Origin: an uncultured Roseovarius sp.
Lineage (GTDB): Bacteria; Pseudomonadota; Alphaproteobacteria; Rhodobacterales; Rhodobacteraceae
DNA length: 64,000 nucleotides
Reading direction: 5' to 3'
NCBI RefSeq assembly: GCF_947489715.1
Contig: NZ_CANLER010000004.1
Coordinates: 248,001-312,000, forward strand
Shown here in pieces: positions 1 through 64,000 of this stretch. A program made the position numbers and the translations under genes. The first letter of the stretch is position 1. Each line of letters opens with the position of its first letter. The notes beneath the pieces were generated by a model. That model worked only from the letters and a program-made list of their open reading frames with translations, had not been told where the DNA came from and did not search any database.

Positions 1-52
1 GGCCTATATCGTCAAGGATGGCGACGTGCTGCACTTCCTTTTCAACACCTGA
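1..52 (+). CDS. ychF: YchF ribosome-binding ATPase, C-terminal end only
   Basis: The only complete frame running into a stop here reads YIVKDGDVLHFLFNT, which closely matches the last residues of the TGS domain of the universal GTPase-like ATPase YchF (usual ending of the type VxDGDVxHFRFN). The remainder of the gene lies before the window. YchF binds ribosomes and hydrolyses ATP. Only about 16 residues are visible, so the assignment rests on this tail motif. Confidence 0.72.
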   Translation, partial: AYIVKDGDVLHFLFNT

Positions 53-58
53 TCAGGG

Positions 59-88
59 GGCCGGGGTGTGCCGGGCTGAACCCCGGCC
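59..88 (+). terminator. Hairpin after ychF
   Basis: GGCCGGGGT and ACCCCGGCC form a perfect 9-bp stem with a 12-nt loop, starting 7 bases after the ychF stop codon. No clear T-run follows, so it may stabilise the 3' end or act with Rho rather than being a classical intrinsic terminator. Confidence 0.5.
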
Positions 89-176
89 TACCAGGGTCTT
101 AAGGCCGCGTTCCGGGGTGAGCGCGCTCCATACCCGAATCGCTTTGTTAACAAGGGCTTTGGGGCCGATTTGGTGT

Positions 177-254
177 GTCGGTATAACGTCGGTATTTTGT
201 CGGTATTCCGTCGGTGCGGGGATCGGTAAATTGTCGGATTAACAGTGCGTCCGG
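177..254 (+). repeat. 11-bp tandem repeat array (GTCGGTATnnn), copy 1
   Basis: Four head-to-tail 11-bp units start with GTCGGT at 177, 188, 199 and 210 (the first three continue GTCGGTAT), followed by weaker units GATCGGTAAATT and GTCGGATT. The array is followed by TTAACAGTGCGTCCGG. The same unit and a near-identical tail recur at 32909-32974. This fills most of the 300-base gap between ychF and the convergent TPR gene; no gene is evident in the gap. Confidence 0.8.
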
Positions 255-351
255 CAGACTTCTTAACTGCGTGTCAACACTCTCAGGCATCCCCAGTCTC
301 GTCCCGCCGTGCAGCGATTTTGGCGATGATATTGTCGACCATGCTCAGATA

Positions 352-2214
352 TTAGCTGGCTTTTGCTGTTGAAAAAACCTCCTGCGCGGCTTCAGCATGG
401 ATCATTGCCTGATTCAGTTGGGTTGGGTCATCGGTATTGTCAAAAAATGCCAACTCCAAATTAGCAAGATTATACTGGGTCATTGCCCAATCGAGCGGCA
501 TGCGGTTGCTAGTATATTCCTTAAGCGCGCTTTCGTAGGCAACACGCGCTTCTGCAAATCGATATTTGTCCCCGTCGAGTGCTCCAATTGCCTGGAGCGC
601 AGTGCCGAGATTCATCAGTGTTGCTGCCCATTGGAGCGGCGTGTTGTCTCGTGTCCACACCTGCAGTGCCTTCTTAAAGGCCTGTACGGCCTGATTTAGG
701 CGTTCAGTATTTCTTTCACGCTCTCCAAAAATTCGGAGCGCAAGGCCGTAATTCATCTGTGTTGAAGCCCAGTCGTGCGGTGCACGATCACGCGTACGTT
801 CCTCTAGAGCGCTCTCGTAAGCTTGGACAGCTTGCGTTAATCGCTCACTATCATTTTCACGCTCGCCGATTACTTGAAGCACATTACCGAGGTTCATTTG
901 GGCCGTTGCCCAATCAAGCGGCATGCGGTCGCGTGCCCACTCCTGCAAGGCGTTTTCATAGGCGGTGACGGCCTCGATCAGCTGCTGCGAGTCTTTTTCG
1001 CGTTCTCCCAATCTTGTGAGTGCGTTTCCTAAGTTCATCTGTGTCGCGGCCCAATTGAGTGGAAGGCTGTGACGTGGGAATTCCACAAGTGCGAATTTAT
1101 AATTTTCGACAGCTTCAAGCAGATATTTGGTGTTGATCTCCGATTGCCCTAGGACCGCAAGTGCATTGCCCACGTTATTTAGTATTGTGCCGCGTTCCGT
1201 CCCTGCGGTGGTGCGTGCCAAAACAAGCTTTGCAATATTGATGGAAACTTTGAGGAATTCAGATACCCCTTTGTCGCGTCCCTGAGTGAAATAATTATCT
1301 TGAAGTGTGCGCAGGTTTTCGAATTCAGCATGTCCCCCCGCCTCAAGATCAGCCTTTTGCACTAATAGTTCAGCAGAACGGGCGGCGTCGCCTTGGAGCA
1401 TCGCAACCTCGATACCGCTTTCCAGCAAACGGGTCTTGCGGGCCTGATGGGTGGCGTCCTCGGCGGCGAGGGCTTCGGTGATCTCGGCGCTGGCGCTGGC
1501 ATAGTCACCGTCCGCCGCGAGGTCCGCCACGCGTTTCAGCATTTCATCGACGAAATCGCCGTGGTTCGAGGTGACGCGCCCCTCCTGCTGGACGCGTACG
1601 GCGATATCGATGGCATTTTGCAGCTCCAGCCACGCTTGTCCCAGATCATCCGTGTCTCCGGCAATGCGTTGCGCCAGCCGGATGATGGCCTTTTCGGTAA
1701 TGCCTTCGTCGTGCAGGCGGTCTTGCTGACCGGTGTCCCGGGTCCGCGCCAGAAGCTCCTGCAACATCGCCTGTTCTTCGGTCCGCGGTTCAAGATACGG
1801 GGTCAGGGTAGCGGTGAGGATGCTGGCATAATCCTCAAGTGCTATGGCGGTGCGGTGGGCGTCGTCCACGGATGTGGCCCTGATTTGCGCGCACATGTTG
1901 GCGGCGATGGTCGGGGCGTCCATGTTCCCGGCGGCCAGATCGGTTTTGCCGGGTGGGAAGCTCTCCAGCATCTGCACGATGATTTTTCTGCGGTCGGGCG
2001 TAAGGTGCGCGTGATCGAGGTGGCCCTGCATTTCAGCTGCCATGGATTTGGCAAGGTATTTCTGGTCTTTGGTGGATTTCTTGAACAGTTCCACGCTTGA
2101 CAGCATGGTCGTGATCGCCGCCCCGGCACCGCCGGTCATGCTGAGATCCGCCGCGGTGGCGGCGCTGGCTATGGCAACCGCGATGTTGCCGGCGTGCAAA
2201 GGTTTTTCAATCAT
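352..2214 (-). CDS. TPR-repeat protein with a conserved helical N-terminal region
   Basis: The protein has 620 residues if started at ATG 2214, which has GGAAGG just upstream; the ORF track start at 2307 is less likely. The N-terminal ~270 residues are an Ala-rich, mostly helical region without a recognised catalytic motif. The C-terminal third is a run of about six 47-residue TPR-like units of the form PLDWAxxQMNLGNAL..AVxAYExALxExxRDR. The first part of the gene looks clearly more GC-rich than the repeat-coding part, with a change near 1390, suggesting a modular or exchanged C-terminus. It ends convergently against ychF and sits upstream of tRNA-Ser in the opposite orientation. Long TPR arrays usually bind protein partners; the function here is unknown. 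Confidence 0.8.
   Translation of the reverse strand: MIEKPLHAGNIAVAIASAATAADLSMTGGAGAAITTMLSSVELFKKSTKDQKYLAKSMAAEMQGHLDHAHLTPDRRKIIVQMLESFPPGKTDLAAGNMDAPTIAANMCAQIRATSVDDAHRTAIALEDYASILTATLTPYLEPRTEEQAMLQELLARTRDTGQQDRLHDEGITEKAIIRLAQRIAGDTDDLGQAWLELQNAIDIAVRVQQEGRVTSNHGDFVDEMLKRVADLAADGDYASASAEITEALAAEDATHQARKTRLLESGIEVAMLQGDAARSAELLVQKADLEAGGHAEFENLRTLQDNYFTQGRDKGVSEFLKVSINIAKLVLARTTAGTERGTILNNVGNALAVLGQSEINTKYLLEAVENYKFALVEFPRHSLPLNWAATQMNLGNALTRLGEREKDSQQLIEAVTAYENALQEWARDRMPLDWATAQMNLGNVLQVIGERENDSERLTQAVQAYESALEERTRDRAPHDWASTQMNYGLALRIFGERERNTERLNQAVQAFKKALQVWTRDNTPLQWAATLMNLGTALQAIGALDGDKYRFAEARVAYESALKEYTSNRMPLDWAMTQYNLANLELAFFDNTDDPTQLNQAMIHAEAAQEVFSTAKAS
355..1203 (-). repeat. 141-bp tandem coding repeats (TPR units)
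   Basis: Six consecutive units of 47 codons can be aligned at the C-terminus of the TPR protein. The four central ones share W-A-x-x-Q-M-N-L-G and an AVxAYExAL helix, while the first and last are more diverged. The DNA copies are themselves similar (recurring forms of attcatctgtgttgaagccc and cgctctccaa), so unequal crossing-over could change the copy number. Confidence 0.8.
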
Positions 2215-2351
2215 ACTCACCTTCCCTGCGAGCAGCATAAAGGGGTCGCGCGCCGGATAAACCCGGCCGGGAAATCCAAGCTGCGCAATGCGGGTATTTT
2301 GGGCCAATTCTGCTCTTGCCCTCTTTGGCGCAGATGTTTAGACGGGTCAGC

Positions 2352-2441
2352 GGAGCTGTGGCCGAGTGGTCGAAGGCGCTCCCCTGCTAAGGGAGTAGGC
2401 CCGGAAGGGTCTCGTGGGTTCGAATCCCATCGGCTCCGCCA
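2352..2441 (+). tRNA. tRNA-Ser (anticodon GCT)
   Basis: This is a 90-nt class II tRNA. The acceptor stem GGAGCTG pairs with CGGCTCC with one G-U. The anticodon loop lies in ctcccctGCTaagggag, followed by a long variable arm (taggcccggaagggtctc), a T arm with GTTCGAATC and an encoded CCA at 2439-2441. The anticodon GCT reads AGC/AGT serine codons. Its 3' end is immediately followed by AT-rich DNA and an integrase remnant, the usual arrangement at a tRNA attachment site. Confidence 0.96.
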
Positions 2442-2589
2442 CTTTACCCTAAATCAGATTTTCTTTGAAATATTCAGAATACTGCATAGCCCTTATTTAT
2501 ATACGAATTTTTGAAAATAGACTTCTATTGGATTTCTTTCGATATCGCCTGCATCATTTCGTTCGGTGGTATGAATTGTGGTATAGAAC

Positions 2590-2966
2590 ATGGCGGCACT
2601 TAGCGGCAAACTGACGAAACGACTGGTTGAAAACCTTGGGCCGGGTCGGCATGGGGATGGCGGCGGGTTGCATCTGGTCGTCGATCCCTCGGGCGCGCGG
2701 CGTTGGATTGTGCGGGTGACGGTCAAAGGTCAGAAGAACCGCAAGGGTGGGCCTCTGCGCACGGACTTCGGATTGGGCGGGGCAGATGTCGTCACGCTCA
2801 ACATGGCCCGCGAGCGGGCGCTGGAATACCGCCGCATGGCCAAGCAAGGGCTGAACCCGCGTTACAATGCCCGGCAGGACATCCCGACCTTCGAAGAGTT
2901 TGCCCAGCAAGTGCATATCGAGCGCCTGCCGACATGGCGCAATCCCAAGCATGGCCAGCAATGGAT
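2590..2966 (+). pseudogene. Truncated tyrosine-recombinase (P4-type integrase) N-terminus
   Basis: About 125 residues are recognisable as the arm-type DNA-binding (DUF4102-like) and start of the core-binding region of a P4-family integrase: LTKRLVENLGPGRHGDGGGL, LVVDPSGARRWIVRV, SLG-like FGLGGADVVTLNMARERALEYRRMAKQGLNP, then WRNPKHGQQW. After that motif the similarity stops and the frame ends 15 codons later (stop near 3009). The catalytic domain with the R-H-R-Y residues is absent, so it cannot recombine. It lies 148 bases after tRNA-Ser(GCT) on the same strand, as integrases of tRNA-targeting islands do. It is best read as the relic of a lost or deleted genomic island. Confidence 0.85.
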
Positions 2967-3299
2967 CTGTTCGATGAAGGGCATGTCTCGCGTGTTGTTG
3001 CACAAGTAGAACCGTCGTCGGTTGATTTGGGAACTTTGGTGATGGTGGGAATGGTCTTGGACCGTTCAACACCCGAAAGCTTCGCTGCCTTTGAAGAAGC
3101 GGTGTCGGGCATGAAGGAACTGTTGGACTGCCACTTGGTTGCAGGAGACTTCGACTACCTTCTAAAAATCCGCGTCAGCGACATGAATGACTTTAATACC
3201 ATGCACAACAAGATGCTGATCGCTTTGCCCGGCGTCCGCCAAATTCGGACGTTCTTTGTGCTGAAGGAAATCAAAGAAAACGCTCCGTTGGCATTCTGA
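2961..3299 (+). pseudogene. Lrp/AsnC-family regulator, C-terminal RAM domain only
   Basis: In the +3 frame, from LFDEGHVSRVVAQVEP onward, the sequence matches the ligand-binding half of Lrp/AsnC regulators: LGTLVMVGMVLDRSTPESFAAFEEAV, LLDCHLVAGDFDYLLKIRV, then ALPGVRQIRTFFVLKEIKE. The normal N-terminal helix-turn-helix (about 60 residues) is missing, and its place is taken by the integrase fragment in another frame. The ORF track extends this frame to 2703, but that part is shadow. An ATG at 2961 could in principle give a 112-residue RAM-only protein, but no ribosome-binding site precedes it. Confidence 0.82.
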
Positions 3300-3341
3300 T
3301 AGCGTTCATTGATGCCTAACACAGGTTCCGGGTTCCGGGTC

Positions 3342-3384
3342 GCATGCAGGTAAGCCTCCGAAAATTCGAGGCCTACATGCAGGC
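3342..3384. terminator. Imperfect hairpin between convergent genes
   Basis: GCATGCAGGTAAGCCTC and GAGGCCTACATGCAGGC pair with three mismatches around a 9-nt AT-rich centre. It lies between the Lrp remnant and the convergent SDR gene and is probably a bidirectional transcription end. Nothing else is seen in 3300-3463. Confidence 0.45.
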
Positions 3385-3463
3385 CTAGCGATCCGTATTG
3401 CTCCGCCGGAACCTTTTCTGAGACCTCGTCCGGGCCACAGCGTGAAGTTTCGAATGCGTGCCA

Positions 3464-4198
3464 TCAGTAGGTCGCCCGTCCGCCTGACAGGTCGAACACC
3501 GCACCGGTGTTGAAGGTACAATCATCAGACGACAGCCACATGACAAGCCGCGCGGTTTCCTCGACTGTGCCCAGTCGTTTCATCGGAGACTTGTCGATCA
3601 TGATCTGCACGAACTCCGGTGTCATCTGGTCGAGAATTGCTGTCTTGACCGCGGCAGGCGCGATGCAATTGACGCGGATGTCGGTCAGGGCCAGCTCTTT
3701 CGCCAGCGACTTGGTGAAGCCAATCACACCCGCCTTGGCCGCTGAATAGGCCGATGCATTGGGTGTACCTTCCTTGCCTGCAAGCGAGGCCATGTTGACG
3801 ATCCGGCCAAAGCCCTTTTCCTGCATCACCGGGACTACCGCATGGGCTAGATAGAAGGTGCCGGTCAGGTTGACCTCGACGACCTTCGCCCAGGTCGCTG
3901 GGTCGTTATCGACCACTGGTAGAGTCGGGCCGGCGAAGCCCGCATTATGCGATAGAAAATCGATACCGCCGAAGGCCGCGCATGTATCTGATACGGCTGC
4001 TGTAATCTGCGTTGGATCGCTGATATCGACCTTGCAATGTAGCGCCCCATTGGGCGCGGCTTCCGGTTCCGAGAGATCCCAGATCGCAACCTTCGCCCCT
4101 GCACTGGCATACTGGCGAGCAATCTCGGCCCCGATTCCGGCCGCACCGCCGGTGATGACAGCGACGCGGTTCGAGAAGTCATAATTTACGTTGCTCAT
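3464..4198 (-). CDS. SDR-family NAD(P)-dependent oxidoreductase
   Basis: This is a 244-residue classical short-chain dehydrogenase of normal length. The cofactor motif TGGAAGIG is at residues ~16-23, NAG at ~86 (HNAGFAG), the catalytic Ser within NMASLAGKEG, and the Tyr-Lys pair in SAYSAAKAGVIGF. The acidic residue WDLSEPE after strand 2 favours NAD. Substrate is not predictable; sugar and hydroxy-acid dehydrogenases of this type are common. It follows the decayed cupin gene on the same strand by a few bases (its ATG at 4198 lies just after the ancestral cupin stop) and looks like the one surviving enzyme of a degraded catabolic cluster. No strong ribosome-binding site is visible, so its expression may have depended on translation of the cupin. 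Confidence 0.85.
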   Translation of the reverse strand: MSNVNYDFSNRVAVITGGAAGIGAEIARQYASAGAKVAIWDLSEPEAAPNGALHCKVDISDPTQITAAVSDTCAAFGGIDFLSHNAGFAGPTLPVVDNDPATWAKVVEVNLTGTFYLAHAVVPVMQEKGFGRIVNMASLAGKEGTPNASAYSAAKAGVIGFTKSLAKELALTDIRVNCIAPAAVKTAILDQMTPEFVQIMIDKSPMKRLGTVEETARLVMWLSSDDCTFNTGAVFDLSGGRATY

Positions 4199-4203
4199 GA
4201 CAT

Positions 4204-4733
4204 CTACCGGATGAAGGTTTTGAAGTAATCAGCGCCCAGGCCGACCTTTTCGAAATGCGCGCGGCACATGTCGATCTTGGTGAATACGTCCTCTTAACCA
4301 AGGTGATTGCCGTCCGGGTCGACGTAAACATTACGCCGTTTACCTGAAAGTAGGTGATCATCTCGTCCACATCATCGGGGACGACCAGCGTGTGTGTTTC
4401 GCCCGGCGGCTCATAGACATAGCTGCCTTCGCGGGCTTCCCAGTCATGCTCAAAATAATGCCAGCGCCCTTTCAGCACAAAGCCATGCACCGGATTGGGG
4501 TGACGATGACGAGATAGAACACCGGCTTTGGTGACCTTCAACAGATTCATCCAATAGCCCTGAGAGACATTCAGGCAGAGCGGGCGGAAAAACACAGTCT
4601 CGGTTTGCTGCACCCACATGCGTGGATCGCCTTCAGACAGAGCGTCCTGCACAACGATGTCCGGCAGAGCGTCGGGTGGCATCGGGTGCTTGTAGGACAC
4701 ACGCGGGTTTTCGTCTTCACTGACCAGTGGCAT
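4204..4733 (-). pseudogene. Cupin dioxygenase (2,4'-dihydroxyacetophenone dioxygenase-like), frameshifted
   Basis: The N-terminal ~140 residues match the DAD-dioxygenase-like cupin family: RMWVQQTETVFFRPLCLNVSQGYW, metal-binding HRHPNPVHGFVLKGRW, and PPGETHTLVV. At about 4327 one base appears to be missing in a T run (coding strand TTTACG where TTTTACG restores frame). In the restored frame the protein continues YVDPDGNHLG, then hits TAA where a Tyr codon is expected, then EDVFTKIDMCRAHFEKVGLGADYFKTFIR and a TAG at 4204. It therefore carries a frameshift and a nonsense codon. The 184-residue ORF in the track has a meaningless tail that runs into the SDR gene. The start at 4733 has AAGGAAG upstream. 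Confidence 0.85.
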
Positions 4734-4750
4734 TGAGCTTCCTTTCGTGT

Positions 4751-5310
4751 CTATGCAGCGGCATATCCGCCATCGACGTTCAGAATTTTCCGGTGATGAA
4801 ACTGGCCGCCTCCGAAGCTAGAAACAGCGCGGGGCCCACCAGATCTTCGGGCTGGCCCCATCGGTTCATCGGGGTGCGCGCCAGAATGTCGGCGCTGCGC
4901 GCTGGATCTTCTTGCAGGTTTTCCGTGAGAGGTGTGGCAATCCAGCCCGGTGCCAGCGCGTTCACACGAATGCCATCGGGTGCATAAGCGATGGCCAGCG
5001 GCTTGGTCAGCTGCGCAATCCCACCTTTTGAGGCGGCATAACCCGGCACCAGCCTGCCACCGAAATAGCTGTGCATCGACGCGATGTTGATGATGCACCC
5101 GCTATTGGCTGCCAGCGCGGGCCGTGCAGATGTACAGACGCGCATGGTGCCGGTCAGGTTGATGTCCAACTCCTCGTCCCTACGGATCACACCTGCGGCG
5201 TTGACCACCACAGACAGTTGCAGCTGTGCCGTGACAAGTGCGTCCACCCGCTGTCGGCTGCTGCCCTTTGATGCGACAAACTCAAACGTCTGGTTTGTCC
5301 CGCTACGCGG
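4751..5310 (-). pseudogene. Second SDR gene, 5'-truncated and frameshifted
   Basis: The readable part has SDR motifs VVVNAAGVIRRDEE, DINLTGTMRVC, IINIASMHSYFGG, PGYAASKGGIAQLTK and RVNALAPGWIATPLTENL. Three defects are visible. The Rossmann N-terminus with the TGxxxGIG motif is absent, the frame starting abruptly next to the EamA gene's stop. About ten residues normally lying between RRDEE and DINL are missing. One A is lost in a run near 4787, so the frame ends at ITGKF instead of ITGKILNVDGGYAAA (TAG at 4751). The exact upstream limit is uncertain. It is probably a dead paralogue of the downstream SDR. Confidence 0.83.
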
Positions 5311-5323
5311 CGCAGACCATACC

Positions 5324-6265
5324 CTAGTCTATTGTCGGTGCTGTCGGCGTCCGGCGGCGCAGCACCAGCAGGCCTGCGCCGATGATCAGGGCCATGCCCA
5401 GCAGCGTGGTGCCGCCCGGCATGGCGGCGAAGAAAGTGAGATCCCAGAACGCCACAAACAGAAGATAGCTGTATTCGAAGGTGGCCACGGTCGCGGGAGG
5501 TGCTGCCTGATAGGCCCCGGCCAGCAGCATGCCGATTGCGACGGTCAGCGCGGCCAGCACCGTCAGCACCAGCCACTCGGTCTGGCCGATGGGTTGCCAC
5601 GGGCCAAGGACGTTGGGAAAGGCGCGGGCCAGATCCGCGTCGGGCGGCCAGATCAGCAGCACCGCACTTGCCCCCAGGCCCGCCGCCAGCATCATGAGGT
5701 TCAGCGACAGCGCCATCGTGGCCAGCGGGATGTCCTGGCATTTTACACGGGTCACGATATGGCCAAGGGCATAGAAAAACGCGCCGATGACGGGCAGCAC
5801 CGCCCAGGGTGAGAATGCATCTGTGCCCGGTTGCAGCAGGATCAGAACGCCCGCGAAGCCCACGCAAACCGCAACCCAGCCACGCGGACCCACAGTCTCA
5901 CGGATGGCAAAGGCCGACAGCAATGTGACGAAGATGGGCGCGGTGTAATTCGCAGCCCCCACGGTGGAGAGGCTGAGAAACGGGATCGCCGCGTAAAAGG
6001 CCATGAAGGTCAGCGTCAGGCAAAGCCCCCGCACCATCGGCCATTTGTGAAGCGCGTTCCCGAGCGTGCCCGGCCCGGTGCCGCGCCACCATGGAAGGGC
6101 CGCGAAGAGCGGGAAGGCCAGCACTGCCCTTACGGCGAATATCTGCCACAGCGACAGCGTATTGCTGAACAGTTTGAAGACCACATCCTGCACCGATATC
6201 GTGAACGCAGCCGCAATGATCAGGGTTATGCCGCGCAGGATGTGCTGGGGGCGTGTGATGATCAT
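5324..6265 (-). CDS. EamA/DMT-family transporter
   Basis: A 313-residue integral membrane protein with ten predicted hydrophobic segments in two EamA halves (first ending near ITVLLSAFAIRETVGPRGW, second near GMALIIGAGLLVLRRR). The length and the conserved pattern of a short RE/TVG loop at the end of each half fit the 10-TMS drug/metabolite transporters. The substrate cannot be told. It is divergent from a LysR regulator, which probably controls it, and upstream of the decayed SDR/cupin/SDR genes on the same strand, so it may once have exported or imported a substrate of that pathway. Confidence 0.85.
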   Translation of the reverse strand: MIITRPQHILRGITLIIAAAFTISVQDVVFKLFSNTLSLWQIFAVRAVLAFPLFAALPWWRGTGPGTLGNALHKWPMVRGLCLTLTFMAFYAAIPFLSLSTVGAANYTAPIFVTLLSAFAIRETVGPRGWVAVCVGFAGVLILLQPGTDAFSPWAVLPVIGAFFYALGHIVTRVKCQDIPLATMALSLNLMMLAAGLGASAVLLIWPPDADLARAFPNVLGPWQPIGQTEWLVLTVLAALTVAIGMLLAGAYQAAPPATVATFEYSYLLFVAFWDLTFFAAMPGGTTLLGMALIIGAGLLVLRRRTPTAPTID

Positions 6266-6357
6266 CCAGTATGCCTCGGCGTTGAAGGTGGGATACGCGG
6301 TTCAGGGATGATATTTCGGGTGGGAATGTTTGGGAATGCGTTGCAAATCAAACATAC

Positions 6358-6376
6358 TATTTAGTAATACTAAATA
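6358..6376. promoter_or_regulatory. Perfect inverted repeat abutting the LysR start codon
   Basis: TATTTAGT-aat-ACTAAATA is a perfect 8-bp palindrome with a 3-nt centre, ending one base before the ATG at 6377. It is markedly AT-rich, lies in the divergent EamA/LysR promoter region, and fits the T-N11-A style of LysR operators. The LysR gene has no visible Shine-Dalgarno because the palindrome occupies that position. Confidence 0.5.
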
Positions 6377-7300
6377 ATGGAGCGAGCACCGGTTCACGGG
6401 ATCGAAGTGTTCCTGACGATTGTTCAGGAGGGATCGCTGCGCGCGGCGGCCAATGTTCTGGGCGTGGGGGCACCGGCGGTCAGCCTGCAGCTCAAGGCGC
6501 TGGAGGAGAGGTTGGGCGTTGGTCTGATCATCCGCAGTACGCGCAGCATCGAGTTGACTGAAGCGGGCCGTGTGCTGTTCGAGGCGGCCGGTCCGGCCTA
6601 TCGGGACATGATTTATGCGGTCAAGAAGACGCGCGAAGTGGGTGCATCGCTGAACGGGACGCTGCGGCTGAGCCTGTCGCGCGGGGCTTATGTGGCGGCG
6701 CTGGCACCGGTGCTGGAACGGTTTCAGGCCGATAATCCGGGCATCAATCTTGAACTTTCATGGAACGAGGAGCTGGTGGATATCAACCGCGAGGGGTTTC
6801 ATGCGGGCATCCGCCTGGGCGATGTGCTGAGCCCGGATATGGTGGCGGTGCGCCTGACCGGGCCGCTGGCAACGGTGTTCAGCGCGTCCCCGGGATATCT
6901 GGACCGAGCAGGTCGGCCCGAGCATCCGCGTGACCTGCTGGAGCATAACTGCATTCGCTACAAGCTGCCGACGGCGAACCGGATCGCGGACTGGGTGTTT
7001 TGCGAGGATGGGCAGGACAAGGTGATCGACCCACCCGCGCGGCTGGTTTTCGATCACGTGCTGGGGGTCATACAGGCGGCGCGCGAGGGGCATGGCATCG
7101 GCTGGTCCATGCGCGCCACAGCCGAGGAACACCTGGCGTCAGGTGAGTTGGAGGCGGTGCTGGACCCCTATGCCCGCGCGTTGCCGCCGTTCTACCTGTA
7201 TTATCCCGAGCAGAACAAACGGGTCGAATGCCTGCGCCTGCTGATTGACTGTCTGGTAACGCATCGTGACCGGCAGCGCCGGGACGGTCCGAAGTCCTGA
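6377..7300 (+). CDS. LysR-family transcriptional regulator
   Basis: 307 residues. The N-terminal winged helix-turn-helix is at ~1-65: HGIEVFLTIVQEGSLRAAANVLGVGAPAVSLQLKALEERLGVGLIIRSTRSIELTEAG. It is followed by a linker and a periplasmic-binding-like effector domain with HAGIRLGD and HNCIRYKLP. The start at ATG 6377 matches the usual beginning of this subfamily even though it lacks a Shine-Dalgarno. Divergent transcription from the EamA transporter points to that gene as its target. The effector is unknown. Confidence 0.9.
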   Translation: MERAPVHGIEVFLTIVQEGSLRAAANVLGVGAPAVSLQLKALEERLGVGLIIRSTRSIELTEAGRVLFEAAGPAYRDMIYAVKKTREVGASLNGTLRLSLSRGAYVAALAPVLERFQADNPGINLELSWNEELVDINREGFHAGIRLGDVLSPDMVAVRLTGPLATVFSASPGYLDRAGRPEHPRDLLEHNCIRYKLPTANRIADWVFCEDGQDKVIDPPARLVFDHVLGVIQAAREGHGIGWSMRATAEEHLASGELEAVLDPYARALPPFYLYYPEQNKRVECLRLLIDCLVTHRDRQRRDGPKS

Positions 7301-7418
7301 GCGAGCGTAGCCGCGTTAAATGAAGCTGTGATTTTTCGCTGGGCCGGTCGTCGATCCGGGCCGCGATTTCAAAGCGTTCCTGAGCTATGGTTTGATTTTG
7401 CCCCGGTGGTGCATCGCA

Positions 7419-7889
7419 TCACACCCGGTGATAGGGGCTGCCGGCGAGAATGGTGGCGGCCCGGTAGAGCTGTTCGGACAGCATGACGCGGGCCAGCATG
7501 TGGGGCCAGACCATTGGCCCAAAAGAGAGTTTCAGGTCGGCCCGGTCGCGCAGGACAGGCGTGATACCGTCGGCACCGCCGATGACAAAGGCTACGTCGC
7601 CGCGTCCCTCGTCGCGCCAGCCTGCCAGTCGGTTGGCGAATTTGGGAGAGTTCAGCGTCTGGCCGCGTTCATCCATTGCCACGATGATGGCGCCCTTGGG
7701 AATTGCGCGTTCCAGAAGCGGGGCCTCGGCCATCATGCCACCCCCCTTGCGGTCTTCGACTTCGTGCACCGACGCGGGGCCAAGCCCGAGGGCACGGCCG
7801 GTCCGGTCGAACCGGGTCAGGTAATCATCGAGTAAGTCGCGCTCGGGCCCGGCGCGAAGCCGTCCCACAGCACAGATATGAACGCGCAT
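7419..7889 (-). CDS. rlmH: 23S rRNA pseudouridine-1915 N3-methyltransferase RlmH
   Basis: 156 residues, the normal length for this SPOUT-fold methyltransferase that modifies pseudouridine 1915 in helix 69 of 23S rRNA. Diagnostic parts are the SAM-binding loop FVIGGADGI and the C-terminal knot SFGPMVWPHMLARVMLSEQLYRAATILAGSPYHR. It begins immediately after rsfS with the two genes adjacent (rsfS stop at 7890), a pairing typical of bacteria, so the two are probably co-transcribed. The 118 bases downstream to the LysR gene hold nothing evident. Confidence 0.96.
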   Translation of the reverse strand: MRVHICAVGRLRAGPERDLLDDYLTRFDRTGRALGLGPASVHEVEDRKGGGMMAEAPLLERAIPKGAIIVAMDERGQTLNSPKFANRLAGWRDEGRGDVAFVIGGADGITPVLRDRADLKLSFGPMVWPHMLARVMLSEQLYRAATILAGSPYHRV

Positions 7890-8255
7890 TCAGGCCTGAG
7901 TGGCCGCAGCTTCCCCGGCGGGCAGCCACATCTTCTCAAGCTGATAGAACTCACGCACTTCGGGGCGGAAGACATGGACGATCACGTCGCCTGTGTCGAT
8001 CAGCACCCAATCACCCGCATCCTTGCCTTCGACCTTGGACGCGACGCCCAGATCATGTTTCAGGCGATCCACCAGTTTCTCGGCAATCGCTGCCACCTGA
8101 CGGGTCGAACGGCCCGAACAGATCACCATGTAATCGCCAATGGCCGATTTGCCGCGCAGATCAATCTCGATCACGTCTTCGGCCTTGTCGTCGGTCAGTG
8201 AGGAAAGGATACGCGCAAGCTGAGTTTCGCTATTCGCGTGTTTCGCAGGGGCCAT
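7890..8255 (-). CDS. rsfS: Ribosomal silencing factor RsfS
   Basis: 121 residues of the RsfS/DUF143 family, which binds uL14 and prevents joining of ribosomal subunits during starvation. Visible signatures are DKAEDVIEIDLRGKSAIGDYMVICSGRSTRQVAAIAEKLVD, the GDWVLIDTGDVIVHVF stretch and the end VREFYQLEKMW. ATG 8255 is chosen because the following residues fit family starts; AGAGGG lies 8-9 bases upstream. The ATG overlaps the TAA of a short upstream ORF (TAATG), suggesting translational coupling. Confidence 0.94.
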   Translation of the reverse strand: MAPAKHANSETQLARILSSLTDDKAEDVIEIDLRGKSAIGDYMVICSGRSTRQVAAIAEKLVDRLKHDLGVASKVEGKDAGDWVLIDTGDVIVHVFRPEVREFYQLEKMWLPAGEAAATQA

Positions 8256-8311
8256 TACAGGCGCCCTCTTATCAGCGGCTGGTGCCGCATCAGCAGTAAA
8301 AGACAGGACAT
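8255..8311 (-). CDS. Putative 18-residue leader ORF of rsfS
   Basis: An ORF MSCLLLLMRHQPLIRGRL starts at ATG 8311 behind a strong GAGGAGG and stops with TAA overlapping the rsfS ATG. The start region AGGAC-AAT-GTCCT can fold into a small hairpin covering the end of the ribosome-binding site and the ATG. It may be a coupling leader peptide, or the motif may be chance. It is too short for the ORF track. Confidence 0.4.
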   Translation of the reverse strand: MSCLLLLMRHQPLIRGRL

Positions 8312-8552
8312 TGTCCTCCTCTCTAGCGCACCGTCAAAACCCCGGTGCCGGGCATAATGATAAGTTAACAATCCATTTATGAAGTTTCAATGAATGCGCG
8401 CATGCGCGGGCTTTTCATCGCGCAATTGTGCGCCAAAAACATCATGTTGCAATATTTCGTGACGCAACGGGCGCTATGGAGGCCGGGCTGATCGGGCCCC
8501 TGTAAATTTGCCTGATCGACCGGTCGGCAAGGTGATGGCTTGATCTAGTTTG

Positions 8553-8582
8553 ACGATTAAAGTTTATTGTTTTACGATAAAA
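8553..8582. promoter_or_regulatory. Paired ACGATWAAA boxes upstream of the DUF2975/XRE operon
   Basis: ACGATTAAA (8553) and ACGATAAAA (8574) are direct repeats 21 bp apart, that is two helical turns. The second is also half of an imperfect inverted repeat TTTATTG-ttttac-CGATAAA-like element. They lie 35-65 bases before the DUF2975 start in otherwise AT-rich DNA and could be the operator for the XRE protein. The rest of the 305-base gap 8312-8616 holds a CGCGCATGCGCG palindrome and a GCGCA-attg-TGCGC hairpin but no gene. Confidence 0.4.
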
Positions 8583-8616
8583 AATAATTCCAAATCATGA
8601 ATAGCGGAGCACTATC

Positions 8617-9156
8617 ATGTCGAACCTACCCTGTCGCACACAAAAGCTGGCCCGTTTTCTGCGACTGTGCTGCTTTGCGGCCATGGCGGGGGTGCTGGCC
8701 GTGGCGGTATATGTTTCAATCGCCCCTGATCGCTTTGTGGCAGAGGCCGCGCGAGCAATGATGCCGGGCACAGAGGTTTGGGATGTCGGGAATGCCGCCA
8801 CCCTGCTTTTGTATCTAGTGGCCGCGGTCAACCTGGGCATCGTGCTGTTTGTGCTTTGGCAAGTCGCGCGGCTGACAGGGTGTTACGGGACTGGCGATGC
8901 GCTGTCATCGGCATCTGCGGATGCCATTCGCTGGATCGGGCTGGGGTTGCTGACCAAGGCAGTTATCGGCGTGTTGGATGATACGGCCACCGGCCTGATC
9001 CTGAGTATTGATGCGCCATCAGGGCAGGGCATGCTGGTGATCTCATTCGGGTCGACCGACATCTGGTTCGCGCTGGCGGGCGGGTTGATGCTGTTGATCG
9101 GGCTTGTCATGTTGCAGGCAGTTGACGTGGCCGAGGATAACCGGGGCTTCGTTTGA
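8617..9156 (+). CDS. DUF2975-like membrane protein
   Basis: 179 residues with four hydrophobic segments (approximately 18-36, 62-84, 107-125 and 148-168) and a short soluble part, matching the layout of DUF2975 proteins. These are almost always encoded with a small YozG-type XRE regulator, and here such a gene follows with a TGATG overlap. The function is unknown; the family pair is suspected of sensing or stress signalling. The start at ATG 8617 has AGCGGAG upstream. Confidence 0.7.
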   Translation: MSNLPCRTQKLARFLRLCCFAAMAGVLAVAVYVSIAPDRFVAEAARAMMPGTEVWDVGNAATLLLYLVAAVNLGIVLFVLWQVARLTGCYGTGDALSSASADAIRWIGLGLLTKAVIGVLDDTATGLILSIDAPSGQGMLVISFGSTDIWFALAGGLMLLIGLVMLQAVDVAEDNRGFV

Positions 9157-9365
9157 TGCGGGTTGTTGTCCGGCTGGACGTGATGCTGGCGCTGCGGAAG
9201 ATGAAATCGCGCGAACTGGCCGAGCATGTGGGTATCAGCGAGCAGAATATCAGCCTGCTGAAATCCGGGAAGGTCAAGGGCATCAGGTTCGAGACCCTGG
9301 CGCGCATCTGTAAGGTGTTGGATTGTCAGCCCGGTGATTTGCTGGATGTCGTGGACGACACCTAG
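9156..9365 (+). CDS. YozG-type XRE helix-turn-helix regulator
   Basis: 69 residues forming little more than one Cro/CI-type helix-turn-helix: LDVMLALRKMKSRELAEHVGISEQNISLLKSGKVKGIRFETLARICKVLDCQPGDLLDVV. The DNA-recognition helix is SEQNISLLKSGK. The start is the ATG at 9156 overlapping the TGA of the DUF2975 gene. Its stop codon overlaps that of the convergent mscS gene in CTAG. It is likely to autoregulate the pair. Confidence 0.9.
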   Translation: MRVVVRLDVMLALRKMKSRELAEHVGISEQNISLLKSGKVKGIRFETLARICKVLDCQPGDLLDVVDDT

Positions 9366-10810
9366 GATGTGCCGCTGGCGGGTTTCGGCTGATCCTCTTC
9401 GTCGGGCTCCTGATCCGGTTCGGGCATGGGCGCGTCGTCGTTGTCGCCCAGCAGTCGAACCTCGCGCTGCGGGAAGGGGATCGAGATGTTGTTTTCCTTG
9501 AAGATATCCCAAAGCGCCAGATAGACATTGCCGCGGATATTGGTCAGCCCGCCGGTGGGATCGGAAATCCAGAAACGCAGGATGTAATCGACGCTGCTGT
9601 CGCCGAACCCCACGATATGGCACACGGGTGCCTTGAAGCTGAGTACCCGGTCGACGCTTTTGGCCGCTGCAATTGCAAGTTTGCGCACATCGTGCGGATC
9701 GCAGCCGTAGGAGGTGCCGAAATAGATGTCGAGCCGGACGAAATCGTTGGAATGGGACCAGTTCACCACTTGTCCGGTGATCAGGTCTTCGTTCGGGATC
9801 AGGTATTCGCGCCCGTCGCGGGTGACAACCGAGACATAGCGCGCGCCCAGTGAATTGATCCAGCCAAAGGTCTCGCCCAGCGATATCACGTCGCCCGGTT
9901 TGATCGACTTGTCCATCAGGATGATCACGCCTGAGACAAGGTTCGAGACCACTTTTTGCAGGCCGAAACCAAGGCCCACACCGATGGCACCCGAGAGAAC
10001 CGCAAGGCCGGTCAGGTCGAAGCCCACGGCGCGCAGACCGATGAAGAAGGCCGCGCCATAGAGCAGCACCTGCAGGAACTTGACCGCCAGCACCTGCATC
10101 GAGGGCGAGATGTCCTTGTTGCTTCTGATCCTTGCGGTGGTGGTGCGAGACAGGAACCGCGCCAGCACGAATAGCGAGGTAATGATCACGATACCCTGCA
10201 GGATCAGCCAGATGGAAAAGCGGGTTTCGCCGATATGCAAGGCGGCGCTGTCGAGAATAACCTGCGCCTCATCGGTCAGGTTGAGGATCACCAATGTGGC
10301 CCATGCCCAGCCGCCATAACGCACGATCGTACGCATGAAGCCATTTGAGATAAGCCGGGTCAGAAGTGCGATCACCAGCCAAGCGGTGGCAAGGCTGGCC
10401 ACGACCCCCAGCAGGTAGGTTCGACTGGGCCAGGTGAATTCCCGCATCGTCCACACGATCGGCCAGATCGCCAGCACAAAGATGATCAGGCGGATCCGGC
10501 GATGTAGCAGAACACCAAGGCGCATGCGCCATTTCGGCCAGCCCTCGCGGGTGCGCAGCCAATGGTGCAGCTTGGGGCCGACGAAGCGGGCGATCAGGTG
10601 GGCGAGCAGGAACGTTCCGACGGCGATGCCGATCTGATAAGCGTTCCAGGGCCGCATCAGTCCATCCAGGAAAACATATGCCTGATCCCAGAGCGACAGG
10701 GCGATTTCCTGCGCGTCCTGGGCGATTTCCTGCGCGTCCTGGGCTATTTCCTGTGCGTCCTGCGCGATCTCAACAGTGTCTTGCGCGGCCTTGACCGTTT
10801 CCTGTTCCAT
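9362..10810 (-). CDS. MscS-family mechanosensitive ion channel
   Basis: 482 residues. An N-terminal repetitive Ala/Gln/Glu/Asp coiled-coil-like stretch (VEIAQDAQEIAQDAQEIAQDAQEIA, residues ~13-37) precedes several transmembrane helices. The pore helix is LTGLAVLSGAIGVGLGFGLQKVVSNLVSGVIILMDKSIKPGD, the signature of MscS, followed by the beta domain (GWINSLGARYVSVVTRDGREYLIPNE) and a C-terminal acidic tail. It should gate on membrane tension in hypo-osmotic shock. It is longer than E. coli MscS (286 residues) because of extra N-terminal helices. It is divergent from the amidohydrolase gene. Confidence 0.93.
   Translation of the reverse strand: MEQETVKAAQDTVEIAQDAQEIAQDAQEIAQDAQEIALSLWDQAYVFLDGLMRPWNAYQIGIAVGTFLLAHLIARFVGPKLHHWLRTREGWPKWRMRLGVLLHRRIRLIIFVLAIWPIVWTMREFTWPSRTYLLGVVASLATAWLVIALLTRLISNGFMRTIVRYGGWAWATLVILNLTDEAQVILDSAALHIGETRFSIWLILQGIVIITSLFVLARFLSRTTTARIRSNKDISPSMQVLAVKFLQVLLYGAAFFIGLRAVGFDLTGLAVLSGAIGVGLGFGLQKVVSNLVSGVIILMDKSIKPGDVISLGETFGWINSLGARYVSVVTRDGREYLIPNEDLITGQVVNWSHSNDFVRLDIYFGTSYGCDPHDVRKLAIAAAKSVDRVLSFKAPVCHIVGFGDSSVDYILRFWISDPTGGLTNIRGNVYLALWDIFKENNISIPFPQREVRLLGDNDDAPMPEPDQEPDEEDQPKPASGTS
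10701..10784 (-). repeat. 21-bp in-frame tandem repeat at the start of mscS
   Basis: Units of gcgatttcctgcgcgtcctgg at 10701 and 10722, a near-copy at 10743 and a decayed one at 10764. Each encodes the heptad IAQDAQE, so copy-number change keeps the frame and only lengthens or shortens the N-terminal helix. Confidence 0.9.
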
Positions 10811-10905
10811 GCAGTCACATTGGCATGGCCCGACGGGCGCAACAAGCCCGGCTGGACAGTGGCGGCAACTTGGCCTTTCTTGGGGTGAAGATGCGGAGGA
10901 TTCGA

Positions 10906-11841
10906 ATGTCGACAGCGCTGGTGACCCATCCCGATTGCCTGGAACATGTAAACCCGCCGGGCCACCCCGAACAGGTCGCGCGGCTGGAGCATATTCTGGC
11001 CGCGCTGGAGGGTAAGGCGCTGGCGCGCATCAAGGCGCCGCTGGTGGCCGAGGATGATCTGGCCCTGGCGCATCCGGCAGAATATATCGAGATGATCCGC
11101 AATGCCGCACCCGCGCAGGGCTGGGCGCAGCTGGATGGGGACACGTTCATGTCGCCCGGTTCGTTGGAGGCGGCGCACCGGGCGGCGGGCGGTGCCGTGC
11201 GGGCCGTGGATATGGTGCTGACCGGCGAGGCGGGCAATGCCTTTGTCGCCTGTCGGCCACCGGGGCATCACGCCGAGACTTCGACCGCGATGGGGTTTTG
11301 CCTGTTCGGCAATGTGGCGATCGCTGCGAAACATGCCCTTGCACATCATGAGCTGAGCCGTGTCGCGATCGTCGATTTCGACGTGCATCATGGCAATGGC
11401 ACGCAGGATCTGGTCGAGGGGGATCGGCGTATCCTGTTCTGCTCGACCCATCAGTCGCCGCTTTTTCCCGGCACCGGTCACGCGCATGAAACCGGCGCGT
11501 ACAATAACGTGCTGAATGTGCCGCTGCCCGATGGCACTAGCAGTGCGAGGTTTCGCAAGGTGATGGACGGATCGGTGCTGCCTGCTGTGGATCGCTTCAA
11601 GCCGGAGTTGGTTCTTGTCTCTGCCGGGTTTGATGCGCATCAGGCTGATCCGCTGGCCGGGATGCGCCTGACCGAGGATGATTTCATCTGGGTGACGGAG
11701 CGGATTTGCGATCTGGCCGATGCGCATTGTCAGGGCCGTGTGGTGGCCAGCCTTGAGGGCGGGTATGACCTTGATGCACTGGCATCGAGTGTCGCGGCGC
11801 ATGTCGATGTGCTGATCCGGCGGGGGGCGGATGAGGGTTGA
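10906..11841 (+). CDS. Histone-deacetylase-like amidohydrolase
   Basis: 311 residues of the HDAC/acetylpolyamine amidohydrolase (AcuC/AphA) superfamily. Zn-enzyme motifs are in order: RPPGHHAE with tandem His, GFCLFGNVAIAAKHA, VAIVDFDVHHGNGTQ with Asp/His metal ligands, SLFPGTGHA-like PLFPGTGHAHETG, and VSAGFDAHQADPLAGM with the second Asp ligand. It should remove acetyl groups from lysine side chains or acetylated polyamines in the cytoplasm. The start at 10906 is preferred over 10825 because GGAGGA lies 6-7 bases upstream and the family begins with T-H-PxCxxH. Divergent from mscS. Confidence 0.92.
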   Translation: MSTALVTHPDCLEHVNPPGHPEQVARLEHILAALEGKALARIKAPLVAEDDLALAHPAEYIEMIRNAAPAQGWAQLDGDTFMSPGSLEAAHRAAGGAVRAVDMVLTGEAGNAFVACRPPGHHAETSTAMGFCLFGNVAIAAKHALAHHELSRVAIVDFDVHHGNGTQDLVEGDRRILFCSTHQSPLFPGTGHAHETGAYNNVLNVPLPDGTSSARFRKVMDGSVLPAVDRFKPELVLVSAGFDAHQADPLAGMRLTEDDFIWVTERICDLADAHCQGRVVASLEGGYDLDALASSVAAHVDVLIRRGADEG

Positions 11842-11889
11842 TGTCAGGCGCGCCCTTTTGGAGAGGTATCGCGCATCCCGGTTTGGGGT

Positions 11890-12819
11890 TTACTCGGCCG
11901 CGTAGCGTTTGCGCGCGGCGCTTTCCTGTATCAGCCATTTGGCCACGATCTCGCTTTCAGCCGGGGGTTTGCTGCCCTGACGGGTCAGCAGGTAATAGCC
12001 TGAATTGGTTCGGACAAATTCCGACCCCAGCGGGCGGATCAGGTTGCCGGATTGCAGGTGATGATCCACCAGATGCCCCCACCCCAGCGAGATGCCAAGA
12101 CCGTCGATCGCGGCCTGAATCGCCAGCGGGTAGGTGTTTACAAAGGTCGAATGCCGTACCAGTTCCGGGTCATGGCCCTTGCGGGACAGCCAGGTTTTCC
12201 AGTTCAGCCATTCGGTATGGTTGTTATTGACCTCGATCAGGGCGTGATCCAGCAAATCCTGCGTGTCCGGTATGGTCACATGGTTTTCCAGATAGCCGGG
12301 CGCGCAGACCGGAAACACCGTTTCGCCAAACAGCAGCCGCGCGTCAAAACCGGGCCAGTTGCCATCGCCGCGCAGGATCGCGAGGTCATAGTCCTCGGTC
12401 AGGCATTCGGTGTCCAGATCGCTTGACATCAGCGAGATGGTGATATTGCGATTGGCCTGCCGGAACTTGCGCAACCGGGGCATGAGCCAGAGCGAGGAAA
12501 CCGAATTTGTGGCCGACATCCGCACCGTCGTGGGGGCGTGATCGGTCATCATCTCTTCTGAGATCTGGGCGATACCGGCCAGTGCCGGGGTCACGCCATT
12601 GAGCAGTTTCCGCCCCTGTTCGGTCAGCTGGACTGACCGATGCCCGCGCACAAAGAGCGCGCAGTCGAAATGCTGCTCTAGCAGCTTCATCTTGCGGCTG
12701 ATCGCGGTCTCGCTGACATGCAGTTCTTTGGCCGTGGCGGCAAAGCTTTCAAGCTCGGCCGCGATCTGAAAAGTCACCAGATAATCAAGCCGTGGTAGCG
12801 CGGCGCGATTTTTCAGCAT
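11890..12819 (-). CDS. LysR-family regulator (GcvA-like), probable controller of the divergent ABC/demethylase operon
   Basis: 309 residues from ATG 12819 (AGGGG upstream; the track start at 12867 is a TTG). The helix-turn-helix is LDYLVTFQIAAELESFAATAKELHVSETAISRKMKLLEQHFDCALFVRGHRSVQLTEQG. The effector domain carries features of the GcvA/AmpR group (SVSSLWLMPRLRKFRQANRNITISL, DLAILRGDGNWPG). It is divergent from the binding-protein gene at 13021 across a 200-base promoter region with an inverted repeat. It is therefore the obvious candidate to sense the imported compound or a breakdown product. Confidence 0.9.
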   Translation of the reverse strand: MLKNRAALPRLDYLVTFQIAAELESFAATAKELHVSETAISRKMKLLEQHFDCALFVRGHRSVQLTEQGRKLLNGVTPALAGIAQISEEMMTDHAPTTVRMSATNSVSSLWLMPRLRKFRQANRNITISLMSSDLDTECLTEDYDLAILRGDGNWPGFDARLLFGETVFPVCAPGYLENHVTIPDTQDLLDHALIEVNNNHTEWLNWKTWLSRKGHDPELVRHSTFVNTYPLAIQAAIDGLGISLGWGHLVDHHLQSGNLIRPLGSEFVRTNSGYYLLTRQGSKPPAESEIVAKWLIQESAARKRYAAE

Positions 12820-12886
12820 GTGCAAAGGCCCCTGGGCAGCTTGGCGTTTTGATAGAACGGTTAACAATTAAGGCGGTTTGACGGGT

Positions 12887-12909
12887 TTGCCAAACTTTTT
12901 GTTGGGCAA
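12887..12909. promoter_or_regulatory. Inverted repeat in the LysR/ABC divergent promoter
   Basis: TTGCCAAAC-ttttt-GTTGGGCAA has 9-bp arms with one mismatch, lying 68 bases before the LysR start and about 110 before the binding-protein start. Position and symmetry suit a LysR-type operator. TAGAAT at 12923 may be a -10 element for the ABC operon. Confidence 0.5.
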
Positions 12910-12973
12910 GGCAAAACCTTTTTAGAATCACACCTGTGCAGAATTTAGGTCATACTGGAGCTTCTAAAACCGA

Positions 12974-12994
12974 GCGTCCGCTTTGCACGGACGC
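12974..12994 (+). promoter_or_regulatory. 5'-leader hairpin of the ABC operon
   Basis: GCGTCCG-ctttgca-CGGACGC is a perfect 7-bp stem with a 7-nt loop, 27 bases before the binding-protein ATG. It could stabilise the transcript or modulate translation. Confidence 0.4.
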
Positions 12995-13008
12995 CTCTTG
13001 AACGCTAA

Positions 13009-13971
<963 letters not shown>

Positions 13972-14042
13972 AGCTGTTGCTAAAAGGTGGTGAGCCGCCC
14001 TTTACATTAGTATCGGGCCGGCCCGCCATCCAAGCCAAGATT

Positions 14043-14078
14043 GCCCGTCCGCGCCTTGTTGATCGGGCGGGCTTTCTT
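14043..14078 (+). terminator. Attenuator-like hairpin between binding-protein and ATPase genes
   Basis: GCCCGTCCG pairs with CGGGCGGGC (one G-U) around a 12-nt loop and is followed by TTTCTT. A leaky terminator or RNA-processing barrier after the first gene is common in ABC operons and would let the binding protein be made in excess. Confidence 0.6.
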
Positions 14079-14133
14079 CACCGAGTTGCGAGCTTCTTTG
14101 TAAGATGGGCTCGCTCAGCCAGGAATTAATTAG

Positions 14134-15162
14134 ATGTCAGACGATACACCCGTCATTTCATGCCGTAATGTCTGGAAATTATTCGGACCGAACCCCAAAC
14201 AATATCTCGCAAACATGCCTGCTGATCGCAGTTTCGACGAGATTCGCGCTGACGGTTACATCGCCGGTGTCAAGGATGTCTCGCTGGAGGTGGGCCGAGG
14301 CGAAATGCTGGTGATCATGGGCCTGTCCGGGTCTGGCAAGTCGACATTGGTGCGATGCTTTTCGCGCCTGCACGATATCACCGGCGGTACCATCGAGGTC
14401 GATGGTGAGAGCATCATGGACATGGACGAGAACGCGCTGATCGAAATGCGACGCAGCAAGATGGGCATGGTGTTCCAATCCTTTGGTCTGCTGCCGCACC
14501 GGACAGTGCTGGACAACGTGGCCTTTCCGCTGGAAATGCGCGGTCAGGACAAGCATGACCGGCGCGAACGCGCGCTGGAGGTGATCAAGTTGGTCGGTCT
14601 TGAGGGCCGCGAAGAATACTTTCCGCGCGAATTGTCCGGTGGTCAGCAACAGCGTGTGGGCATCGCCCGCAGCCTGGCGATCGAGCCTGATATCTGGTTC
14701 CTGGATGAGCCGTTTTCGGCGCTGGACCCGCTTATCCGTCGTGAGATGCAGGATGAGTTCCTGCGTTTGCAGGAAATGCTGGGCAAGACCATTGTCTTTA
14801 TCACCCATGATTTCGACGAGGCACTCCGCCTGGCCGATCGGATTGCCATCATGAAGGACGGGGCGGTTGAGCAGTGCGATACACCGGATCAGATCGTGCT
14901 GAACCCGCAAACGCCTTATGTCGAGAAATTCACCGAAGAGATCGAGAAATCCCGCGTCGTGCATGCGCGCGTTCTGGCTGGACCGGTCAATGGATCCACA
15001 CCCGAGGGCGAACCGGTGCGCGCAGGCCACACGATCCTGCAGTTGGCCCGGCAATTGGTCAACGACCCGCGCGAGGAACTGCCGGTTGCCAACCGGCATG
15101 GCGAGCTGATCGGCGTGATGAACCGGCAAGAAGCGCTGGACGTGCTGCTGGGGAAAGGGTGA
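14134..15162 (+). CDS. Betaine/choline-type ABC transporter ATP-binding protein
   Basis: 342 residues. Walker A is GLSGSGKST, the signature LSGGQQQRVGIARSLA, Walker B IWFLDEPFSALD, and the H-loop ITHDFDEALRLADR. The N-terminal FGPNPKQYLANMPADR and the pattern EMRRSKMGMVFQSFGLLPHRTVLDNVAFPLEMRG are typical of the OpuAA/ProV subfamily. The C-terminus keeps only a short CBS-like remnant (ELIGVMNRQEALDVLLG). It couples ATP hydrolysis to import through the permease encoded next. The permease ATG follows two bases after the stop. Confidence 0.94.
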   Translation: MSDDTPVISCRNVWKLFGPNPKQYLANMPADRSFDEIRADGYIAGVKDVSLEVGRGEMLVIMGLSGSGKSTLVRCFSRLHDITGGTIEVDGESIMDMDENALIEMRRSKMGMVFQSFGLLPHRTVLDNVAFPLEMRGQDKHDRRERALEVIKLVGLEGREEYFPRELSGGQQQRVGIARSLAIEPDIWFLDEPFSALDPLIRREMQDEFLRLQEMLGKTIVFITHDFDEALRLADRIAIMKDGAVEQCDTPDQIVLNPQTPYVEKFTEEIEKSRVVHARVLAGPVNGSTPEGEPVRAGHTILQLARQLVNDPREELPVANRHGELIGVMNRQEALDVLLGKG

Positions 15163-15163
15163 C

Positions 15164-17137
15164 ATGGCCGATATCGCTGCAAAGCTGGAACAAGAAACTG
15201 GCGGGTTAAGCAAGACCCGCATCGTCCAAATCCTGATCGGCGTGGCTGTGTTGTTGATCCTTGCGCGCCCGGTTCTGCCCGATTTCCTTGTTCGGCTGCC
15301 CGAAGCGTGGATCCCGCCGCTGGCAGACTGGCTGGATGCGATCTTTGGCTTCCTGATTGATGATCTGAAACTGACCGTTCTGACCCGCTGGTTTGCCGAG
15401 GGGCCGCTGGATTTCATGCTGGGGCTAACCGCAAATCTGCTGGAAGGCAAGCATCGCTGGCCCTTTATCGGCCCATTGCCCTGGTCCTGTGTCGCCGCCG
15501 TGGCGGCCGTGATCGGCTATTATCTGGGCGGCTGGCGTCTGGGTCTGCTGGGCGGTGGTACGTTTGTCTGGACCGCGCTGGTGGGCCAGTGGACCATCGC
15601 GATGCAGACGCTTTCGGTGCTGGCCGTAGCAGCGCCGCTGGCGTTCACGATTGGTCTGCTGATGGGCATTGCCGCGTGGAAATGGGACTGGTTCGATCGG
15701 GCGGTCAAACCTTTCTTGGCCATATTACAGACAATTCCGTTCTTCACCTACCTGCTGCCGGCGGTCATCTTCTTCAAGGTTGGCCCGACCGCGGGCGCGA
15801 TTGCCACCACGATCTATGCGATCCCGCCGATGGTTCTGATGACGGCGCTTGGCCTCAAGAAAGTCTCGCCCGAGATTGTCGAGGCGGGCAAGATGTCAGG
15901 CTCGACCCGCTGGCAGATGCTGACAAAGGTTTACCTGCCCTCTGCGCGCACCGAAATTCTGGTGGGCGTGAACCAGGTGATCATGCTGTGTCTGGCGATG
16001 GTGGTTCTGACCGCGTTCATCGGCATGCCCGGCCTGGGTGGCAAATTGCTGGCGATGATGAACAGTTTCAAACTAGGCCGGTCGTTCGAGATTGGCGTCA
16101 CCATCGTGCTGGTTGCGGTCATGCTGGACCGGTTTTCCAAGGCCTGGGTGGTGAAACTGCCCGAGCATTTCGAGCGCGGCACATCGTGGTTCGTGCAGCA
16201 CAAATACCTGGTGGCTGCAATTGTTGGTTTCCTGGGCTTCCTTCTGATCTCGCAGTTTATTGAGATCCTTTACGAGGTTGGCCGCAGGCAGTCGCTGTCG
16301 ATGGGCAAAGAGATGGACGGCCTGATCAAGGGTTTTCTGGCGATCGACTTTGTGCAGTGGATAACCGGCTGGATACGCTATGTCCTCAATGTCTGGGTGC
16401 TGATCCCGTTCCGCAACGCGCTGCTTTATATTCCGACACCGGCCTTTATCATGCTTGTCGTTGCATTCGCCTACTGGCTGGGCGGCAAGCGTCCTGCGAT
16501 CTTTGCCGCGATCTTCTTTTCGATTGTGGCGCTTAGCGGCTGGTGGGACCGGTCGGTGATCACGCTTTATTCGGTGATCTCGGCGGTCGTCCTGTCGATG
16601 TTCATCGGTATCCCGCTGGGTATTGCCGCGTCGCGCAGCGAGAAGTGGTCGACCCGTATTCTGCTGCTCTGTGATACGGCGCAGACCTTCCCCAGCTTTA
16701 TCTACCTGCTGCCGGCGATCATGCTGTTTGGCGTCTCGGATGTGACGGTGGTGCTGTCGATCGTGATCTTCACCACGGTGCCGTTGACCCGCTACACCAT
16801 TGAGGGGCTGCGCACGGTACCGCCGGAAATGACCGAGGCCGCGGATATGTCAGGGGCTACCAAGCGGCAGAAGCTGTTGAGCGTGCAATTGCCACTGGCG
16901 TTGCCGACGATGGCGGTTGGTTTCAACCAGGCGATCATGTTTGCCTTCTTCATGGTGATCATTGCAGCCTTTATCGGCACGCAGGATCTAGGGCAGGAGT
17001 TGCAGCGCACGCTGGCGGGCACCGATCTGGGCAAGAACTTTGTGCTGGGCATGAACGTGGCGCTGATGGCGTTGACCTTTGATCTGACGATCATGAGCTG
17101 GGCACAAAGACGTAAAGAGGCGTTGGGGCTGGGCTGA
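15164..17137 (+). CDS. Double-length betaine/choline-type ABC permease
   Basis: 657 residues, about twice the usual ProW/OpuAB size, because two permease domains are fused. Each half has its own EAA-type loop: EAGKMSGSTRWQMLTKVYLPSARTEILVGVNQVIM in the first (~240-275) and EAADMSGATKRQKLLSVQLPLALPTMAVGFNQAIM in the second (~560-600). Both are followed by xFIG. The two halves presumably form the pore as a single chain instead of a homodimer, allowing asymmetry. The TGA overlaps the cupin ATG (TGATGG). Confidence 0.93.
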   Translation: MADIAAKLEQETGGLSKTRIVQILIGVAVLLILARPVLPDFLVRLPEAWIPPLADWLDAIFGFLIDDLKLTVLTRWFAEGPLDFMLGLTANLLEGKHRWPFIGPLPWSCVAAVAAVIGYYLGGWRLGLLGGGTFVWTALVGQWTIAMQTLSVLAVAAPLAFTIGLLMGIAAWKWDWFDRAVKPFLAILQTIPFFTYLLPAVIFFKVGPTAGAIATTIYAIPPMVLMTALGLKKVSPEIVEAGKMSGSTRWQMLTKVYLPSARTEILVGVNQVIMLCLAMVVLTAFIGMPGLGGKLLAMMNSFKLGRSFEIGVTIVLVAVMLDRFSKAWVVKLPEHFERGTSWFVQHKYLVAAIVGFLGFLLISQFIEILYEVGRRQSLSMGKEMDGLIKGFLAIDFVQWITGWIRYVLNVWVLIPFRNALLYIPTPAFIMLVVAFAYWLGGKRPAIFAAIFFSIVALSGWWDRSVITLYSVISAVVLSMFIGIPLGIAASRSEKWSTRILLLCDTAQTFPSFIYLLPAIMLFGVSDVTVVLSIVIFTTVPLTRYTIEGLRTVPPEMTEAADMSGATKRQKLLSVQLPLALPTMAVGFNQAIMFAFFMVIIAAFIGTQDLGQELQRTLAGTDLGKNFVLGMNVALMALTFDLTIMSWAQRRKEALGLG

Positions 17138-17520
17138 TGGCGGGGTTGGCGGAACATCGTACGATTGCCGCGTTCAACAGGGACGTGTTCGAGCCGATGA
17201 TGCTGGATGGCGAACCGCTGGAAGGGTCCTGGTGGCACAATATCTCGTTCGACGAGACCACCGGCGAGGGCAGCTATCTGATGATCATGGCCCCCGGCGC
17301 CAAATCCAACCCGCACCGGCATAACGGTCCGGAAGAATTCTATATGGTCGAAGGTGATCTGGTGGATTGCGATGGAACGACTTACCACGCGGGCGATTTC
17401 ATCTCGCTCGAAGGTGGTTCGGCGCATGAAAGCCATTCGCCTTCGGGCTGCAAGATCGTCGTCACCCATCGCGGGGTGGTCGACAATATCGCCAAATCTG
17501 AACTGGAGGGCCTGACATGA
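17137..17520 (+). CDS. Small cupin-domain protein
   Basis: 127 residues, a single cupin barrel. Metal-binding motif 1 is PHRHNGPEEFYMVEG (G-x5-HxH-x4-E type) and motif 2 is DFISLEGGSAHESHSP. The operon position between the transporter and the DUF1989-GcvT gene, with overlaps at both ends (TGATGG and ATGA), implies a coordinated role, either as a small metalloenzyme (isomerase, lyase or dioxygenase) or a ligand-binding accessory. I cannot name its reaction. Confidence 0.85.
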   Translation: MAGLAEHRTIAAFNRDVFEPMMLDGEPLEGSWWHNISFDETTGEGSYLMIMAPGAKSNPHRHNGPEEFYMVEGDLVDCDGTTYHAGDFISLEGGSAHESHSPSGCKIVVTHRGVVDNIAKSELEGLT

Positions 17521-19922
17521 ATGTCAGCACCAAGATCAGCCCCGTGATTGAAACCCCTTATGAGCGTGCCGGGGTTCTGACCCCCGGTTTGCCGATCCTG
17601 CCGCATGGGACAGAACGGCATCCCATCCCCGGCGGCGGGTCGCGGGCCGTGCCGGTCTACAAGGGCGATGAGATTTCGGTTGTAGACCGCGACGGATTGC
17701 AGCCCGGAGAACTGGTGTTTTTCACGCCTGACGGTAAATCCGACGCAGGCATGTTGGGCGGGTCGGCGATGGGCCGGCCCGAGGGATTGATCTCAGTACT
17801 GGCCAATGGTTCGGACTCGGGGGCCAGAGTGGCCAAGGCGCTGGAAGACGCAGGGTTTGATCTGGGCCGAGCCGAGGCGATCCGGTTTTTCACCGAAGGG
17901 TCGCATCCCGGTGACAGGGTTACTTATTTTGCCGGGTGTGACGGGTTGCTGATCGTGGCCGCCCCCGGCGGGCCGATGCATCCGGGCGAGCAGAACCCGC
18001 CCAGCGATCTGATCCTCTATATCCGTCGTGCCGATCCCGGCCTGCCCAAGGGCCAACTGGCACCGCCCGATCCGCTGGCCGATCCATTGACCGATATCAA
18101 TATTCTGCCGGGACAGGCCCAAAGCTATGAGGTAAAAAAGGGTGAGTACATTCAGATTCTGGATGTACAGGGCCGCGAATGTTCGGATTTTCAGGCGTTT
18201 TCCATGCGCGCGCTCGACAAGGGGCTTGAGCGCGAGATTGATCCTACCACGACCCGTGCCCTGATGGGCAATCTCTATCCGCTGCCCGGCATCTTTTCGA
18301 AATACTGGAGCAGCGATCAGGAGCCGCTGGTCGAGATCGTGCGCGACACCTGCGGGCGGCACGACACGTTCGGTCTGGCTTGCACAAGGCGCTACTATGA
18401 GGATCTTGGATATCCCGGGCATGTGAATTGTTCCGACAATATGAATAAGGATCTGGCGCAATACGGCATTCGCCCGCGCGGCGGCTGGCCAGCGATCAAC
18501 TTTTTCTTCAACACCATGCTGGACGACACCAACGCCATCGGCATGGATGATCCGTGGTCGCGCCCCGGCGATTATGTGTTGTTGCAGGCGCAGACCGATC
18601 TGGTTTGCATTTCATCTGCCTGTCCATGTGATGTGGATCCGGCGAACGGGTGGAATCCCACCGATATTCAGGTCCGCACCTATGGCGCGGAGCACGAGTT
18701 TGGCCGGTCAATCGGCTATAGAAAATCAGCGGAGGCGGACTTGGAAGAGACCAAGCAAACAGGATTTCACGAGTGCTTTGCACGTCATACGCGGGATTTC
18801 GTGGAATATGCGGGCTATTGGCTGCCCAATCAGATGTCCAATCACGGTGCGATTGCCGAATATTGGGCCTGCCGCGAGAAAGCGGCGATCATGGATCTGT
18901 CGCCTCTGCGCAAATACGAGGTGACGGGCCCAGATGCCGAAAAGCTGATGCAGCATTGCGTCACGCGTAACATGAAGAAACTGGCGGTCGGGCAACTGGT
19001 CTATACGGCCATGTGTTACGAGCATGGCGGGATGATTGACGATGGCACCGTCTTTCGCCTGGGCGAGACGAATTTCCGCTGGATCGGGGGCAATGATAAT
19101 TCCGGCCTCTGGCTGAAGGAACAGGCGGGCAAGCTGGGTCTGAATGCCTGGGTGCGGTCGTCCACCGATCAGTTGCACAACATCGCCATTCAAGGCCCTC
19201 TGAGCCGCGACATCCTGAAAGAGGTTTTCTATACTGCCCCCACTGTGCCGACCATCGAAGAACTGGGCATGTTCCGTTTTGCCGTGGCCCGTCTGGGCGA
19301 TGTGCAGGGCAAGGCCGTGGTGCTGGGCCGCGCGGGTTATTCCGGCGAGTTGGGCTATGAGGTGTTCTGCCATCCGCGCGACGCGGTCGAGGTTTTCGAT
19401 GCGATCTGGAAAGTGGGTGAGCCGATGGGCCTGACCCCGTTTGGCATGGCGGCGCTGGACATGGTCCGAATCGAGGCCGGGTTGATCTTTGCCGGGTCGG
19501 AATTCGACGATCAGACCGACCCGTGGGAGGCCGGTATCGGCTTTACCGTGCCGCTGAAATCGAAAGAGGATGATTTCATTGGCCGTGCGGCGCTGGAAGA
19601 ACGCAAGGAGCATCCGCATCGCAAGCTGGTGGGCCTGGAGCTTGAGGGTGGCATCGTGGCATCCCCCGGCGATTGTGTCCGGATCGGCAAGGCGCAGGTG
19701 GGCGAGATCACCAGCGCGATGAAATCCCCCATTCTGGGCAAGAATATCGCCCTGGCGCGGGTGTCGGTCAGCCACGCGGAATTGGACACCGAGCTGGAGA
19801 TCGGTCAGTTGGATGGCTTGCAAAAGCGGCTGAAGGCACGCGTCGTGCGCTATCCGCATTTCGACCCCACCAAAGAGCGCGTCAAAGGCAATTACGACCA
19901 GCCCTTGGTACCAGCCGAGTAA
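17517..19922 (+). CDS. DUF1989-GcvT fusion, putative folate-dependent demethylase
   Basis: 801 residues in three parts. Residues ~30-185 look like a diverged DUF1989 half (IPGGGSRAVPVYKGDEISVVDRDG). Residues ~193-390 form a full DUF1989 (urea-carboxylase-associated) domain with YIQILDVQGRECSDFQAF, PTTTRALMGNLYPLPG, DTCGRHDTFG and the CPCD box. Residues ~415-795 are a GcvT/DmdA-like aminomethyltransferase domain (HGAIAEYWACREKAAIMDLSPLRKYEVTGPDAEKLMQ, GGMIDDGTVFRL, IQGPLSRDIL, GRAGYSGELGYEVF). GcvT-fold enzymes pass a methyl or methylene group to tetrahydrofolate; DUF1989 has Cys/His groups suited to metal binding but no firm reaction. Together with the betaine-type importer this suggests demethylation of an imported N- or S-methyl compound. 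The start overlaps the cupin stop (ATGA). Confidence 0.88.
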   Translation: MNVSTKISPVIETPYERAGVLTPGLPILPHGTERHPIPGGGSRAVPVYKGDEISVVDRDGLQPGELVFFTPDGKSDAGMLGGSAMGRPEGLISVLANGSDSGARVAKALEDAGFDLGRAEAIRFFTEGSHPGDRVTYFAGCDGLLIVAAPGGPMHPGEQNPPSDLILYIRRADPGLPKGQLAPPDPLADPLTDINILPGQAQSYEVKKGEYIQILDVQGRECSDFQAFSMRALDKGLEREIDPTTTRALMGNLYPLPGIFSKYWSSDQEPLVEIVRDTCGRHDTFGLACTRRYYEDLGYPGHVNCSDNMNKDLAQYGIRPRGGWPAINFFFNTMLDDTNAIGMDDPWSRPGDYVLLQAQTDLVCISSACPCDVDPANGWNPTDIQVRTYGAEHEFGRSIGYRKSAEADLEETKQTGFHECFARHTRDFVEYAGYWLPNQMSNHGAIAEYWACREKAAIMDLSPLRKYEVTGPDAEKLMQHCVTRNMKKLAVGQLVYTAMCYEHGGMIDDGTVFRLGETNFRWIGGNDNSGLWLKEQAGKLGLNAWVRSSTDQLHNIAIQGPLSRDILKEVFYTAPTVPTIEELGMFRFAVARLGDVQGKAVVLGRAGYSGELGYEVFCHPRDAVEVFDAIWKVGEPMGLTPFGMAALDMVRIEAGLIFAGSEFDDQTDPWEAGIGFTVPLKSKEDDFIGRAALEERKEHPHRKLVGLELEGGIVASPGDCVRIGKAQVGEITSAMKSPILGKNIALARVSVSHAELDTELEIGQLDGLQKRLKARVVRYPHFDPTKERVKGNYDQPLVPAE

Positions 19923-19955
19923 GCTGCAGCCAACCCGCACGACAGGAGGCCGCCA

Positions 19956-20381
19956 ATGGCCATCGCCCAGATGAACTGGGGGCGAATGAGGTTCGCCCCC
20001 GTCGATCCCCGCTTGTCCGAATTCACGAACGCACTTGACCACATCTATGCCGCAGCCGAGGCGCATCCCGGTTTCATTTGGCGCATTCACGACGAAAACG
20101 CGGCGCGGGAGCTGACAGCGCTTGGGTATGATGACAGGGTATCGGCGACCGTGTCGGTCTGGCAAAGTATCGAGGATTTGCGGGATTACACGTTCAATTC
20201 CGAGCATGGCGAATTCCTGAAACGAAGCCCAGAGTGGTTCGAACCCGTCGCGGGACCGCAATTGGTGATCTGGAACGTTACCGCCAACGCCAAGCCGGGA
20301 TTTTCAGAAGCATTTGAACGGCTTGACCACCTTAGGCAGCGGGGTGACAGTGACCGTGCCTATGGATGGCCCGACGTCTGA
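19956..20381 (+). CDS. DUF3291 family protein
   Basis: 141 residues of the DUF3291 type, a probable dimeric alpha-beta barrel. Recognisable parts are FTNALDHIYAAAEAHPGFIWRI, SVWQSIEDLRDYTFNSEHGEFLKRSPEWFE, and a closing W-x-V segment. Proteins of this fold include small monooxygenases and chlorite-dismutase relatives, but no catalytic residue is evident. It begins behind a good AGGAGG, 33 bases after the DUF1989-GcvT gene, so it is probably the next gene of the same transcript. Confidence 0.8.
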   Translation: MAIAQMNWGRMRFAPVDPRLSEFTNALDHIYAAAEAHPGFIWRIHDENAARELTALGYDDRVSATVSVWQSIEDLRDYTFNSEHGEFLKRSPEWFEPVAGPQLVIWNVTANAKPGFSEAFERLDHLRQRGDSDRAYGWPDV

Positions 20382-20471
20382 TTTTCCTTTGATCCTGAAA
20401 GGATGAGCCATTGTGCTTGCCCCACGGTCATGCGACGCAGGCACAAGAATGATTTTGTAGGAGGCCGCAGG

Positions 20472-21644
20472 ATGCGTGCCGGTCTGACCGTGCTTTGCCT
20501 GGCCTATGTGCTCAGCCAGTTCTTTCGCGCATTCCTGGCGGTGCTCAGTGGTGTTCTGGAACAGGATATCGGTGCCACGCCGGATGATCTGGCGTTTGCC
20601 TCGGGCCTTTGGTTCCTGTCCTTCGCGGCGATGCAGATACCGGTCGGCTGGGCGCTGGACCAGATCGGCCCACGGCGCACTGCCTGGGTGCTGCTGCTCT
20701 TTGGTGGCGCGGGAGGGGCCGCGATGTTCGCCCTGGCCAGCACGGCGCTGCATGTCAATATCGCGATGCTGCTGATCGGGGTCGGGTGCTCTCCGGTCTT
20801 GATGGCGTCCTATTATATCTTCGCGCGGCAATTCCCGGCGGCGCAGTTTGCCACGCTGGCCGCCCTGATGGTGGGGGTCGGATCAGTTGGCAATCTGGTG
20901 GCCGCCTACCCGATGGCCTGGGCCGCCGAGACATTGGGATGGCGCGCATCGCTCTGGGCGCTGGCGGCTGTGTCGGGGCTTGTGGCGCTTGGGATCGCAT
21001 TCACGGTGCGCGATCCCGAACCGGTGCAGAGTGAGACACGAGGATCGCTTCTGGATTTGCTGAAAATGCCGGTGCTCTGGGCGATATTGCCACTGGCGCT
21101 GGTCAGCTACACCCCGGCAGGCGCGGTAAGGGGCCTGTGGATCGGACCGTATTTGCAAGATGTCTTTGGCCTCAGCACATCGCAGGTGGGGCAGGCGACG
21201 CTGATCATGGGCGTGGCAATGATCTGTGGTACGCTTAGCTATGGGCCACTTGACCGGCTGTTCAGGACCCAGAAATGGGTGGTTTTCATCGGCAACATGC
21301 TGTGTGTCGCGGCAACGCTGACCCTCGCGCTGGCGGTTGGGGTGAATGCCTGGCTGTCCATTGCGCTATGTGCGGCGCTTGGGTTTTTTGGCGGCTCTTA
21401 CCCCGTGATCATGGCGCATGGGCGCGGGTTCTTTCCACCGCATCTTGCCGGACGGGGCGTGACGCTGCTGAACCTGTGCAGTATCGGTGGCGTGGGTGTG
21501 ATGCAGTTCATTTCCGGACCTTTGCACAATGCGGCCTCTGCCGGTGGCGTCGAGGCCGGCTATTCGGCAGTCTTTGCGTTTATCGGGCTGTCGCTGCTGG
21601 TTGGTGCGCTGATCTATCTGTTCAGCCGCGACAGCACCAACTGA
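20472..21644 (+). CDS. MFS transporter
   Basis: 390 residues from ATG 20472, preferred over 20403 because AGGAGG lies 7 bases upstream. About twelve hydrophobic segments. The MFS loop 2-3 motif appears as GWALDQIGPRRTAW, and a PMAWAAETLGWRASLWALA segment fits the 4-5 region. No substrate is predictable. It follows DUF3291 by 90 bases on the same strand and might export a product or a related compound of the demethylation unit. Confidence 0.87.
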   Translation: MRAGLTVLCLAYVLSQFFRAFLAVLSGVLEQDIGATPDDLAFASGLWFLSFAAMQIPVGWALDQIGPRRTAWVLLLFGGAGGAAMFALASTALHVNIAMLLIGVGCSPVLMASYYIFARQFPAAQFATLAALMVGVGSVGNLVAAYPMAWAAETLGWRASLWALAAVSGLVALGIAFTVRDPEPVQSETRGSLLDLLKMPVLWAILPLALVSYTPAGAVRGLWIGPYLQDVFGLSTSQVGQATLIMGVAMICGTLSYGPLDRLFRTQKWVVFIGNMLCVAATLTLALAVGVNAWLSIALCAALGFFGGSYPVIMAHGRGFFPPHLAGRGVTLLNLCSIGGVGVMQFISGPLHNAASAGGVEAGYSAVFAFIGLSLLVGALIYLFSRDSTN

Positions 21645-21648
21645 CGCA

Positions 21649-21676
21649 CCCCCTTTCCACTTGTGCGCTTAGGGGG
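21649..21676 (+). terminator. Weak hairpin after the MFS gene
   Basis: CCCCCT and AGGGGG can pair with a 16-nt loop just after the MFS stop. There is no T-run, so termination strength is doubtful. Confidence 0.3.
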
Positions 21677-21717
21677 TAAGAGGCCGCAGCCAACCCTCTA
21701 ACTCTGGAGAAAATCAA

Positions 21718-22740
21718 ATGGGGTACAAGGTCGTCGTCGTGGGCGCCACCGGTAACGTGGGCCGCGAAATGCTGAACATCCTGGCCGAGCGCCAGTTTCC
21801 TGTGGACGAGATTGCAGCACTTGCCAGCCGCAAGAGCCTCGGCACCGAGGTCAGCTTTGGCGACACGACACTCAAGACCAAGGATCTGGACGTTTTCGAT
21901 TTTGCCGGCTGGGACATTGCGCTTTTCGCCGTGGGCTCGGACGCGACCAAGGTCTACGCACCCAAGGCCGCCGCTGCAGGTTGCGTGGTGATCGACAATT
22001 CATCACTCTACCGCTACGACCCGGACGTGCCGCTGGTGGTGCCCGAGGTAAACCCCGAGGCGGTCGAGGGGTATGCAAAAAAGAACATCATTGCCAACCC
22101 CAACTGTTCGACCGCGCAGATGGTTGTCGCGCTGAAACCCTTGCATGACCGCGCAAAAATCAAACGCGTCGTGGTCAGCACCTACCAGTCGGTTTCGGGC
22201 AGCGGCAAGGATGCGATTGATGAGCTGTGGAACCAGACCAAGGGCGTTTACGTGCCTGGTCAGGAGGTCGAGCCCAAGGTGTACCCCAAGCAGATCGCTT
22301 TCAACGTGATTCCGCATATCGACGTCTTCCTCGAAGATGGTTCGACCAAGGAAGAATGGAAGATGGTCGCCGAGACGAAAAAGATCGTCGACCCGTCGAT
22401 CAAGGTCACGGCCACCTGCGTGCGGGTGCCTGTTTTTGTTGGCCATTCCGAGGCGGTGAACATCGAATTCGAAGAGTTCCTGGATGAGGACGAGGCCCGC
22501 GATATTCTGCGCGAAGCACCGGGTATCATGGTGATCGACAAGCGCGAAAACGGCGGCTACGTGACACCGATCGAATGCGTCGGCGATTATGCTACCTTCA
22601 TCAGCCGCATCCGTCAGGACAGCACGATCGAAAACGGCCTGAACCTGTGGTGCGTCAGTGACAACCTGCGCAAAGGTGCTGCATTGAATGCCGTGCAGAT
22701 CGCGGAAACGCTGGGCGCACGGGTGCTGAAGAAAGGCTGA
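21718..22740 (+). CDS. asd: Aspartate-semialdehyde dehydrogenase
   Basis: 340 residues, normal for Asd, which reduces aspartyl phosphate to aspartate semialdehyde for lysine, threonine, methionine and diaminopimelate synthesis. Evidence: N-terminal VVVVGATGNVGREMLNILAERQFP (NADP site), the active-site Cys in NPNCSTAQMVVALKPLHD, and the acid/base region QIAFNVIPHIDVF with TATCVRVPVFVGHSEAVNIEFE. The ATG follows GGAG by 7 bases. It is monocistronic by its own terminator downstream. Confidence 0.97.
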   Translation: MGYKVVVVGATGNVGREMLNILAERQFPVDEIAALASRKSLGTEVSFGDTTLKTKDLDVFDFAGWDIALFAVGSDATKVYAPKAAAAGCVVIDNSSLYRYDPDVPLVVPEVNPEAVEGYAKKNIIANPNCSTAQMVVALKPLHDRAKIKRVVVSTYQSVSGSGKDAIDELWNQTKGVYVPGQEVEPKVYPKQIAFNVIPHIDVFLEDGSTKEEWKMVAETKKIVDPSIKVTATCVRVPVFVGHSEAVNIEFEEFLDEDEARDILREAPGIMVIDKRENGGYVTPIECVGDYATFISRIRQDSTIENGLNLWCVSDNLRKGAALNAVQIAETLGARVLKKG

Positions 22741-22765
22741 TTTTTCAATCACATGATCTATGAAG

Positions 22766-22790
22766 GGGCGGCTTTGGGCCGCCCTTTTTT
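22766..22790 (+). terminator. Intrinsic terminator of asd
   Basis: GGGCGGC-tttgg-GCCGCCC, a perfect 7-bp GC stem followed by TTTTTT, 25 bases after the asd stop. Confidence 0.92.
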
Positions 22791-22898
22791 GTGGCCGAAA
22801 ATCGCGCATGGTCGCGAATTTTCCGCTTTGAGACCTTGTATTTCGACGTCGACACGCCCCACTTTAGGGACATCTCAGTGACCCCAAGGAGTTCCCTC

Positions 22899-24533
22899 AT
22901 GCGTGCCCTGCCGATTGTTCTGGCTTTTTTCCCGACATTTGTTCTTGCCGATGACATCCCCCTGACCAGCGACGTCAAATCCGTCACGCTTTATCCGCAA
23001 GGGGCAACGGTCACCCGTGAAATCCCGTTCGAGGCCGCCGCCGGGCAACATGACCTGATCCTGACCGACCTGCCGCAAACCACACCGCTGGACTCGGTGC
23101 GTGTGGCGGTGGACGGGGCCGTGCTGGGCAGCTTGACGGTGCGCAATGATTTCGTGCCGCCGCGCAATGCTGATGACGATGCCACCTTCAAGGTGGCGGA
23201 AGCCGAGGTTGAACGGCTGGAACAGGCCCTGCGCGACGGGCTGGCCGGGGTTGAACGCATCCATCTGGAAGAACGGGCCGCCGAGGCGCGTGTCGCCTTT
23301 CTGAGCCAATTGGGTGAGGGCGAGGGCGTGGCAGAGATGGACGTCACCTCCCTGCGCGATCTGGTGGGTATGATTGGCGAAGAAACCCTTTCGGCACAAC
23401 AGGTTGCACTGGATGCCCGGTTGCGCGCAGATGCGGCAAAACGCGATCTCAAAGACCTGCAGGAAGAGCTGGAAAGAGCCCGCCAGGCGCTGAACGCATT
23501 GGTGCCCGAGGTTGAGGAGCGCGCCATGTTGGCGGTGTCAATCTCGGGGCAGGAGCAGATGCAAGGCACGCTGACCGTCACCTACAACATCTGGGATGCC
23601 GAGTGGCGGCCTGTTTACGATGTTAAACTGGATCGCAAAGCAGGCGCGCTGACGGTCGAACGTGGTGCTTTGGTGGCGCAAAGCACCGGTGAAAACTGGC
23701 GTGATGTGGCGCTGACATTGTCAACCGTGCGCCCATCGGAACAGACGGCGCCGGGGCAGATCTGGCCGTGGCAGCGCTGGATCGAAGATCCGGCCAAGGT
23801 TCGGTCGAAACAGTTGGAAAGGTCACTTGGCGGTGCCGTCGTCGGCGCGCTTTCGGGCATGGCGGATGAAGCGATGGCCGAACCAATGGTCGTCGAAGAA
23901 GCCGATGCGGTGTTTGACGGTCTGGCCGTGACCTATAGCTACCCCAGCCCTGTTTCCATCGCATCCAGAGCAGATAACATCCGGATTTCATTGGGTGAAA
24001 TCAGCACAGCCGCCGAAACGGTGGCACAGGCGGTTCCCCTGACCGACAGCAATGCCTTTCTGATGGCCAGCATCACCAATGACATGGGAGAGCTGATCTT
24101 GCCCGGAACGGCGATGTATTATCTGGATGGCCGTTTCATCGGTCAGCAGCATCTTGAGCTGATCCCCGCCGGTGCCGAGGCTGATCTGGCCTTTGGGCCG
24201 ATTGACGGGCTGCGCCTGACCCGTACGATTCTGGACCGGAATGAAGGCGATAGCGGGATCATTACAAAGTCCAATGACCTAAGTGAAGCCGTTGAAATCA
24301 AAGTCGAAAACCTGACTGGAGAGGTCTGGCCCATTCGTCTGCTGGACCGGGTGCCTTATTCCGAACAGGAAGACCTGGAGATCACATGGTCCGCGCGGCC
24401 CAAGCCAGCAGAGCAGAATATCGACGGTAAACGTGGTATCATGGCCTGGGAATTCGAGCTGGGCGCAGGCGACAGCCAGATGATCAGGCTGGATCACCAG
24501 TTGGAATGGCCCGAAGGCAAGGTGCTGCGCTAG
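22899..24533 (+). CDS. Secreted DUF4140/DUF4139 (MuiA-like) protein
   Basis: 544 residues from ATG 22899 (AAGGAG upstream; the track start at 22791 runs through the asd terminator). A signal peptide MRALPIVLAFFPTFVLA is cut before DD. Residues ~18-110 fit the DUF4140 beta domain (VKSVTLYPQGATVTREIPFEAAAGQHDLILTDLP), then a coiled-coil-like helix pair (~110-200), then DUF4139 (GTLTVTYNIWDAEWRPVYDVKLD, ALVAQSTGENWRDVALTLST). The end reads IMAWEFELGAGDSQMIRLDHQLEWPEGK. The family is called mucoidy inhibitor A in annotations, but the biochemical role is unknown. Periplasmic location is inferred from the signal peptide. Confidence 0.88.
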   Translation: MRALPIVLAFFPTFVLADDIPLTSDVKSVTLYPQGATVTREIPFEAAAGQHDLILTDLPQTTPLDSVRVAVDGAVLGSLTVRNDFVPPRNADDDATFKVAEAEVERLEQALRDGLAGVERIHLEERAAEARVAFLSQLGEGEGVAEMDVTSLRDLVGMIGEETLSAQQVALDARLRADAAKRDLKDLQEELERARQALNALVPEVEERAMLAVSISGQEQMQGTLTVTYNIWDAEWRPVYDVKLDRKAGALTVERGALVAQSTGENWRDVALTLSTVRPSEQTAPGQIWPWQRWIEDPAKVRSKQLERSLGGAVVGALSGMADEAMAEPMVVEEADAVFDGLAVTYSYPSPVSIASRADNIRISLGEISTAAETVAQAVPLTDSNAFLMASITNDMGELILPGTAMYYLDGRFIGQQHLELIPAGAEADLAFGPIDGLRLTRTILDRNEGDSGIITKSNDLSEAVEIKVENLTGEVWPIRLLDRVPYSEQEDLEITWSARPKPAEQNIDGKRGIMAWEFELGAGDSQMIRLDHQLEWPEGKVLR

Positions 24534-24624
24534 GCGGCGCCAGCCATCCTATTGAGCAAGATCAAGGACGTGGTGCCGCCTGGCTGGCACAACGGGGTGA
24601 GTTTGCGCTGACAGGAGAGGTCAA

Positions 24625-24951
24625 ATGCTTGATATCAGTACATATAAAATTGCTCAGGTGATCCTGATGGCGCGCGAACTTGATCGTGCCGAGGGGGAGC
24701 TTCGGGCCTTTATCGACCGGTTGGGTGAAGATGAGCAGGTGTCGCTGGTCGCGGTGATGTGGATCGGGCGCGAAAGTTTTGTCGCCGAAGACCTAGCCGA
24801 AGCGATTGCCACCGCGCGGGAGGAGGCGACGACACCCACGGCGGATTATCTGCTGGGAACGCCGCACCTGTCGGATCACCTGGAAAACGGGCTGGATGCC
24901 TTGGGCATTTCCGTGGTTGACGATGAGGATGATCTGGTGCGCGGCGGCTGA
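24625..24951 (+). CDS. DUF3775 protein
   Basis: 108 residues, strongly acidic, of the DUF3775 family: WIGRESFVAEDLAEAIATAREEATTPTADYLLGTPHLSDHLENGLDALG. The signature TADYLLGTPxLxDHLExGL is clear. Function unknown; no catalytic residues or transmembrane segment. AGGAGAGG lies upstream of the ATG. Monocistronic by appearance. Confidence 0.85.
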   Translation: MLDISTYKIAQVILMARELDRAEGELRAFIDRLGEDEQVSLVAVMWIGRESFVAEDLAEAIATAREEATTPTADYLLGTPHLSDHLENGLDALGISVVDDEDDLVRGG

Positions 24952-24970
24952 ACCTGCGGCATGGCAATGT

Positions 24971-24992
24971 GTACACAGTTGCAATTGTGTAC
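24971..24992. terminator. Inverted repeat between convergent genes
   Basis: GTACACA-gttgcaat-TGTGTAC, a 7-bp perfect stem; the left arm is also part of the palindrome TGTGTACACA. It lies between DUF3775 and the convergent hypothetical gene. Terminator or operator, not decidable. Confidence 0.35.
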
Positions 24993-25045
24993 GCGGATTG
25001 TGTCACTTTTGACGTTTCGGCAACGAGCCGGCTCGGCCGGGTATG

Positions 25046-25639
25046 TCAGGGCAGGTTGCGGGCCTGACGTTGAGCTTCGAAATCATCCAGAATGGCGTTG
25101 ATATTATCCAGTGGCCAGGTCGAGATCGCGGGTTCTGAGCGGCCTTCCTCGATCACAAGCTCCAGCGCGGATCCGGCGCGCCAGACTTTCAACATGTCGC
25201 GCCCGGCATCACCGGACCTGCGGCAGGTGTTGGACCTGCAATCAGAGGTATCGAACGGCACTTTACCATCTGCGGTCACAACGCTCATCCTGGTTTCGCG
25301 AAAGGAATAGCCCGGTTCAATATCGAACCGCACATGGGGGTCGGGCTGGCCGTCGTCGCCGGGGTGATAGACGACCTCGACCATCGCGGCGGCAAAATCG
25401 GGTCGGTCGCGATAGACATCGACATACTGGATGTAGCAGCGGCGGTCGCTGCCATCCATCGCCGTGTCGCATGCGACGTCCCAAAATCCATCATAGACCT
25501 TGTGATATTCGGACAGCCTGCCGGGAAGGGTCTGGCGGGGGAAAAGCCAACCGGCCCACCATGCCACCATCACGACCAGAAGGCCGACCGTGAAACAGGC
25601 GGCCAGCGTGGTGAATTTCGATTTCAGAAAAAATGTCAT
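25046..25639 (-). CDS. Membrane-anchored periplasmic protein of unknown family
   Basis: 197 residues from ATG 25639 (the longer 226-residue ORF adds an unlikely tail). One N-terminal transmembrane segment or uncleaved signal (FTTLAACFTVGLLVVMVAWWAGWLF), then a soluble domain. The pattern YDGFWDVACDTAMDGSDRRCYIQYVDVY, DTSDCRSNTCRRSG and four Cys are faintly like the invasion-associated IalB family, which also has W-x-V-x-C near the start. I do not recognise it with confidence. Transcribed alone, convergent with DUF3775. Confidence 0.7.
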   Translation of the reverse strand: MTFFLKSKFTTLAACFTVGLLVVMVAWWAGWLFPRQTLPGRLSEYHKVYDGFWDVACDTAMDGSDRRCYIQYVDVYRDRPDFAAAMVEVVYHPGDDGQPDPHVRFDIEPGYSFRETRMSVVTADGKVPFDTSDCRSNTCRRSGDAGRDMLKVWRAGSALELVIEEGRSEPAISTWPLDNINAILDDFEAQRQARNLP

Positions 25640-25884
25640 GGTGGCGCCGTCGGGTGATTGATGTTTCGGCAGATCATAGGGGGTATTGCCGTGCTGTCTG
25701 GTCAAACCCGACTGGCGGTTTGTCACAATCGCGAGAGCGGGCGGGCTGACACAGGCTGAAAGCGTTTGGATGAAACACGGGCCATGTCTTTGCTGTCGGT
25801 GCCGGGCGTTGTAGTCTGACAGCTTGATCCAGTTTGTTTCACGAGAAAGCGCGGATTAATTGCAGCGCCGGGATTGAGAGAAAG

Positions 25885-26484
25885 ATGATGGAATTGCTTT
25901 CCGAGAATACTTTGGTTCTGGAAACAGAACGGTTGCGGCTGACGCCCTTTTGTCCTGACGATGTTGATATCGCGCAGGATGTGATGTGCGACCCCAAGGT
26001 CATGCTTTTCGTTGCTGATGCGATGACGCCAGAGGCGGTTTTCGAAAATATGTTCGATGTGGTCAAAAGAGGTGCGGGCGGGCGGATCGGGATCTGGTGC
26101 ATCACACGCGAAGATACCGGTCAGAAGATCGGGTATGGTGTTCTGACACCTGTTCCGATTGACGAAAGTGACACTGACTGGAGCCAGGTCGTGCCCGATG
26201 CCTATCCAAGGGATCAGATCGAAGTGGGGTATCTTCTGGTGCCGGATGCATGGAGACAGGGATTTGCGACAGAGGTCTGCGCGCGGTTGCTGCGTTTCGC
26301 TTTTGAGAGGACAGAGTTGCCGGAAGTGGTTGCGACAACGGACCCGGATAACCTGAAGTCCCAGCATGTGCTGAAGAAATGCGGTATGCGCCCGATCGGT
26401 CAAAAACGCGCCTATGGCTATGACGATGTGGAGTGGTTCGAGATGACCCGCCGCGATTGGGACGCTCAAAACGCCAGTAAGTGA
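25885..26484 (+). CDS. GNAT-family N-acetyltransferase (RimJ/RimL type)
   Basis: 199 residues from ATG 25885. The beginning LVLETERLRLTPFCPDDVDIAQDV, the core VGYLLVPDAWRQGFATEVCARLLRFAFE with the acetyl-CoA loop RQGFATE, and the ending TTDPDNLKSQHVLKKCGMRPIG are typical of the RimJ/RimL-like branch that acetylates protein N-termini or small amines. No partner gene is evident. The 235 bases downstream hold a long-spaced inverted repeat (26626-26698). Confidence 0.9.
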   Translation: MMELLSENTLVLETERLRLTPFCPDDVDIAQDVMCDPKVMLFVADAMTPEAVFENMFDVVKRGAGGRIGIWCITREDTGQKIGYGVLTPVPIDESDTDWSQVVPDAYPRDQIEVGYLLVPDAWRQGFATEVCARLLRFAFERTELPEVVATTDPDNLKSQHVLKKCGMRPIGQKRAYGYDDVEWFEMTRRDWDAQNASK

Positions 26485-26625
26485 CCATCAGGATCGTCCG
26501 GCCCAAATTTCAGGACAGTACCCGAAACACCAATATCCTATGAGTGTGAGAGTAAGCGCACGAGGTCTGAGCGCTTTGGTGACATGGAACCCGCGCCCGG
26601 TGCCGATAGGGTGAGGCCGGGCGGG

Positions 26626-26698
26626 GTGCCTGCACGCTACGGCAGCATTTTACAGGGCAAATGTGTCTGTATGTTCAATGGCTTAGGCGCGCAGGCAC
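26626..26698. repeat. Long-spaced 12-bp inverted repeat
   Basis: GTGCCTGCACGC (26626-26637) and GCGCGCAGGCAC (26687-26698) are inverted copies with one mismatch separated by 49 bases, in the intergenic region between the GNAT gene and ygfZ. Confidence 0.55.
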
Positions 26699-26719
26699 TG
26701 TGAGTGCACGGGCGACATT

Positions 26720-27448
26720 TTAGTCGGTCGTTACGGTGGCGTCACCTGCCTGCATCTGCCCGGTGGCCCGGTCAAACCTGAGATAGGCGATGGCGCGATT
26801 GCCGGATTGGGTGAAAAGCGTGCCGGCGGGTTTGCCATTTGCCGTGATCGCGGTGCCCACCGGGGCGGTCCCGTCGATATGGATCGTTCGCAACCCTTTG
26901 CGCAATTCCGTCTTGTGTTTCATCCGCGCGGTGACCTCCTGACCGACATAGCACCCTTTGCGAAATTCGACGCCGCTGAGATGTTCGAAACCGGCTTCGA
27001 GGATGAAGGTGTCCGGGGTCAGCTCGATCCCGGTTTCGGGGATGCAATGGGCCACGCGTATGGCATCAAAATCAGTGCCGTCATCACCCTCGGCCTCGCC
27101 ATAGTGCCGCCAACCCAGATCGGGATGGCGCGGATCAGGCAAGGCACCCTTGGGTGCCGGGCCGGTGCCCCGGCTGACCTTGAGGTCCGAGAGGGCAATC
27201 GTTACATCCGCGCGCAGCTTGTACATGGTCAACCGCTGGGCCAGCCCAGGCGCGAGGGTGGCATCGACGTCCAGTAAAATGGCCTCGCCGTGCCGAAGCA
27301 GAAAGAAATCCGCCAGATACTTGCCCTGCGGTGTCAGGATGGCCGCATAGACCAATCCCTGATCCAGACGCGCAATGTCATTGGTGATCAGACCCTGAAG
27401 GAAGCTTTCCGCGTCGCTGCCGGTGATTTCATAGACGGCACGGTTCAT
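26720..27448 (-). CDS. ygfZ: Folate-binding Fe-S maturation protein YgfZ/GcvT-like
   Basis: 242 residues. The family hallmark K-G-C-Y-x-G-Q-E appears as FRKGCYVGQEVTARMKHK, and the N-terminus FLQGLITNDIARL...YAAILTPQGKYLADFFLL is typical. YgfZ uses tetrahydrofolate to help assemble or repair certain Fe-S enzymes such as MiaB-type proteins. It is structurally related to GcvT but lacks the demethylase context. Divergent from the glycosyltransferase gene. Confidence 0.93.
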   Translation of the reverse strand: MNRAVYEITGSDAESFLQGLITNDIARLDQGLVYAAILTPQGKYLADFFLLRHGEAILLDVDATLAPGLAQRLTMYKLRADVTIALSDLKVSRGTGPAPKGALPDPRHPDLGWRHYGEAEGDDGTDFDAIRVAHCIPETGIELTPDTFILEAGFEHLSGVEFRKGCYVGQEVTARMKHKTELRKGLRTIHIDGTAPVGTAITANGKPAGTLFTQSGNRAIAYLRFDRATGQMQAGDATVTTD

Positions 27449-27514
27449 TGCCCCCTCCCACGTTTGATGTCTCTGTAATATAGGTCAGATCAGCAATCGC
27501 AACAGGGGCATCGG

Positions 27515-28186
27515 ATGCGGGCGAAATTATCAGTGGTGATCCCGACGCTGAACGCGGCGCAGGCGTTGCCCGGCTGTCTTGCGGCGCTGATGGAAGGGGT
27601 CGAGGCCGGGTTGATCCGGGAGTTGGTGATCACCGATGGCGGGTCGACGGATGCGACCTTGAGCATCGCCGAAGAGGTGGGCGCCGTGCTGGTCACGGGG
27701 GCGGCTTCGCGCGGTGGACAGTTGCGCCGGGGTGCCGAGCCTGCCGCGGGCGAATGGCTGTTGTTTTTGCATGCGGATACATGCCTGCCCGAAGGATGGT
27801 CGGGCTGTGTGGCCGAGCATATGTCGACGGGACGACCGGCCTATTTCCGGCTGGAATTCGACAAGCGTGGCATCTGGCCGACGATGGTCGCAGGATGGGC
27901 CAACCTGCGCTCGCGGGTCTTTGGGTTGCCATATGGGGATCAGGGGCTGTTGATTTCTTCGCGGGAATATCAATCGGTTGGCGGGTATCGCGACATCCCA
28001 TTGATGGAAGACGTGGCGCTTGCGCGGGCCTTGGGGCGGCGGCTGACGATGTTGCCGATGCGGGCCCGCACCAGCGCCCTGCGGTATCAGCGCGATGGCT
28101 GGCTGCGGCGCGGCCTGCGCAACCTGTCGCTGTTGCTGCGGTATCTTGCTGGGGCCGACCCCGAGCGGTTGGCAGGGCGGTATTAG
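27515..28186 (+). CDS. Family 2 glycosyltransferase (TIGR04283 type)
   Basis: 223 residues. N-terminal GT-A nucleotide-binding fold LSVVIPTLNAAQALPGCLAAL and DGGSTDAT, then SRGGQLRRGAEPAAGEWLLFLHADTCLP (DxD-like HAD), and FGLPYGDQGLLISSREYQSVGGYRDIPLMEDVALARAL. This matches the short TIGR04283 glycosyltransferases, some of which accompany arsenosugar genes. No arsenic gene is seen nearby here, so the acceptor is unknown. Confidence 0.88.
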   Translation: MRAKLSVVIPTLNAAQALPGCLAALMEGVEAGLIRELVITDGGSTDATLSIAEEVGAVLVTGAASRGGQLRRGAEPAAGEWLLFLHADTCLPEGWSGCVAEHMSTGRPAYFRLEFDKRGIWPTMVAGWANLRSRVFGLPYGDQGLLISSREYQSVGGYRDIPLMEDVALARALGRRLTMLPMRARTSALRYQRDGWLRRGLRNLSLLLRYLAGADPERLAGRY

Positions 28187-28282
28187 CGGGCACCCCGAAA
28201 TTGCGGCTTTGGTTTTTGGATCAGCATACGACTGCAACGAAAAGTTCACGTTGGCATCTCAGAACGTGCTTCCGGAACGCCA

Positions 28283-28966
28283 CTAGAATTTTGGGTTATG
28301 CGTGGCCTCGTACTGTGCCTGCGCTTCGGTGCTGTCATATTCGGTCGCGACCCAATCCTCGAATCCGATAGGGGACTGTGCGTTGCGCGCTTCGTACATG
28401 TCAAAGATAAAGCCAAGGATGCCGGTGCGCGACCATTTCAGATGCAGGTATTTGAAGCTGAGCATCTTGCGGGCCTCGGACAGCGGTTGGCCCTCGATGA
28501 CGTGCAGGTAGAGGGCGCTGGCAAAACCGGCGCGGTCCGCCCCTGATTTGCAGTGCATCACGAAAGGTTTTTCGATCTCGCGGAAAGCGCGGATGACGGT
28601 CAGAATATCCTCACGCGGGGCGGCATAGCGGGCGTGCAGCGTACAGTTCACAAGGTTCAGGCCCAGTTTGCGGCAGCTTTCCTCTTCCACCAGGTAATGC
28701 GCTGCACCGGCGGCACCACGCAGGTTGAGGATGGTCTTGATCCCCATCGCCTTGAGCTTGATGAACCGTTTGTGCGTAGGCTGGTTTGACCGGTAAACCC
28801 CTGGCGCAACAGGGAAAAAATTGGTCCAGACTTTGCGCAGCACCGCATGATCGAACCACAGGTTATAGATATGCGCCCGGCGTCGGTTTTCCGGCGTCGA
28901 CAGATCGGTGTTGTATGAGGCACGCAGCCGACGTTCCCAGTCGGTAATGCGTTTAATAAGGTTCAT
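28283..28966 (-). CDS. Protein tyrosine/dual-specificity phosphatase
   Basis: 227 residues from ATG 28966; upstream ATGs exist at 28984 and 29053, and the start is uncertain because no clean ribosome-binding site is seen. The P-loop is HCKSGADRAG (C-x5-R), preceded by the family pattern VYRSNQPTHKRFIKLKAMGIKTILNLRG with the general-acid region following at CTLHARYAAPRED. It should dephosphorylate phosphotyrosine or a related phosphate ester. It is convergent with the glycosyltransferase and divergent from the aminotransferase gene. Confidence 0.88.
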   Translation of the reverse strand: MNLIKRITDWERRLRASYNTDLSTPENRRRAHIYNLWFDHAVLRKVWTNFFPVAPGVYRSNQPTHKRFIKLKAMGIKTILNLRGAAGAAHYLVEEESCRKLGLNLVNCTLHARYAAPREDILTVIRAFREIEKPFVMHCKSGADRAGFASALYLHVIEGQPLSEARKMLSFKYLHLKWSRTGILGFIFDMYEARNAQSPIGFEDWVATEYDSTEAQAQYEATHNPKF

Positions 28967-29110
28967 GCGGTCGGCGCGCTCCATCGGGCGATATTCGGCC
29001 CATCGCACCCATGTAGGCAAGGGGGGCAGGTAAGACAAGCGCAAGATCGCCAATTGACCCCGACCGCAACCGGGCTAATGTCGCCGCGACCACCTATCGG
29101 AGATATCGAC

Positions 29111-30307
29111 ATGAGCCTTGCGCATGGACGCCCCTATCTGGCCATTCCCGGCCCGTCGGTGATGCCGGATGCGGTATTGCGGGCGATGCACCGGGCGTCG
29201 CCCAACATCTATGCGGGTGAGTTGGACGAAATCACCGCCAGCCTGATCCCTGATCTGGCCGATATCGCCCGGACCAAGGGCAAAACGGCGATCTATATCG
29301 GCAATGGTCATGCCGCGTGGGAGGCGGCACTGGTCAACACGCTGTCCCCCGGGGACAAGGTGCTGGTGCCTGCCACAGGGCGGTTCGGCCTGTTCTGGGC
29401 GGATATGGCCGTGGGGTTGGGCATCGTGCCGCAGATCATTGATTACGGGCGGTCGCAACCGGTTGACCCGCAACAGATCGAAGACATGCTGCGCGCAGAT
29501 AAGGCCCATGAAATCAAGGCTGTACTGGCCACGCATGTGGATACCTCGACCTCGGTCCGAAACGATATCTCTGCCATTCGGGCGGCGATGAACGCGGCCG
29601 GTCACCCGGCGCTGCTGATGGCGGATTGCATCGCATCGCTGGTCTGTGACCGCTACGAGATGGACGCCTGGGGGGTCGATGTCACGTTGGCGGCAAGTCA
29701 GAAGGGTCTGATGGTGCCGCCGGGCCTGGCCTTTGTCTGGTTCAACGAAAAGGCGGCCGAGGTGCGCGCCGGGAAAGAACGGGTCAGCCGCTACTGGGAC
29801 TGGTCCCCGCGGGTGGCGCCGCAACGGCTTTCGGAATATTTCTGCGGTACTGCGCCCACCCATCACGTTTACGGTCTGCGCGCCGCGCTGGACATGATCA
29901 AGCAAGAGGGGCTTGAGGCGATCTGGCAGCGTCACGAATTGCTTGCCCGCGCCGTTTGGGCCGCGTGCGAGGCGTGGGCGCAGGGTGGCCCGCTGCGGCT
30001 GAACGTGGCTGATCCGGCGCATCGCGGCCACGAGGTGACGGCACTGTCGCTCGGCGCACCACATGGCACGGCCCTGCGCACCTGGCTTGAGAGCAAGGCG
30101 GATGTGACCTTGGGCATCGGATTGGGCATGGAGACACCCGAGGACCCCAAGAGCGACGGGTTTTTCCGTATCGGGCATATGGGCCATGTCAACGCGCATA
30201 TGGTGATGGGGGTTCTGGGGACTGTTCAGGCCGGGATGAGCGCGCTTGATATTCCCTATGGATCAGGGGCGCTGGATGCGGCTGCGGCAGTGATGGCCGA
30301 GGCGTGA
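29111..30307 (+). CDS. Class V aminotransferase (serine/alanine-glyoxylate type)
   Basis: 398 residues from ATG 29111 (the start GRPYLAIPGPSVMPDAVLRAMHR is the usual N-terminus; the track start at 29054 adds a spurious tail). PLP lysine in VTLAASQKGLMVPPGLAFVWFN and PLP Asp in LLMADCIASL. The fold and motifs fit serine-glyoxylate or alanine-glyoxylate aminotransferases, linking C1/glyoxylate metabolism. Substrate not decided. A single gene by context. Confidence 0.9.
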   Translation: MSLAHGRPYLAIPGPSVMPDAVLRAMHRASPNIYAGELDEITASLIPDLADIARTKGKTAIYIGNGHAAWEAALVNTLSPGDKVLVPATGRFGLFWADMAVGLGIVPQIIDYGRSQPVDPQQIEDMLRADKAHEIKAVLATHVDTSTSVRNDISAIRAAMNAAGHPALLMADCIASLVCDRYEMDAWGVDVTLAASQKGLMVPPGLAFVWFNEKAAEVRAGKERVSRYWDWSPRVAPQRLSEYFCGTAPTHHVYGLRAALDMIKQEGLEAIWQRHELLARAVWAACEAWAQGGPLRLNVADPAHRGHEVTALSLGAPHGTALRTWLESKADVTLGIGLGMETPEDPKSDGFFRIGHMGHVNAHMVMGVLGTVQAGMSALDIPYGSGALDAAAAVMAEA

Positions 30308-30311
30308 CAGG

Positions 30312-30491
30312 TCAGGCGTCGCTACGCCCCAACCGGATGATCATCCGATCCAGCAAAAAACCCACAAGCAAGACCACGTGAAAACCGAATGCAGCCCAGA
30401 GGGCCATGAAAATCCACAATAAATTCACCAATCCCATCACCAGGGCGGCGTTGGTGTAATTCGGGGCAGAGGGCATGTTTCCACGTTGCAT
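30312..30491 (-). CDS. Small membrane protein downstream of hisC (59 residues)
   Basis: Not in the ORF track because it is too short. The reverse strand reads MQRGNMPSAPNYTNAALVMG..., then NLLWIFMALWAAFGFHVVLLVGFLLDRMIIRLGRSDA; the start may instead be the internal ATG at 30476 (54 residues). Two closely spaced hydrophobic stretches form one or two membrane segments. It lies 57 bases after hisC on the same strand, so probably co-transcribed. No function can be assigned. It accounts for most of the otherwise gene-free gap 30308-30548. Confidence 0.75.
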   Translation of the reverse strand: MQRGNMPSAPNYTNAALVMGLVNLLWIFMALWAAFGFHVVLLVGFLLDRMIIRLGRSDA

Positions 30492-30548
30492 GCCCTGAGT
30501 TTAGCGCGGAAAATGCAACTGTCAGGTTAAAATCTTCTGATTAATCCG

Positions 30549-31655
30549 TCAGCGGCGTGCCTCTGCCAATGCCTCGGGCAAGACCCTGGCCAGCAGCGCC
30601 ATATCGTCGGCGCGGCCACAGCTGATGCGGATGCAGCGATCCTGCGGGGCGACAAAGGGCATGCGTACGAAAAGGCCGCGCGCCACCAGTGCTGCCAACA
30701 CCTTGCGGGCAAAATCGCCATCCGCGCCACAATCCACCGCCACGAAGTTGGTGGCCGAGGGCAGGGTGATTAACCCGTTCTCTTCGGCGATGCGGTTGAT
30801 TTCATCGCGTGCCAGGGCCACGTTGGCCTGCGTCTCCGCCAGCCATTCGTGATCCTGCAAGGCGGCTAGCGCACCGGCCTGTGCCGCCCGGTTCATGCCG
30901 AAATGATTGCGGATCTTGTCAAAGCTCCGGATCAGATTGGCAGCGCCCAGCGCATAGCCGACACGCGCGCCCGCCATCCCGTAAGCTTTTGAAAAGGTAC
31001 GCATTCTGATCACACGAGCATCGTTCACGTCGATCATTGGTGCGGTGCCGTCGGGGGCGAATTCAACATAGGCTTCGTCCAGCAACAGCAGGCATCCGTC
31101 GGGTATTTGGTCGAGGGCGCGGTCGATCTGCGCGCCCTCATGCCATGTTCCCATCGGATTATCCGGATTGGCCAGGTAGATCAGTTTCGCGCCAACCTCT
31201 GCCGCCTTCGACATCAGTGCGGCAGGGTCTTCGTGATCGTCACGATAGGGCACTTTATGCAACACGCCGCCGAACCCTGTGACGTGGTAATTGAAGGTCG
31301 GGTAAGCCCCGTCCGACGTCACCACCGCATCCTCCGGCGCAATCAGCAGACGCACCAGATAGCCCAGCAATCCGTCAATCCCTTCGCCCACAACGATATT
31401 TTCCGCGGCTACATTCAGATGTGCGGCCAGTGCCTGCCGCAATTCATGGCTGGTCGGATCGCCATATTGCCAGATGCGGGCGGCCTCTTCCTGCATCGCG
31501 GCGATGGCTTCGGGCGAGGGACCAAAGACGTTCTCATTGGCGCCAAGGCGCGCATCGAACGGGGCACCACGGTTGCGCTCCTGCTCCTCGGGGCCGACGA
31601 ACGGCACGTTGGCGGGCAGGCTTTGGGTCAGGTCGGTATAGCGCGGGCCAGTCAT
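30549..31655 (-). CDS. hisC: Histidinol-phosphate aminotransferase
   Basis: 368 residues of normal length. PLP lysine in RMRTFSKAYGMAGARVGYALG, N-terminal LGANENVFGPSPEAIAAMQE, LANPDNPMG and LLLDEAYVEFAP. It transfers the amino group from glutamate to imidazole-acetol phosphate in histidine synthesis, and in some bacteria also serves aromatic amino acids. It is not beside other his genes here. Divergent from the small Tat-signal gene. Confidence 0.94.
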   Translation of the reverse strand: MTGPRYTDLTQSLPANVPFVGPEEQERNRGAPFDARLGANENVFGPSPEAIAAMQEEAARIWQYGDPTSHELRQALAAHLNVAAENIVVGEGIDGLLGYLVRLLIAPEDAVVTSDGAYPTFNYHVTGFGGVLHKVPYRDDHEDPAALMSKAAEVGAKLIYLANPDNPMGTWHEGAQIDRALDQIPDGCLLLLDEAYVEFAPDGTAPMIDVNDARVIRMRTFSKAYGMAGARVGYALGAANLIRSFDKIRNHFGMNRAAQAGALAALQDHEWLAETQANVALARDEINRIAEENGLITLPSATNFVAVDCGADGDFARKVLAALVARGLFVRMPFVAPQDRCIRISCGRADDMALLARVLPEALAEARR

Positions 31656-31754
31656 TTACGCAGATAACGCCATCGCACGCGGGGGTGCAAGCCCTTGAAA
31701 ACAAGGCGGATGTGGTTATGTCTGGGGCATCGTTTTGTCCAAGGAGGGCGTGCA

Positions 31755-31919
31755 ATGCCCAAACTGACACGCCGTGGCTTCATCGCCGCAACCCTTGCCG
31801 CCGGTACGGTGCGTACCCTTCCCGGCCTGGCCTCACGCACCGGCGGGCGGCGCATTCTGACGCTGGTCTATGACAAATCCCTGGGCATGATGCGCGCCGT
31901 CGAACGTATCGTGCCGTAG
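31755..31919 (+). CDS. 54-residue protein with a Tat signal peptide
   Basis: From ATG 31755, behind a strong AAGGAGGG, the protein reads MPKLTRRGFIAATLAAGTVR..., a twin-arginine signal (RRGFIAA) followed by a hydrophobic stretch. A short mature part of about 27 residues ends GGRRILTLVYDKSLGMMRAVERIVP. The track shows it only inside a longer frame starting at 31695. A Tat signal on so small a mature peptide is unusual: it may need a partner for export, or may be a membrane-tethered peptide. Function unknown. Confidence 0.7.
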   Translation: MPKLTRRGFIAATLAAGTVRTLPGLASRTGGRRILTLVYDKSLGMMRAVERIVP

Positions 31920-32024
31920 GCACGTCACTAAATTTCCCCTAGGCGCGTGAAGCACGACGTGTTCCAGACGCATGGTTTGAGAATGCCCTGACGTCGCACT
32001 GGCAGCAACCTGCTTTTTCGGCTT

Positions 32025-32054
32025 TCATGGGATCAACCCAGGAGGATCCCATGA
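32025..32054 (+). promoter_or_regulatory. Hairpin enclosing the crotonase ribosome-binding site
   Basis: TCATGGGATC and GATCCCATGA are perfect 10-bp inverted copies around the loop aacccaggag. The Shine-Dalgarno lies in the loop and the ATG (32051) inside the right arm. In mRNA this would hide the start codon, so it could control translation; as DNA it could be an operator. Confidence 0.65.
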
Positions 32055-32845
32055 GCCGCGTCACCACCCATATCGAAGATCACATCGCCTACGTGACCCT
32101 CAGCCGGCCTGACAAGATGAATGCCGTCGATCCGGAAATGGCCCAGGCGATCGTGACCGCCGGAGAGGAATTGATGCAGTCCGACATCCGCGCTGTCGTG
32201 GTGTCGGGTGAGGGTAAATCATTCTGCGCGGGGCTTGATGTGATGAGCTTTGCACAATTTGCTGCGGGCGATCCCGAAGCACTGGTGATGCCGCGAACCC
32301 ATGGAAATACCAATCTTTTTCAAGAGGTTGCGATGGTGTGGCAACGTATCCCCGTGCCCGTGATCGCGGCATTGCACGGCGCGGTCTATGGCGCCGGGTT
32401 CCAGCTGGCCCTTGGTGCGGATATCCGCATTGCTGCACCGGACGCCAAGCTGGCGATCATGGAGATGAAATGGGGCCTTATCCCCGATATGGGCGGCATG
32501 TTGCTGCTGCCCCGGCTGACCCGCAGCGATGTGATCCGGCGGATGACCTACAGCGCCGAGCCGGTGCAGGCGCCACAGGCGCTGGAATGGGGGTTGGTGA
32601 CGGAACTGGCGGATGATCCGCAGGCCGTGGCCGTGGCGCTGGCCACGGAGATCGCGGGCAAAAGCCCCTCGGCCATACGCGCGGCAAAGCGCTTGATCGG
32701 GGTCGCTGAAAGCGGCGCGGATGAGGATGCGGTGCTGCTGGCCGAAAGCCGGGAACAGACCGACCTGATCGGCAAACCGCACCAGGTGGCGGTAATTTCG
32801 GCCAATATGTCGGGCCGCAAACCGGTCTTTTCCGGCGACACCTGA
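32051..32845 (+). CDS. Enoyl-CoA hydratase/isomerase (crotonase) family protein
   Basis: 264 residues from ATG 32051 with AGGAGG upstream. Crotonase fold: VTLSRPDKMNAVDPEMAQA, oxyanion-hole segments SGEGKSFCAGLDVM and LHGAVYGAGFQLALGADIRIAAPDAKLAIMEMKWGLIPDMGG. The Glu pair for hydration is replaced in part (G-G-M-x-L), as in many members annotated only to family level, so hydratase, isomerase or hydrolase activity is open. No neighbouring fatty-acid genes point to a pathway. Confidence 0.88.
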   Translation: MSRVTTHIEDHIAYVTLSRPDKMNAVDPEMAQAIVTAGEELMQSDIRAVVVSGEGKSFCAGLDVMSFAQFAAGDPEALVMPRTHGNTNLFQEVAMVWQRIPVPVIAALHGAVYGAGFQLALGADIRIAAPDAKLAIMEMKWGLIPDMGGMLLLPRLTRSDVIRRMTYSAEPVQAPQALEWGLVTELADDPQAVAVALATEIAGKSPSAIRAAKRLIGVAESGADEDAVLLAESREQTDLIGKPHQVAVISANMSGRKPVFSGDT

Positions 32846-32908
32846 CGGTTACCGGTGCGACTCACCGCTAACCCACTGGTAAACTGCAAAAACTCCGGGC
32901 TGTATTGC

Positions 32909-32974
32909 GTCGGTATCACGTCGGTATTACGTCGGTATTTATACCGAAAACCCATCCCTTAACCGTGCGCACGG
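32909..32974 (+). repeat. 11-bp tandem repeat array (GTCGGTATnnn), copy 2
   Basis: Units GTCGGTATCAC (32909), GTCGGTATTAC (32920) and GTCGGTATTTA (32931). The last forms a perfect inverted repeat TCGGTAT-tt-ATACCGA, and TTAACCGTGCGCACGG follows at 32959. The unit and tail match the array at 177-254. It lies in the 331-base gap between convergent crotonase and valS. Confidence 0.8.
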
Positions 32975-33035
32975 ATATGGTTTCGCAGAGATTAAACTCG
33001 CGCATGGCCCTCTTCTGGAAATGTGTGGCCACACC

Positions 33036-33122
33036 CGCCCGCGCTAGCGGGCGCCCCCTTTCCCCGGGCGAGCGAAGCGAGCCCCCCGCCCGCCGCAGGC
33101 GCCGAGTGCTGGCGAAGCCAGC
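33036..33122. terminator. Cluster of GC-rich hairpins before the valS 3' end
   Basis: CGCCCGC-gcta-GCGGGCG (33036-33053), GGGC...GCCC around gagcgaagcga (33066-33084) and GCTGGC-gaa-GCCAGC (33108-33122) stand in series. They lie between two convergent genes and probably act as a bidirectional terminator or a REP-like intergenic element. Confidence 0.55.
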
Positions 33123-33176
33123 GCGACCACGTCAAGCTAGTGCCGGCGCTGCCCGCGCGACCTTGGCCGATCCAGA

Positions 33177-36100
33177 TCAGCCGATCTCGTTCAGACGGTC
33201 CAGTGCGGCGGTCAGCTTGCCGGCTTCTTCCTCGCGCAAGGCAAGGTTTTCGCGGGCCTCGGCCACCACCTCTTCCGGGGCGCTTTCGACGAATTTCGGG
33301 TTGTTGAGCCGTCCGCGCAATCCACCTAGTTCTTTGTCGAGCTTGCCCAGCGTTTTCTCCAGCCGCGCCTTTTCCTCGCTGATGTCGATGATATCGGCCA
33401 GCGGCAGGCCGAAACTGCCCCCCTCGACCGCGACGGTGATGCAGCCCTTGGGGAAGCTCTCGACATGGGTCAGACTGTCGATCCGGGTCAGGCGCTTGAT
33501 CATCACCTCGTTGCTGTCCCACGCGGCCTGACCGGCGGCGTCCAGTTCCAAGACCAGCACGGGGATGTGCAGCCCGGCAGGCACATGCATCTGGGCGCGG
33601 GCCGAACGCACCGCCTCGATCAGGGAAATCACCCAGTTCATTTCGCGGTCTGCGGCAGCATCCACCAACTCGGACCCGTATTCAGGCCAGTCGGCATGGA
33701 TCAGCATTTTTTCACGCGTGCCCAAGGTGCCCCAAAGCTCCTCGGTGATGAAGGGCATGATCGGGTGCAACAGGATCAGACACTGGTCGATGACCCAGGC
33801 CATGGTCGCCTGTGTCTCGGCCTTGGTCGCGTCGTCGCCATCCAAGAGCAGCGGTTTTGAGAACTCGACATACCAGTCGCAGACCTTGCCCCAGACAAAG
33901 GCATAAAGCGCCGAGGCCGCATCGTTGAACTTGTAGCCTGCCATCGCCGCATCGACCGCCTCGCGTACTTTCGCGGTTTCGCCGATGATCCACTTGTTCA
34001 CGGTTGCCTCGGGGTGGGGCAGGGTGCCGTCGCTGCCCGTGGCCCCGTTCATCTCGGCAAACCGCGCGGCGTTCCAGAGCTTGGTGCCGAAATTGCGGTA
34101 GCCTTTGATGCGTTCCATATCGAGCTTTAGCACGCCCCCAAGGGCCGCCATTGCGGCCGAGGAGAAACGCAGCGCGTCAGCACCGAATTCGTCGATGATC
34201 TCCAGCGGGTCGATGACGTTGCCCACGGATTTCGACATCTTCTTGCCCTTGGCGTCGCGGACAAGGCCGTGCAGGTAAACCTCGTGGAAGGGGATGCGCT
34301 CGGTCACGGGTTTATTTTCGTCCAGCACCGCCAGTTGCATCATCATCATCCGCGCGACCCAGAAGAACAGGATGTCCTGCCCGGTCACCAGCACAGAGGT
34401 GGGGAAGTATTTCTTGAGTTCCTCCGTCTCCTCGGGCCAGCCCAGCGTGCCGATCGGCCAGAGACCGGAGGAAAACCAGGTGTCGAGTACGTCGGGGTCG
34501 CGCCACATCGGAATGTCCATATAGCCGCCACTATCTGTCGACCCCAACGCTGTTTTGTTCAGGAACCAGTCACCAGGGTCGCTGTCCAATTCAAAAAAGT
34601 TCTGTGGCTGCTTCCCAGTGCGTTCCAGCCATACTTTTGCTATTTGTTCCTTCGCTTCTTTAGCGCCGGCGGCGCAAAACTCCATAGTGAGCATCCCGCC
34701 GGGCGTTAACTTGCCTCCCAAAGCTTCTTCGTCAGGGCGTTTTTCCCTCAAGAAATCATGGGCTTTCGCCAACGGAATGTTGCCGCCGACAGAAACCCGC
34801 CAAGTGCCTACTTGCCCATCCAATGTAGGGACCATAGCTGTCCAAACCGGAATCTGATGCCCCCACCAGAGCTGGCGGGAGATGCACCAGGGTTCGATAT
34901 TTTCCAGCCAGTGGTAATAGGTGCGCTCGCCGCTCTCGGGCAGGATCTTGACGGTGCCATCCTTCACCGACTCCAGTGCCGGGCCGACGATCTGGTCGGT
35001 GTCGACGAACCACTGATCGGTCAGCATCGGTTCGATCACCACCTTGGATCGGTCGCCGAAGGGCTGCATGATCGGTTTCGATTCAACATAAGGCACCATG
35101 CCGCCATCAAAGCAGGTTTCGCCCTCTTCGTTCGGCTCGCCGGGCAGCATCACGGCCAGTCCTTCGCTGGTGATCTGGTCGACCACGCGCTTGCGGGCGT
35201 CGAAGCGATCAAGGCCGCGCAGGTCGTCGGGGACGAGGTTGATCGTGTCGGCCTCGGCCTCGGAAAGTTCCCGCTCGCCCTTGGCCACGGCCATCGCGAT
35301 TTCGGCCATTTCGGCATAGGGCGCACCGTCAGCGCGCATCTGCGCCTTGGTGTTCATCAGCCGGTACATCGGGATGCCGCCGCGCTTGGCGACCTGGTAG
35401 TCGTTGAAGTCATGCGCGCCGGTGATTTTCACCGCGCCCGAGCCGAAATCGGGGTCGGGGTAGTCGTCGGTGATGATCGGGATCAGGCGACGGTGTTCCT
35501 TGGGGCCAACGGGAATTTCACAGAGTTTTCCGATAATTGGCGCGTATCGTTCATCTGATGGGTGAACCGCAACCGCGCCATCGCCCAGCATGGTTTCGGG
35601 CCGGGTCGTGGCGATCGAGATATAGTCGCGGGTTTCGCGGAACAGCACGTTGCCGTCTTCGTCTTTCTCCAGATATTCATAGGTCTGACCGTCGGCCAGC
35701 GGGTATTTGAAATGCCACATATGGCCCGCCACTTCGAGGTTTTCGACCTCAAGATCGCTGATCGCGGTTTCGAAATGCGGGTCCCAGTTGACCAGTCGCT
35801 TGCCGCGATAGATCAGGCCCTTTTCGTACATCTCGACAAAGACCTTGATCACGGCGTCGTGGAAATTACCGTCTTCACCCTCGGGGGCCGAGGGGGCGCC
35901 GGACATGGTGAAGGCTTCGCGTGACCAGTCGCAGGAGGCGCCGATGCGTTTCAATTGCCCGATGATGGTGCCGCGGGATTTGATCTTTTGTTCCCAGACG
36001 CGTTTTTCGAACGCCTCACGGCCCATTTCCGCGCGCGAAGGTTCCTGATTTTCGGCCATTTCGCGTTCCGTCACCATCTGCGTGGCGATGCCCGCATGGT

Positions 36101-36350
36101 CGGTGCCGGGCTGCCAGAGCGTATCGAAGCCGCGCATCCGGTGCCAGCGGATCAGGATGTCCTGCAGCGTGTTGTTGAAGGCGTGGCCCATATGCAGGGA
36201 GCCGGTGACGTTGGGCGGCGGGATCATGATCGAGAAGGTTCCGGCGCCGGGTTTGGCGTTGGCCCCGGCGGTAAAGCATCCGGATTTTTCCCAGGCCCGG
36301 TAGAGGCGGTCCTCGGCCTCGGCCGCGTTGAAGGTTTTTTCCATCGGCAT
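33177..36350 (-). CDS. valS: Valyl-tRNA synthetase with an internal insertion
   Basis: 1057 residues from ATG 36350 (AGGA upstream, [21 protein letters not shown]). Class I synthetase motifs: HIGH as [19 protein letters not shown] as [36 protein letters not shown] before KMSKS, editing domain with [17 protein letters not shown], and a C-terminal coiled coil ([37 protein letters not shown]). Between WWGHQIPVW and [12 protein letters not shown] lie about 110 residues where most ValS have a much shorter loop. The DNA there (about 34515-34850) looks lower in GC than its flanks. Essential enzyme; the motifs appear intact. Confidence 0.95.
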
Positions 36351-36497
36351 GGGCTTGTCCTGCGTCCTTATCACGTTGCCCGCACGTCTAGCGAATGAAG
36401 GGGGCAAGGGAAAGACAGGTGCGGTATTTTCTTAGAGGTGCGTGACAGGCGCGGGAAACCATCGCAGACTGCGGTTGAGGCAGGCGGAGGCAAGGCG

Positions 36498-37469
36498 ATG
36501 GACGGTATTTCCCAGTGGCATGTCACGGAAAACGGTGCGGCGACGGTGGTGCGCGTGGGCAATGGCCCGCATCAGTTGGATTCGCATGCCCCGGGCTATG
36601 TCTGGCTGCATGTGGATACGGCGCGCGAGGGGGCGCGCACCTGGCTTGAGGCGGCGGGGCTTGATCCGCTGATCCTGCGCGCCCTGCTGGCCCCCGAAAC
36701 GCGACCACGCTGCACGTCGCATGGGGACGGGGTGTTGATGAACCTGCGGGGGGTCAACCTGAACCCCGGTGACGAGGTCGAGGACATGATCTCGTTAAGG
36801 ATGTGGGTCACGGAAAAGCTGGTGATCAGTGTGCAATTGCGGCAGTTGCAGGCGGTTGTCGATGTGCTGGCCGGGCTGGAGCGGGGGCAGGGTGCCGAGG
36901 ATCCCGCCGAACTGGTGGCGCGGCTGGCGCTGCGTCTGGCGGATCGGGCCGAGCCGGTGGTGGCGGGCCTGAACGAAAAGATCGACGTGCTGGAGGATCA
37001 GGTGATCGACGGGGTTTCGTCCATGGTACGGTTCGATCTGGGCAGCATCCGGCGCGTGTCGATCATGCTGCGCCGACATATGGCGCCGCAACGGGACGCG
37101 CTGAGCACGTTCGAGATCGAGGAACTGGCGTGGCTGAAGCCCGAGGCCCGGCCCCGGTTGCGTGAGGCGACGGAGCGCATGACACGGCTGGCCGAGGAAC
37201 TGGATGCGATCCGGGACCGGGCGCAGGTGGTGCAGGATCAAATCATGGACAGCCGCGCCGAGGCAATGAACCGGCAGATGCTGATACTGTCGGTGGTGGC
37301 GGCGATTTTTCTGCCGCTGGGCCTGATCACCGGGCTGCTTGGGATCAATGTCGGCGGGATGCCGGGGGCGGATAATCCGCTGGCCTTCTGGATCGTTACC
37401 GGTGGGCTGGTGGTGATCGGCCTGTTGCTGGTCTGGGTGTTTCGCAGGATCGGCATGTTGGGGAAGTAA
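36498..37469 (+). CDS. zntB: CorA-family zinc transporter ZntB
   Basis: 323 residues from ATG 36498, with GGAGG upstream (the track start at 36438 is too far up). A large N-terminal cytoplasmic domain, then helix AEAMNRQMLILSVVAAIFLPLGLITGLLGINVGGMPG with the G-[MIV]-N motif as GIN, an acidic periplasmic loop and the second membrane helix WIVTGGLVVIGLLLVWVFRRI. The GIN plus VGGMPG pattern is typical of ZntB rather than magnesium-specific CorA. Pentameric, probably moving Zn2+. Transcribed away from valS. Confidence 0.9.
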   Translation: MDGISQWHVTENGAATVVRVGNGPHQLDSHAPGYVWLHVDTAREGARTWLEAAGLDPLILRALLAPETRPRCTSHGDGVLMNLRGVNLNPGDEVEDMISLRMWVTEKLVISVQLRQLQAVVDVLAGLERGQGAEDPAELVARLALRLADRAEPVVAGLNEKIDVLEDQVIDGVSSMVRFDLGSIRRVSIMLRRHMAPQRDALSTFEIEELAWLKPEARPRLREATERMTRLAEELDAIRDRAQVVQDQIMDSRAEAMNRQMLILSVVAAIFLPLGLITGLLGINVGGMPGADNPLAFWIVTGGLVVIGLLLVWVFRRIGMLGK

Positions 37470-37610
37470 AAAAACTACCTATACGCGAATAATTTTTTAG
37501 AAAAATATACTTTGGCGCGAATCTTTCTCTGACGTAGGGTAAAGGAAAGCCGGGCCAACACCGGGACGTTCGGCTGCTGTTTATGCGGGTGTGCAGAAGG
37601 AAATTCTTTG

Positions 37611-39212
37611 ATGCTATTGAAGCAATTTATAGGTGGCGGGGGGGTCGTGCTGGCCCTGACGGCGGGGATGGCCGTGGCCGAGGGCGGGCCCAATGGATTG
37701 CAGAAATTCATGTTGTATCGCAGTTACGTGCAGGACGCGCCGGGGTGCAGCGTCGTGGTGCAGGATGGCACGGCGGCGATTGGCGGGGCTAATGCAGCAT
37801 CAGGGGCGGCCACCTGTCCGGATGCCTTTGCCTGGGCGCAGCTGACCAATGCGGTAACGCAGGAATTCTGGAACTGGGGCATTGATCAGACGGTCTGGCC
37901 GGCAAGTCCGCTGCCGCTCTGTTCTGCCAGTGTGACCAGCAATTGCTGTGATCCCGATGCCGCCATTGATCCCGGCACGCAGCCGACGCAATGCCCGGTC
38001 TTTCGTGCCGATTACGATCCCATAAGCCCGCTGCCAGCCAAACCCAACGGGACACCATCGGGCAGTGTGATCAACCACCGAGGGCTGGTCAGTGCTGACA
38101 AGATCGACCCCGGACGGCTTTTGCGTGATCTGGAGCTGGAACTGGTGTTTCGCAACAAGGCCATGGTCGATTACATCTACCGCCACGATCTGTATTCCCG
38201 TGAGGGGCTGGGCGCGCGCAACCGGGCGCAGAATGCAGCCATTGACGACGGGGATATTGCCGGTGCCCACGGGCTGACGGTGCGGTTTCCCAGCGATGCG
38301 GTGATGGTCAAGGCAGATTTCCTGCATCAGGATATCCTTTTGGATCAGAAGCTTATCCAGCCGATCGAGGGCAGTGATGTGCCCAACAACCCCGATTACC
38401 CTTATCTGACCATCTATCTTGAGGGCGATGGCAGCGACGATCAGGTGCCCGGCTGGTATTACATGCTGGCGATGACCAACGCGTCCAAGAACCTGCCGAT
38501 CTGGCACTGGTACGCGATGGAACATGTCGGCAATCTGGGGCGCTGCGATTATATCGGCTGCAATGACAGTTTCGGCTATGCCGCCAATCCAGCGGCGCAG
38601 GCGGGGGCGAATTTCGGCACCGCGTTTATTCCGCCGATGATCGAATTGAATGACGACCTGACCGAGGGCAACGCCCCGCTTTTCGTGACCGCCAGGGTTT
38701 ATGATCCGGTCGCGACCGGCGAAGAGATGACACCGGCGCTGGCAGACCTGTTTCAACAGATGGGGATTGCCGCCGCGGTCACCGACCCGGACCCCAGGGT
38801 AATATCCGCCGATGATCCGGCGTGGAAGAATTACCGGCTGAAGGGTACGCAAAGCACATTTACCACCGCAAATGGCATTCCCACCGGCATGGGCGCGACG
38901 ATCACCGAGGGCGGTTTCGTCAATTCGGCCTCATGTACCACCTGCCACAGCCAGGCGGCGGCGGATAAAAACGGCACCTCGACGCTTGCGGGGGTTGGTG
39001 CGGACTGGCGGCCCAATCTGATGGGATACAATCAGGTGTCGATGGGCGCGCCTGATCCGAACTGGTTTTACGGTATCGGCGGCCCGACGGTGATGGCGAC
39101 GCAGGTCGATTTCGTCTGGGGAATTCTGAACGCCGTCTGCCAGGATCCGGCGGGCAGTCACGGGGTGTGCACGACATATCCCGATGCCCCGACAGAGGTG
39201 ACCGGAAACTGA
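37611..39212 (+). CDS. Secreted protein with one heme-c motif, unrecognised family
   Basis: 533 residues from ATG 37611 (AAGGAA 8 bases upstream). Signal peptide with hydrophobic VVLALTAGMAVA, cut near AEGG. Numerous Cys in the N-terminal half (GCSV, ATCP, LCSASVTSNCCDPD, TQCPVF) and a single C-x-x-C-H at SASCTTCHSQAA near residue 445. A YYMLAMTNASKNLPIWHWYAMEHVGN block and a Trp-rich PGWYYML look structurally important. The CxxCH suggests covalent heme attachment in the periplasm. I do not recognise the family. The gene stands alone behind an AT-rich leader (37470-37610), and an inverted repeat follows it. Confidence 0.8.
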   Translation: MLLKQFIGGGGVVLALTAGMAVAEGGPNGLQKFMLYRSYVQDAPGCSVVVQDGTAAIGGANAASGAATCPDAFAWAQLTNAVTQEFWNWGIDQTVWPASPLPLCSASVTSNCCDPDAAIDPGTQPTQCPVFRADYDPISPLPAKPNGTPSGSVINHRGLVSADKIDPGRLLRDLELELVFRNKAMVDYIYRHDLYSREGLGARNRAQNAAIDDGDIAGAHGLTVRFPSDAVMVKADFLHQDILLDQKLIQPIEGSDVPNNPDYPYLTIYLEGDGSDDQVPGWYYMLAMTNASKNLPIWHWYAMEHVGNLGRCDYIGCNDSFGYAANPAAQAGANFGTAFIPPMIELNDDLTEGNAPLFVTARVYDPVATGEEMTPALADLFQQMGIAAAVTDPDPRVISADDPAWKNYRLKGTQSTFTTANGIPTGMGATITEGGFVNSASCTTCHSQAAADKNGTSTLAGVGADWRPNLMGYNQVSMGAPDPNWFYGIGGPTVMATQVDFVWGILNAVCQDPAGSHGVCTTYPDAPTEVTGN

Positions 39213-39276
39213 GCGGGGGCTGAACAGGTTTGAGGATCGCCGGGTTTTTTTCTTCCTGGGCCGGGCTGATCCCAAA

Positions 39277-39311
39277 GCAGGCGTATGCAGGGGCAAGCTG
39301 CATACGCCTGC
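39277..39311. terminator. Perfect 14-bp inverted repeat
   Basis: GCAGGCGTATGCAG-gggcaag-CTGCATACGCCTGC is perfect, 65 bases after the preceding stop and 52 before the next start. A short T-rich stretch (gtgtttt) follows. It is probably the terminator of the secreted-protein gene, but the length and symmetry also suit a binding site. Confidence 0.65.
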
Positions 39312-39362
39312 ATGTGTTTTGAAAGCTTGAAACGGGGGTGATTTGGCCTCAGGCTGGTGCCC

Positions 39363-40112
39363 ATGACCCTGGATGTTCTGGAAAAGCCGGTGCCGGTTCT
39401 GCGTCTCTTTCTGCGCATGGGCGGCTGGATCGTGGTGATGCTGGGGCTGATATGCGCGGGCTTGTCGCTGATCAGCGCCGCGGATTCCGATCTGGCGCAG
39501 CGTTTCGATAAAGACGGGCGGCAAACCAGCGCCACGGTCAGCCACAAGCGTTTTGCCAAGACGCGCAATCCCGATGGCAGCCTGTCGACCTCGTACTGGG
39601 TTACCCTGCGCTACCGGACCGGCGCGGGCGAGGTGATGATGCTGGAGCGTCTGGTCAACGGCGTGGAATATCGGCGGTCCGAGCAGGGTGCCCGTGTCGA
39701 CCTGCGCTATCTGCCCGATGCGCCCTTCACCGTTGAACTGGCGACCAACTGGTTCCGGACAATGGCACAGCGGAAACAATCCCTGGCGCTGGGTGCCGGT
39801 CTGATCGGTCTGCTGCTCTTGTGGGTCATTGGCCGGCGCAGTGTCGATGCGATCAGGGCGCGGGATTATGGCACGCGCGAAAAGGCTGTCGTGACGGGGA
39901 TCAGGCGGGTCGCGATACGGCTGCCCGGCTGGCCGGACAGGCGTCTGGTCTGGCTGGACCGGCATGGCAATACCGGGCAGAGCCTGCGGCACCACGCCCG
40001 AAGTGTCATGGCGGTGCACCCGGGGGCTGTCATCGACATCTACCGGGGGCCGACGCAATCATGGTGGGCGGGCGATGTTGGTCACAAGGCCGGGTCTGAC
40101 GGCAAGGCGTGA
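39363..40112 (+). CDS. DUF3592-type membrane protein
   Basis: 249 residues from ATG 39363 (a GTG at 39357 is possible). Transmembrane segments near residues 16-38 and 140-158 flank an extracytoplasmic beta domain: TSATVSHKRFAKTRNPDGSLSTSYWVTLRYRTGAGEVMMLERLVNGVEYRRSEQGARVDLRYLPDAP, a typical DUF3592 pattern. A cytoplasmic C-terminal region follows. Function unknown; convergent with glnD. Confidence 0.75.
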   Translation: MTLDVLEKPVPVLRLFLRMGGWIVVMLGLICAGLSLISAADSDLAQRFDKDGRQTSATVSHKRFAKTRNPDGSLSTSYWVTLRYRTGAGEVMMLERLVNGVEYRRSEQGARVDLRYLPDAPFTVELATNWFRTMAQRKQSLALGAGLIGLLLLWVIGRRSVDAIRARDYGTREKAVVTGIRRVAIRLPGWPDRRLVWLDRHGNTGQSLRHHARSVMAVHPGAVIDIYRGPTQSWWAGDVGHKAGSDGKA

Positions 40113-40137
40113 GGTTGCGTGCGGCCCGTCCCGGCGC

Positions 40138-42906
40138 CTAGGCGGTTGCCCGTTCCACACCTTCGGCAATGGCCTTGCGCAATTTCTTGTCCAGCGCTTC
40201 CTGTTTCGGCTTGGAATGGAATTTCAGGCCAAACATGTCCTTGACATAGAAGGTATCGACCACCTGTTCGCCATAGGTCGCGATCACCGCTGAATTGATA
40301 TAGACGTTATTGTCGGCCAGCGTGCGCGTCAGATCATAAAGCAGGCCGGGGCGGTCGCGGGTATCGACCTCGATGATCGTATAAATCTCGGAGCCTTCAT
40401 TGTCGAAGGTGATATGGGTCGGCACGCGGAAGGCGCGTTCGCGTTTCTTGATCTTGTCGCGGGTCTTGATCGCTTCGCGGGCGACGACCTCACCCTTCAA
40501 TGTCTTCTGAATCATCTGGCGCAAGCGTGGCAGACGGTCAGCGTCATAGGGGTGGCCTTCGGCGTCCTGTATCCAGAAGGCGGGCGTGGCGTGGCCATCC
40601 TTGGAGGTATAGGTGCGCGCATCGACGACATTTGCCCCGACCAGCGCCAGCGCCCCCGCGAGGCGCGAGAAGATGCCGGGGTGATCGGCCAGTGCGAAAC
40701 AGACACGGGTGGCGTCGCGATCTTCGTCGGGGTGCAGGTCGATCGCGATCTCGCCCTCCTTGAGGTCGCGCAGAAGCCGGGCAAAAACCGCATGAGCGGT
40801 GACGTGCAGGCCCTGCCAGTAGGGCGGGTAATGGCGGGCAATCTCGATCTTGATGTCCTTGGCGTTCCAGCCTTCCAGCGCCTCGCGCAGATTGCGCTTG
40901 GCGTCCGATCCGCGCTGTTCGCGGTTGAGCGCCTCGAGCCCGCCATCCATCGCGCGCCGGGTCTGGCGATAAAGCGCGCGCAAAAGCGAGGCTTTCCAGT
41001 TGTTCCAGGTGCCCGGGCCAACGCCGCGGATATCGCAGACCGTCAGCATCAGCAGCAGGTCGAGCCGTTCGCGGGTCTGCACCGCCTTGGCGAAATCGCG
41101 CACGGTGCGCGGATCGGCAATGTCGCGCTTCTGGGCCATATCCGACATCAGCAGGTGATAACGCACCAGCCATTCGGCGGTATCGACCTCTTTGGGTTTC
41201 AGTCCCAGGCGCGGGGCAACCTTGCGGGTGATCTTGGCGCCTAGGATCGAATGATCTTCGGTGCGGCCCTTGCCGATATCGTGCAAGAGCAACGCCACGT
41301 AAAGCACCTTGCGGTTGATGCCTTCGCTGAAGATCGTGGAGGAGACCGGCAAATCGTCGACCAGTTCGCCGCGTTCGATCTGGGCCAACTGGCTGATGCA
41401 CTGAATGGTATGCTCGTCGACCGTGTAGTGATGGTACATGTTGAATTGCATCATCGCCACGATCGGCTCGAACTCGGGGATGAAGGCCGACAGTACGCCC
41501 AGTTCGTTCATCCGCCGGAGCGCACGTTCTGGGTTGCCGTGTTTCAGCAACAGGTCGAGGAACAGCTTCTGTGCCACCGGGTCTTCGCGCATCTCGGTGT
41601 CGATCATCTGCAGGTTGGCGGTGACCAGTCGCATCGCGTCGGGGTGGATCAGCATGCCGGTGCGCAGCCCTTCCTCGAAGATGCGCAGCAGGTTCAGGCG
41701 ATCCTTCAGGAACTTCCTCTCGCTGGTAATGCCGATGCGGCCATGCACCTCGGTATAGCCGTCCTTGAGCTTGCGCTTGCGGTGAAAGATTCGTTGCAGC
41801 AAGGGGGCGGATTTGACATGCGCGGCCTCAAGCTTGGTCACGAAAATCCGCGTCAGATCCCCCACGACGGTGGCGTGACGAAAGTAATCCTGCATGAAAT
41901 GTTCGACCGCCCGGCGCCCGGCGATATCGACATAGCCCATACGGTCGGCAACCTCGACCTGCATGTCAAAGGTCAGTTGGTCATTCGGGCGCTTGGTGGC
42001 CAGGTGCAGGTGGCAGCGCACCGCCCAGAGGAAGTTCTGCGCGCTGGCGAATTTGTCGAACTCTTCCTCGGTGAACACCTTGAGACGCACCAGTTCCGAG
42101 ATGTCCTGCACCCGGTGCAGGTATTTTGCGATCCAGAAAAGCGAGTGCAGGTCACGCAGCCCGCCCTTGCCTTCCTTGACGTTGGGTTCGACCATGTAGC
42201 GCTGGCCGCCCTGTTTTTCGTGGCGGATGTCGCGTTCGGTCAGCTTGGCCTCGATGAATTCGGGGGCCGTGCCCTTGAACAACTCTTTCCAAAGCCGCTG
42301 GTTCAGCTGGTCCGAAAGGGTCGCGTCGCCCGCCAGGTAGCGGTTTTCCAGCAGGGCGGTGCGAATGGTGAAATCTTCCTGCCCCAGGCGCAGACAATCG
42401 CGGATCGTACGGCTGGCATGGCCGACTTTCAGGCGCAGATCCCACAGGATGTAGAGCATGGATTCGATCACGCTTTCGGCCCAGGGGGTGATCTTGTAGG
42501 GCGTCAGAAACAGCAGATCGACATCCGATTGCGGGGCCATTTCGCCACGCCCGTACCCGCCCACGGCAAGGACTGAAATGCGCTCAGCTTCGGTCGGGGT
42601 GGGCAGGGGGTGCAGGTGCTGCGTGGCCAGATCGAGAGCGGCCAGGATGATGCAATCGGTCAGCCAGCTATAGGATCGCGTGGCGGCGGTGGCGGTGAAG
42701 GGATGGACCGCGAGCGCCGCGGCGATGGCATCGCGGCCGGTTTTCTGCGCCTCGCTCAGCACTGCAACGGCGGCTTTGCGCAAAGCGATGGGATCGCCGT
42801 CGCTGTCACGGGCGGCGGCGTCCAGCAGGGCCTGTGTGGCGGCGGTGTCGAAAATCTCTTCTGCCGGGCAGATCAGATCATCCGGTAGAAGCGGGGTCTT
42901 TTCCAT
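40138..42906 (-). CDS. glnD: PII uridylyltransferase/uridylyl-removing enzyme GlnD
   Basis: 922 residues, normal length. Order: nucleotidyltransferase domain with GGYGRGEMAPQSDVDLLFL, GlnD helical part, HD phosphohydrolase with LLHDIGKGRTEDHS and HHYTVDEH, and two C-terminal ACT domains (ADHPGIFSRLAGALALVGANVVDART; TRDRPGLLYDLTRTLADNNVYI). It senses glutamine and adds or removes UMP on PII proteins, controlling nitrogen assimilation. It starts at 42906, only 20 bases after the lpoA-like stop on the same strand, so it may be co-transcribed with it. Confidence 0.97.
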   Translation of the reverse strand: MEKTPLLPDDLICPAEEIFDTAATQALLDAAARDSDGDPIALRKAAVAVLSEAQKTGRDAIAAALAVHPFTATAATRSYSWLTDCIILAALDLATQHLHPLPTPTEAERISVLAVGGYGRGEMAPQSDVDLLFLTPYKITPWAESVIESMLYILWDLRLKVGHASRTIRDCLRLGQEDFTIRTALLENRYLAGDATLSDQLNQRLWKELFKGTAPEFIEAKLTERDIRHEKQGGQRYMVEPNVKEGKGGLRDLHSLFWIAKYLHRVQDISELVRLKVFTEEEFDKFASAQNFLWAVRCHLHLATKRPNDQLTFDMQVEVADRMGYVDIAGRRAVEHFMQDYFRHATVVGDLTRIFVTKLEAAHVKSAPLLQRIFHRKRKLKDGYTEVHGRIGITSERKFLKDRLNLLRIFEEGLRTGMLIHPDAMRLVTANLQMIDTEMREDPVAQKLFLDLLLKHGNPERALRRMNELGVLSAFIPEFEPIVAMMQFNMYHHYTVDEHTIQCISQLAQIERGELVDDLPVSSTIFSEGINRKVLYVALLLHDIGKGRTEDHSILGAKITRKVAPRLGLKPKEVDTAEWLVRYHLLMSDMAQKRDIADPRTVRDFAKAVQTRERLDLLLMLTVCDIRGVGPGTWNNWKASLLRALYRQTRRAMDGGLEALNREQRGSDAKRNLREALEGWNAKDIKIEIARHYPPYWQGLHVTAHAVFARLLRDLKEGEIAIDLHPDEDRDATRVCFALADHPGIFSRLAGALALVGANVVDARTYTSKDGHATPAFWIQDAEGHPYDADRLPRLRQMIQKTLKGEVVAREAIKTRDKIKKRERAFRVPTHITFDNEGSEIYTIIEVDTRDRPGLLYDLTRTLADNNVYINSAVIATYGEQVVDTFYVKDMFGLKFHSKPKQEALDKKLRKAIAEGVERATA

Positions 42907-42926
42907 CGCGTCTTGTGTTGCCTTGT

Positions 42927-44096
42927 TTAGAATCCTGCCGCGCCAAAGCCCTGCGGTGCCGGGGAAATCACCGAAAGCTGGTTGTTGCGGATCGTGGCCA
43001 CGGCGAGACCGCGTTCATTCGTGCCGTTGGGCAGAAGGCGGAAAATGCCGGTCACGCCCTGAAAGCCCGCCGCCTGGGTCAGCGCATCGCGGCTGAGCGC
43101 GCCGCGTCCGCGGGATTTGACCAGCGCGCCGATGGCGGCGATCCCGTCATAGGACAGACCGCTGAGCGGGTGGGGCGTTTCGCCAAAGCTGCTGGTAAAT
43201 CGGTTTTTGTATTGTGCCGCACGGGTGGGATCGGGCAGGGCAAACCACCCGCCCTGAACACCGGGCAGCGACAGGGTTTGGGGCGGCGTATCCCAGCGGG
43301 TGAGGCCGATATATTGCATCTTTTCCGGTGGCAGGCCGGCTTCGGGCAGCATTTGCGAGAAGAGCGGCAGGGCACCCGCCGAATTGGCGGTCAGGAAGAT
43401 CGCGTCGGCGCTGCTTGATTCAGCCGTGGCCGTGATCTGCGGGACGGCGGCGACCACCCCATTTTGCGAAAACTCATAGCTGACGCTGCCCACATTCGAT
43501 CCGCCATTGGCGCTGACCGCCTTTTCGATGGCCTGTTTGCCCAGTTGCCCGGCCAGGTTCTGAGCATAGACGGTCATGACACGGGACTTGCCATTGTTGG
43601 CGGCGTAACGGGCCAGCCGGTTGGCTGTTGTCTGGAAGGTTTGCCCCAGAATGAAGAGGTTGCCACCGGCAATCGTGCTGTTGTTAGAAAAGGACAGCAC
43701 GTTGACGCCCTTGTCGGCGACGGCAACGGCCACGGCATTGGCCGATTCCGCATGCAACGGGCCGATGATGATCTTGGCTCCGTCCCCCACCGCTTCGAGC
43801 GCGACGGCCTGAGCCCGTGCGGCATTGCCTGCGGTGCTATAGACCCGCAGGTCGATCGCCACGCCGTCCAGATCGGTGACCGCAAGCCGGGCGGCATTTT
43901 CCAGATCGCGCGCCAGTTTCTGTTCCTGATCGCTGGCGGAGCCGTGGGGCACCAGAAGCGCCACTGCGACCTTGCCGCTGGGGATGATGCCGGTATTGCT
44001 GAGCGAGGCAGGCTGACAGGCGGCGATCCACAGGATCGAGACAAGCAGGGCAAGACGGGTGAATGCCTTGCGGGCGGCGGATAAAACGGCGAACAT
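42927..44096 (-). CDS. LpoA-like penicillin-binding protein activator (lipoprotein)
   Basis: 389 residues from ATG 44096. Lipoprotein signal with lipobox LWIAAC (Cys near residue 26). The mature part is a periplasmic-binding (Leu/Ile/Val-type) fold: VAVALLVPHGSASDQEQKLARDLENAARLAV, IIGPLHAESANAVAVAVADKGVNVLSFSNNSTIAGGNLFILGQTFQTTANRLARYAA. In alphaproteobacteria this protein regularly precedes rsmI divergently, as here, and is annotated as a penicillin-binding protein activator. Whether it activates a PBP in this organism is inference. Confidence 0.85.
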   Translation of the reverse strand: MFAVLSAARKAFTRLALLVSILWIAACQPASLSNTGIIPSGKVAVALLVPHGSASDQEQKLARDLENAARLAVTDLDGVAIDLRVYSTAGNAARAQAVALEAVGDGAKIIIGPLHAESANAVAVAVADKGVNVLSFSNNSTIAGGNLFILGQTFQTTANRLARYAANNGKSRVMTVYAQNLAGQLGKQAIEKAVSANGGSNVGSVSYEFSQNGVVAAVPQITATAESSSADAIFLTANSAGALPLFSQMLPEAGLPPEKMQYIGLTRWDTPPQTLSLPGVQGGWFALPDPTRAAQYKNRFTSSFGETPHPLSGLSYDGIAAIGALVKSRGRGALSRDALTQAAGFQGVTGIFRLLPNGTNERGLAVATIRNNQLSVISPAPQGFGAAGF

Positions 44097-44182
44097 GGAC
44101 AGGTAAACTCCCTCTGAGCGGCGTGCGTGAGCGGCTGCCGCGATTTTGAGGGCAATCATAAACGTCATACGGGGCGGGTCCA

Positions 44183-45046
44183 GTGGTGAATCCGATCAAG
44201 AGCAAGCTGTCGCCGGGTCTTTACCTGATTGCGACGCCGATTGGCACGGCACGGGACATCACGCTGAGGGCGCTGGATATCCTGGCCTCGGCGGACGTTT
44301 TGGCCGCAGAAGACACGCGCAGCCTGCGCAAACTGATGGATATTCACGGGGTTGCGCTGAATGACAGGCCGGTTCTGGCCTATCATGATCACAATGGCGA
44401 TCGGGTACGCCCCCGCATAATTGAGGCGTTGGCCGCGGGCAAATCGGTGGTCTACGCGTCCGAGGCGGGGACGCCGATGGTGGCTGATCCGGGGTTTGAT
44501 CTGGGCCGTGCGGTGGTCGAGGCTGGCTTGCCGCTGATCTCGGCGCCGGGTCCGTCGGCGGTAATCACCGCGTTGACGCTGGCCGGCCTGCCCACCGATC
44601 AGTTTCATTTCGCGGGGTTCTTGCCGAACACGAAATCCCGGCGGAAATCCGCGCTGAGCGCGCTGGCGCAGGTGCCCGGGACGCTGGTTTTCTACGAATC
44701 GCCCAAGCGCGTCGCGGCCATGTTGAAGGATGCGTCGGACGTGCTGGGGGGCGCGCGGCAGGCGGTAGTCGCACGGGAACTGACCAAGAAATTCGAAGAG
44801 GTGATGCGCGGCACCCTGGCAGACCTGGCTGAAACCTGCGCGGCACGCAGCCTGAAAGGTGAAGTGGTCGTGCTGATCGGCCGGGGAGATTCATCAACAA
44901 TTAGCGATGCCGATGTAGAATCGCATCTGGTTGAGGCGCTTGAAACGCTGTCGGTGCGCGATGCGGCGGATCAGGTCTCGGCTGATTCGGGGATGAAACG
45001 ACGACAGGTCTATCAGTTGGCGCTGAAACTGGAGGCAGGTAAATGA
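44183..45046 (+). CDS. rsmI: 16S rRNA 2'-O-methyltransferase RsmI
   Basis: 287 residues. LIATPIGTARDITLRALDILASADVLAAEDTRSLRKLMD, YHDHNGD, SEAGTPMVADPGFDLGRAV and the FLP-K stretch SAVITALTLAGLPTDQFHFAGFLPNTKSRRKSAL are diagnostic of RsmI, which methylates C1402 of 16S rRNA. Its last bases overlap the yraN ATG (ATGA), so the two are translationally coupled. Divergent from the LpoA-like gene. Confidence 0.96.
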   Translation: MVNPIKSKLSPGLYLIATPIGTARDITLRALDILASADVLAAEDTRSLRKLMDIHGVALNDRPVLAYHDHNGDRVRPRIIEALAAGKSVVYASEAGTPMVADPGFDLGRAVVEAGLPLISAPGPSAVITALTLAGLPTDQFHFAGFLPNTKSRRKSALSALAQVPGTLVFYESPKRVAAMLKDASDVLGGARQAVVARELTKKFEEVMRGTLADLAETCAARSLKGEVVVLIGRGDSSTISDADVESHLVEALETLSVRDAADQVSADSGMKRRQVYQLALKLEAGK

Positions 45047-45447
45047 CAGATGATCAGGCGCAATCCGAGGTCGCCGCAGTGGCGCGCCGGGATGCCGGAC
45101 AACGCGCCGAGTTGTCGGGGCGCGCCGCCGAAGATCGCGTGGCTGTAGAATATGCCCGGTTGGGCTATGCGCTGATCGAAACCCGCTGGCGCGGGGCCGG
45201 CGGAGAGGTTGACCTGATCTTTGGCCAAGGCGAATTGCTGGTTTTCACCGAAGTCAAGAAAGCACGCAGCATTGATGCGGCCATTTGCAGTTTGCGGCCC
45301 GCGCAGATGCGGCGTATCCACGCGGCGGCGTCCGAATATCTGGCCCGGACGCCCAATGGTCAGCTTAGCGATGTGCGGTTTGATCTGGCCGCGATGGACG
45401 GTACTGGCCGGGTTCAGATATTCGAAAACGCTTTCAGTCATTTCTGA
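45043..45447 (+). CDS. yraN: YraN family (UPF0102) nuclease-like protein
   Basis: 134 residues with the restriction-endonuclease-like core GRAAEDRVAVEYARLGYALIETRWRGAGGEVDLIF...LLVFTEVKKAR (E, D, E-x-K pattern). This usually stands beside rsmI, as here (ATGA overlap). The biological substrate is unknown; a Holliday-junction-like nuclease fold is suspected from structure in the family. Confidence 0.92.
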   Translation: MTDDQAQSEVAAVARRDAGQRAELSGRAAEDRVAVEYARLGYALIETRWRGAGGEVDLIFGQGELLVFTEVKKARSIDAAICSLRPAQMRRIHAAASEYLARTPNGQLSDVRFDLAAMDGTGRVQIFENAFSHF

Positions 45448-45504
45448 ATTGCACCTTGACCATCCTTGCTTCATTAAAGGATGCTGAAAACAAGGGGCTA
45501 CACT

Positions 45505-46440
45505 ATGAAAATCGCCTTTCAGATGGATCCGATCGGCCCGATCGACATCAATGCGGATAGCACTTTTCGGTTGGCCGAAGAGGCGCAGGCGCGTGGGCAC
45601 GAGCTTTTCTATTATACGCCCGACAAACTGTCCTATGATCAGGGACGGGTGACTGCCCGGGGCTGGCCGCTGAATGTGCAGCGAGTCGAGGGCGATCATT
45701 TCCGCCTGGGCGACGAAGTGACGGTTGATCTGGCTGGGTTTGACGTGGTCTGGCTGCGCCAGGACCCGCCGTTTGACATGTTCTACATCACGACGACGCA
45801 TCTGCTTCAGCGCCTGATGCCGGGCACGACGGTGGTGAATGATCCGTTTTGGGTACGAAACTTTCCGGAAAAGCTGCTGATCCTCGATTTTCCGCAATTG
45901 ATGCCTGCGACCGCCATCGCCCGCGATCTGGACACGATCCGCGCCTTTAAGGAGGAACATGGCGACGTGATCCTCAAACCGCTTTACGGCAACGGCGGTG
46001 CGGGTGTTTTCCTGCTGAAAAAGGAAGACCGCAACCTGACCTCATTGCATGAGATGTTTACCGGGTTCAGCCGCGAGCCGCTGATCGTGCAGAAATTTTT
46101 GCCGGACGTATCCAAAGGCGACAAGCGGGTGATACTGGTGGATGGCGAGGCTGTTGGCGCGATCAACCGGGTACCTGCCAAGGGCGAGACGCGGTCGAAC
46201 ATGCATGTGGGCGGGCGGCCGGAAAAGATCGAACTCAGTGACCGCGACCGTGAGATTTGTGCCACGATCGGGCCGCTCTTGCGTGAGAAAGGCCAAGTTT
46301 TCGTGGGCATTGATGTGATCGGTGATTATCTGACCGAAATCAATGTTACCTCGCCGACCGGCATTCAGGAATTGGAGCGTTTTGACGGTATCAATGTTGC
46401 CGCGCAAATCTGGGAAGCGATTGAGGCCAAACGCATATGA
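45505..46440 (+). CDS. gshB: Glutathione synthetase
   Basis: 311 residues from ATG 45505 (GGGG 8 bases upstream, [40 protein letters not shown]). ATP-grasp features: [63 protein letters not shown], and [28 protein letters not shown]. It joins glycine to gamma-glutamylcysteine. Part of the rsmI-yraN-gshB set; the stop overlaps the next ATG (ATGA). Confidence 0.97.
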
Positions 46441-47345
46441 GTATACGCCAACACCTTCTGAATTGCTGGTTGCGGACGACGGAAAAGCCTACTCTTGAGC
46501 GCGCGAGCCACGACCGGATACGCCGCCGCTTCGAGAGGAAGGCGCGGACGTTCCTGCGGTCACCGAAGGGGACGGTTTTTGATATCAAGGGTGTGGGTGG
46601 CACCGCCGGATCGGTCCCGACACTGAGTGTCGAGGCGTCGGATGACGGACCACTGATCCTCTATTTTCACGGTGGCGGCTATGTTTTTGGCTCAGCCCAT
46701 ACCCATCGTGCGCTGGTGGCCTGGGTCTCGCATTATACCGACCTTTCCGCGGCGATCGTAAGTTATCGCCGCGCGCCCGAGGATCGCTTTCCCACGGCGC
46801 TGCTGGACGCGGTGATTGCCTACCGTTTCGTGCGCAATGCGCCCAATGGCATCATTATCGGCGGTGACAGCGCGGGCGGTGGTATGGCATTAGCGCTTCT
46901 GGGTGAAATTTCACGCCTTGGCCTGCCGCAGCCTTTGGGGACATTCGTGATGTCGCCACTGACCGACCTGACCTTTTCCGGCGATAGTTTTCGCGATAAT
47001 GAGCGTTTGGATGTTGTGTTGCCGGCGAAGCGCGCCTCGGAACTGGCGCGGCTCTACCTTAATGGGGCCGATCCCACGAACCCGCGTGCGTCCCCGTTAT
47101 TTGCCGATTTCACCGGTGCCGGGCCGGTCTGGATGGTGGCAAGCGATCGGGAAATCCTGCTCGACGACACATTGCGAATGGCCGAGAAACTCAAGAAACA
47201 GGGCGTTGATGTGACCTGCAAGATCGAAAGCAATCTGCCGCATGTCTGGCCGTTGTTTCAGGGATATCTGCCCGAGGCCGACGATACGTTGCGCGATCTG
47301 GCGGGTTGGATCAAAGCTCTTTCACCCCGGTCAAGCGATAGCTGA
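46437..47345 (+). CDS. Alpha/beta-hydrolase (hormone-sensitive-lipase type)
   Basis: 302 residues. HSL signature [19 protein letters not shown] with the oxyanion-hole HGGG, nucleophile [14 protein letters not shown], catalytic Asp in the C-terminal part ([11 protein letters not shown]) and His in [10 protein letters not shown]. Carboxylesterase on small acyl or ester substrates, cytoplasmic (no signal peptide). Its last 35 bases overlap the convergent yifB gene in another frame. Coupled to gshB by an ATGA overlap. Confidence 0.9.
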
Positions 47346-48825
47346 CCGCCTCGGCCACATGAGGGTGGCGCACATCCGGTGACCTATCCAAATCGGCGAT
47401 TGTGCGGGCGACCCTGAGCACCCGGTGATACCCCCTGGCGCTAAGTCCGAACCGTTCCGCCACTTTTGTGAGCAGGACGCGGCCTTCGGTATCGGGCGTT
47501 GCGATCTCCTCCAGAGCCTCGCCTTCGGCATCGGCATTGAGGCGCATGTCGGGCCGGTCCGCGAACCGCGCCTGTTGTTCCGCCCGTGCCCCGAGCACCC
47601 GTGCGGCGACCTGGGCAGAGCTGTCGCCCGAGGCTGGCAGGTCCAGGTCGGTAAAGGCGACGGGAGGCACTTCGACCCGCAGATCAAAGCGATCCATCAG
47701 CGGGCCCGAGATGCGGCTCATATAATCCTCGCCACAGATCGGGGCGCGGGTGCAGGCACGGGCCGGATCGCTGAGATACCCGCATTTGCAGGGGTTTGCT
47801 GCGGCCACCAGCATGAAACGGCAGGGATATTTCACATGGGCATTGGCACGGGCCACCATCACCTCACCTGTCTCGATCGGTTGGCGCAGGGTTTCCAGCA
47901 CGGCACGGGGGAATTCCGGAAACTCATCCATGAAAAGCACGCCATTATGAGCAAGGCTGACCTCGCCGGGGCCGGCGCGCCGACCGCCACCGATGATGGC
48001 GGCCATTGAGGCGGTATGGTGCGGTTCACGAAAAGGTCGCCTGCGGCTGATTCCACCTTCGTCCAGCAAACCGGCCAGGGAATGGATCATCGAGGTTTCC
48101 AGCGCTTCGGGCGCGGTCAGGGGCGGCAGGATACCGGGCAGGCGCGCCGCCAGCATGGATTTGCCCGAGCCCGGCGTGCCCACCATCATCAGGTGGTGCC
48201 GCCCGGCCGCGGCGATTTCCAGGGCGCGTTTAGCGCGTTCCTGACCCTTTACGTCGCGCAGGTCGCGCCCGCCTGTGTCATGGGTGACCTCTCCCGGTTC
48301 AGCGGGGGGCAGCGGGGATTGACCGGTATAATGCCGAACCACATCCGCGAGCGAGCCTGCGCCCAGCACCTGAACGGCATCGACCCAGGCCGCCTCGGCC
48401 CCTGAATCGCGGGGGCAAAGCAAGGTGTGATCTTCCGCGGCCGCGGCCATTGCCGCAGGTAGGGCGCCGATGACTGGCACCAAGGAACCGTCCAGCGAAA
48501 GCTCTCCCAATGAGGTGGTGCCTTCGACCGCGTCTTTGGGGATGATTTCGAGTGCTGCCAGCAACGACAGGGCGATGGGCAGATCGAAATGGCTGCCTTC
48601 TTTTGGCATGTCTGCGGGGCTGAGGTTGATGGTAATGCGTTTTGAGGGCAGCGCGATGGCCATTGAGCTGAGTGCTGTGCGCACCCGATCGCGTGCTTCG
48701 CTCACGGCCTTGTCGGGCAGGCCCACGACGGAAAATGCGGGCATACCGGGGGTCACGGCGCATTGCACCTCGACCTGTCGTGCCTCAACGCCTTCAAATG
48801 CGACCGTGTAGGCGCGTGCGACCAT
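47311..48825 (-). CDS. comM: YifB/ComM-family AAA ATPase (Mg-chelatase-like)
   Basis: 504 residues from ATG 48825. An N-terminal Lon-protease-like segment (VEVQCAVTPGMPAFSVVGLPDKAVSEARDRVRTALSSM) is followed by an AAA+ core with Walker A GTPGSGKSMLAARLPGILPPL, Walker B region VLFMDEFPEF and a C-terminal helical part. A Cys group lies in NPCKCGYLSDPARACTRAPICG. In naturally transformable bacteria ComM/RadA-like YifB aids branch migration of incoming DNA. Convergent with the hydrolase, 35-bp coding overlap. Confidence 0.9.
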   Translation of the reverse strand: MVARAYTVAFEGVEARQVEVQCAVTPGMPAFSVVGLPDKAVSEARDRVRTALSSMAIALPSKRITINLSPADMPKEGSHFDLPIALSLLAALEIIPKDAVEGTTSLGELSLDGSLVPVIGALPAAMAAAAEDHTLLCPRDSGAEAAWVDAVQVLGAGSLADVVRHYTGQSPLPPAEPGEVTHDTGGRDLRDVKGQERAKRALEIAAAGRHHLMMVGTPGSGKSMLAARLPGILPPLTAPEALETSMIHSLAGLLDEGGISRRRPFREPHHTASMAAIIGGGRRAGPGEVSLAHNGVLFMDEFPEFPRAVLETLRQPIETGEVMVARANAHVKYPCRFMLVAAANPCKCGYLSDPARACTRAPICGEDYMSRISGPLMDRFDLRVEVPPVAFTDLDLPASGDSSAQVAARVLGARAEQQARFADRPDMRLNADAEGEALEEIATPDTEGRVLLTKVAERFGLSARGYHRVLRVARTIADLDRSPDVRHPHVAEAVSYRLTGVKEL

Positions 48826-49040
48826 TCCCCTGCCTTTCGTCAATCTTGGTTAACGACCCGAAATTAACGTTATGTCCGCAATGATTGAGGAAGTCTTAAT
48901 AAATGATCTGGATCTGCGGTGACGCGTTCTGGAAAGAAGACGCGGCACCAATCATTTTCGTCACGAGGGCACGCTCGTTTGGTGCAGCTTGCTCAAGGTT
49001 TCGAAAAACAAGCGCGCGGCAGCGCTCCTTTTAATAGCAG

Positions 49041-49916
49041 CTACGTCGCATGGTCGCGAAGGGCCATGAAGGCAGGCCATGCTGCCGGGTCCGCGGCGGT
49101 CTTATCACGGCAAAAGGCGTTGCAGAAACCGAATACCCGTCCTTCAAGCGCCAACATATGGGTCGAGGGGTTGCCGGAATAGGGGCAGTTGATGTTTTCC
49201 GGCGTGCCGTCTGCGGCCTGTGCTGGCAACGGGGATGGTCCGGGCCAGTCGGTTGTTGCAAAGGGTTTCTTGTAACGGTTCAGCACCTTGCCGTGCACAA
49301 GACCCATAGCGCGCCAGCGCCGGAACGCCGGGTCGGCCAGATGTGCGGCCACATAGGCCTGCGCGCTGGTCGAAACATCCAGCCCATAGCCAGCGATCCG
49401 CGCAGCTACGGGGGCATAGAACGCATCGGCGATGGAATATTCGCCACACAGCCAGGGCCCGGTGGGCGCGCAAACCTCTCGCGCGTGATCCCAGATCGCC
49501 TCAAGCCGTCGCAGATCAGCTTTTACCGCATCGGACGGGTCAACCCCGACATAGGCCAGCCGCAGGTTCATCGGGCAATCACTACGCAGAGCGGCAAAAC
49601 CTGAATGCATCTCGGCGGTCAGGCTGCGGGCGGTGGCGCGGGCCAGCGGATTGCTGGGCCAGAGCCCGGCATCGGGGTGTCGTGTCGCCAACTCCTCGGC
49701 AATGGCAATCGAATCCGTCAGGATCGCACCGTCGGGTGTGCGTATGGCAGGGACGGTCTTGGCCGGTGCCCAGCCCGGCATCTGCTCGGGCACGCCACCC
49801 TTTTTGAAATCCACCATTTCGGTCCGGCGGGCGATACCGAAGCGTTCGAACAGCAACCAGCCGCGCAGCGACCAGCTGGAATAGGCGTAATCGCCGAGGA
49901 TAAGGTCATATGTCAT
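49041..49916 (-). CDS. Glutathione S-transferase with a Cys-rich C-terminal extension
   Basis: 291 residues, about 65 more than a normal bacterial GST. The GST part has YDLILGDYAYSSWSLRGWLLFERFG, the PAKTVPAIRTPDGAILTDSIAIAEELATRHP glutathione site, and a C-terminal helix region containing PWLCGEYSIADAFYAPVAAR. The extra C-terminal domain, NCPYSGNPSTHMLALEGRVFGFCNAFCRDK, has clustered Cys (C-x-Y-S...C-x3-C) and resembles short metal-binding YHS-like modules. Function of the fusion unknown. The 215 bases upstream to yifB (48826-49040) hold no gene. Confidence 0.85.
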   Translation of the reverse strand: MTYDLILGDYAYSSWSLRGWLLFERFGIARRTEMVDFKKGGVPEQMPGWAPAKTVPAIRTPDGAILTDSIAIAEELATRHPDAGLWPSNPLARATARSLTAEMHSGFAALRSDCPMNLRLAYVGVDPSDAVKADLRRLEAIWDHAREVCAPTGPWLCGEYSIADAFYAPVAARIAGYGLDVSTSAQAYVAAHLADPAFRRWRAMGLVHGKVLNRYKKPFATTDWPGPSPLPAQAADGTPENINCPYSGNPSTHMLALEGRVFGFCNAFCRDKTAADPAAWPAFMALRDHAT

Positions 49917-49974
49917 GTTGACAGCGTAGCGTGCCGTTAAGGGTGATCAAAACGAAAGCTTGTGGGCATCCCCA

Positions 49975-50547
49975 TCACGGAATGTGATTGATCGTGCCGG
50001 CGTGCCAGCGCGCGCCGTCCCAGTGCAGATCGGTGACCGACAGATTATCGATCTTGTGGCTGAACGCCTCATAAGCGCCAACCTGAAGCGCCTGCTGCAC
50101 CTGTGTCAGTATCGCCCCGAAATGGGCAACCGCGATGATATCGCGCCCCGGATGTGCCGCCATCAGCCGCGTGACGCCACGATCCACCCGCGCGACGACC
50201 TCGTGCCAGCTTTCGCCTTGCGGGGGGCGTACGTCGCCGGGTTGATCCCAGAAGGCGCGAACGTGATCCTGGTCTTCGATATGATCGAACCCCTGCATTT
50301 CCCAGGTGCCAAAGTGGATTTCGCGAAGATCGGGATCATGCGGCAAGCGATCACGCCCTGTGGCGATGGCATCGGCGGTGGCCGTTGCCCGCACCAGATC
50401 GGATGAAACAACAAGCGCATTTTCGGGCAAATGGGCTGAGAGGCGGGCAATCTTTGCCGTATCACGCAGATCCGCCGGGATATCCGACCAGCCCACCATC
50501 GCCTTGGCATGGGTCGGCCCGTGCCGGACCCAGAAAAATCGGCTCAT
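49975..50547 (-). CDS. Histidine phosphatase (possible alpha-ribazole phosphatase)
   Basis: 190 residues. Phosphohistidine motif RHG as FFWVRHGPTHAKAMVGWSDI, with E-x-x-FG in LREIHFGTWE and VAHFGAILTQVQQAL near the end. The family includes CobC, which removes phosphate from alpha-ribazole-5'-phosphate. It overlaps cobU by four bases (ATGA), making a cobalamin nucleotide-loop role likely, but a general phosphoglycerate-mutase-type phosphatase is possible. Confidence 0.8.
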   Translation of the reverse strand: MSRFFWVRHGPTHAKAMVGWSDIPADLRDTAKIARLSAHLPENALVVSSDLVRATATADAIATGRDRLPHDPDLREIHFGTWEMQGFDHIEDQDHVRAFWDQPGDVRPPQGESWHEVVARVDRGVTRLMAAHPGRDIIAVAHFGAILTQVQQALQVGAYEAFSHKIDNLSVTDLHWDGARWHAGTINHIP

Positions 50548-51065
50548 GGCATGGTGCCTTTCAGCACCTGCGGTAATCCTGCGATGACATTCACCACCAG
50601 CCCGGCCTTGGCGGCAAGTTTTTGGTTCAAGGCACCCTGGGCGTCGCGAAAGTTGCGGGCCAGGGCGTTTTCAGGGACAACCGACAGCCCGACTTCGTTT
50701 GACACGACAATTACGGGCGCAGCAGACATCGTGAGCGCCGTCATCAAATCCGCCTCGGCCATGGCCAGATCGCTTTCGGCCAGCAAATGATTGCTGAGCC
50801 ACATGGTTGCGCAATCAAGCAAAACCACGTGGTCGCCGGGTGCGCGGTTCAGCGCCGGGCCCAGATCCAGCGGCGCCTCGACCGTTTTCCAGCCCGGGCC
50901 GCGCATTTCCCTGTGTTTATAAACCTTTGCACGCATTTCATTGTCGTGTATTTCGGCCGTTGCCAGGTAGATCAGCCCACGTCCCGACCCCTTTGCCAGC
51001 CCCTCGGCAACGGCTGATTTGCCCGAGGCTGCACCCCCAAGCACCAATGTCAGTTCTGGTAACAT
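50544..51065 (-). CDS. cobU: Adenosylcobinamide kinase/guanylyltransferase (CobU/CobP)
   Basis: 173 residues from ATG 51065 (the track adds six residues from a TTG). P-loop VLGGAASGKSAVAEGLA at the N-terminus, then YLATAEIHDNEMRAKVYKHREMRGPGWKTVEAP, LLDCATMWLSNHLL and SNEVGLSVVPENALARNFRDAQGALNQKLA, all CobU/CobP landmarks. It phosphorylates adenosylcobinamide and attaches GMP in the nucleotide-loop assembly of B12. The rest of the cob genes are not in this window. Confidence 0.95.
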   Translation of the reverse strand: MLPELTLVLGGAASGKSAVAEGLAKGSGRGLIYLATAEIHDNEMRAKVYKHREMRGPGWKTVEAPLDLGPALNRAPGDHVVLLDCATMWLSNHLLAESDLAMAEADLMTALTMSAAPVIVVSNEVGLSVVPENALARNFRDAQGALNQKLAAKAGLVVNVIAGLPQVLKGTMP

Positions 51066-51085
51066 GACAAAATTGCACCCCAAAT

Positions 51086-51115
51086 TGATCTGCTTTGATT
51101 GGGTCTGCGTAACAC
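51086..51115 (+). promoter_or_regulatory. Possible ECF-type promoter of rpoH
   Basis: TGATCT (51086), 18 bases, then TAACAC (51110), about 50 bases before the rpoH start, is similar to RpoE/EcfG-type promoters known for rpoH2 in Rhodobacter. Weak but positioned well. Confidence 0.3.
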
Positions 51116-51163
51116 TCTGTGAGAGACTAAAAAAGGAACAAATTCCATTCTGACAGGTTGGAT

Positions 51164-52048
51164 ATGATCATGCCCTTGGACGCCCCTCAACAAAACACCA
51201 TGTCGCGCACCGCCATGCGGGCCGAGATGCTGGACGCTGAAACCGAGCGTGCGCTTGCCTATGCTTGGCGCGACGAACGGGACGAGGCCGCGCTGCATCG
51301 CTTGATCAATGCCTATATGCGGTTGGCAATTTCAATGGCCTCGAAGTTCCGTCGCTACGGTGCGCCGATGAATGATTTGATTCAGGAGGCGGGGCTGGGC
51401 CTGATGAAGGCTGCGGACAAGTTTGATCCTGACCGGGGGGTTCGTTTTTCGACTTATGCGGTGTGGTGGATAAAGGCGTCGATCCAGGAATATGTCATGC
51501 GCAATTGGTCGATGGTGCGCACCGGCAGCACGTCGAGCCAGAAGTCGCTGTTTTTCAACATGCGCCGGGTTCAGGCCAGAATTGAGCGGGAGGCGATGTC
51601 GAAGGGCGAAGAGCTTGACGGCTACCAGCTGCGCGAGATGATCGCCCATGAGGTTGGCGTACCATTGCGCGATGTGGAGATGATGCAGGGCCGGCTGGCT
51701 GGTTCGGATTTTTCGCTGAATGCCACGCAATCGTCCGAGGATGAAGGGCGACAATGGCTGGATACCATCGAAGACGAAGGACCGCAGGCCGATGAACTGG
51801 TCGAACAGGATCATGACCGCGCGGCGCTTCGGACCTGGTTGACGCAGGCGATGGGCGCGTTGAATGAACGAGAGCGGTTTATCGTCCGCGAACGCAAACT
51901 GCGTGAGGTGCCGCGCACGCTGGAAAGTCTGGGCAACGAGTTGAGCCTTAGTAAGGAACGTGTCCGACAGCTAGAGGCGGCGGCGTTTCAGAAGATGCGC
52001 AAGCACCTTGAACGTCACGGGTCCGAGGTGCATAACCTGCTGGTATGA
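51164..52048 (+). CDS. rpoH: RNA polymerase sigma-32 (RpoH family, RpoH2-like)
   Basis: 294 residues from ATG 51164 (ACAGG 6-7 bases upstream). Sigma-70 region 2: LINAYMRLAISMASKFRRYGAPMNDLIQEAGLGLMKAADKFDPDRGVRFSTYAVWWIKASIQEYVMRNWSMV. The RpoH-box-like SQKSLFFNMRR and region 4 ERERFIVRERKLREVPRTLESLGNELSLSKERVRQLEAAAFQKMRKHL fit the family. In roseobacters two rpoH genes exist; linkage to chaN and coaBC and the S-rather-than-L RpoH box point to the second (oxidative-stress) type. It overlaps chaN by ATGA. Confidence 0.92.
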   Translation: MIMPLDAPQQNTMSRTAMRAEMLDAETERALAYAWRDERDEAALHRLINAYMRLAISMASKFRRYGAPMNDLIQEAGLGLMKAADKFDPDRGVRFSTYAVWWIKASIQEYVMRNWSMVRTGSTSSQKSLFFNMRRVQARIEREAMSKGEELDGYQLREMIAHEVGVPLRDVEMMQGRLAGSDFSLNATQSSEDEGRQWLDTIEDEGPQADELVEQDHDRAALRTWLTQAMGALNERERFIVRERKLREVPRTLESLGNELSLSKERVRQLEAAAFQKMRKHLERHGSEVHNLLV

Positions 52049-52815
52049 AACACCTGCTTTTCGCGGCGCTGGTCCAGCTTTTTCTTTTGTCCTTGCCAGC
52101 GTCTTCGCAGGACGTGCTGATTTTGGGCGAAGTCCACGATAATCCCGGTCATCATCAGGTTCAGGCCGAACGTATCAAGGCGTTTGAGCCCAAAGCGATC
52201 GTGTTTGAAATGCTGAGCGCAGAGCAAGCCGCGCGCGTCACGCCCGAGCTGCTGAAAGACCAGGTGGCGTTGGCGGATGTTCTGAAATGGTCAGACAGCG
52301 GCTGGCCCGATTTCAGCATGTATTACCCGATTTTCACCGCCTCCAACACACAAATATATGGGGCCGCGGTTTCGCGTGAGGTGGCGCGCGCGGCGATGAC
52401 GTCGGGCATTGCGGGCGCCTTTGGCGACGAAGCTGACCGATATGGCCTGACGACGCCTTTGGTGGACAAGGAACAGGCTGCGCGTGAGGCATTGCAGGAC
52501 GGCGCGCATTGCGATGCCTTGCCGGATAATATGCTGGCCCCGATGGTAGACATCCAGCGTTTTCGCGATGCGATGCTGGCACGTCGGACCGTCGAGGCGA
52601 TGGCGGAAACCGGTGGGCCGGTCGCCGTGATTACGGGCAATGGGCACGCGCGCAAGGATTGGGGCATGCCCGCCATACTGGCGCATGTCAGGCCCGGGCT
52701 TGAGGTTTTTGTGTTGGGCCAGACCGAGGATGGTGCCCCTTTGCAGGGCGTATTCGACGAGGTTGTATCAAGCCCGGCGCAACAGCGTCCCGACCCGTGC
52801 CTGGCCTTCCAGTAA
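52045..52815 (+). CDS. chaN: ChaN-family heme-binding protein
   Basis: 256 residues. Signal peptide MKHLLFAALVQLFLLSLPASSQ, then the ChaN/DUF399 core VLILGEVHDNPGHHQVQAERIKAFEPKAIVFEMLS, SDSGWPDFSMYYPIFTA and TGNGHARKDWGMPAIL. ChaN-like proteins bind heme and are exported. The ATG lies inside the rpoH stop (ATGA), an arrangement conserved in Rhodobacteraceae, so it is probably made under the same stress-responsive transcript. Confidence 0.88.
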   Translation: MKHLLFAALVQLFLLSLPASSQDVLILGEVHDNPGHHQVQAERIKAFEPKAIVFEMLSAEQAARVTPELLKDQVALADVLKWSDSGWPDFSMYYPIFTASNTQIYGAAVSREVARAAMTSGIAGAFGDEADRYGLTTPLVDKEQAAREALQDGAHCDALPDNMLAPMVDIQRFRDAMLARRTVEAMAETGGPVAVITGNGHARKDWGMPAILAHVRPGLEVFVLGQTEDGAPLQGVFDEVVSSPAQQRPDPCLAFQ

Positions 52816-52898
52816 GTGCCGGCTGAGAGGTTTCGCTGCCCTTGTCACTCAGTTTATCCCGCAATACTGTCACGCCAACTTAACAAGGAAGACGGCCC

Positions 52899-54092
52899 AT
52901 GCTGGCATCCAAGCGCATCCTTTTAATCATTGGCGGTGGTATCGCGGCGTTCAAATCGCTGGACCTGATCCGACGGTTGCGCGAACGCGGGGCGCAGGTG
53001 ACACCGGTTCTGACCAAGGCTGGGGCCGAGTTTGTGACGCCTTTGTCGGTGTCGGCGCTGGCAGGACAGAAAGTGTTCCGTGACCTCTTTGACCTGACCG
53101 ATGAGTCAGAGATGGGCCATATCGAACTGTCCCGCAGTGCCGATCTGATTGTCGTGGCGCCGGCAACCGCCGACCTGATGGCGAAAATGGTGGGTGGCCA
53201 CGCGGATGATCTGGCCTCGACCCTGTTGTTGGCGACCGACACGCCAGTGCTTATTGCGCCGGCGATGAATGTGCGGATGTGGGAACACCGTGCAACCCGC
53301 CGCAATCGCGCCACGCTGGACGCAGACGGCATCATGTCTGTTGGCCCGAATGAGGGCGATATGGCCTGCGGCGATTATGGGCCCGGGCGCATGGCGGAAC
53401 CGCTGGAAATTGTGGCGGCGATCGAAGCGGCGCTGGTGGACGGCCCGATGAAGGGCAAGCGCGTGCTTGTCACCTCAGGCCCGACGCATGAACCGATTGA
53501 TCCGGTGCGCTACATCGCCAATCGCTCTTCGGGGGCGCAGGGCACGGCGCTTGCCCGTGCGTTATCCGCCCTGGGGGCGGAGGTGGTGTTTGTTACCGGT
53601 CCTGCCGATGTGCCGCCCCCCGAAGGCGTGCAGGTGGTGCGCGTCCAGACCGCACAGCAGATGTTAGAGGCGGTGCAGGCCGCGATGCCCGTTGATGCGG
53701 CCATTTTTGCCGCGGCCGTTGCCGATTGGCGCGTGGCCAAGGAAAGCACGAGCAAGATGAAAAAGACCAAGGGCGGATTGCCCAAGCTGGACTTTGCCGA
53801 GAACCCGGACATTCTGGCGACTGTTTCGCAGCTTCAAAAGCACCGGCCGCGCCTGGTGGTCGGCTTTGCCGCCGAGACGGATGATGTGGTTGAAAACGCC
53901 ACGGTCAAGCGCAAGCGCAAGGGGTGCGACTGGATCGTTGCCAATGATGTCAGCGCGGGCACGGGCATCATGGGCGGGATCGAGAACGACATCACCCTGA
54001 TTTCGGAGGAAGGTGTCGAGGATTGGCCGCGTATGGCCAAAGATCAGGTTGCCGCCCGGCTGGCTGAACGGATCGCCAAGGCGCTGACCTGA
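52899..54092 (+). CDS. coaBC: Bifunctional CoaBC (phosphopantothenoylcysteine synthase/decarboxylase)
   Basis: 397 residues. The CoaC half has LLIIGGGIAAFKSLDLIRRLRERGAQVTPVLTKAGAEFVTP, PAMNVRMWEHRATRRN and the Cys clamp GDMACGDYGPGRMAEP. The CoaB half has LVTSGPTHEPIDPVRYIANRSSGAQGTALARAL and KIKKTKGG-like KMKKTKGGLPKLDFAENPDIL. It makes 4'-phosphopantetheine for coenzyme A. dut follows 39 bases later on the same strand. Confidence 0.97.
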   Translation: MLASKRILLIIGGGIAAFKSLDLIRRLRERGAQVTPVLTKAGAEFVTPLSVSALAGQKVFRDLFDLTDESEMGHIELSRSADLIVVAPATADLMAKMVGGHADDLASTLLLATDTPVLIAPAMNVRMWEHRATRRNRATLDADGIMSVGPNEGDMACGDYGPGRMAEPLEIVAAIEAALVDGPMKGKRVLVTSGPTHEPIDPVRYIANRSSGAQGTALARALSALGAEVVFVTGPADVPPPEGVQVVRVQTAQQMLEAVQAAMPVDAAIFAAAVADWRVAKESTSKMKKTKGGLPKLDFAENPDILATVSQLQKHRPRLVVGFAAETDDVVENATVKRKRKGCDWIVANDVSAGTGIMGGIENDITLISEEGVEDWPRMAKDQVAARLAERIAKALT

Positions 54093-54131
54093 GGATATGC
54101 GCATATTTCTGAAAAGGTGAAGGGGCAGGGG

Positions 54132-54593
54132 ATGATCACGGTTCAGATCATTTGGGATGCGGGCGCTGACCGTTCCCTGGGCTTGCCCACCTACGAGACC
54201 GCGGGTGCGGCGGGTGCCGATCTGCGGGCGAATTTTGCTGAAGGTGCCCGCGACGGTATTGTGATCGACCCCGGCGCACGGGTGTTGGTGCCCACCGGAT
54301 TGCGCCTGGCCATACCGCAAGGGTTCGAGGTGCAGTTGCGCCCGCGCTCGGGCCTGGCGCTAAAGAATGGCATCACCCTGCCCAACACGCCCGGTACGAT
54401 CGACAGCGATTACCGGGGGCCTTTGGGTGTGATCGTAATGAATGCAGGCGACGTGTCCTTTCATGTGACCCACGGCATGCGGATCGCCCAGATGATCGTG
54501 GCTCCGGTTGTGCAGGCGACATTCGATCTGGTCGAAACGCTGGCGGATACCGCGCGCGGCACAGGTGGTTTCGGCTCCACGGGGCGTGGCTGA
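54132..54593 (+). CDS. dut: Deoxyuridine 5'-triphosphate nucleotidohydrolase
   Basis: 153 residues from ATG 54132 behind GGGGCAGGGG. All dUTPase motifs are present: [49 protein letters not shown] and the C-terminal loop [12 protein letters not shown]. It hydrolyses dUTP to dUMP, keeping uracil out of DNA. The stop overlaps the start of the MoeB-like gene (TGATG). Confidence 0.97.
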
Positions 54594-55660
54594 TGTTGCT
54601 GGTACTGGCTCTGGCAGCGGCGCTTTGGGGCATCGGGGTGGCGATGGGCACGCCCAAGGCCCTGCGGTGGAGCATGATTGGCCTGTTGTGGCTGGGCGTC
54701 GTGATCCTGCATCTGATCCTGCCGGACGGGCATGCGTTGCGTCAGGCGACGGGTGAAAGTGCCGCCCTGTGGTTGATGCTTGGGGGAGCGGCGTCATTGA
54801 TACTAGCCTATCGGGCGGGGTTGCAGCGCCTGCGGGCCAAGGTCCAGCCGACACAATCTACGCCCGCACCCTCCACCAGTTTCACCGAGGCTCAGTTGGA
54901 GCGGTATGCCCGTCATATCGTGCTGCGCGAAATTGGCGGCCCGGGTCAGAAAGCCCTGCGCGAGGCCAAGGTTCTGGTCATCGGGGCCGGGGGGCTGGGA
55001 TCACCGGTTCTGCTTTATCTTGCGGCGGCGGGCGTGGGTACAATCGGCGTAATTGACGATGATCTGGTCGAGAATTCAAACCTGCAGCGGCAGGTCATCC
55101 ACCGCGACGCCGATATCGGCACGCCCAAGGTGCAATCCGCCTTGCGCGCGATGCAGGCGCAAAACCCCACGGTGACCGTGCGCCCGTATCATCGCCGCCT
55201 GACGACCGAGATCGCCCGGGAACTTTTTACCGATTATGACGTGATCCTTGATGGTACTGACAATTTCGATACGCGCTACCTGGCCAATGCCGCCGCGGTT
55301 GCCACCGGTAAGCCGCTGATTTCCGGTGCCTTGTCGCAGTGGGAGGGGCAGTTGAGCGTCTTTGACCCGGCAACAGGCACACCTTGTTACCAATGCATCT
55401 TTCCCGAGGCCCCTGCGCCGGAATTGGCACCATCATGTTCCGAGGCAGGCGTGCTGAGCCCGCTTCCCGGTGTCGTCGGGTCGATGATGGCCGGTGAGGC
55501 GATCAAGCTGATCACCGGGGCGGGCACGGCCCTGCGCAGTGAAATGCTGATCTACGATGCGCTTTATGGCGAAAGCCGCAAATTCACCCTTAAACCCCGT
55601 GCCGATTGCCCTATCTGTGGCGGCAAAGGAGATACCCATGACAAATCCGCTGCTGGCTGA
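54593..55660 (+). CDS. ThiF/MoeB-family adenylyltransferase with an N-terminal membrane region
   Basis: 355 residues. The first ~85 residues hold three hydrophobic segments (LLVLALAAALWGIGVAMG, SMIGLLWLGVVILHLILP, AALWLMLGGAASLILAYRAG), unusual for this family. The rest is a normal E1-like domain: RYARHIVLREIGGPGQKALREAKVLVIGAGGLGSPVLLYLAAAGVGTIGVIDDD with the ATP-binding GxGxxG, NLQRQVIH, and two CxxC pairs for zinc (PCYQCIF and CPICGG). It adenylates the C-terminus of a sulfur-carrier protein (MoaD or ThiS type). Its 3' end overlaps the M3 peptidase start by 23 bases. Confidence 0.9.
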   Translation: MLLVLALAAALWGIGVAMGTPKALRWSMIGLLWLGVVILHLILPDGHALRQATGESAALWLMLGGAASLILAYRAGLQRLRAKVQPTQSTPAPSTSFTEAQLERYARHIVLREIGGPGQKALREAKVLVIGAGGLGSPVLLYLAAAGVGTIGVIDDDLVENSNLQRQVIHRDADIGTPKVQSALRAMQAQNPTVTVRPYHRRLTTEIARELFTDYDVILDGTDNFDTRYLANAAAVATGKPLISGALSQWEGQLSVFDPATGTPCYQCIFPEAPAPELAPSCSEAGVLSPLPGVVGSMMAGEAIKLITGAGTALRSEMLIYDALYGESRKFTLKPRADCPICGGKGDTHDKSAAG

Positions 55661-57650
55661 CTGGCAAACCCCGTTCAACATCGCGCCGTTTGATCTGGTC
55701 ACGGACGCAGATTTTGAACCTGCCTTTGACGCGGCGCTGGCCGACGCGCGGGCGGATATAAACGCGATCGCAGACAATCCCGAGGTGTCTAGTTTTGCCA
55801 ACACGATCGAGGCGTTGGAGATATCCGGCAAGGCGCTTGATAAGGTCTTGTCAGTCTTCTTTTCGGTCGCGGGGGCGGACAGCAACCCGAAACGGCAGGA
55901 GCTGCAACGCGCGTTCAGCCCCAAACTGGCGGCCTACAGTTCAGAAGTTCATGGTAACAAAGCGCTTTTTGCGCGGATCGACACACTATGGCAGGCGCGT
56001 GACACGCTGAACCTGTCACCCGAACAGGATCGGCTCTTGTACCTGACACGACGCAGTTTTGTGCGTGCAGGCGCGGCGTTGACCGGCGATCAGGACAAAC
56101 GGATGCGCGAAATCATGGCGCGGTTGGCCGAATTGGGCACCGCCTTTACGCAGAACCTGCTGGCGGATGAAGCCAATTGGTATATGGAACTTGCCGAAGG
56201 CGATTTGGAGGGGCTGCCGGAATTCGTGATCAATGCGGCGCGCGCAGCGGGCCGTGAAAAAGGGCTGGATGGCCCGGTCATCACGCTCTCGCGCTCGCTC
56301 ATCGTGCCGTTCCTGCAATTTTCCCCTCGTCGCGACCTGCGCGAGATTGCGTTCAACGCCTGGGCCGCGCGCGGGGCCAATGGGGGCGACACGGATAATC
56401 GCGCCATAGCGGCCGAGACGTTGCAACTGCGACAGGAGCGTGCGGCGCTTCTGGGATATGACAGTTTTGCCGACTTCAAGCTGGAAACCGAGATGGCCAA
56501 AACCCCGGCCGCCGTGCGCAAATTGCTGATGGATGTCTGGGGGCCGGCCCGTGCACGCGCCGTGGCGGATGCCGAGATTCTGACCAACATGATGCAGCAG
56601 GATGGCATCAATGGTGATCTGGAACCCTGGGACTGGCGCTACTATGCCGAAAAGCGCCGCAAGGCCGAGCATGATCTGGATGAGGCTGCGCTGAAGCCCT
56701 ACCTGCAACTGGATCGCATGATCGAGGCTGCCTTTGCCTGTGCCACGCGCCTCTTCGGTCTGGAGTTCAAACCGCTCGACGTGCCGCTCTATCATGCTGA
56801 CTGCCGCGCATGGGAGGTCACGCGCGAGGGGAAGCATGTCGCTATCTTCATCGGCGATTACTTCGCCCGTGCCTCCAAACGCTCGGGCGCATGGTGTTCT
56901 GCGATGCGGGGTCAGGCGAAATTCCCCGAAGCACAGGGGCCGGTCGTGATCAATGTCTGCAATTTTGCCAAGGGCGACCCGGCGCTTCTGAGTTATGATG
57001 ATGCCCGCACGCTGTTTCACGAGTTTGGTCATGCCTTGCATCAGATGCTGTCGAACGTGACCTATGAGAGTATTTCGGGCACGAACGTGGCACGCGATTT
57101 CGTGGAGTTACCCAGCCAGCTTTATGAGCATTGGCTGGAAGTGCCCGCCGTGCTGGCCGAATTTGCCACACATGCCGAGACCGGCGAGGTGATGCCCAAG
57201 GACATGTTGGACAAGGTGCTGGGCGCTGCCACTTTCGACATGGGGTTCCAGACGGTCGAATACGTCGCTTCGGCGCTTGTCGATCTGGCCTTCCACGAAG
57301 GTGATGCACCATCTGATCCGATGGCAAAACAGGCCGAGGTGCTGGCCGATATCGGCATGCCCCATGCCATCACCATGCGTCACGCAACCCCACAGTTCGC
57401 GCATGTGTTTTCTGGCGATGGCTACAGCTCGGGCTACTACAGCTACATGTGGTCCGAGGTGATGGATGCCGATGCCTTTGCTGCCTTTGAGGAAGTTGGC
57501 GATGCGTTCGACGCTGAAAAAGCGTCGGCCTTGGAGGAAAACATCCTGTCAACTGGTGGGTCACGTGACGCCGAAGAGCTTTATCTGGCTTTCCGCGGAC
57601 GTCTGCCGGGGGTCGATGCGCTATTGAAGGGCCGGGGATTGACGGCGTAG
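55638..57650 (+). CDS. M3-family oligopeptidase (PrlC/Dcp-like)
   Basis: 670 residues from ATG 55638 with AAAGGAG upstream, beginning inside the end of the MoeB-like gene (the track start at 55557 is in its shadow). Thimet-oligopeptidase fold; zinc motif HEFGHALHQMLS with downstream Glu in ARDFVELPSQLYEHW, and GDGYSSGYYSYMWSEVMDADAF near the end. It cleaves short peptides in the cytoplasm. No signal peptide. Confidence 0.95.
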   Translation: MTNPLLADWQTPFNIAPFDLVTDADFEPAFDAALADARADINAIADNPEVSSFANTIEALEISGKALDKVLSVFFSVAGADSNPKRQELQRAFSPKLAAYSSEVHGNKALFARIDTLWQARDTLNLSPEQDRLLYLTRRSFVRAGAALTGDQDKRMREIMARLAELGTAFTQNLLADEANWYMELAEGDLEGLPEFVINAARAAGREKGLDGPVITLSRSLIVPFLQFSPRRDLREIAFNAWAARGANGGDTDNRAIAAETLQLRQERAALLGYDSFADFKLETEMAKTPAAVRKLLMDVWGPARARAVADAEILTNMMQQDGINGDLEPWDWRYYAEKRRKAEHDLDEAALKPYLQLDRMIEAAFACATRLFGLEFKPLDVPLYHADCRAWEVTREGKHVAIFIGDYFARASKRSGAWCSAMRGQAKFPEAQGPVVINVCNFAKGDPALLSYDDARTLFHEFGHALHQMLSNVTYESISGTNVARDFVELPSQLYEHWLEVPAVLAEFATHAETGEVMPKDMLDKVLGAATFDMGFQTVEYVASALVDLAFHEGDAPSDPMAKQAEVLADIGMPHAITMRHATPQFAHVFSGDGYSSGYYSYMWSEVMDADAFAAFEEVGDAFDAEKASALEENILSTGGSRDAEELYLAFRGRLPGVDALLKGRGLTA

Positions 57651-57745
57651 CGCCATAAAAATGCGTGTTTAAGCCTTTGGCTGGTGCGATCTTGGCGCGC
57701 TTCTGGCGGTTTCATCCGCTTAGGTGGCCAAGGTGCGCCGTCTTG

Positions 57746-58996
57746 CTACCGCCGCCCGAACCGGTTGGCATCATAAGGTGTCAGGTCAAGATTTGTACGG
57801 CGGCCCTCAATCAGGTCTGCCACCAGACGTCCGGTCTTGGGCCCCGCCGTCAACCCGATATGCTGATGCCCAAAAGCGGCATGTACACCGGTCTGGGCGA
57901 TTTCTCCGATTAGGGGCAGGCTGTCCGGTGTTGAGGGGCGAAAACCCAGCCATTCCTCGGCGCTGTCATAGGTCAGATCGGGGAAGGTATGTGCGATGTA
58001 ATGTCGGATCAGGTCAAGCGCCTTGCGCGACGGACCTTTTTCAATGCTGCCCAGTTCGACCGTACCGGCACAACGCAGGCCGTCGTTCATCGGGGTGACC
58101 CCGAATTTTCCGGTTGTGACCATCATCGGATTTCGGGGCATCTGCGACGGATTCTGGAGATGCAAATGATGCCCGCGCTCAGCCTCAAGCGGCACATTCA
58201 ATCCCAGCTTCCGCATCAGGGGTTTTGACCAGATGCCCGCCGCCAACACTGCCTGATCGCAGGTCAGGCTGCCTTGATCGGTTTCAATGCTGGTGATGCG
58301 GCCATCGGTCAGGGTCAGGTCCGTGACCTCGGCCTGTCGGAGCGTGCCGCCCTCTTCGATCAAAACCTGCGCCAGCGCTTTTAGATATCCGCCGGGATTC
58401 AGGACATGACCATGATCCTTGGTTACGGCAAGACATTGGATACGGCGACCAAGGATCGGTTCAGCCTCTTGCACCGCCGGCCCTTCGATCAGTTCGGGTG
58501 CCATGCCCGCGTCGCTGCGGTATTTCCAGCCATAGCTGTCGGCATCGAAAGCGGCGCGAGTTTCATAGGCATAGCTGAAATCGCTGAGCGCCACGAATTC
58601 CGCGGCGCTGGTGCCACGGGTCAGGGCCTGATGTTGCGCCACACTGTCGGTCAGGATGGGGATCAACCCTTCGATCATGCGGCGGGCACCATCCTCGTTG
58701 GCATGGGATAGGAACCTGATCAGCCAGGGCAGCATCTTCGGCAGGTAGCTCCATTGCATGAAAAGCGGCGATTTCGGGTTGGCCAGATACTTGAGCCCGG
58801 TTTTCATCAGCCCGGGTGTGTTGACCGGAATGATCGCCCATTGCGCCAACAGGCCGGCATTCCCGAAAGACGCGCCTGCGCCGGGCCCGTCCTTGTCCAG
58901 CAGCGTCACATCATGGCCCGCGCGCCGCAACCAGATTGCAGTTGACACACCGTTGATCCCGGCACCGATGACGATGATTTTCTGTGGTTCAGACAT
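57746..58996 (-). CDS. dadA: D-amino-acid dehydrogenase-like FAD oxidoreductase
   Basis: 416 residues. The FAD-binding N-terminus IIVIGAGINGVSTAIWLRRAGHDVTLLDKDGPGAGASFGNAGLLAQWAIIPVNTPGL is close to DadA, as are the C-terminal GFRPSTPDSLPLIGEIAQTGVHAAFGHQHIGLTAGPKTGRLVADLIEG. DadA-like enzymes deaminate D-amino acids to 2-oxo acids, passing electrons to quinone. It might also act on proline- or glycine-type imino acids. The symbol is by similarity. Divergent from the Rrf2 gene. Confidence 0.85.
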   Translation of the reverse strand: MSEPQKIIVIGAGINGVSTAIWLRRAGHDVTLLDKDGPGAGASFGNAGLLAQWAIIPVNTPGLMKTGLKYLANPKSPLFMQWSYLPKMLPWLIRFLSHANEDGARRMIEGLIPILTDSVAQHQALTRGTSAAEFVALSDFSYAYETRAAFDADSYGWKYRSDAGMAPELIEGPAVQEAEPILGRRIQCLAVTKDHGHVLNPGGYLKALAQVLIEEGGTLRQAEVTDLTLTDGRITSIETDQGSLTCDQAVLAAGIWSKPLMRKLGLNVPLEAERGHHLHLQNPSQMPRNPMMVTTGKFGVTPMNDGLRCAGTVELGSIEKGPSRKALDLIRHYIAHTFPDLTYDSAEEWLGFRPSTPDSLPLIGEIAQTGVHAAFGHQHIGLTAGPKTGRLVADLIEGRRTNLDLTPYDANRFGRR

Positions 58997-59119
58997 GGGG
59001 CATGCCTTTGCAAGGTGGCCGGTTTGGCGCCACCTAACCGCAGGCAGATTGCAGGCGCAAGAGGGGTAAGTTGCGCGGCTAAGGGTCGCGGGCTGACTTT
59101 TTTCATATACGCCTAGAAA

Positions 59120-59138
59120 TTAGTATTTAAGATACCAA
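59120..59138. promoter_or_regulatory. Candidate NsrR-type operator
   Basis: TTAGTATTTAAGATACCAA is an imperfect inverted repeat (half-sites TTaGTATtT and AgATACcAA) 26 bases before the Rrf2 start, in AT-rich DNA between two divergent genes. Its form resembles the 11-1-11 NsrR boxes. Confidence 0.5.
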
Positions 59139-59163
59139 ATCAAATAATGATGGATGGATTGCG

Positions 59164-59580
59164 ATGCGCCTTACCTCTTTCACGGATATCGGATTTCGCG
59201 CGTTGATGCGGCTGGCCAGCGCGCCGGAGCGGGCCTTTTCCACCGCCGAGATTGCCGACGAGTTCAAATTGTCACGTCACCATCTGGCGAAATCAATCGC
59301 CGTTTTGGCCAATGCGGGGATGGTCGAAAGCCGCAGAGGTGGAGGCGGCGGCGTTCAACTGGGCCGTCCCGCGGATCAGATTAGACTGGGCGACATCGTG
59401 CGAATTCTGGAAGAGGGTCAACCGCTGGTGGAGTGTTTCAGTTCGGGCGATGGTTGCACGATCACGCCGGTCTGCTGCCTGAAACACTATCTGGGTGACG
59501 CCGAACAGGCCTTTCTGGCGGCACTGGATCAGCACACGCTGGCCGATTGCACGCTGACCCCGTTGGAGGCTGCGCGATGA
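59164..59580 (+). CDS. Rrf2-family regulator, NsrR-like nitric-oxide sensor
   Basis: 138 residues. Begins MRLTSFTDIGFRAL with Asp8, as in NsrR, and a helix-turn-helix STAEIADEFKLSRHHLAKSIAVLANAGMVESRRG. Three Cys at positions 91, 98 and 104 (CFSSGDGC-TITPVC), plus C105, have the spacing of the [4Fe-4S] ligands of NsrR. Together with downstream nnrS this makes a nitric-oxide-sensing repressor likely. The stop overlaps the next start by ATGA. Confidence 0.88.
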   Translation: MRLTSFTDIGFRALMRLASAPERAFSTAEIADEFKLSRHHLAKSIAVLANAGMVESRRGGGGGVQLGRPADQIRLGDIVRILEEGQPLVECFSSGDGCTITPVCCLKHYLGDAEQAFLAALDQHTLADCTLTPLEAAR

Positions 59581-59837
59581 AGCTGGAAGTCGCTGGTGAT
59601 CGTGTCATAATTGACGCTTTTGATCTGGCGCCACTGATAGGTTGCGAACCCTCCGAAGTGCCTGGCCTGATGCGGGCAGGAAAGATCACCAGTGTCTCTG
59701 AGAAGGGTGAAGGTGAGGATGCCGGGCGGTTCCGGGTCACGTTCCGTTTCCAGACAACGCGGGTGCGGTTTACCTGCGCCCAGGATGGCACAGTCCTGTC
59801 GCAGATCAGAACAAAGGGTGCCGAAGATGGCCAGTAG
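59577..59837 (+). CDS. DUF6522-like small protein
   Basis: 86 residues from ATG 59577 overlapping the Rrf2 stop. MKLEVAGDRVIIDAFDLAPLIGCEPSEVPGLMRAGKITSVSEKGEGEDAGRFRVTFRFQTTRVRFTCAQDGTV resembles a small family often placed next to nnrS or denitrification genes (annotated DUF6522). No catalytic motif. Its end overlaps the nnrS start by eleven bases, so coupled. Confidence 0.7.
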   Translation: MKLEVAGDRVIIDAFDLAPLIGCEPSEVPGLMRAGKITSVSEKGEGEDAGRFRVTFRFQTTRVRFTCAQDGTVLSQIRTKGAEDGQ

Positions 59838-61029
59838 TTCGGCCCAGCAGATGCGCGACTGGACCGGTCCCGCCGTTTTGTCCTTCGGGTTTCGGCCCTT
59901 CTTTTTCCTTGGGTCACTTTGGGCTGCGCTGGCGATGGTCCTGTGGGTTGGGATGCTGGCGGGCGGCATAAGCTTGCCGATGGCATTCGATCCGGTGGAT
60001 TGGCACGCGCATGCTTTCATCATCGGTTATCTGGGCGCCATCGTGTCGGGCTTTTTACTGACAGCGGTGCCCAACTGGACCGGACGGCTGCCGGTCGTGG
60101 GTTGGCGGCTGGGGTTACTGGCTGCGCTTTGGATCATCGGGCGCGGCGCGATGATGACCTCGGTCCATCTGCCGCCGGTAGTGGTCGCACTATTGGATAT
60201 GTCCTTTCTGATTGCGCTGGCCGCGATGCTGACGCGTGAGATCGTGGCGGGTAAGAACTGGCGCAACCTTATCGTGTTGGTGATGCTGTTGGCGCTGATA
60301 ACGGGCGGCTTGCTTTTTCACTGGCAGGCCGCACAGGGAGAGGTCGCCGCGCGCGCCGCCGGATTCCGGGTGATGCTGGGCGCGGCGGTCATGATGATCA
60401 GCGTCATTGGCGGGCGGATCATCCCGTCCTTCACCCGCAATTGGCTGGCCGGGCAGGGCAGTACTGCGCGTCCGGTGCCGCCGATGGCGCGGTTCGACAA
60501 GGCAACGCTTGTCCTGACGCTGCTGGCGATTTTGCTTTGGGTTTTTGCACCCCGGACCGATCCGACTGGCATTGCGTTGATTCTGGCCGGGTTGGTGCAG
60601 GCCCTACGGCTTTCGCGCTGGTGCGGTCACCATTGCCTGTCCGAGCCGCTGGTTTGGGTGCTGCACGCAGGATATGTCTTTATCCCAGTGGGCGCATTGG
60701 CATTGGGCGTCGGGATTCTGGGGCATGGCACGTTTGATCCGGCGGCGGGGCAGCACCTGTGGATGGCCGGCGCCATCGGGCTGATGACACTGGCGGTAAT
60801 GACAAGGGCGACTTTGGGCCATACCGGTCGTGATCTGACCGCCGGGAGCGCGACGACCATGATCTATCTGGCGCTTATCGCTGCGGTTCTTGTGCGGCTT
60901 CTGGCGGGCTTCATGCCATCTTCGGCCGATGTGCTTTATGCGCTTTCTGGCGGGTCTTGGTGCCTTGCTTTTATAGGCTTTGCCGTGATCTATGGACCAC
61001 TTTTGCTGCGCCCTCGACCCACACGTTAG
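59827..61029 (+). CDS. nnrS: NnrS family membrane protein
   Basis: 400 residues from ATG 59827 (the track start at 59692 is inside the preceding gene). About twelve hydrophobic segments; the N-terminal FGFRPFFFLGSLWAALAMVLWVG, WHAHAFIIGYLGAIVSGFLLTAVPNWTG and GGRIIPSFTRNWL are NnrS landmarks with conserved His. NnrS is a heme- and copper-binding protein that relieves nitric-oxide stress. The three-gene Rrf2-DUF6522-nnrS set is a compact NO-response operon; no NO reductase genes appear in the window. Confidence 0.92.
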   Translation: MASSSAQQMRDWTGPAVLSFGFRPFFFLGSLWAALAMVLWVGMLAGGISLPMAFDPVDWHAHAFIIGYLGAIVSGFLLTAVPNWTGRLPVVGWRLGLLAALWIIGRGAMMTSVHLPPVVVALLDMSFLIALAAMLTREIVAGKNWRNLIVLVMLLALITGGLLFHWQAAQGEVAARAAGFRVMLGAAVMMISVIGGRIIPSFTRNWLAGQGSTARPVPPMARFDKATLVLTLLAILLWVFAPRTDPTGIALILAGLVQALRLSRWCGHHCLSEPLVWVLHAGYVFIPVGALALGVGILGHGTFDPAAGQHLWMAGAIGLMTLAVMTRATLGHTGRDLTAGSATTMIYLALIAAVLVRLLAGFMPSSADVLYALSGGSWCLAFIGFAVIYGPLLLRPRPTR

Positions 61030-61137
61030 CAACCTATTCTTGTGAGACCCTATTTTGCTTTCGCATGGCCTGTGCAAGACTGGCAGGTGGGGGCGCTATT
61101 CACAATCAAATCAGTTGCGCTTGGCCTGCGAAGGTTA

Positions 61138-61157
61138 TATTGACTCACCAGTCAATA
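61138..61157. promoter_or_regulatory. TetR-type inverted repeat before the second ABC operon
   Basis: TATTGACT-cacc-AGTCAATA is a perfect 8-bp inverted repeat with a 4-nt spacer, ending 19 bases before the ATG at 61177. The shape resembles TetR-family operators, including those of BetI-like choline-sensing repressors. No tetR gene is present in the window. Confidence 0.6.
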
Positions 61158-61176
61158 AAAACATCAGGGAGATATA

Positions 61177-62130
61177 ATGATGAAAACAACGACTTTAGGC
61201 GTGGCCTTTGCTTGTGTAGCGGGTGTCGCCGGTGCCGCTGAAATGGGTGCCGTGGATGAGCCGATCAAGCTGGCGGTCAATGAATGGACCGGTCAGCATG
61301 TCAGCACTCATATCGCCGGTGAGATGCTGAAAGCGGCGGGCTATAACGTGGAATATGTGACCGCCGGTTACATGAACATGTATCAGGCGATGGCTGATGG
61401 CGAAATCCACGGTGCGATGGAAATCTGGTCGTCGAACGTATCAGACGAATATGCCAAGCAGGTCGAGGCCGGTGGCGTGACCGAGCTGGGCGATCTGGGG
61501 CTGGATGCCAAGGAAGGCATCGCCTATCCCGCCCATGTGGCCGAGATATGCCCAGGCCTGCCCGCCTGGGAAGCGCTGAAGGAATGCGCACAGAATTTCG
61601 CCACCGCTGAAACCCTGCCTGCGGGCCGTCTGGTGGATTATCCCGCCGATTGGGGCACGCCGGGGGCCGACCGGATGACGGGGCTGGACCTGCCGTTCAA
61701 GGCCGTACCAGCGGGATCCGAGGGCGCGCTGATCGCGGAGTTGCGCGCGTCGACGGACAAGAAATCACCACTGCTCATTACCTTCTGGCAGCCGCATTGG
61801 GCGATGTCGGCCTATGATGTGCAATTCGTTGATCTGCCGGTGGGCGAAGCCGCCTGTTTCGAAGATCCGGCCTGGGGTCCAAATCCCAACGCAGTCAATG
61901 ATTGCGATTTCGCCCCGTCGCGGATTTTCAAAGCGTCCTGGTCCGGTATGGCCGACAAATGGCCCGCCGCTGCTGAAATACTGACCAACTACCAGCTTTC
62001 AGTCGAAGATCAGCAGCCATTGATGGGTCAGATCGACGTTGACGGACAATCGGTGGAAGAGGCCGTCGCCGCCTGGATGGCCGCGAACGAAGCGACCTGG
62101 AAACCCGTCGTCGACGCGGCCACCAACTAA
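61177..62130 (+). CDS. Second betaine/choline-type ABC substrate-binding protein
   Basis: 317 residues with signal peptide (MMKTTTLGVAFACVAGVAGA). OpuAC/ProX/ChoX-like: LAVNEWTGQHVSTHIAGEMLKAAGYNVEYVTAGYMNMYQAMADGEIHGAMEIWSSN and CPGLPAWEALKECAQNFATAET, sharing the second motif with the first copy at 13021. GGGAG upstream. The TetR-type operator and this sequence type favour choline or a betaine as ligand; the choice is not settled. Confidence 0.88.
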   Translation: MMKTTTLGVAFACVAGVAGAAEMGAVDEPIKLAVNEWTGQHVSTHIAGEMLKAAGYNVEYVTAGYMNMYQAMADGEIHGAMEIWSSNVSDEYAKQVEAGGVTELGDLGLDAKEGIAYPAHVAEICPGLPAWEALKECAQNFATAETLPAGRLVDYPADWGTPGADRMTGLDLPFKAVPAGSEGALIAELRASTDKKSPLLITFWQPHWAMSAYDVQFVDLPVGEAACFEDPAWGPNPNAVNDCDFAPSRIFKASWSGMADKWPAAAEILTNYQLSVEDQQPLMGQIDVDGQSVEEAVAAWMAANEATWKPVVDAATN

Positions 62131-62146
62131 GCAACGGGCGCCAGAA

Positions 62147-63205
62147 ATGACCGACCAGACAGGCTCGACCGAGCCCGCCATCAGCTGCCGGAATGTCTGG
62201 CAGGTCTTTGGCCCCAATGCGAAACAAAAACTGGCCGATGTGTTGGCCAGCACGGGCGGCGACAGTGATGCCGCCGCCCATGCCTTGCGCGATCAGGGGC
62301 TGATCCCCGCCGTGCAGGATGCGACATTCGATGTCCACCCTGGCGAACTTTTCGTGATCATGGGGCTGTCCGGGTCAGGCAAATCCACCATCGTGCGCTG
62401 TATTTCGCAGCTGTTGCAGGCCACAGGTGGCGAGATCCTGATTGAGGGGGAAAACCTGGTCGATGCCTCGAAGGCGCGGCTGATCGAACTCAGACGCCGC
62501 AAGCTAGGCATGGTGTTCCAGCATTTCGGCCTGTTCCCGCACATGACTGTGACCGAAAACGTGGCATTTCCGCTGAAAATGCAGGGACAGGGCAAGACCG
62601 AGCGCATCAAGCGGGCGCTGGAGGTGATCGAACTTGTCGGTCTCAAAGGTCGCGAAAACAGTTTCCCGCGTGAGATGTCCGGCGGGCAGAGACAGCGGGT
62701 CGGGATCGCGCGGTCGCTGGCCGTGAACCCTGATATCTGGTTCCTGGACGAGCCGTTTTCGGCGCTTGATCCACTCATTCGTCGTCAGTTGCAGGACGAG
62801 TTCATCAACATTCAGGCGACCCTGCGGAAATCCATTGTCTTCATCACCCATGACATTGCCGAGGCGCTGAAGATCGCCGACCGGATCGCGATCATGCGTG
62901 ATGGCAAGATCGTTCAGATCGGCACGCCCACCGAAATCGTGTTGAAGCCGGTGGATGATTACGTACGCGAGTTTTCTAAAGATGTGGTCAAGGGTCGCCA
63001 TGCCAAGGTGGCGTCGGTGATGAAATCGGCCGAGGGCGAAACGCCAAGTGGTCCGGGCCTCAGGCAGGACATGACGCTTGAGGCCGCGCTTGCAGCCTGC
63101 ATCTCACATTATGATCCGGTGCCGGTCCTGTGCAGCGATGGCAAGATGGTGGGCGTTGTCGATCCCGCCGATCTGGCGGCGGCACTGCAGGCGGAAGAGA
63201 CATGA
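62147..63205 (+). CDS. Second betaine/choline-type ABC ATP-binding protein
   Basis: 352 residues from ATG 62147. Walker A MGLSGSGKSTIVRC, signature MSGGQRQRVGIARSLA, Walker B IWFLDEPFSALD, H-loop ITHDIAEALKIADR. It starts AISCRNVWQVFGPNAKQKLADVLASTGG and closely parallels the ATPase at 14134. The C-terminus contains a CBS-like remnant (VLCSDGKMVGVVDPADLAAALQ). Its stop overlaps the permease start (ATGA). Confidence 0.93.
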   Translation: MTDQTGSTEPAISCRNVWQVFGPNAKQKLADVLASTGGDSDAAAHALRDQGLIPAVQDATFDVHPGELFVIMGLSGSGKSTIVRCISQLLQATGGEILIEGENLVDASKARLIELRRRKLGMVFQHFGLFPHMTVTENVAFPLKMQGQGKTERIKRALEVIELVGLKGRENSFPREMSGGQRQRVGIARSLAVNPDIWFLDEPFSALDPLIRRQLQDEFINIQATLRKSIVFITHDIAEALKIADRIAIMRDGKIVQIGTPTEIVLKPVDDYVREFSKDVVKGRHAKVASVMKSAEGETPSGPGLRQDMTLEAALAACISHYDPVPVLCSDGKMVGVVDPADLAAALQAEET

Positions 63206-64000
63206 TGGCCGACAGCGATCTGGCCGCTAATCGTGGCGGGATCGCGCTCAGCACCGGTGTGCTTGCGGCGCTGATCACCTTGTTGACCGGGGCGATCTGC
63301 ATCGCGCTGACGCCGGTGGCGCCCTGGTTGGTCAAATTCCCCGATGCCTGGTCATTGCCTGCGGCCGAGTGGATCGGTATCTCGCTCACCTGGTTTCTAG
63401 AGTTGATCAAACCGGCAATGCGGTTGGCCTCCGCTGTGCTGGCCTATCCGATGGATTGGGCCAATATGTTGTTTACCGGGATGCCCTGGCCTTTGCTTAT
63501 CGGGTTGGTCACAGCGCTGGGCTGGTATATCGGCGGACTGCCGATGGCGGCTTTGGGCCTTGTCGGGTTGGGGTTTGTGCTGGCGACGGGATATTGGCTG
63601 GAAGGCATGGCCACGTTGGCCCTGGTGGCGGTGTCCGTCCCATTGGCGTTGGTCATGGGCGGGGCTATCGGCATTCTGGCCAATGAATTCCCGCGCTTCA
63701 AGAACGCAATCCAGACCGTTCTGGACGTGATGCAGACGGTGCCGACCTTTGCCTATCTGACGCCGCTTCTCTTCCTCTTTGGCTTCGGCCCGGTGGTGGG
63801 TCTGATCGCCAGTGCGATCTATGCTGCCCCGCCCATGGCACGCAACCTGATCCTCGGGCTGGAACGGGTGGAAAGCGATATTAAAGAGGCCGCCGTGATG
63901 TCGGGCGGCACCAGGTTACAACAGCTGTTTCTGATCGAAATCCCCTCGGCCAAGACGCAGATCATGGTCGGTGTGAACCAATGCCTGATGGCGGCGCTGA
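63202..64000 (+). CDS. Second betaine/choline-type ABC permease, partial
   Basis: The first ~266 residues are present; the frame is open to the window end. MMADSDLAANRGGIALSTGVLAALITLL begins a membrane domain, with IEIPSAKTQIMVGVNQCLMAAL at the end and an EAA-type loop (VESDIKEAAVMSGGTRLQQLF) just before it. The overall spacing resembles the first domain of the double permease at 15164, so this could be single or double. Truncation is due only to the window edge. Confidence 0.9.
   Translation, partial: MMADSDLAANRGGIALSTGVLAALITLLTGAICIALTPVAPWLVKFPDAWSLPAAEWIGISLTWFLELIKPAMRLASAVLAYPMDWANMLFTGMPWPLLIGLVTALGWYIGGLPMAALGLVGLGFVLATGYWLEGMATLALVAVSVPLALVMGGAIGILANEFPRFKNAIQTVLDVMQTVPTFAYLTPLLFLFGFGPVVGLIASAIYAAPPMARNLILGLERVESDIKEAAVMSGGTRLQQLFLIEIPSAKTQIMVGVNQCLMAAL

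Follow-up and report, generated by a model that had tools for sequence, protein, structure and literature searches.

Introduction

Why should a stretch of the genome of an uncultured Roseovarius sp. carry, at two separate sites, the same short array of direct repeats, and what could such arrays be for? An earlier note on this stretch (64,000 nucleotides, the window in what follows) had described two arrays with an 11-bp period, one of them after ychF, each followed by a conserved tail, and had likened them to protein-binding iterons. Here, we follow these arrays from the window to the whole genome and its relatives, and weigh what they might do.

Two arrays in the window

Both arrays and both tails lie exactly where they had been reported, and the 11-bp period is confirmed (Table 1). 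Element 1 is located between the 3' ends of the 651-aa ORF and of the gene ending at position 51, which we take to be ychF, and the spacing between its GTTAAC box and its first unit is found again in other aligned copies, or is 11 bp shorter. A two-unit pattern allowing up to three mismatches matches the window six times against 0.22 expected, a number reached in none of 100 shuffles, while the matches of the tail by itself, at the same tolerance, are not significant in number within the window.

Table 1. Coordinates of the two elements and of their flanking genes in the window.
Feature	Position	Strand	Basis or remark
3' end of presumed ychF, upstream flank of element 1	1-51	+	C-terminal peptide YIVKDGDVLHFLFNT, then stop codon
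GAATC (GANTC-type) box, upstream edge of element 1	136-140	+	Found in this position in most full-length copies
GTTAAC box, 25 bp before unit 1 of array 1	146-151	+	
Array 1, three perfect GTCGGTAT and GTCGGTGC, 11-bp period	177-217	+	Profile match, E=1.2e-12; GTCGGTAT at 177-184, 188-195 and 199-206, GTCGGTGC at 210-217
ATCGGT partial unit following array 1	222-227	+	Seen in many copies
Tail of array 1, TTAACAGTGCGTCCGG	239-254	+	Sequence
651-aa ORF, convergent with ychF	352-2307	-	
Enoyl-CoA hydratase-like gene, left flank of element 2	32027-32845	+	
Degenerate GTTAAC-like box GGTAAAC, before array 2	32878-32884	+	Sequence
Array 2, GGCTGTAT and three perfect GTCGGTAT, 11-bp period	32898-32938	+	Profile match, E=3.3e-13; degenerate GGCTGTAT at 32898-32905, GTCGGTAT at 32909-32916, 32920-32927 and 32931-32938
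Tail of array 2, TTAACCGTGCGCACGG	32959-32974	+	Sequence
valS, right flank of element 2	33177-36407	-	

The window has other features of its own. Positions 33030-33160, adjoining array 2, hold a GC-rich palindromic intergenic repeat (GGGCGAGCGAAGCGAGCCCC...GTGCTGGCGAAGCCAGCGCGACC), and a similar sequence is found 3' of valS in Roseovarius sp. MMSF_3359 (G026), which suggests a second, palindromic repeat family. At 2352-3299, a tRNA gene precedes a truncated integrase-like N-terminus (2590-3009) and an Lrp/AsnC-like fragment, an arrangement that looks like a decayed tRNA-associated island.

A sharply bounded intergenic family

A genome-wide search, as the earlier note had proposed, was run on the source genome (5.03 Mb in 40 contigs, referred to as G000). 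The two-unit pattern has 132 exact matches there, whereas its reversed control pattern has none. A search with a sequence-only profile found 78 arrays (best E=2e-15, weakest 6e-6) and no match between E=6e-6 and E=0.5, i.e. the arrays are a sharply bounded family rather than a smear. The two arrays are thus not chance matches devoid of further copies, the outcome that would have spoken against the original reading. A chance match or a coding repeat is ruled out by the shuffles, the empty reversed control and the position of all 54 copies examined outside genes, which bears out the earlier description of a non-coding repeat.

The aligned copies share one architecture, in which GAATC and GTTAAC are followed, after 25 or 14 bp (a difference of exactly one unit), by about four GTCGGTAT-N3 units and then by TTAACNGNGCGNNCGG, some 62 bp after unit 1. 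The period is 11 bp in all aligned copies and the 3-bp spacers are variable; the perfect conservation of the 8-mer in pattern-picked copies is a product of the choice of pattern and carries no weight as evidence. In most copies of the source genome, GAATC/GTTAAC precede the units and TTAACNGNGCGNNCGG comes after them, and all 18 exact matches to the tail lie beside an array. About one-fifth are naked arrays that lack these boxes and usually occupy narrow intergenic spaces; in the relative G015, about half look naked. Outside the boxes, the sequence is highly diverged between copies. Visual inspection of the aligned copies showed no evident terminal inverted repeat, and no clean pair of empty and filled sites was seen among the genomes compared, which are not close enough to show one. 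A search of the open-access literature returned no published description of such arrays or of their motif.

Placement was analysed for 54 of the 78 copies with a simple codon-model gene caller. All 54 are outside genes, in a genome of which 12.7% is intergenic. Twenty lie between convergent genes, a setting that makes up 12% of intergenic bases (3-fold enriched, p=3e-6), three lie between divergent genes, which make up 26% (5-fold depleted, p=1.5e-4), and the remaining 31 lie between co-directional genes, where array orientation is uncoupled from gene direction (13 vs 18). This excess at convergent sites, the deficit at divergent ones and the lack of coupling to gene direction argue against promoter elements and strand-specific RNA elements. 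The arrays of the source genome adjoin housekeeping genes at 78 dispersed sites; the position after ychF, correct for copy 1, is not general for the family.

Replication polarity, replicon choice and spacing

Chromosomal distribution was analysed in G015, a closed Roseovarius genome whose chromosome begins dnaA-dnaN-recF-gyrB and shows the expected change in GC skew. The profile search placed every one of its 92 arrays on the 5.445-Mb chromosome, and the other four replicons, which add up to about 0.75 Mb, had no array (p about 7e-6). In 68 of the 92, the leading strand carries GTCGGTAT (p=5e-6), and the cumulative strand count peaks at 2.695 Mb, half of the chromosome, i.e. orientation switches at the terminus. 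The same leading-strand orientation was seen in G007, where the skew switches near 1.6 Mb (22/29, p=0.008), and, for arrays of another dialect (GTGYAC, see below), in 18 of the 25 G051 arrays among the matches listed (p=0.04), a call that uses a between-dialect mapping on which three shared sites agree and a fourth does not. In G051, it is the C-rich strand that leads, which speaks, weakly, against a simple GC-skew bias.

Array counts per 500 kb are flat in G015 (3-11, with seven in the 2.5-3.0 Mb bin that holds the terminus), and gaps shorter than 20 kb are half as many as expected (13 vs 26, p=5e-5). Spacing is under-dispersed in G044 (CV 0.47 vs 0.82, p<0.001) and likewise in the source genome; two long gaps keep the overall CV of G015 within the usual range. 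The G015 chromosome lacks arrays over 432 kb (G015:C1 1366734-1798444), which is longer than expected (p=0.05).

The 118-bp consensus matched nothing in collections of plasmids and phages, in a search run without a positive control. The three-unit pattern occurs in six viral contigs, at least one of which is apparently host DNA and others of which carry unrelated tandem arrays. Two viral contigs with Firmicutes-like gene content (L429 10021-10048 and L432 5946-5973) have five GTCGGTA-N4 units with an 11-bp period at the 3' end of a gene, which could be either convergent iterons or a distant relative. In a contig classed as viral (L434 7972-7999), the array adjoins gene-transfer-agent-like prohead protease and portal genes.

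Dialects and shared positions

Copies in relatives, as expected of a repeat family, were found in 26 of 60 Roseovarius genomes and in 17 of 296 other genomes of the bacterial family, a patchy presence from which it follows that the arrays are not universally essential. At least two further dialects, GTATGG-N5 and GTGYAC-N5, exist beyond the genus and among other members of Roseovarius, and the dialect searches gave no control matches. GTATGG came to light through the reversed control pattern, which matched arrays of five GTATGG-N5 units, again with an 11-bp period, in two other genera. When repeats of any period were sought in 80 valS loci, period 11 gave six matches at the loosest setting, against 0-1 for other periods. 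This led to GTGYAC in Paracoccus, a dialect that was then confirmed across the genomes of P. caeni and P. marinaquae, where the control had no matches. Within Roseovarius, GTGYAC is present in G051 (42 matches, no GTCGGTAT), in G194, in G362 together with GTCGGTAT (35 and 26 matches, respectively) and, in few copies each, in G006, G012, G034 and G052; these arrays are framed by the same kind of GTTAAC frame. The Paracoccus arrays (L264-L282) have a different frame, with CGCAACACC upstream and a CCAGCAnnTGCTGG palindrome downstream. A gene for an RHH_4 protein lies between DUF4169 and the array that follows fumC; this protein was considered as the reader and rejected as the determinant of dialect because its DNA-contacting strand is identical in the source genome (GTCGGTAT) and in a relative with the GTATGG dialect.

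Some positions are shared between genomes. In 13 of 17 array-rich Roseovarius genomes, an array is found directly 3' of the valS stop codon, antisense to valS, in the same orientation whether the next gene is crotonase or hisC. The array-free genomes inspected have no array there, the exception being G051, which has a GTGYAC array. Arrays also occur inside the valS coding sequence, in one variable loop just before the NKWI/NRWI motif, in G166, G245 and L193 (GTATGG), L246 (GTCGGTAA), and L248 and G194 (GTGYAC, degenerate in L248). Other common sites are after livG (G000, G166 and G051), in the interval that separates rluA from a kinase-like gene (G000, G015 and G051), and in the yajC, fumC-P450 and kynureninase regions (G000 and G166 or G245). 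Overall, 19 of 88 array loci (22%) have a flanking gene in common with an array locus of the source genome, against 19 of 204 array-free control segments (9%, p=0.005), and 12 of 58 do so across dialects (p=0.02). Between dialects, orientation is consistent at valS, livG and rluA, and inconsistent at a fourth site. This positional sharing is real but modest.

What could the arrays be for?

We favour, with a probability of roughly 45%, the reading that the arrays are docking sites for a putative DNA-binding protein, likely in chromosome organisation or segregation. Such a protein would bind the 8-bp core, and three to five adjacent protomers per array would line up along a single helix face in steps of 11 bp. 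The 80-90 or so sites would then be directional landmarks on the main chromosome, mostly oriented with replication and placed at gene 3' ends where promoters are left undisturbed. The most likely role would be in chromosome organisation or segregation, by loading, pausing or orienting a motor, or by anchoring domains. The recognition word would shift between lineages while some sites keep their position, and a change of word at kept sites is what would be expected if reader and sites co-evolve.

It is from the observed geometry, copy number, placement, polarity, restriction to the chromosome, dialects and shared positions that we infer the existence, assembly and role of this protein. Cores that recur with each helical turn, spacers that vary and flanking boxes in phase with the cores fit a protein assembling on one face of the DNA. 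The earlier proposal of a protein-binding or nucleoid-protein site is thus consistent with the geometry (8-mers, 3-bp spacers, a box at 14 or 25 bp), its binding protein being putative. Restriction to the chromosome, polarity, spacing, avoidance of promoters and maintenance of position, taken together, speak more for chromosome organisation or segregation than for gene regulation. Several observations count against docking sites: (i) polarity is only about 74%, and that of KOPS is stronger, (ii) a G/T-rich unit would drift to the leading strand by mutation bias alone, and (iii) positional conservation is modest, presence is patchy and the G015 chromosome has its 432-kb gap.

Chief among the rivals is a mobile element that has preferred sites and shows target immunity, i.e. 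a selfish repeat (MITE- or REP-like) whose putative transposase would prefer gene 3' ends and replication forks. The array would be the terminal binding sites of the element, target immunity would leave few short gaps, fork-coupled insertion would create polarity and independent families would appear as dialects. This is rather unlikely in our view, even though patchy presence among species, the co-existence of dialects in one genome such as G362, the depletion of short gaps, and convergent enrichment with promoter avoidance, as in other intergenic repeats, all speak for it. What it accommodates poorly is the lack of an evident hairpin or terminal inverted repeat (folding z-scores of -0.85 to +1.04), the high divergence beyond the boxes, naked arrays without any box, the other G015 replicons being free of arrays, the post-valS array that keeps its orientation while downstream genes differ, and the different dialects found within the same valS loop in several genera.

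The remaining alternatives have a smaller claim. Sites of OmpR/PhoB-type regulators are direct repeats about 11 bp apart, a geometry that the arrays match, and a minority of naked arrays is near start codons, but the operators of a large transcription-factor regulon would hardly be depleted from divergent (promoter) regions and enriched in convergent ones, independent in orientation of the flanking genes, and retained while downstream genes vary; we consider such a regulon improbable. Just as improbable are polar roadblocks, protein-bound arrays that would stop convergent read-through or ease replication-transcription conflicts in a fork-permissive orientation: convergent enrichment, leading-strand orientation and the lack of an intrinsic terminator around copy 1 would suit them, but most convergent pairs in the genome have no array and 31 of the 54 copies have co-directional neighbours, whichever way the array points. 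An element acting as RNA (a terminator, a 3' UTR or a small RNA), for which location at gene 3' ends could be invoked, is largely refuted and by far the least probable: both copies, folded on both strands, show no structure beyond shuffles, the terminator scan around copy 1 was negative, a tRNA was the only Rfam match in the whole window, and orientation is free of transcription.

Returning to docking sites, we suggest more tentatively that Rhodobacteraceae have a landmark code, read by a putative dedicated reader that has repeatedly switched specificity, with arrays rewritten at kept positions, even within valS; taken as a whole, this would be a polar code in several dialects, written at about 80-90 spaced positions and serving to organise or segregate the chromosome. 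If the docking reading is true, abundant marine bacteria have a DNA-binding system that marks the chromosome only, directionally and with an evolving code, which would offer a natural series for studying how a DNA-binding protein co-evolves with dozens of sites, and a new way to study how bacteria with several replicons distinguish chromosome from plasmids. If the arrays are mobile instead, they would represent a new class of non-palindromic intergenic repeats with replication-coupled orientation.

Comparison with known systems

None of the systems compared – KOPS/AIMS, REP/REPIN, Noc/matS and iteron/parC – matches the arrays on all tested features. Plasmid R1 parC contains five 11-bp direct repeats per array, and the likeness to iterons proposed from the window stands as far as geometry goes (tandem direct repeats of about one helical turn, suited to side-by-side binding). 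It does not extend to location, since iterons and parC sit at one plasmid locus, a replication origin or partition locus, unlike about 80 dispersed chromosomal sites with none on the other G015 replicons. The earlier reading is thus partly supported, and replication polarity, chromosome-only distribution and dialects were beyond its view. Noc binding sites, SlmA sites and matS are tens of dispersed chromosomal sites, each set bound by one DNA-binding protein, which the arrays resemble in number and dispersal; those sites are palindromic and regional, whereas the arrays are direct repeats found on both arms and in the terminus half.

REP/REPIN elements, with their RAYT transposases (PMC3116915, PMC8266576), are likewise dispersed, intergenic, present in dozens to hundreds of copies, promoter-avoiding and patchy between species. 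The arrays differ from them in being tandem units in helical phase, neither palindromic nor hairpin-forming, with replication-coupled orientation and some positions kept across dialects.

The FtsK gamma domain, which reads KOPS, is strongly conserved, whereas the word of the arrays varies between genera and within Roseovarius. Other differences from KOPS and Architecture IMparting Sequences (AIMS) are the helically phased arrays of three to five words at only 80-90 sites, a polarity of about 74% and the lack of a visible rise towards the terminus in G015. The arrays nevertheless share with KOPS/AIMS, which are 8-bp polar words (PMC2680272, PMC5993296), the length of the word, its chromosome-wide spread and its orientation from origin to terminus, with the leading-strand bias typical of these sequences seen in both G015 and G007.
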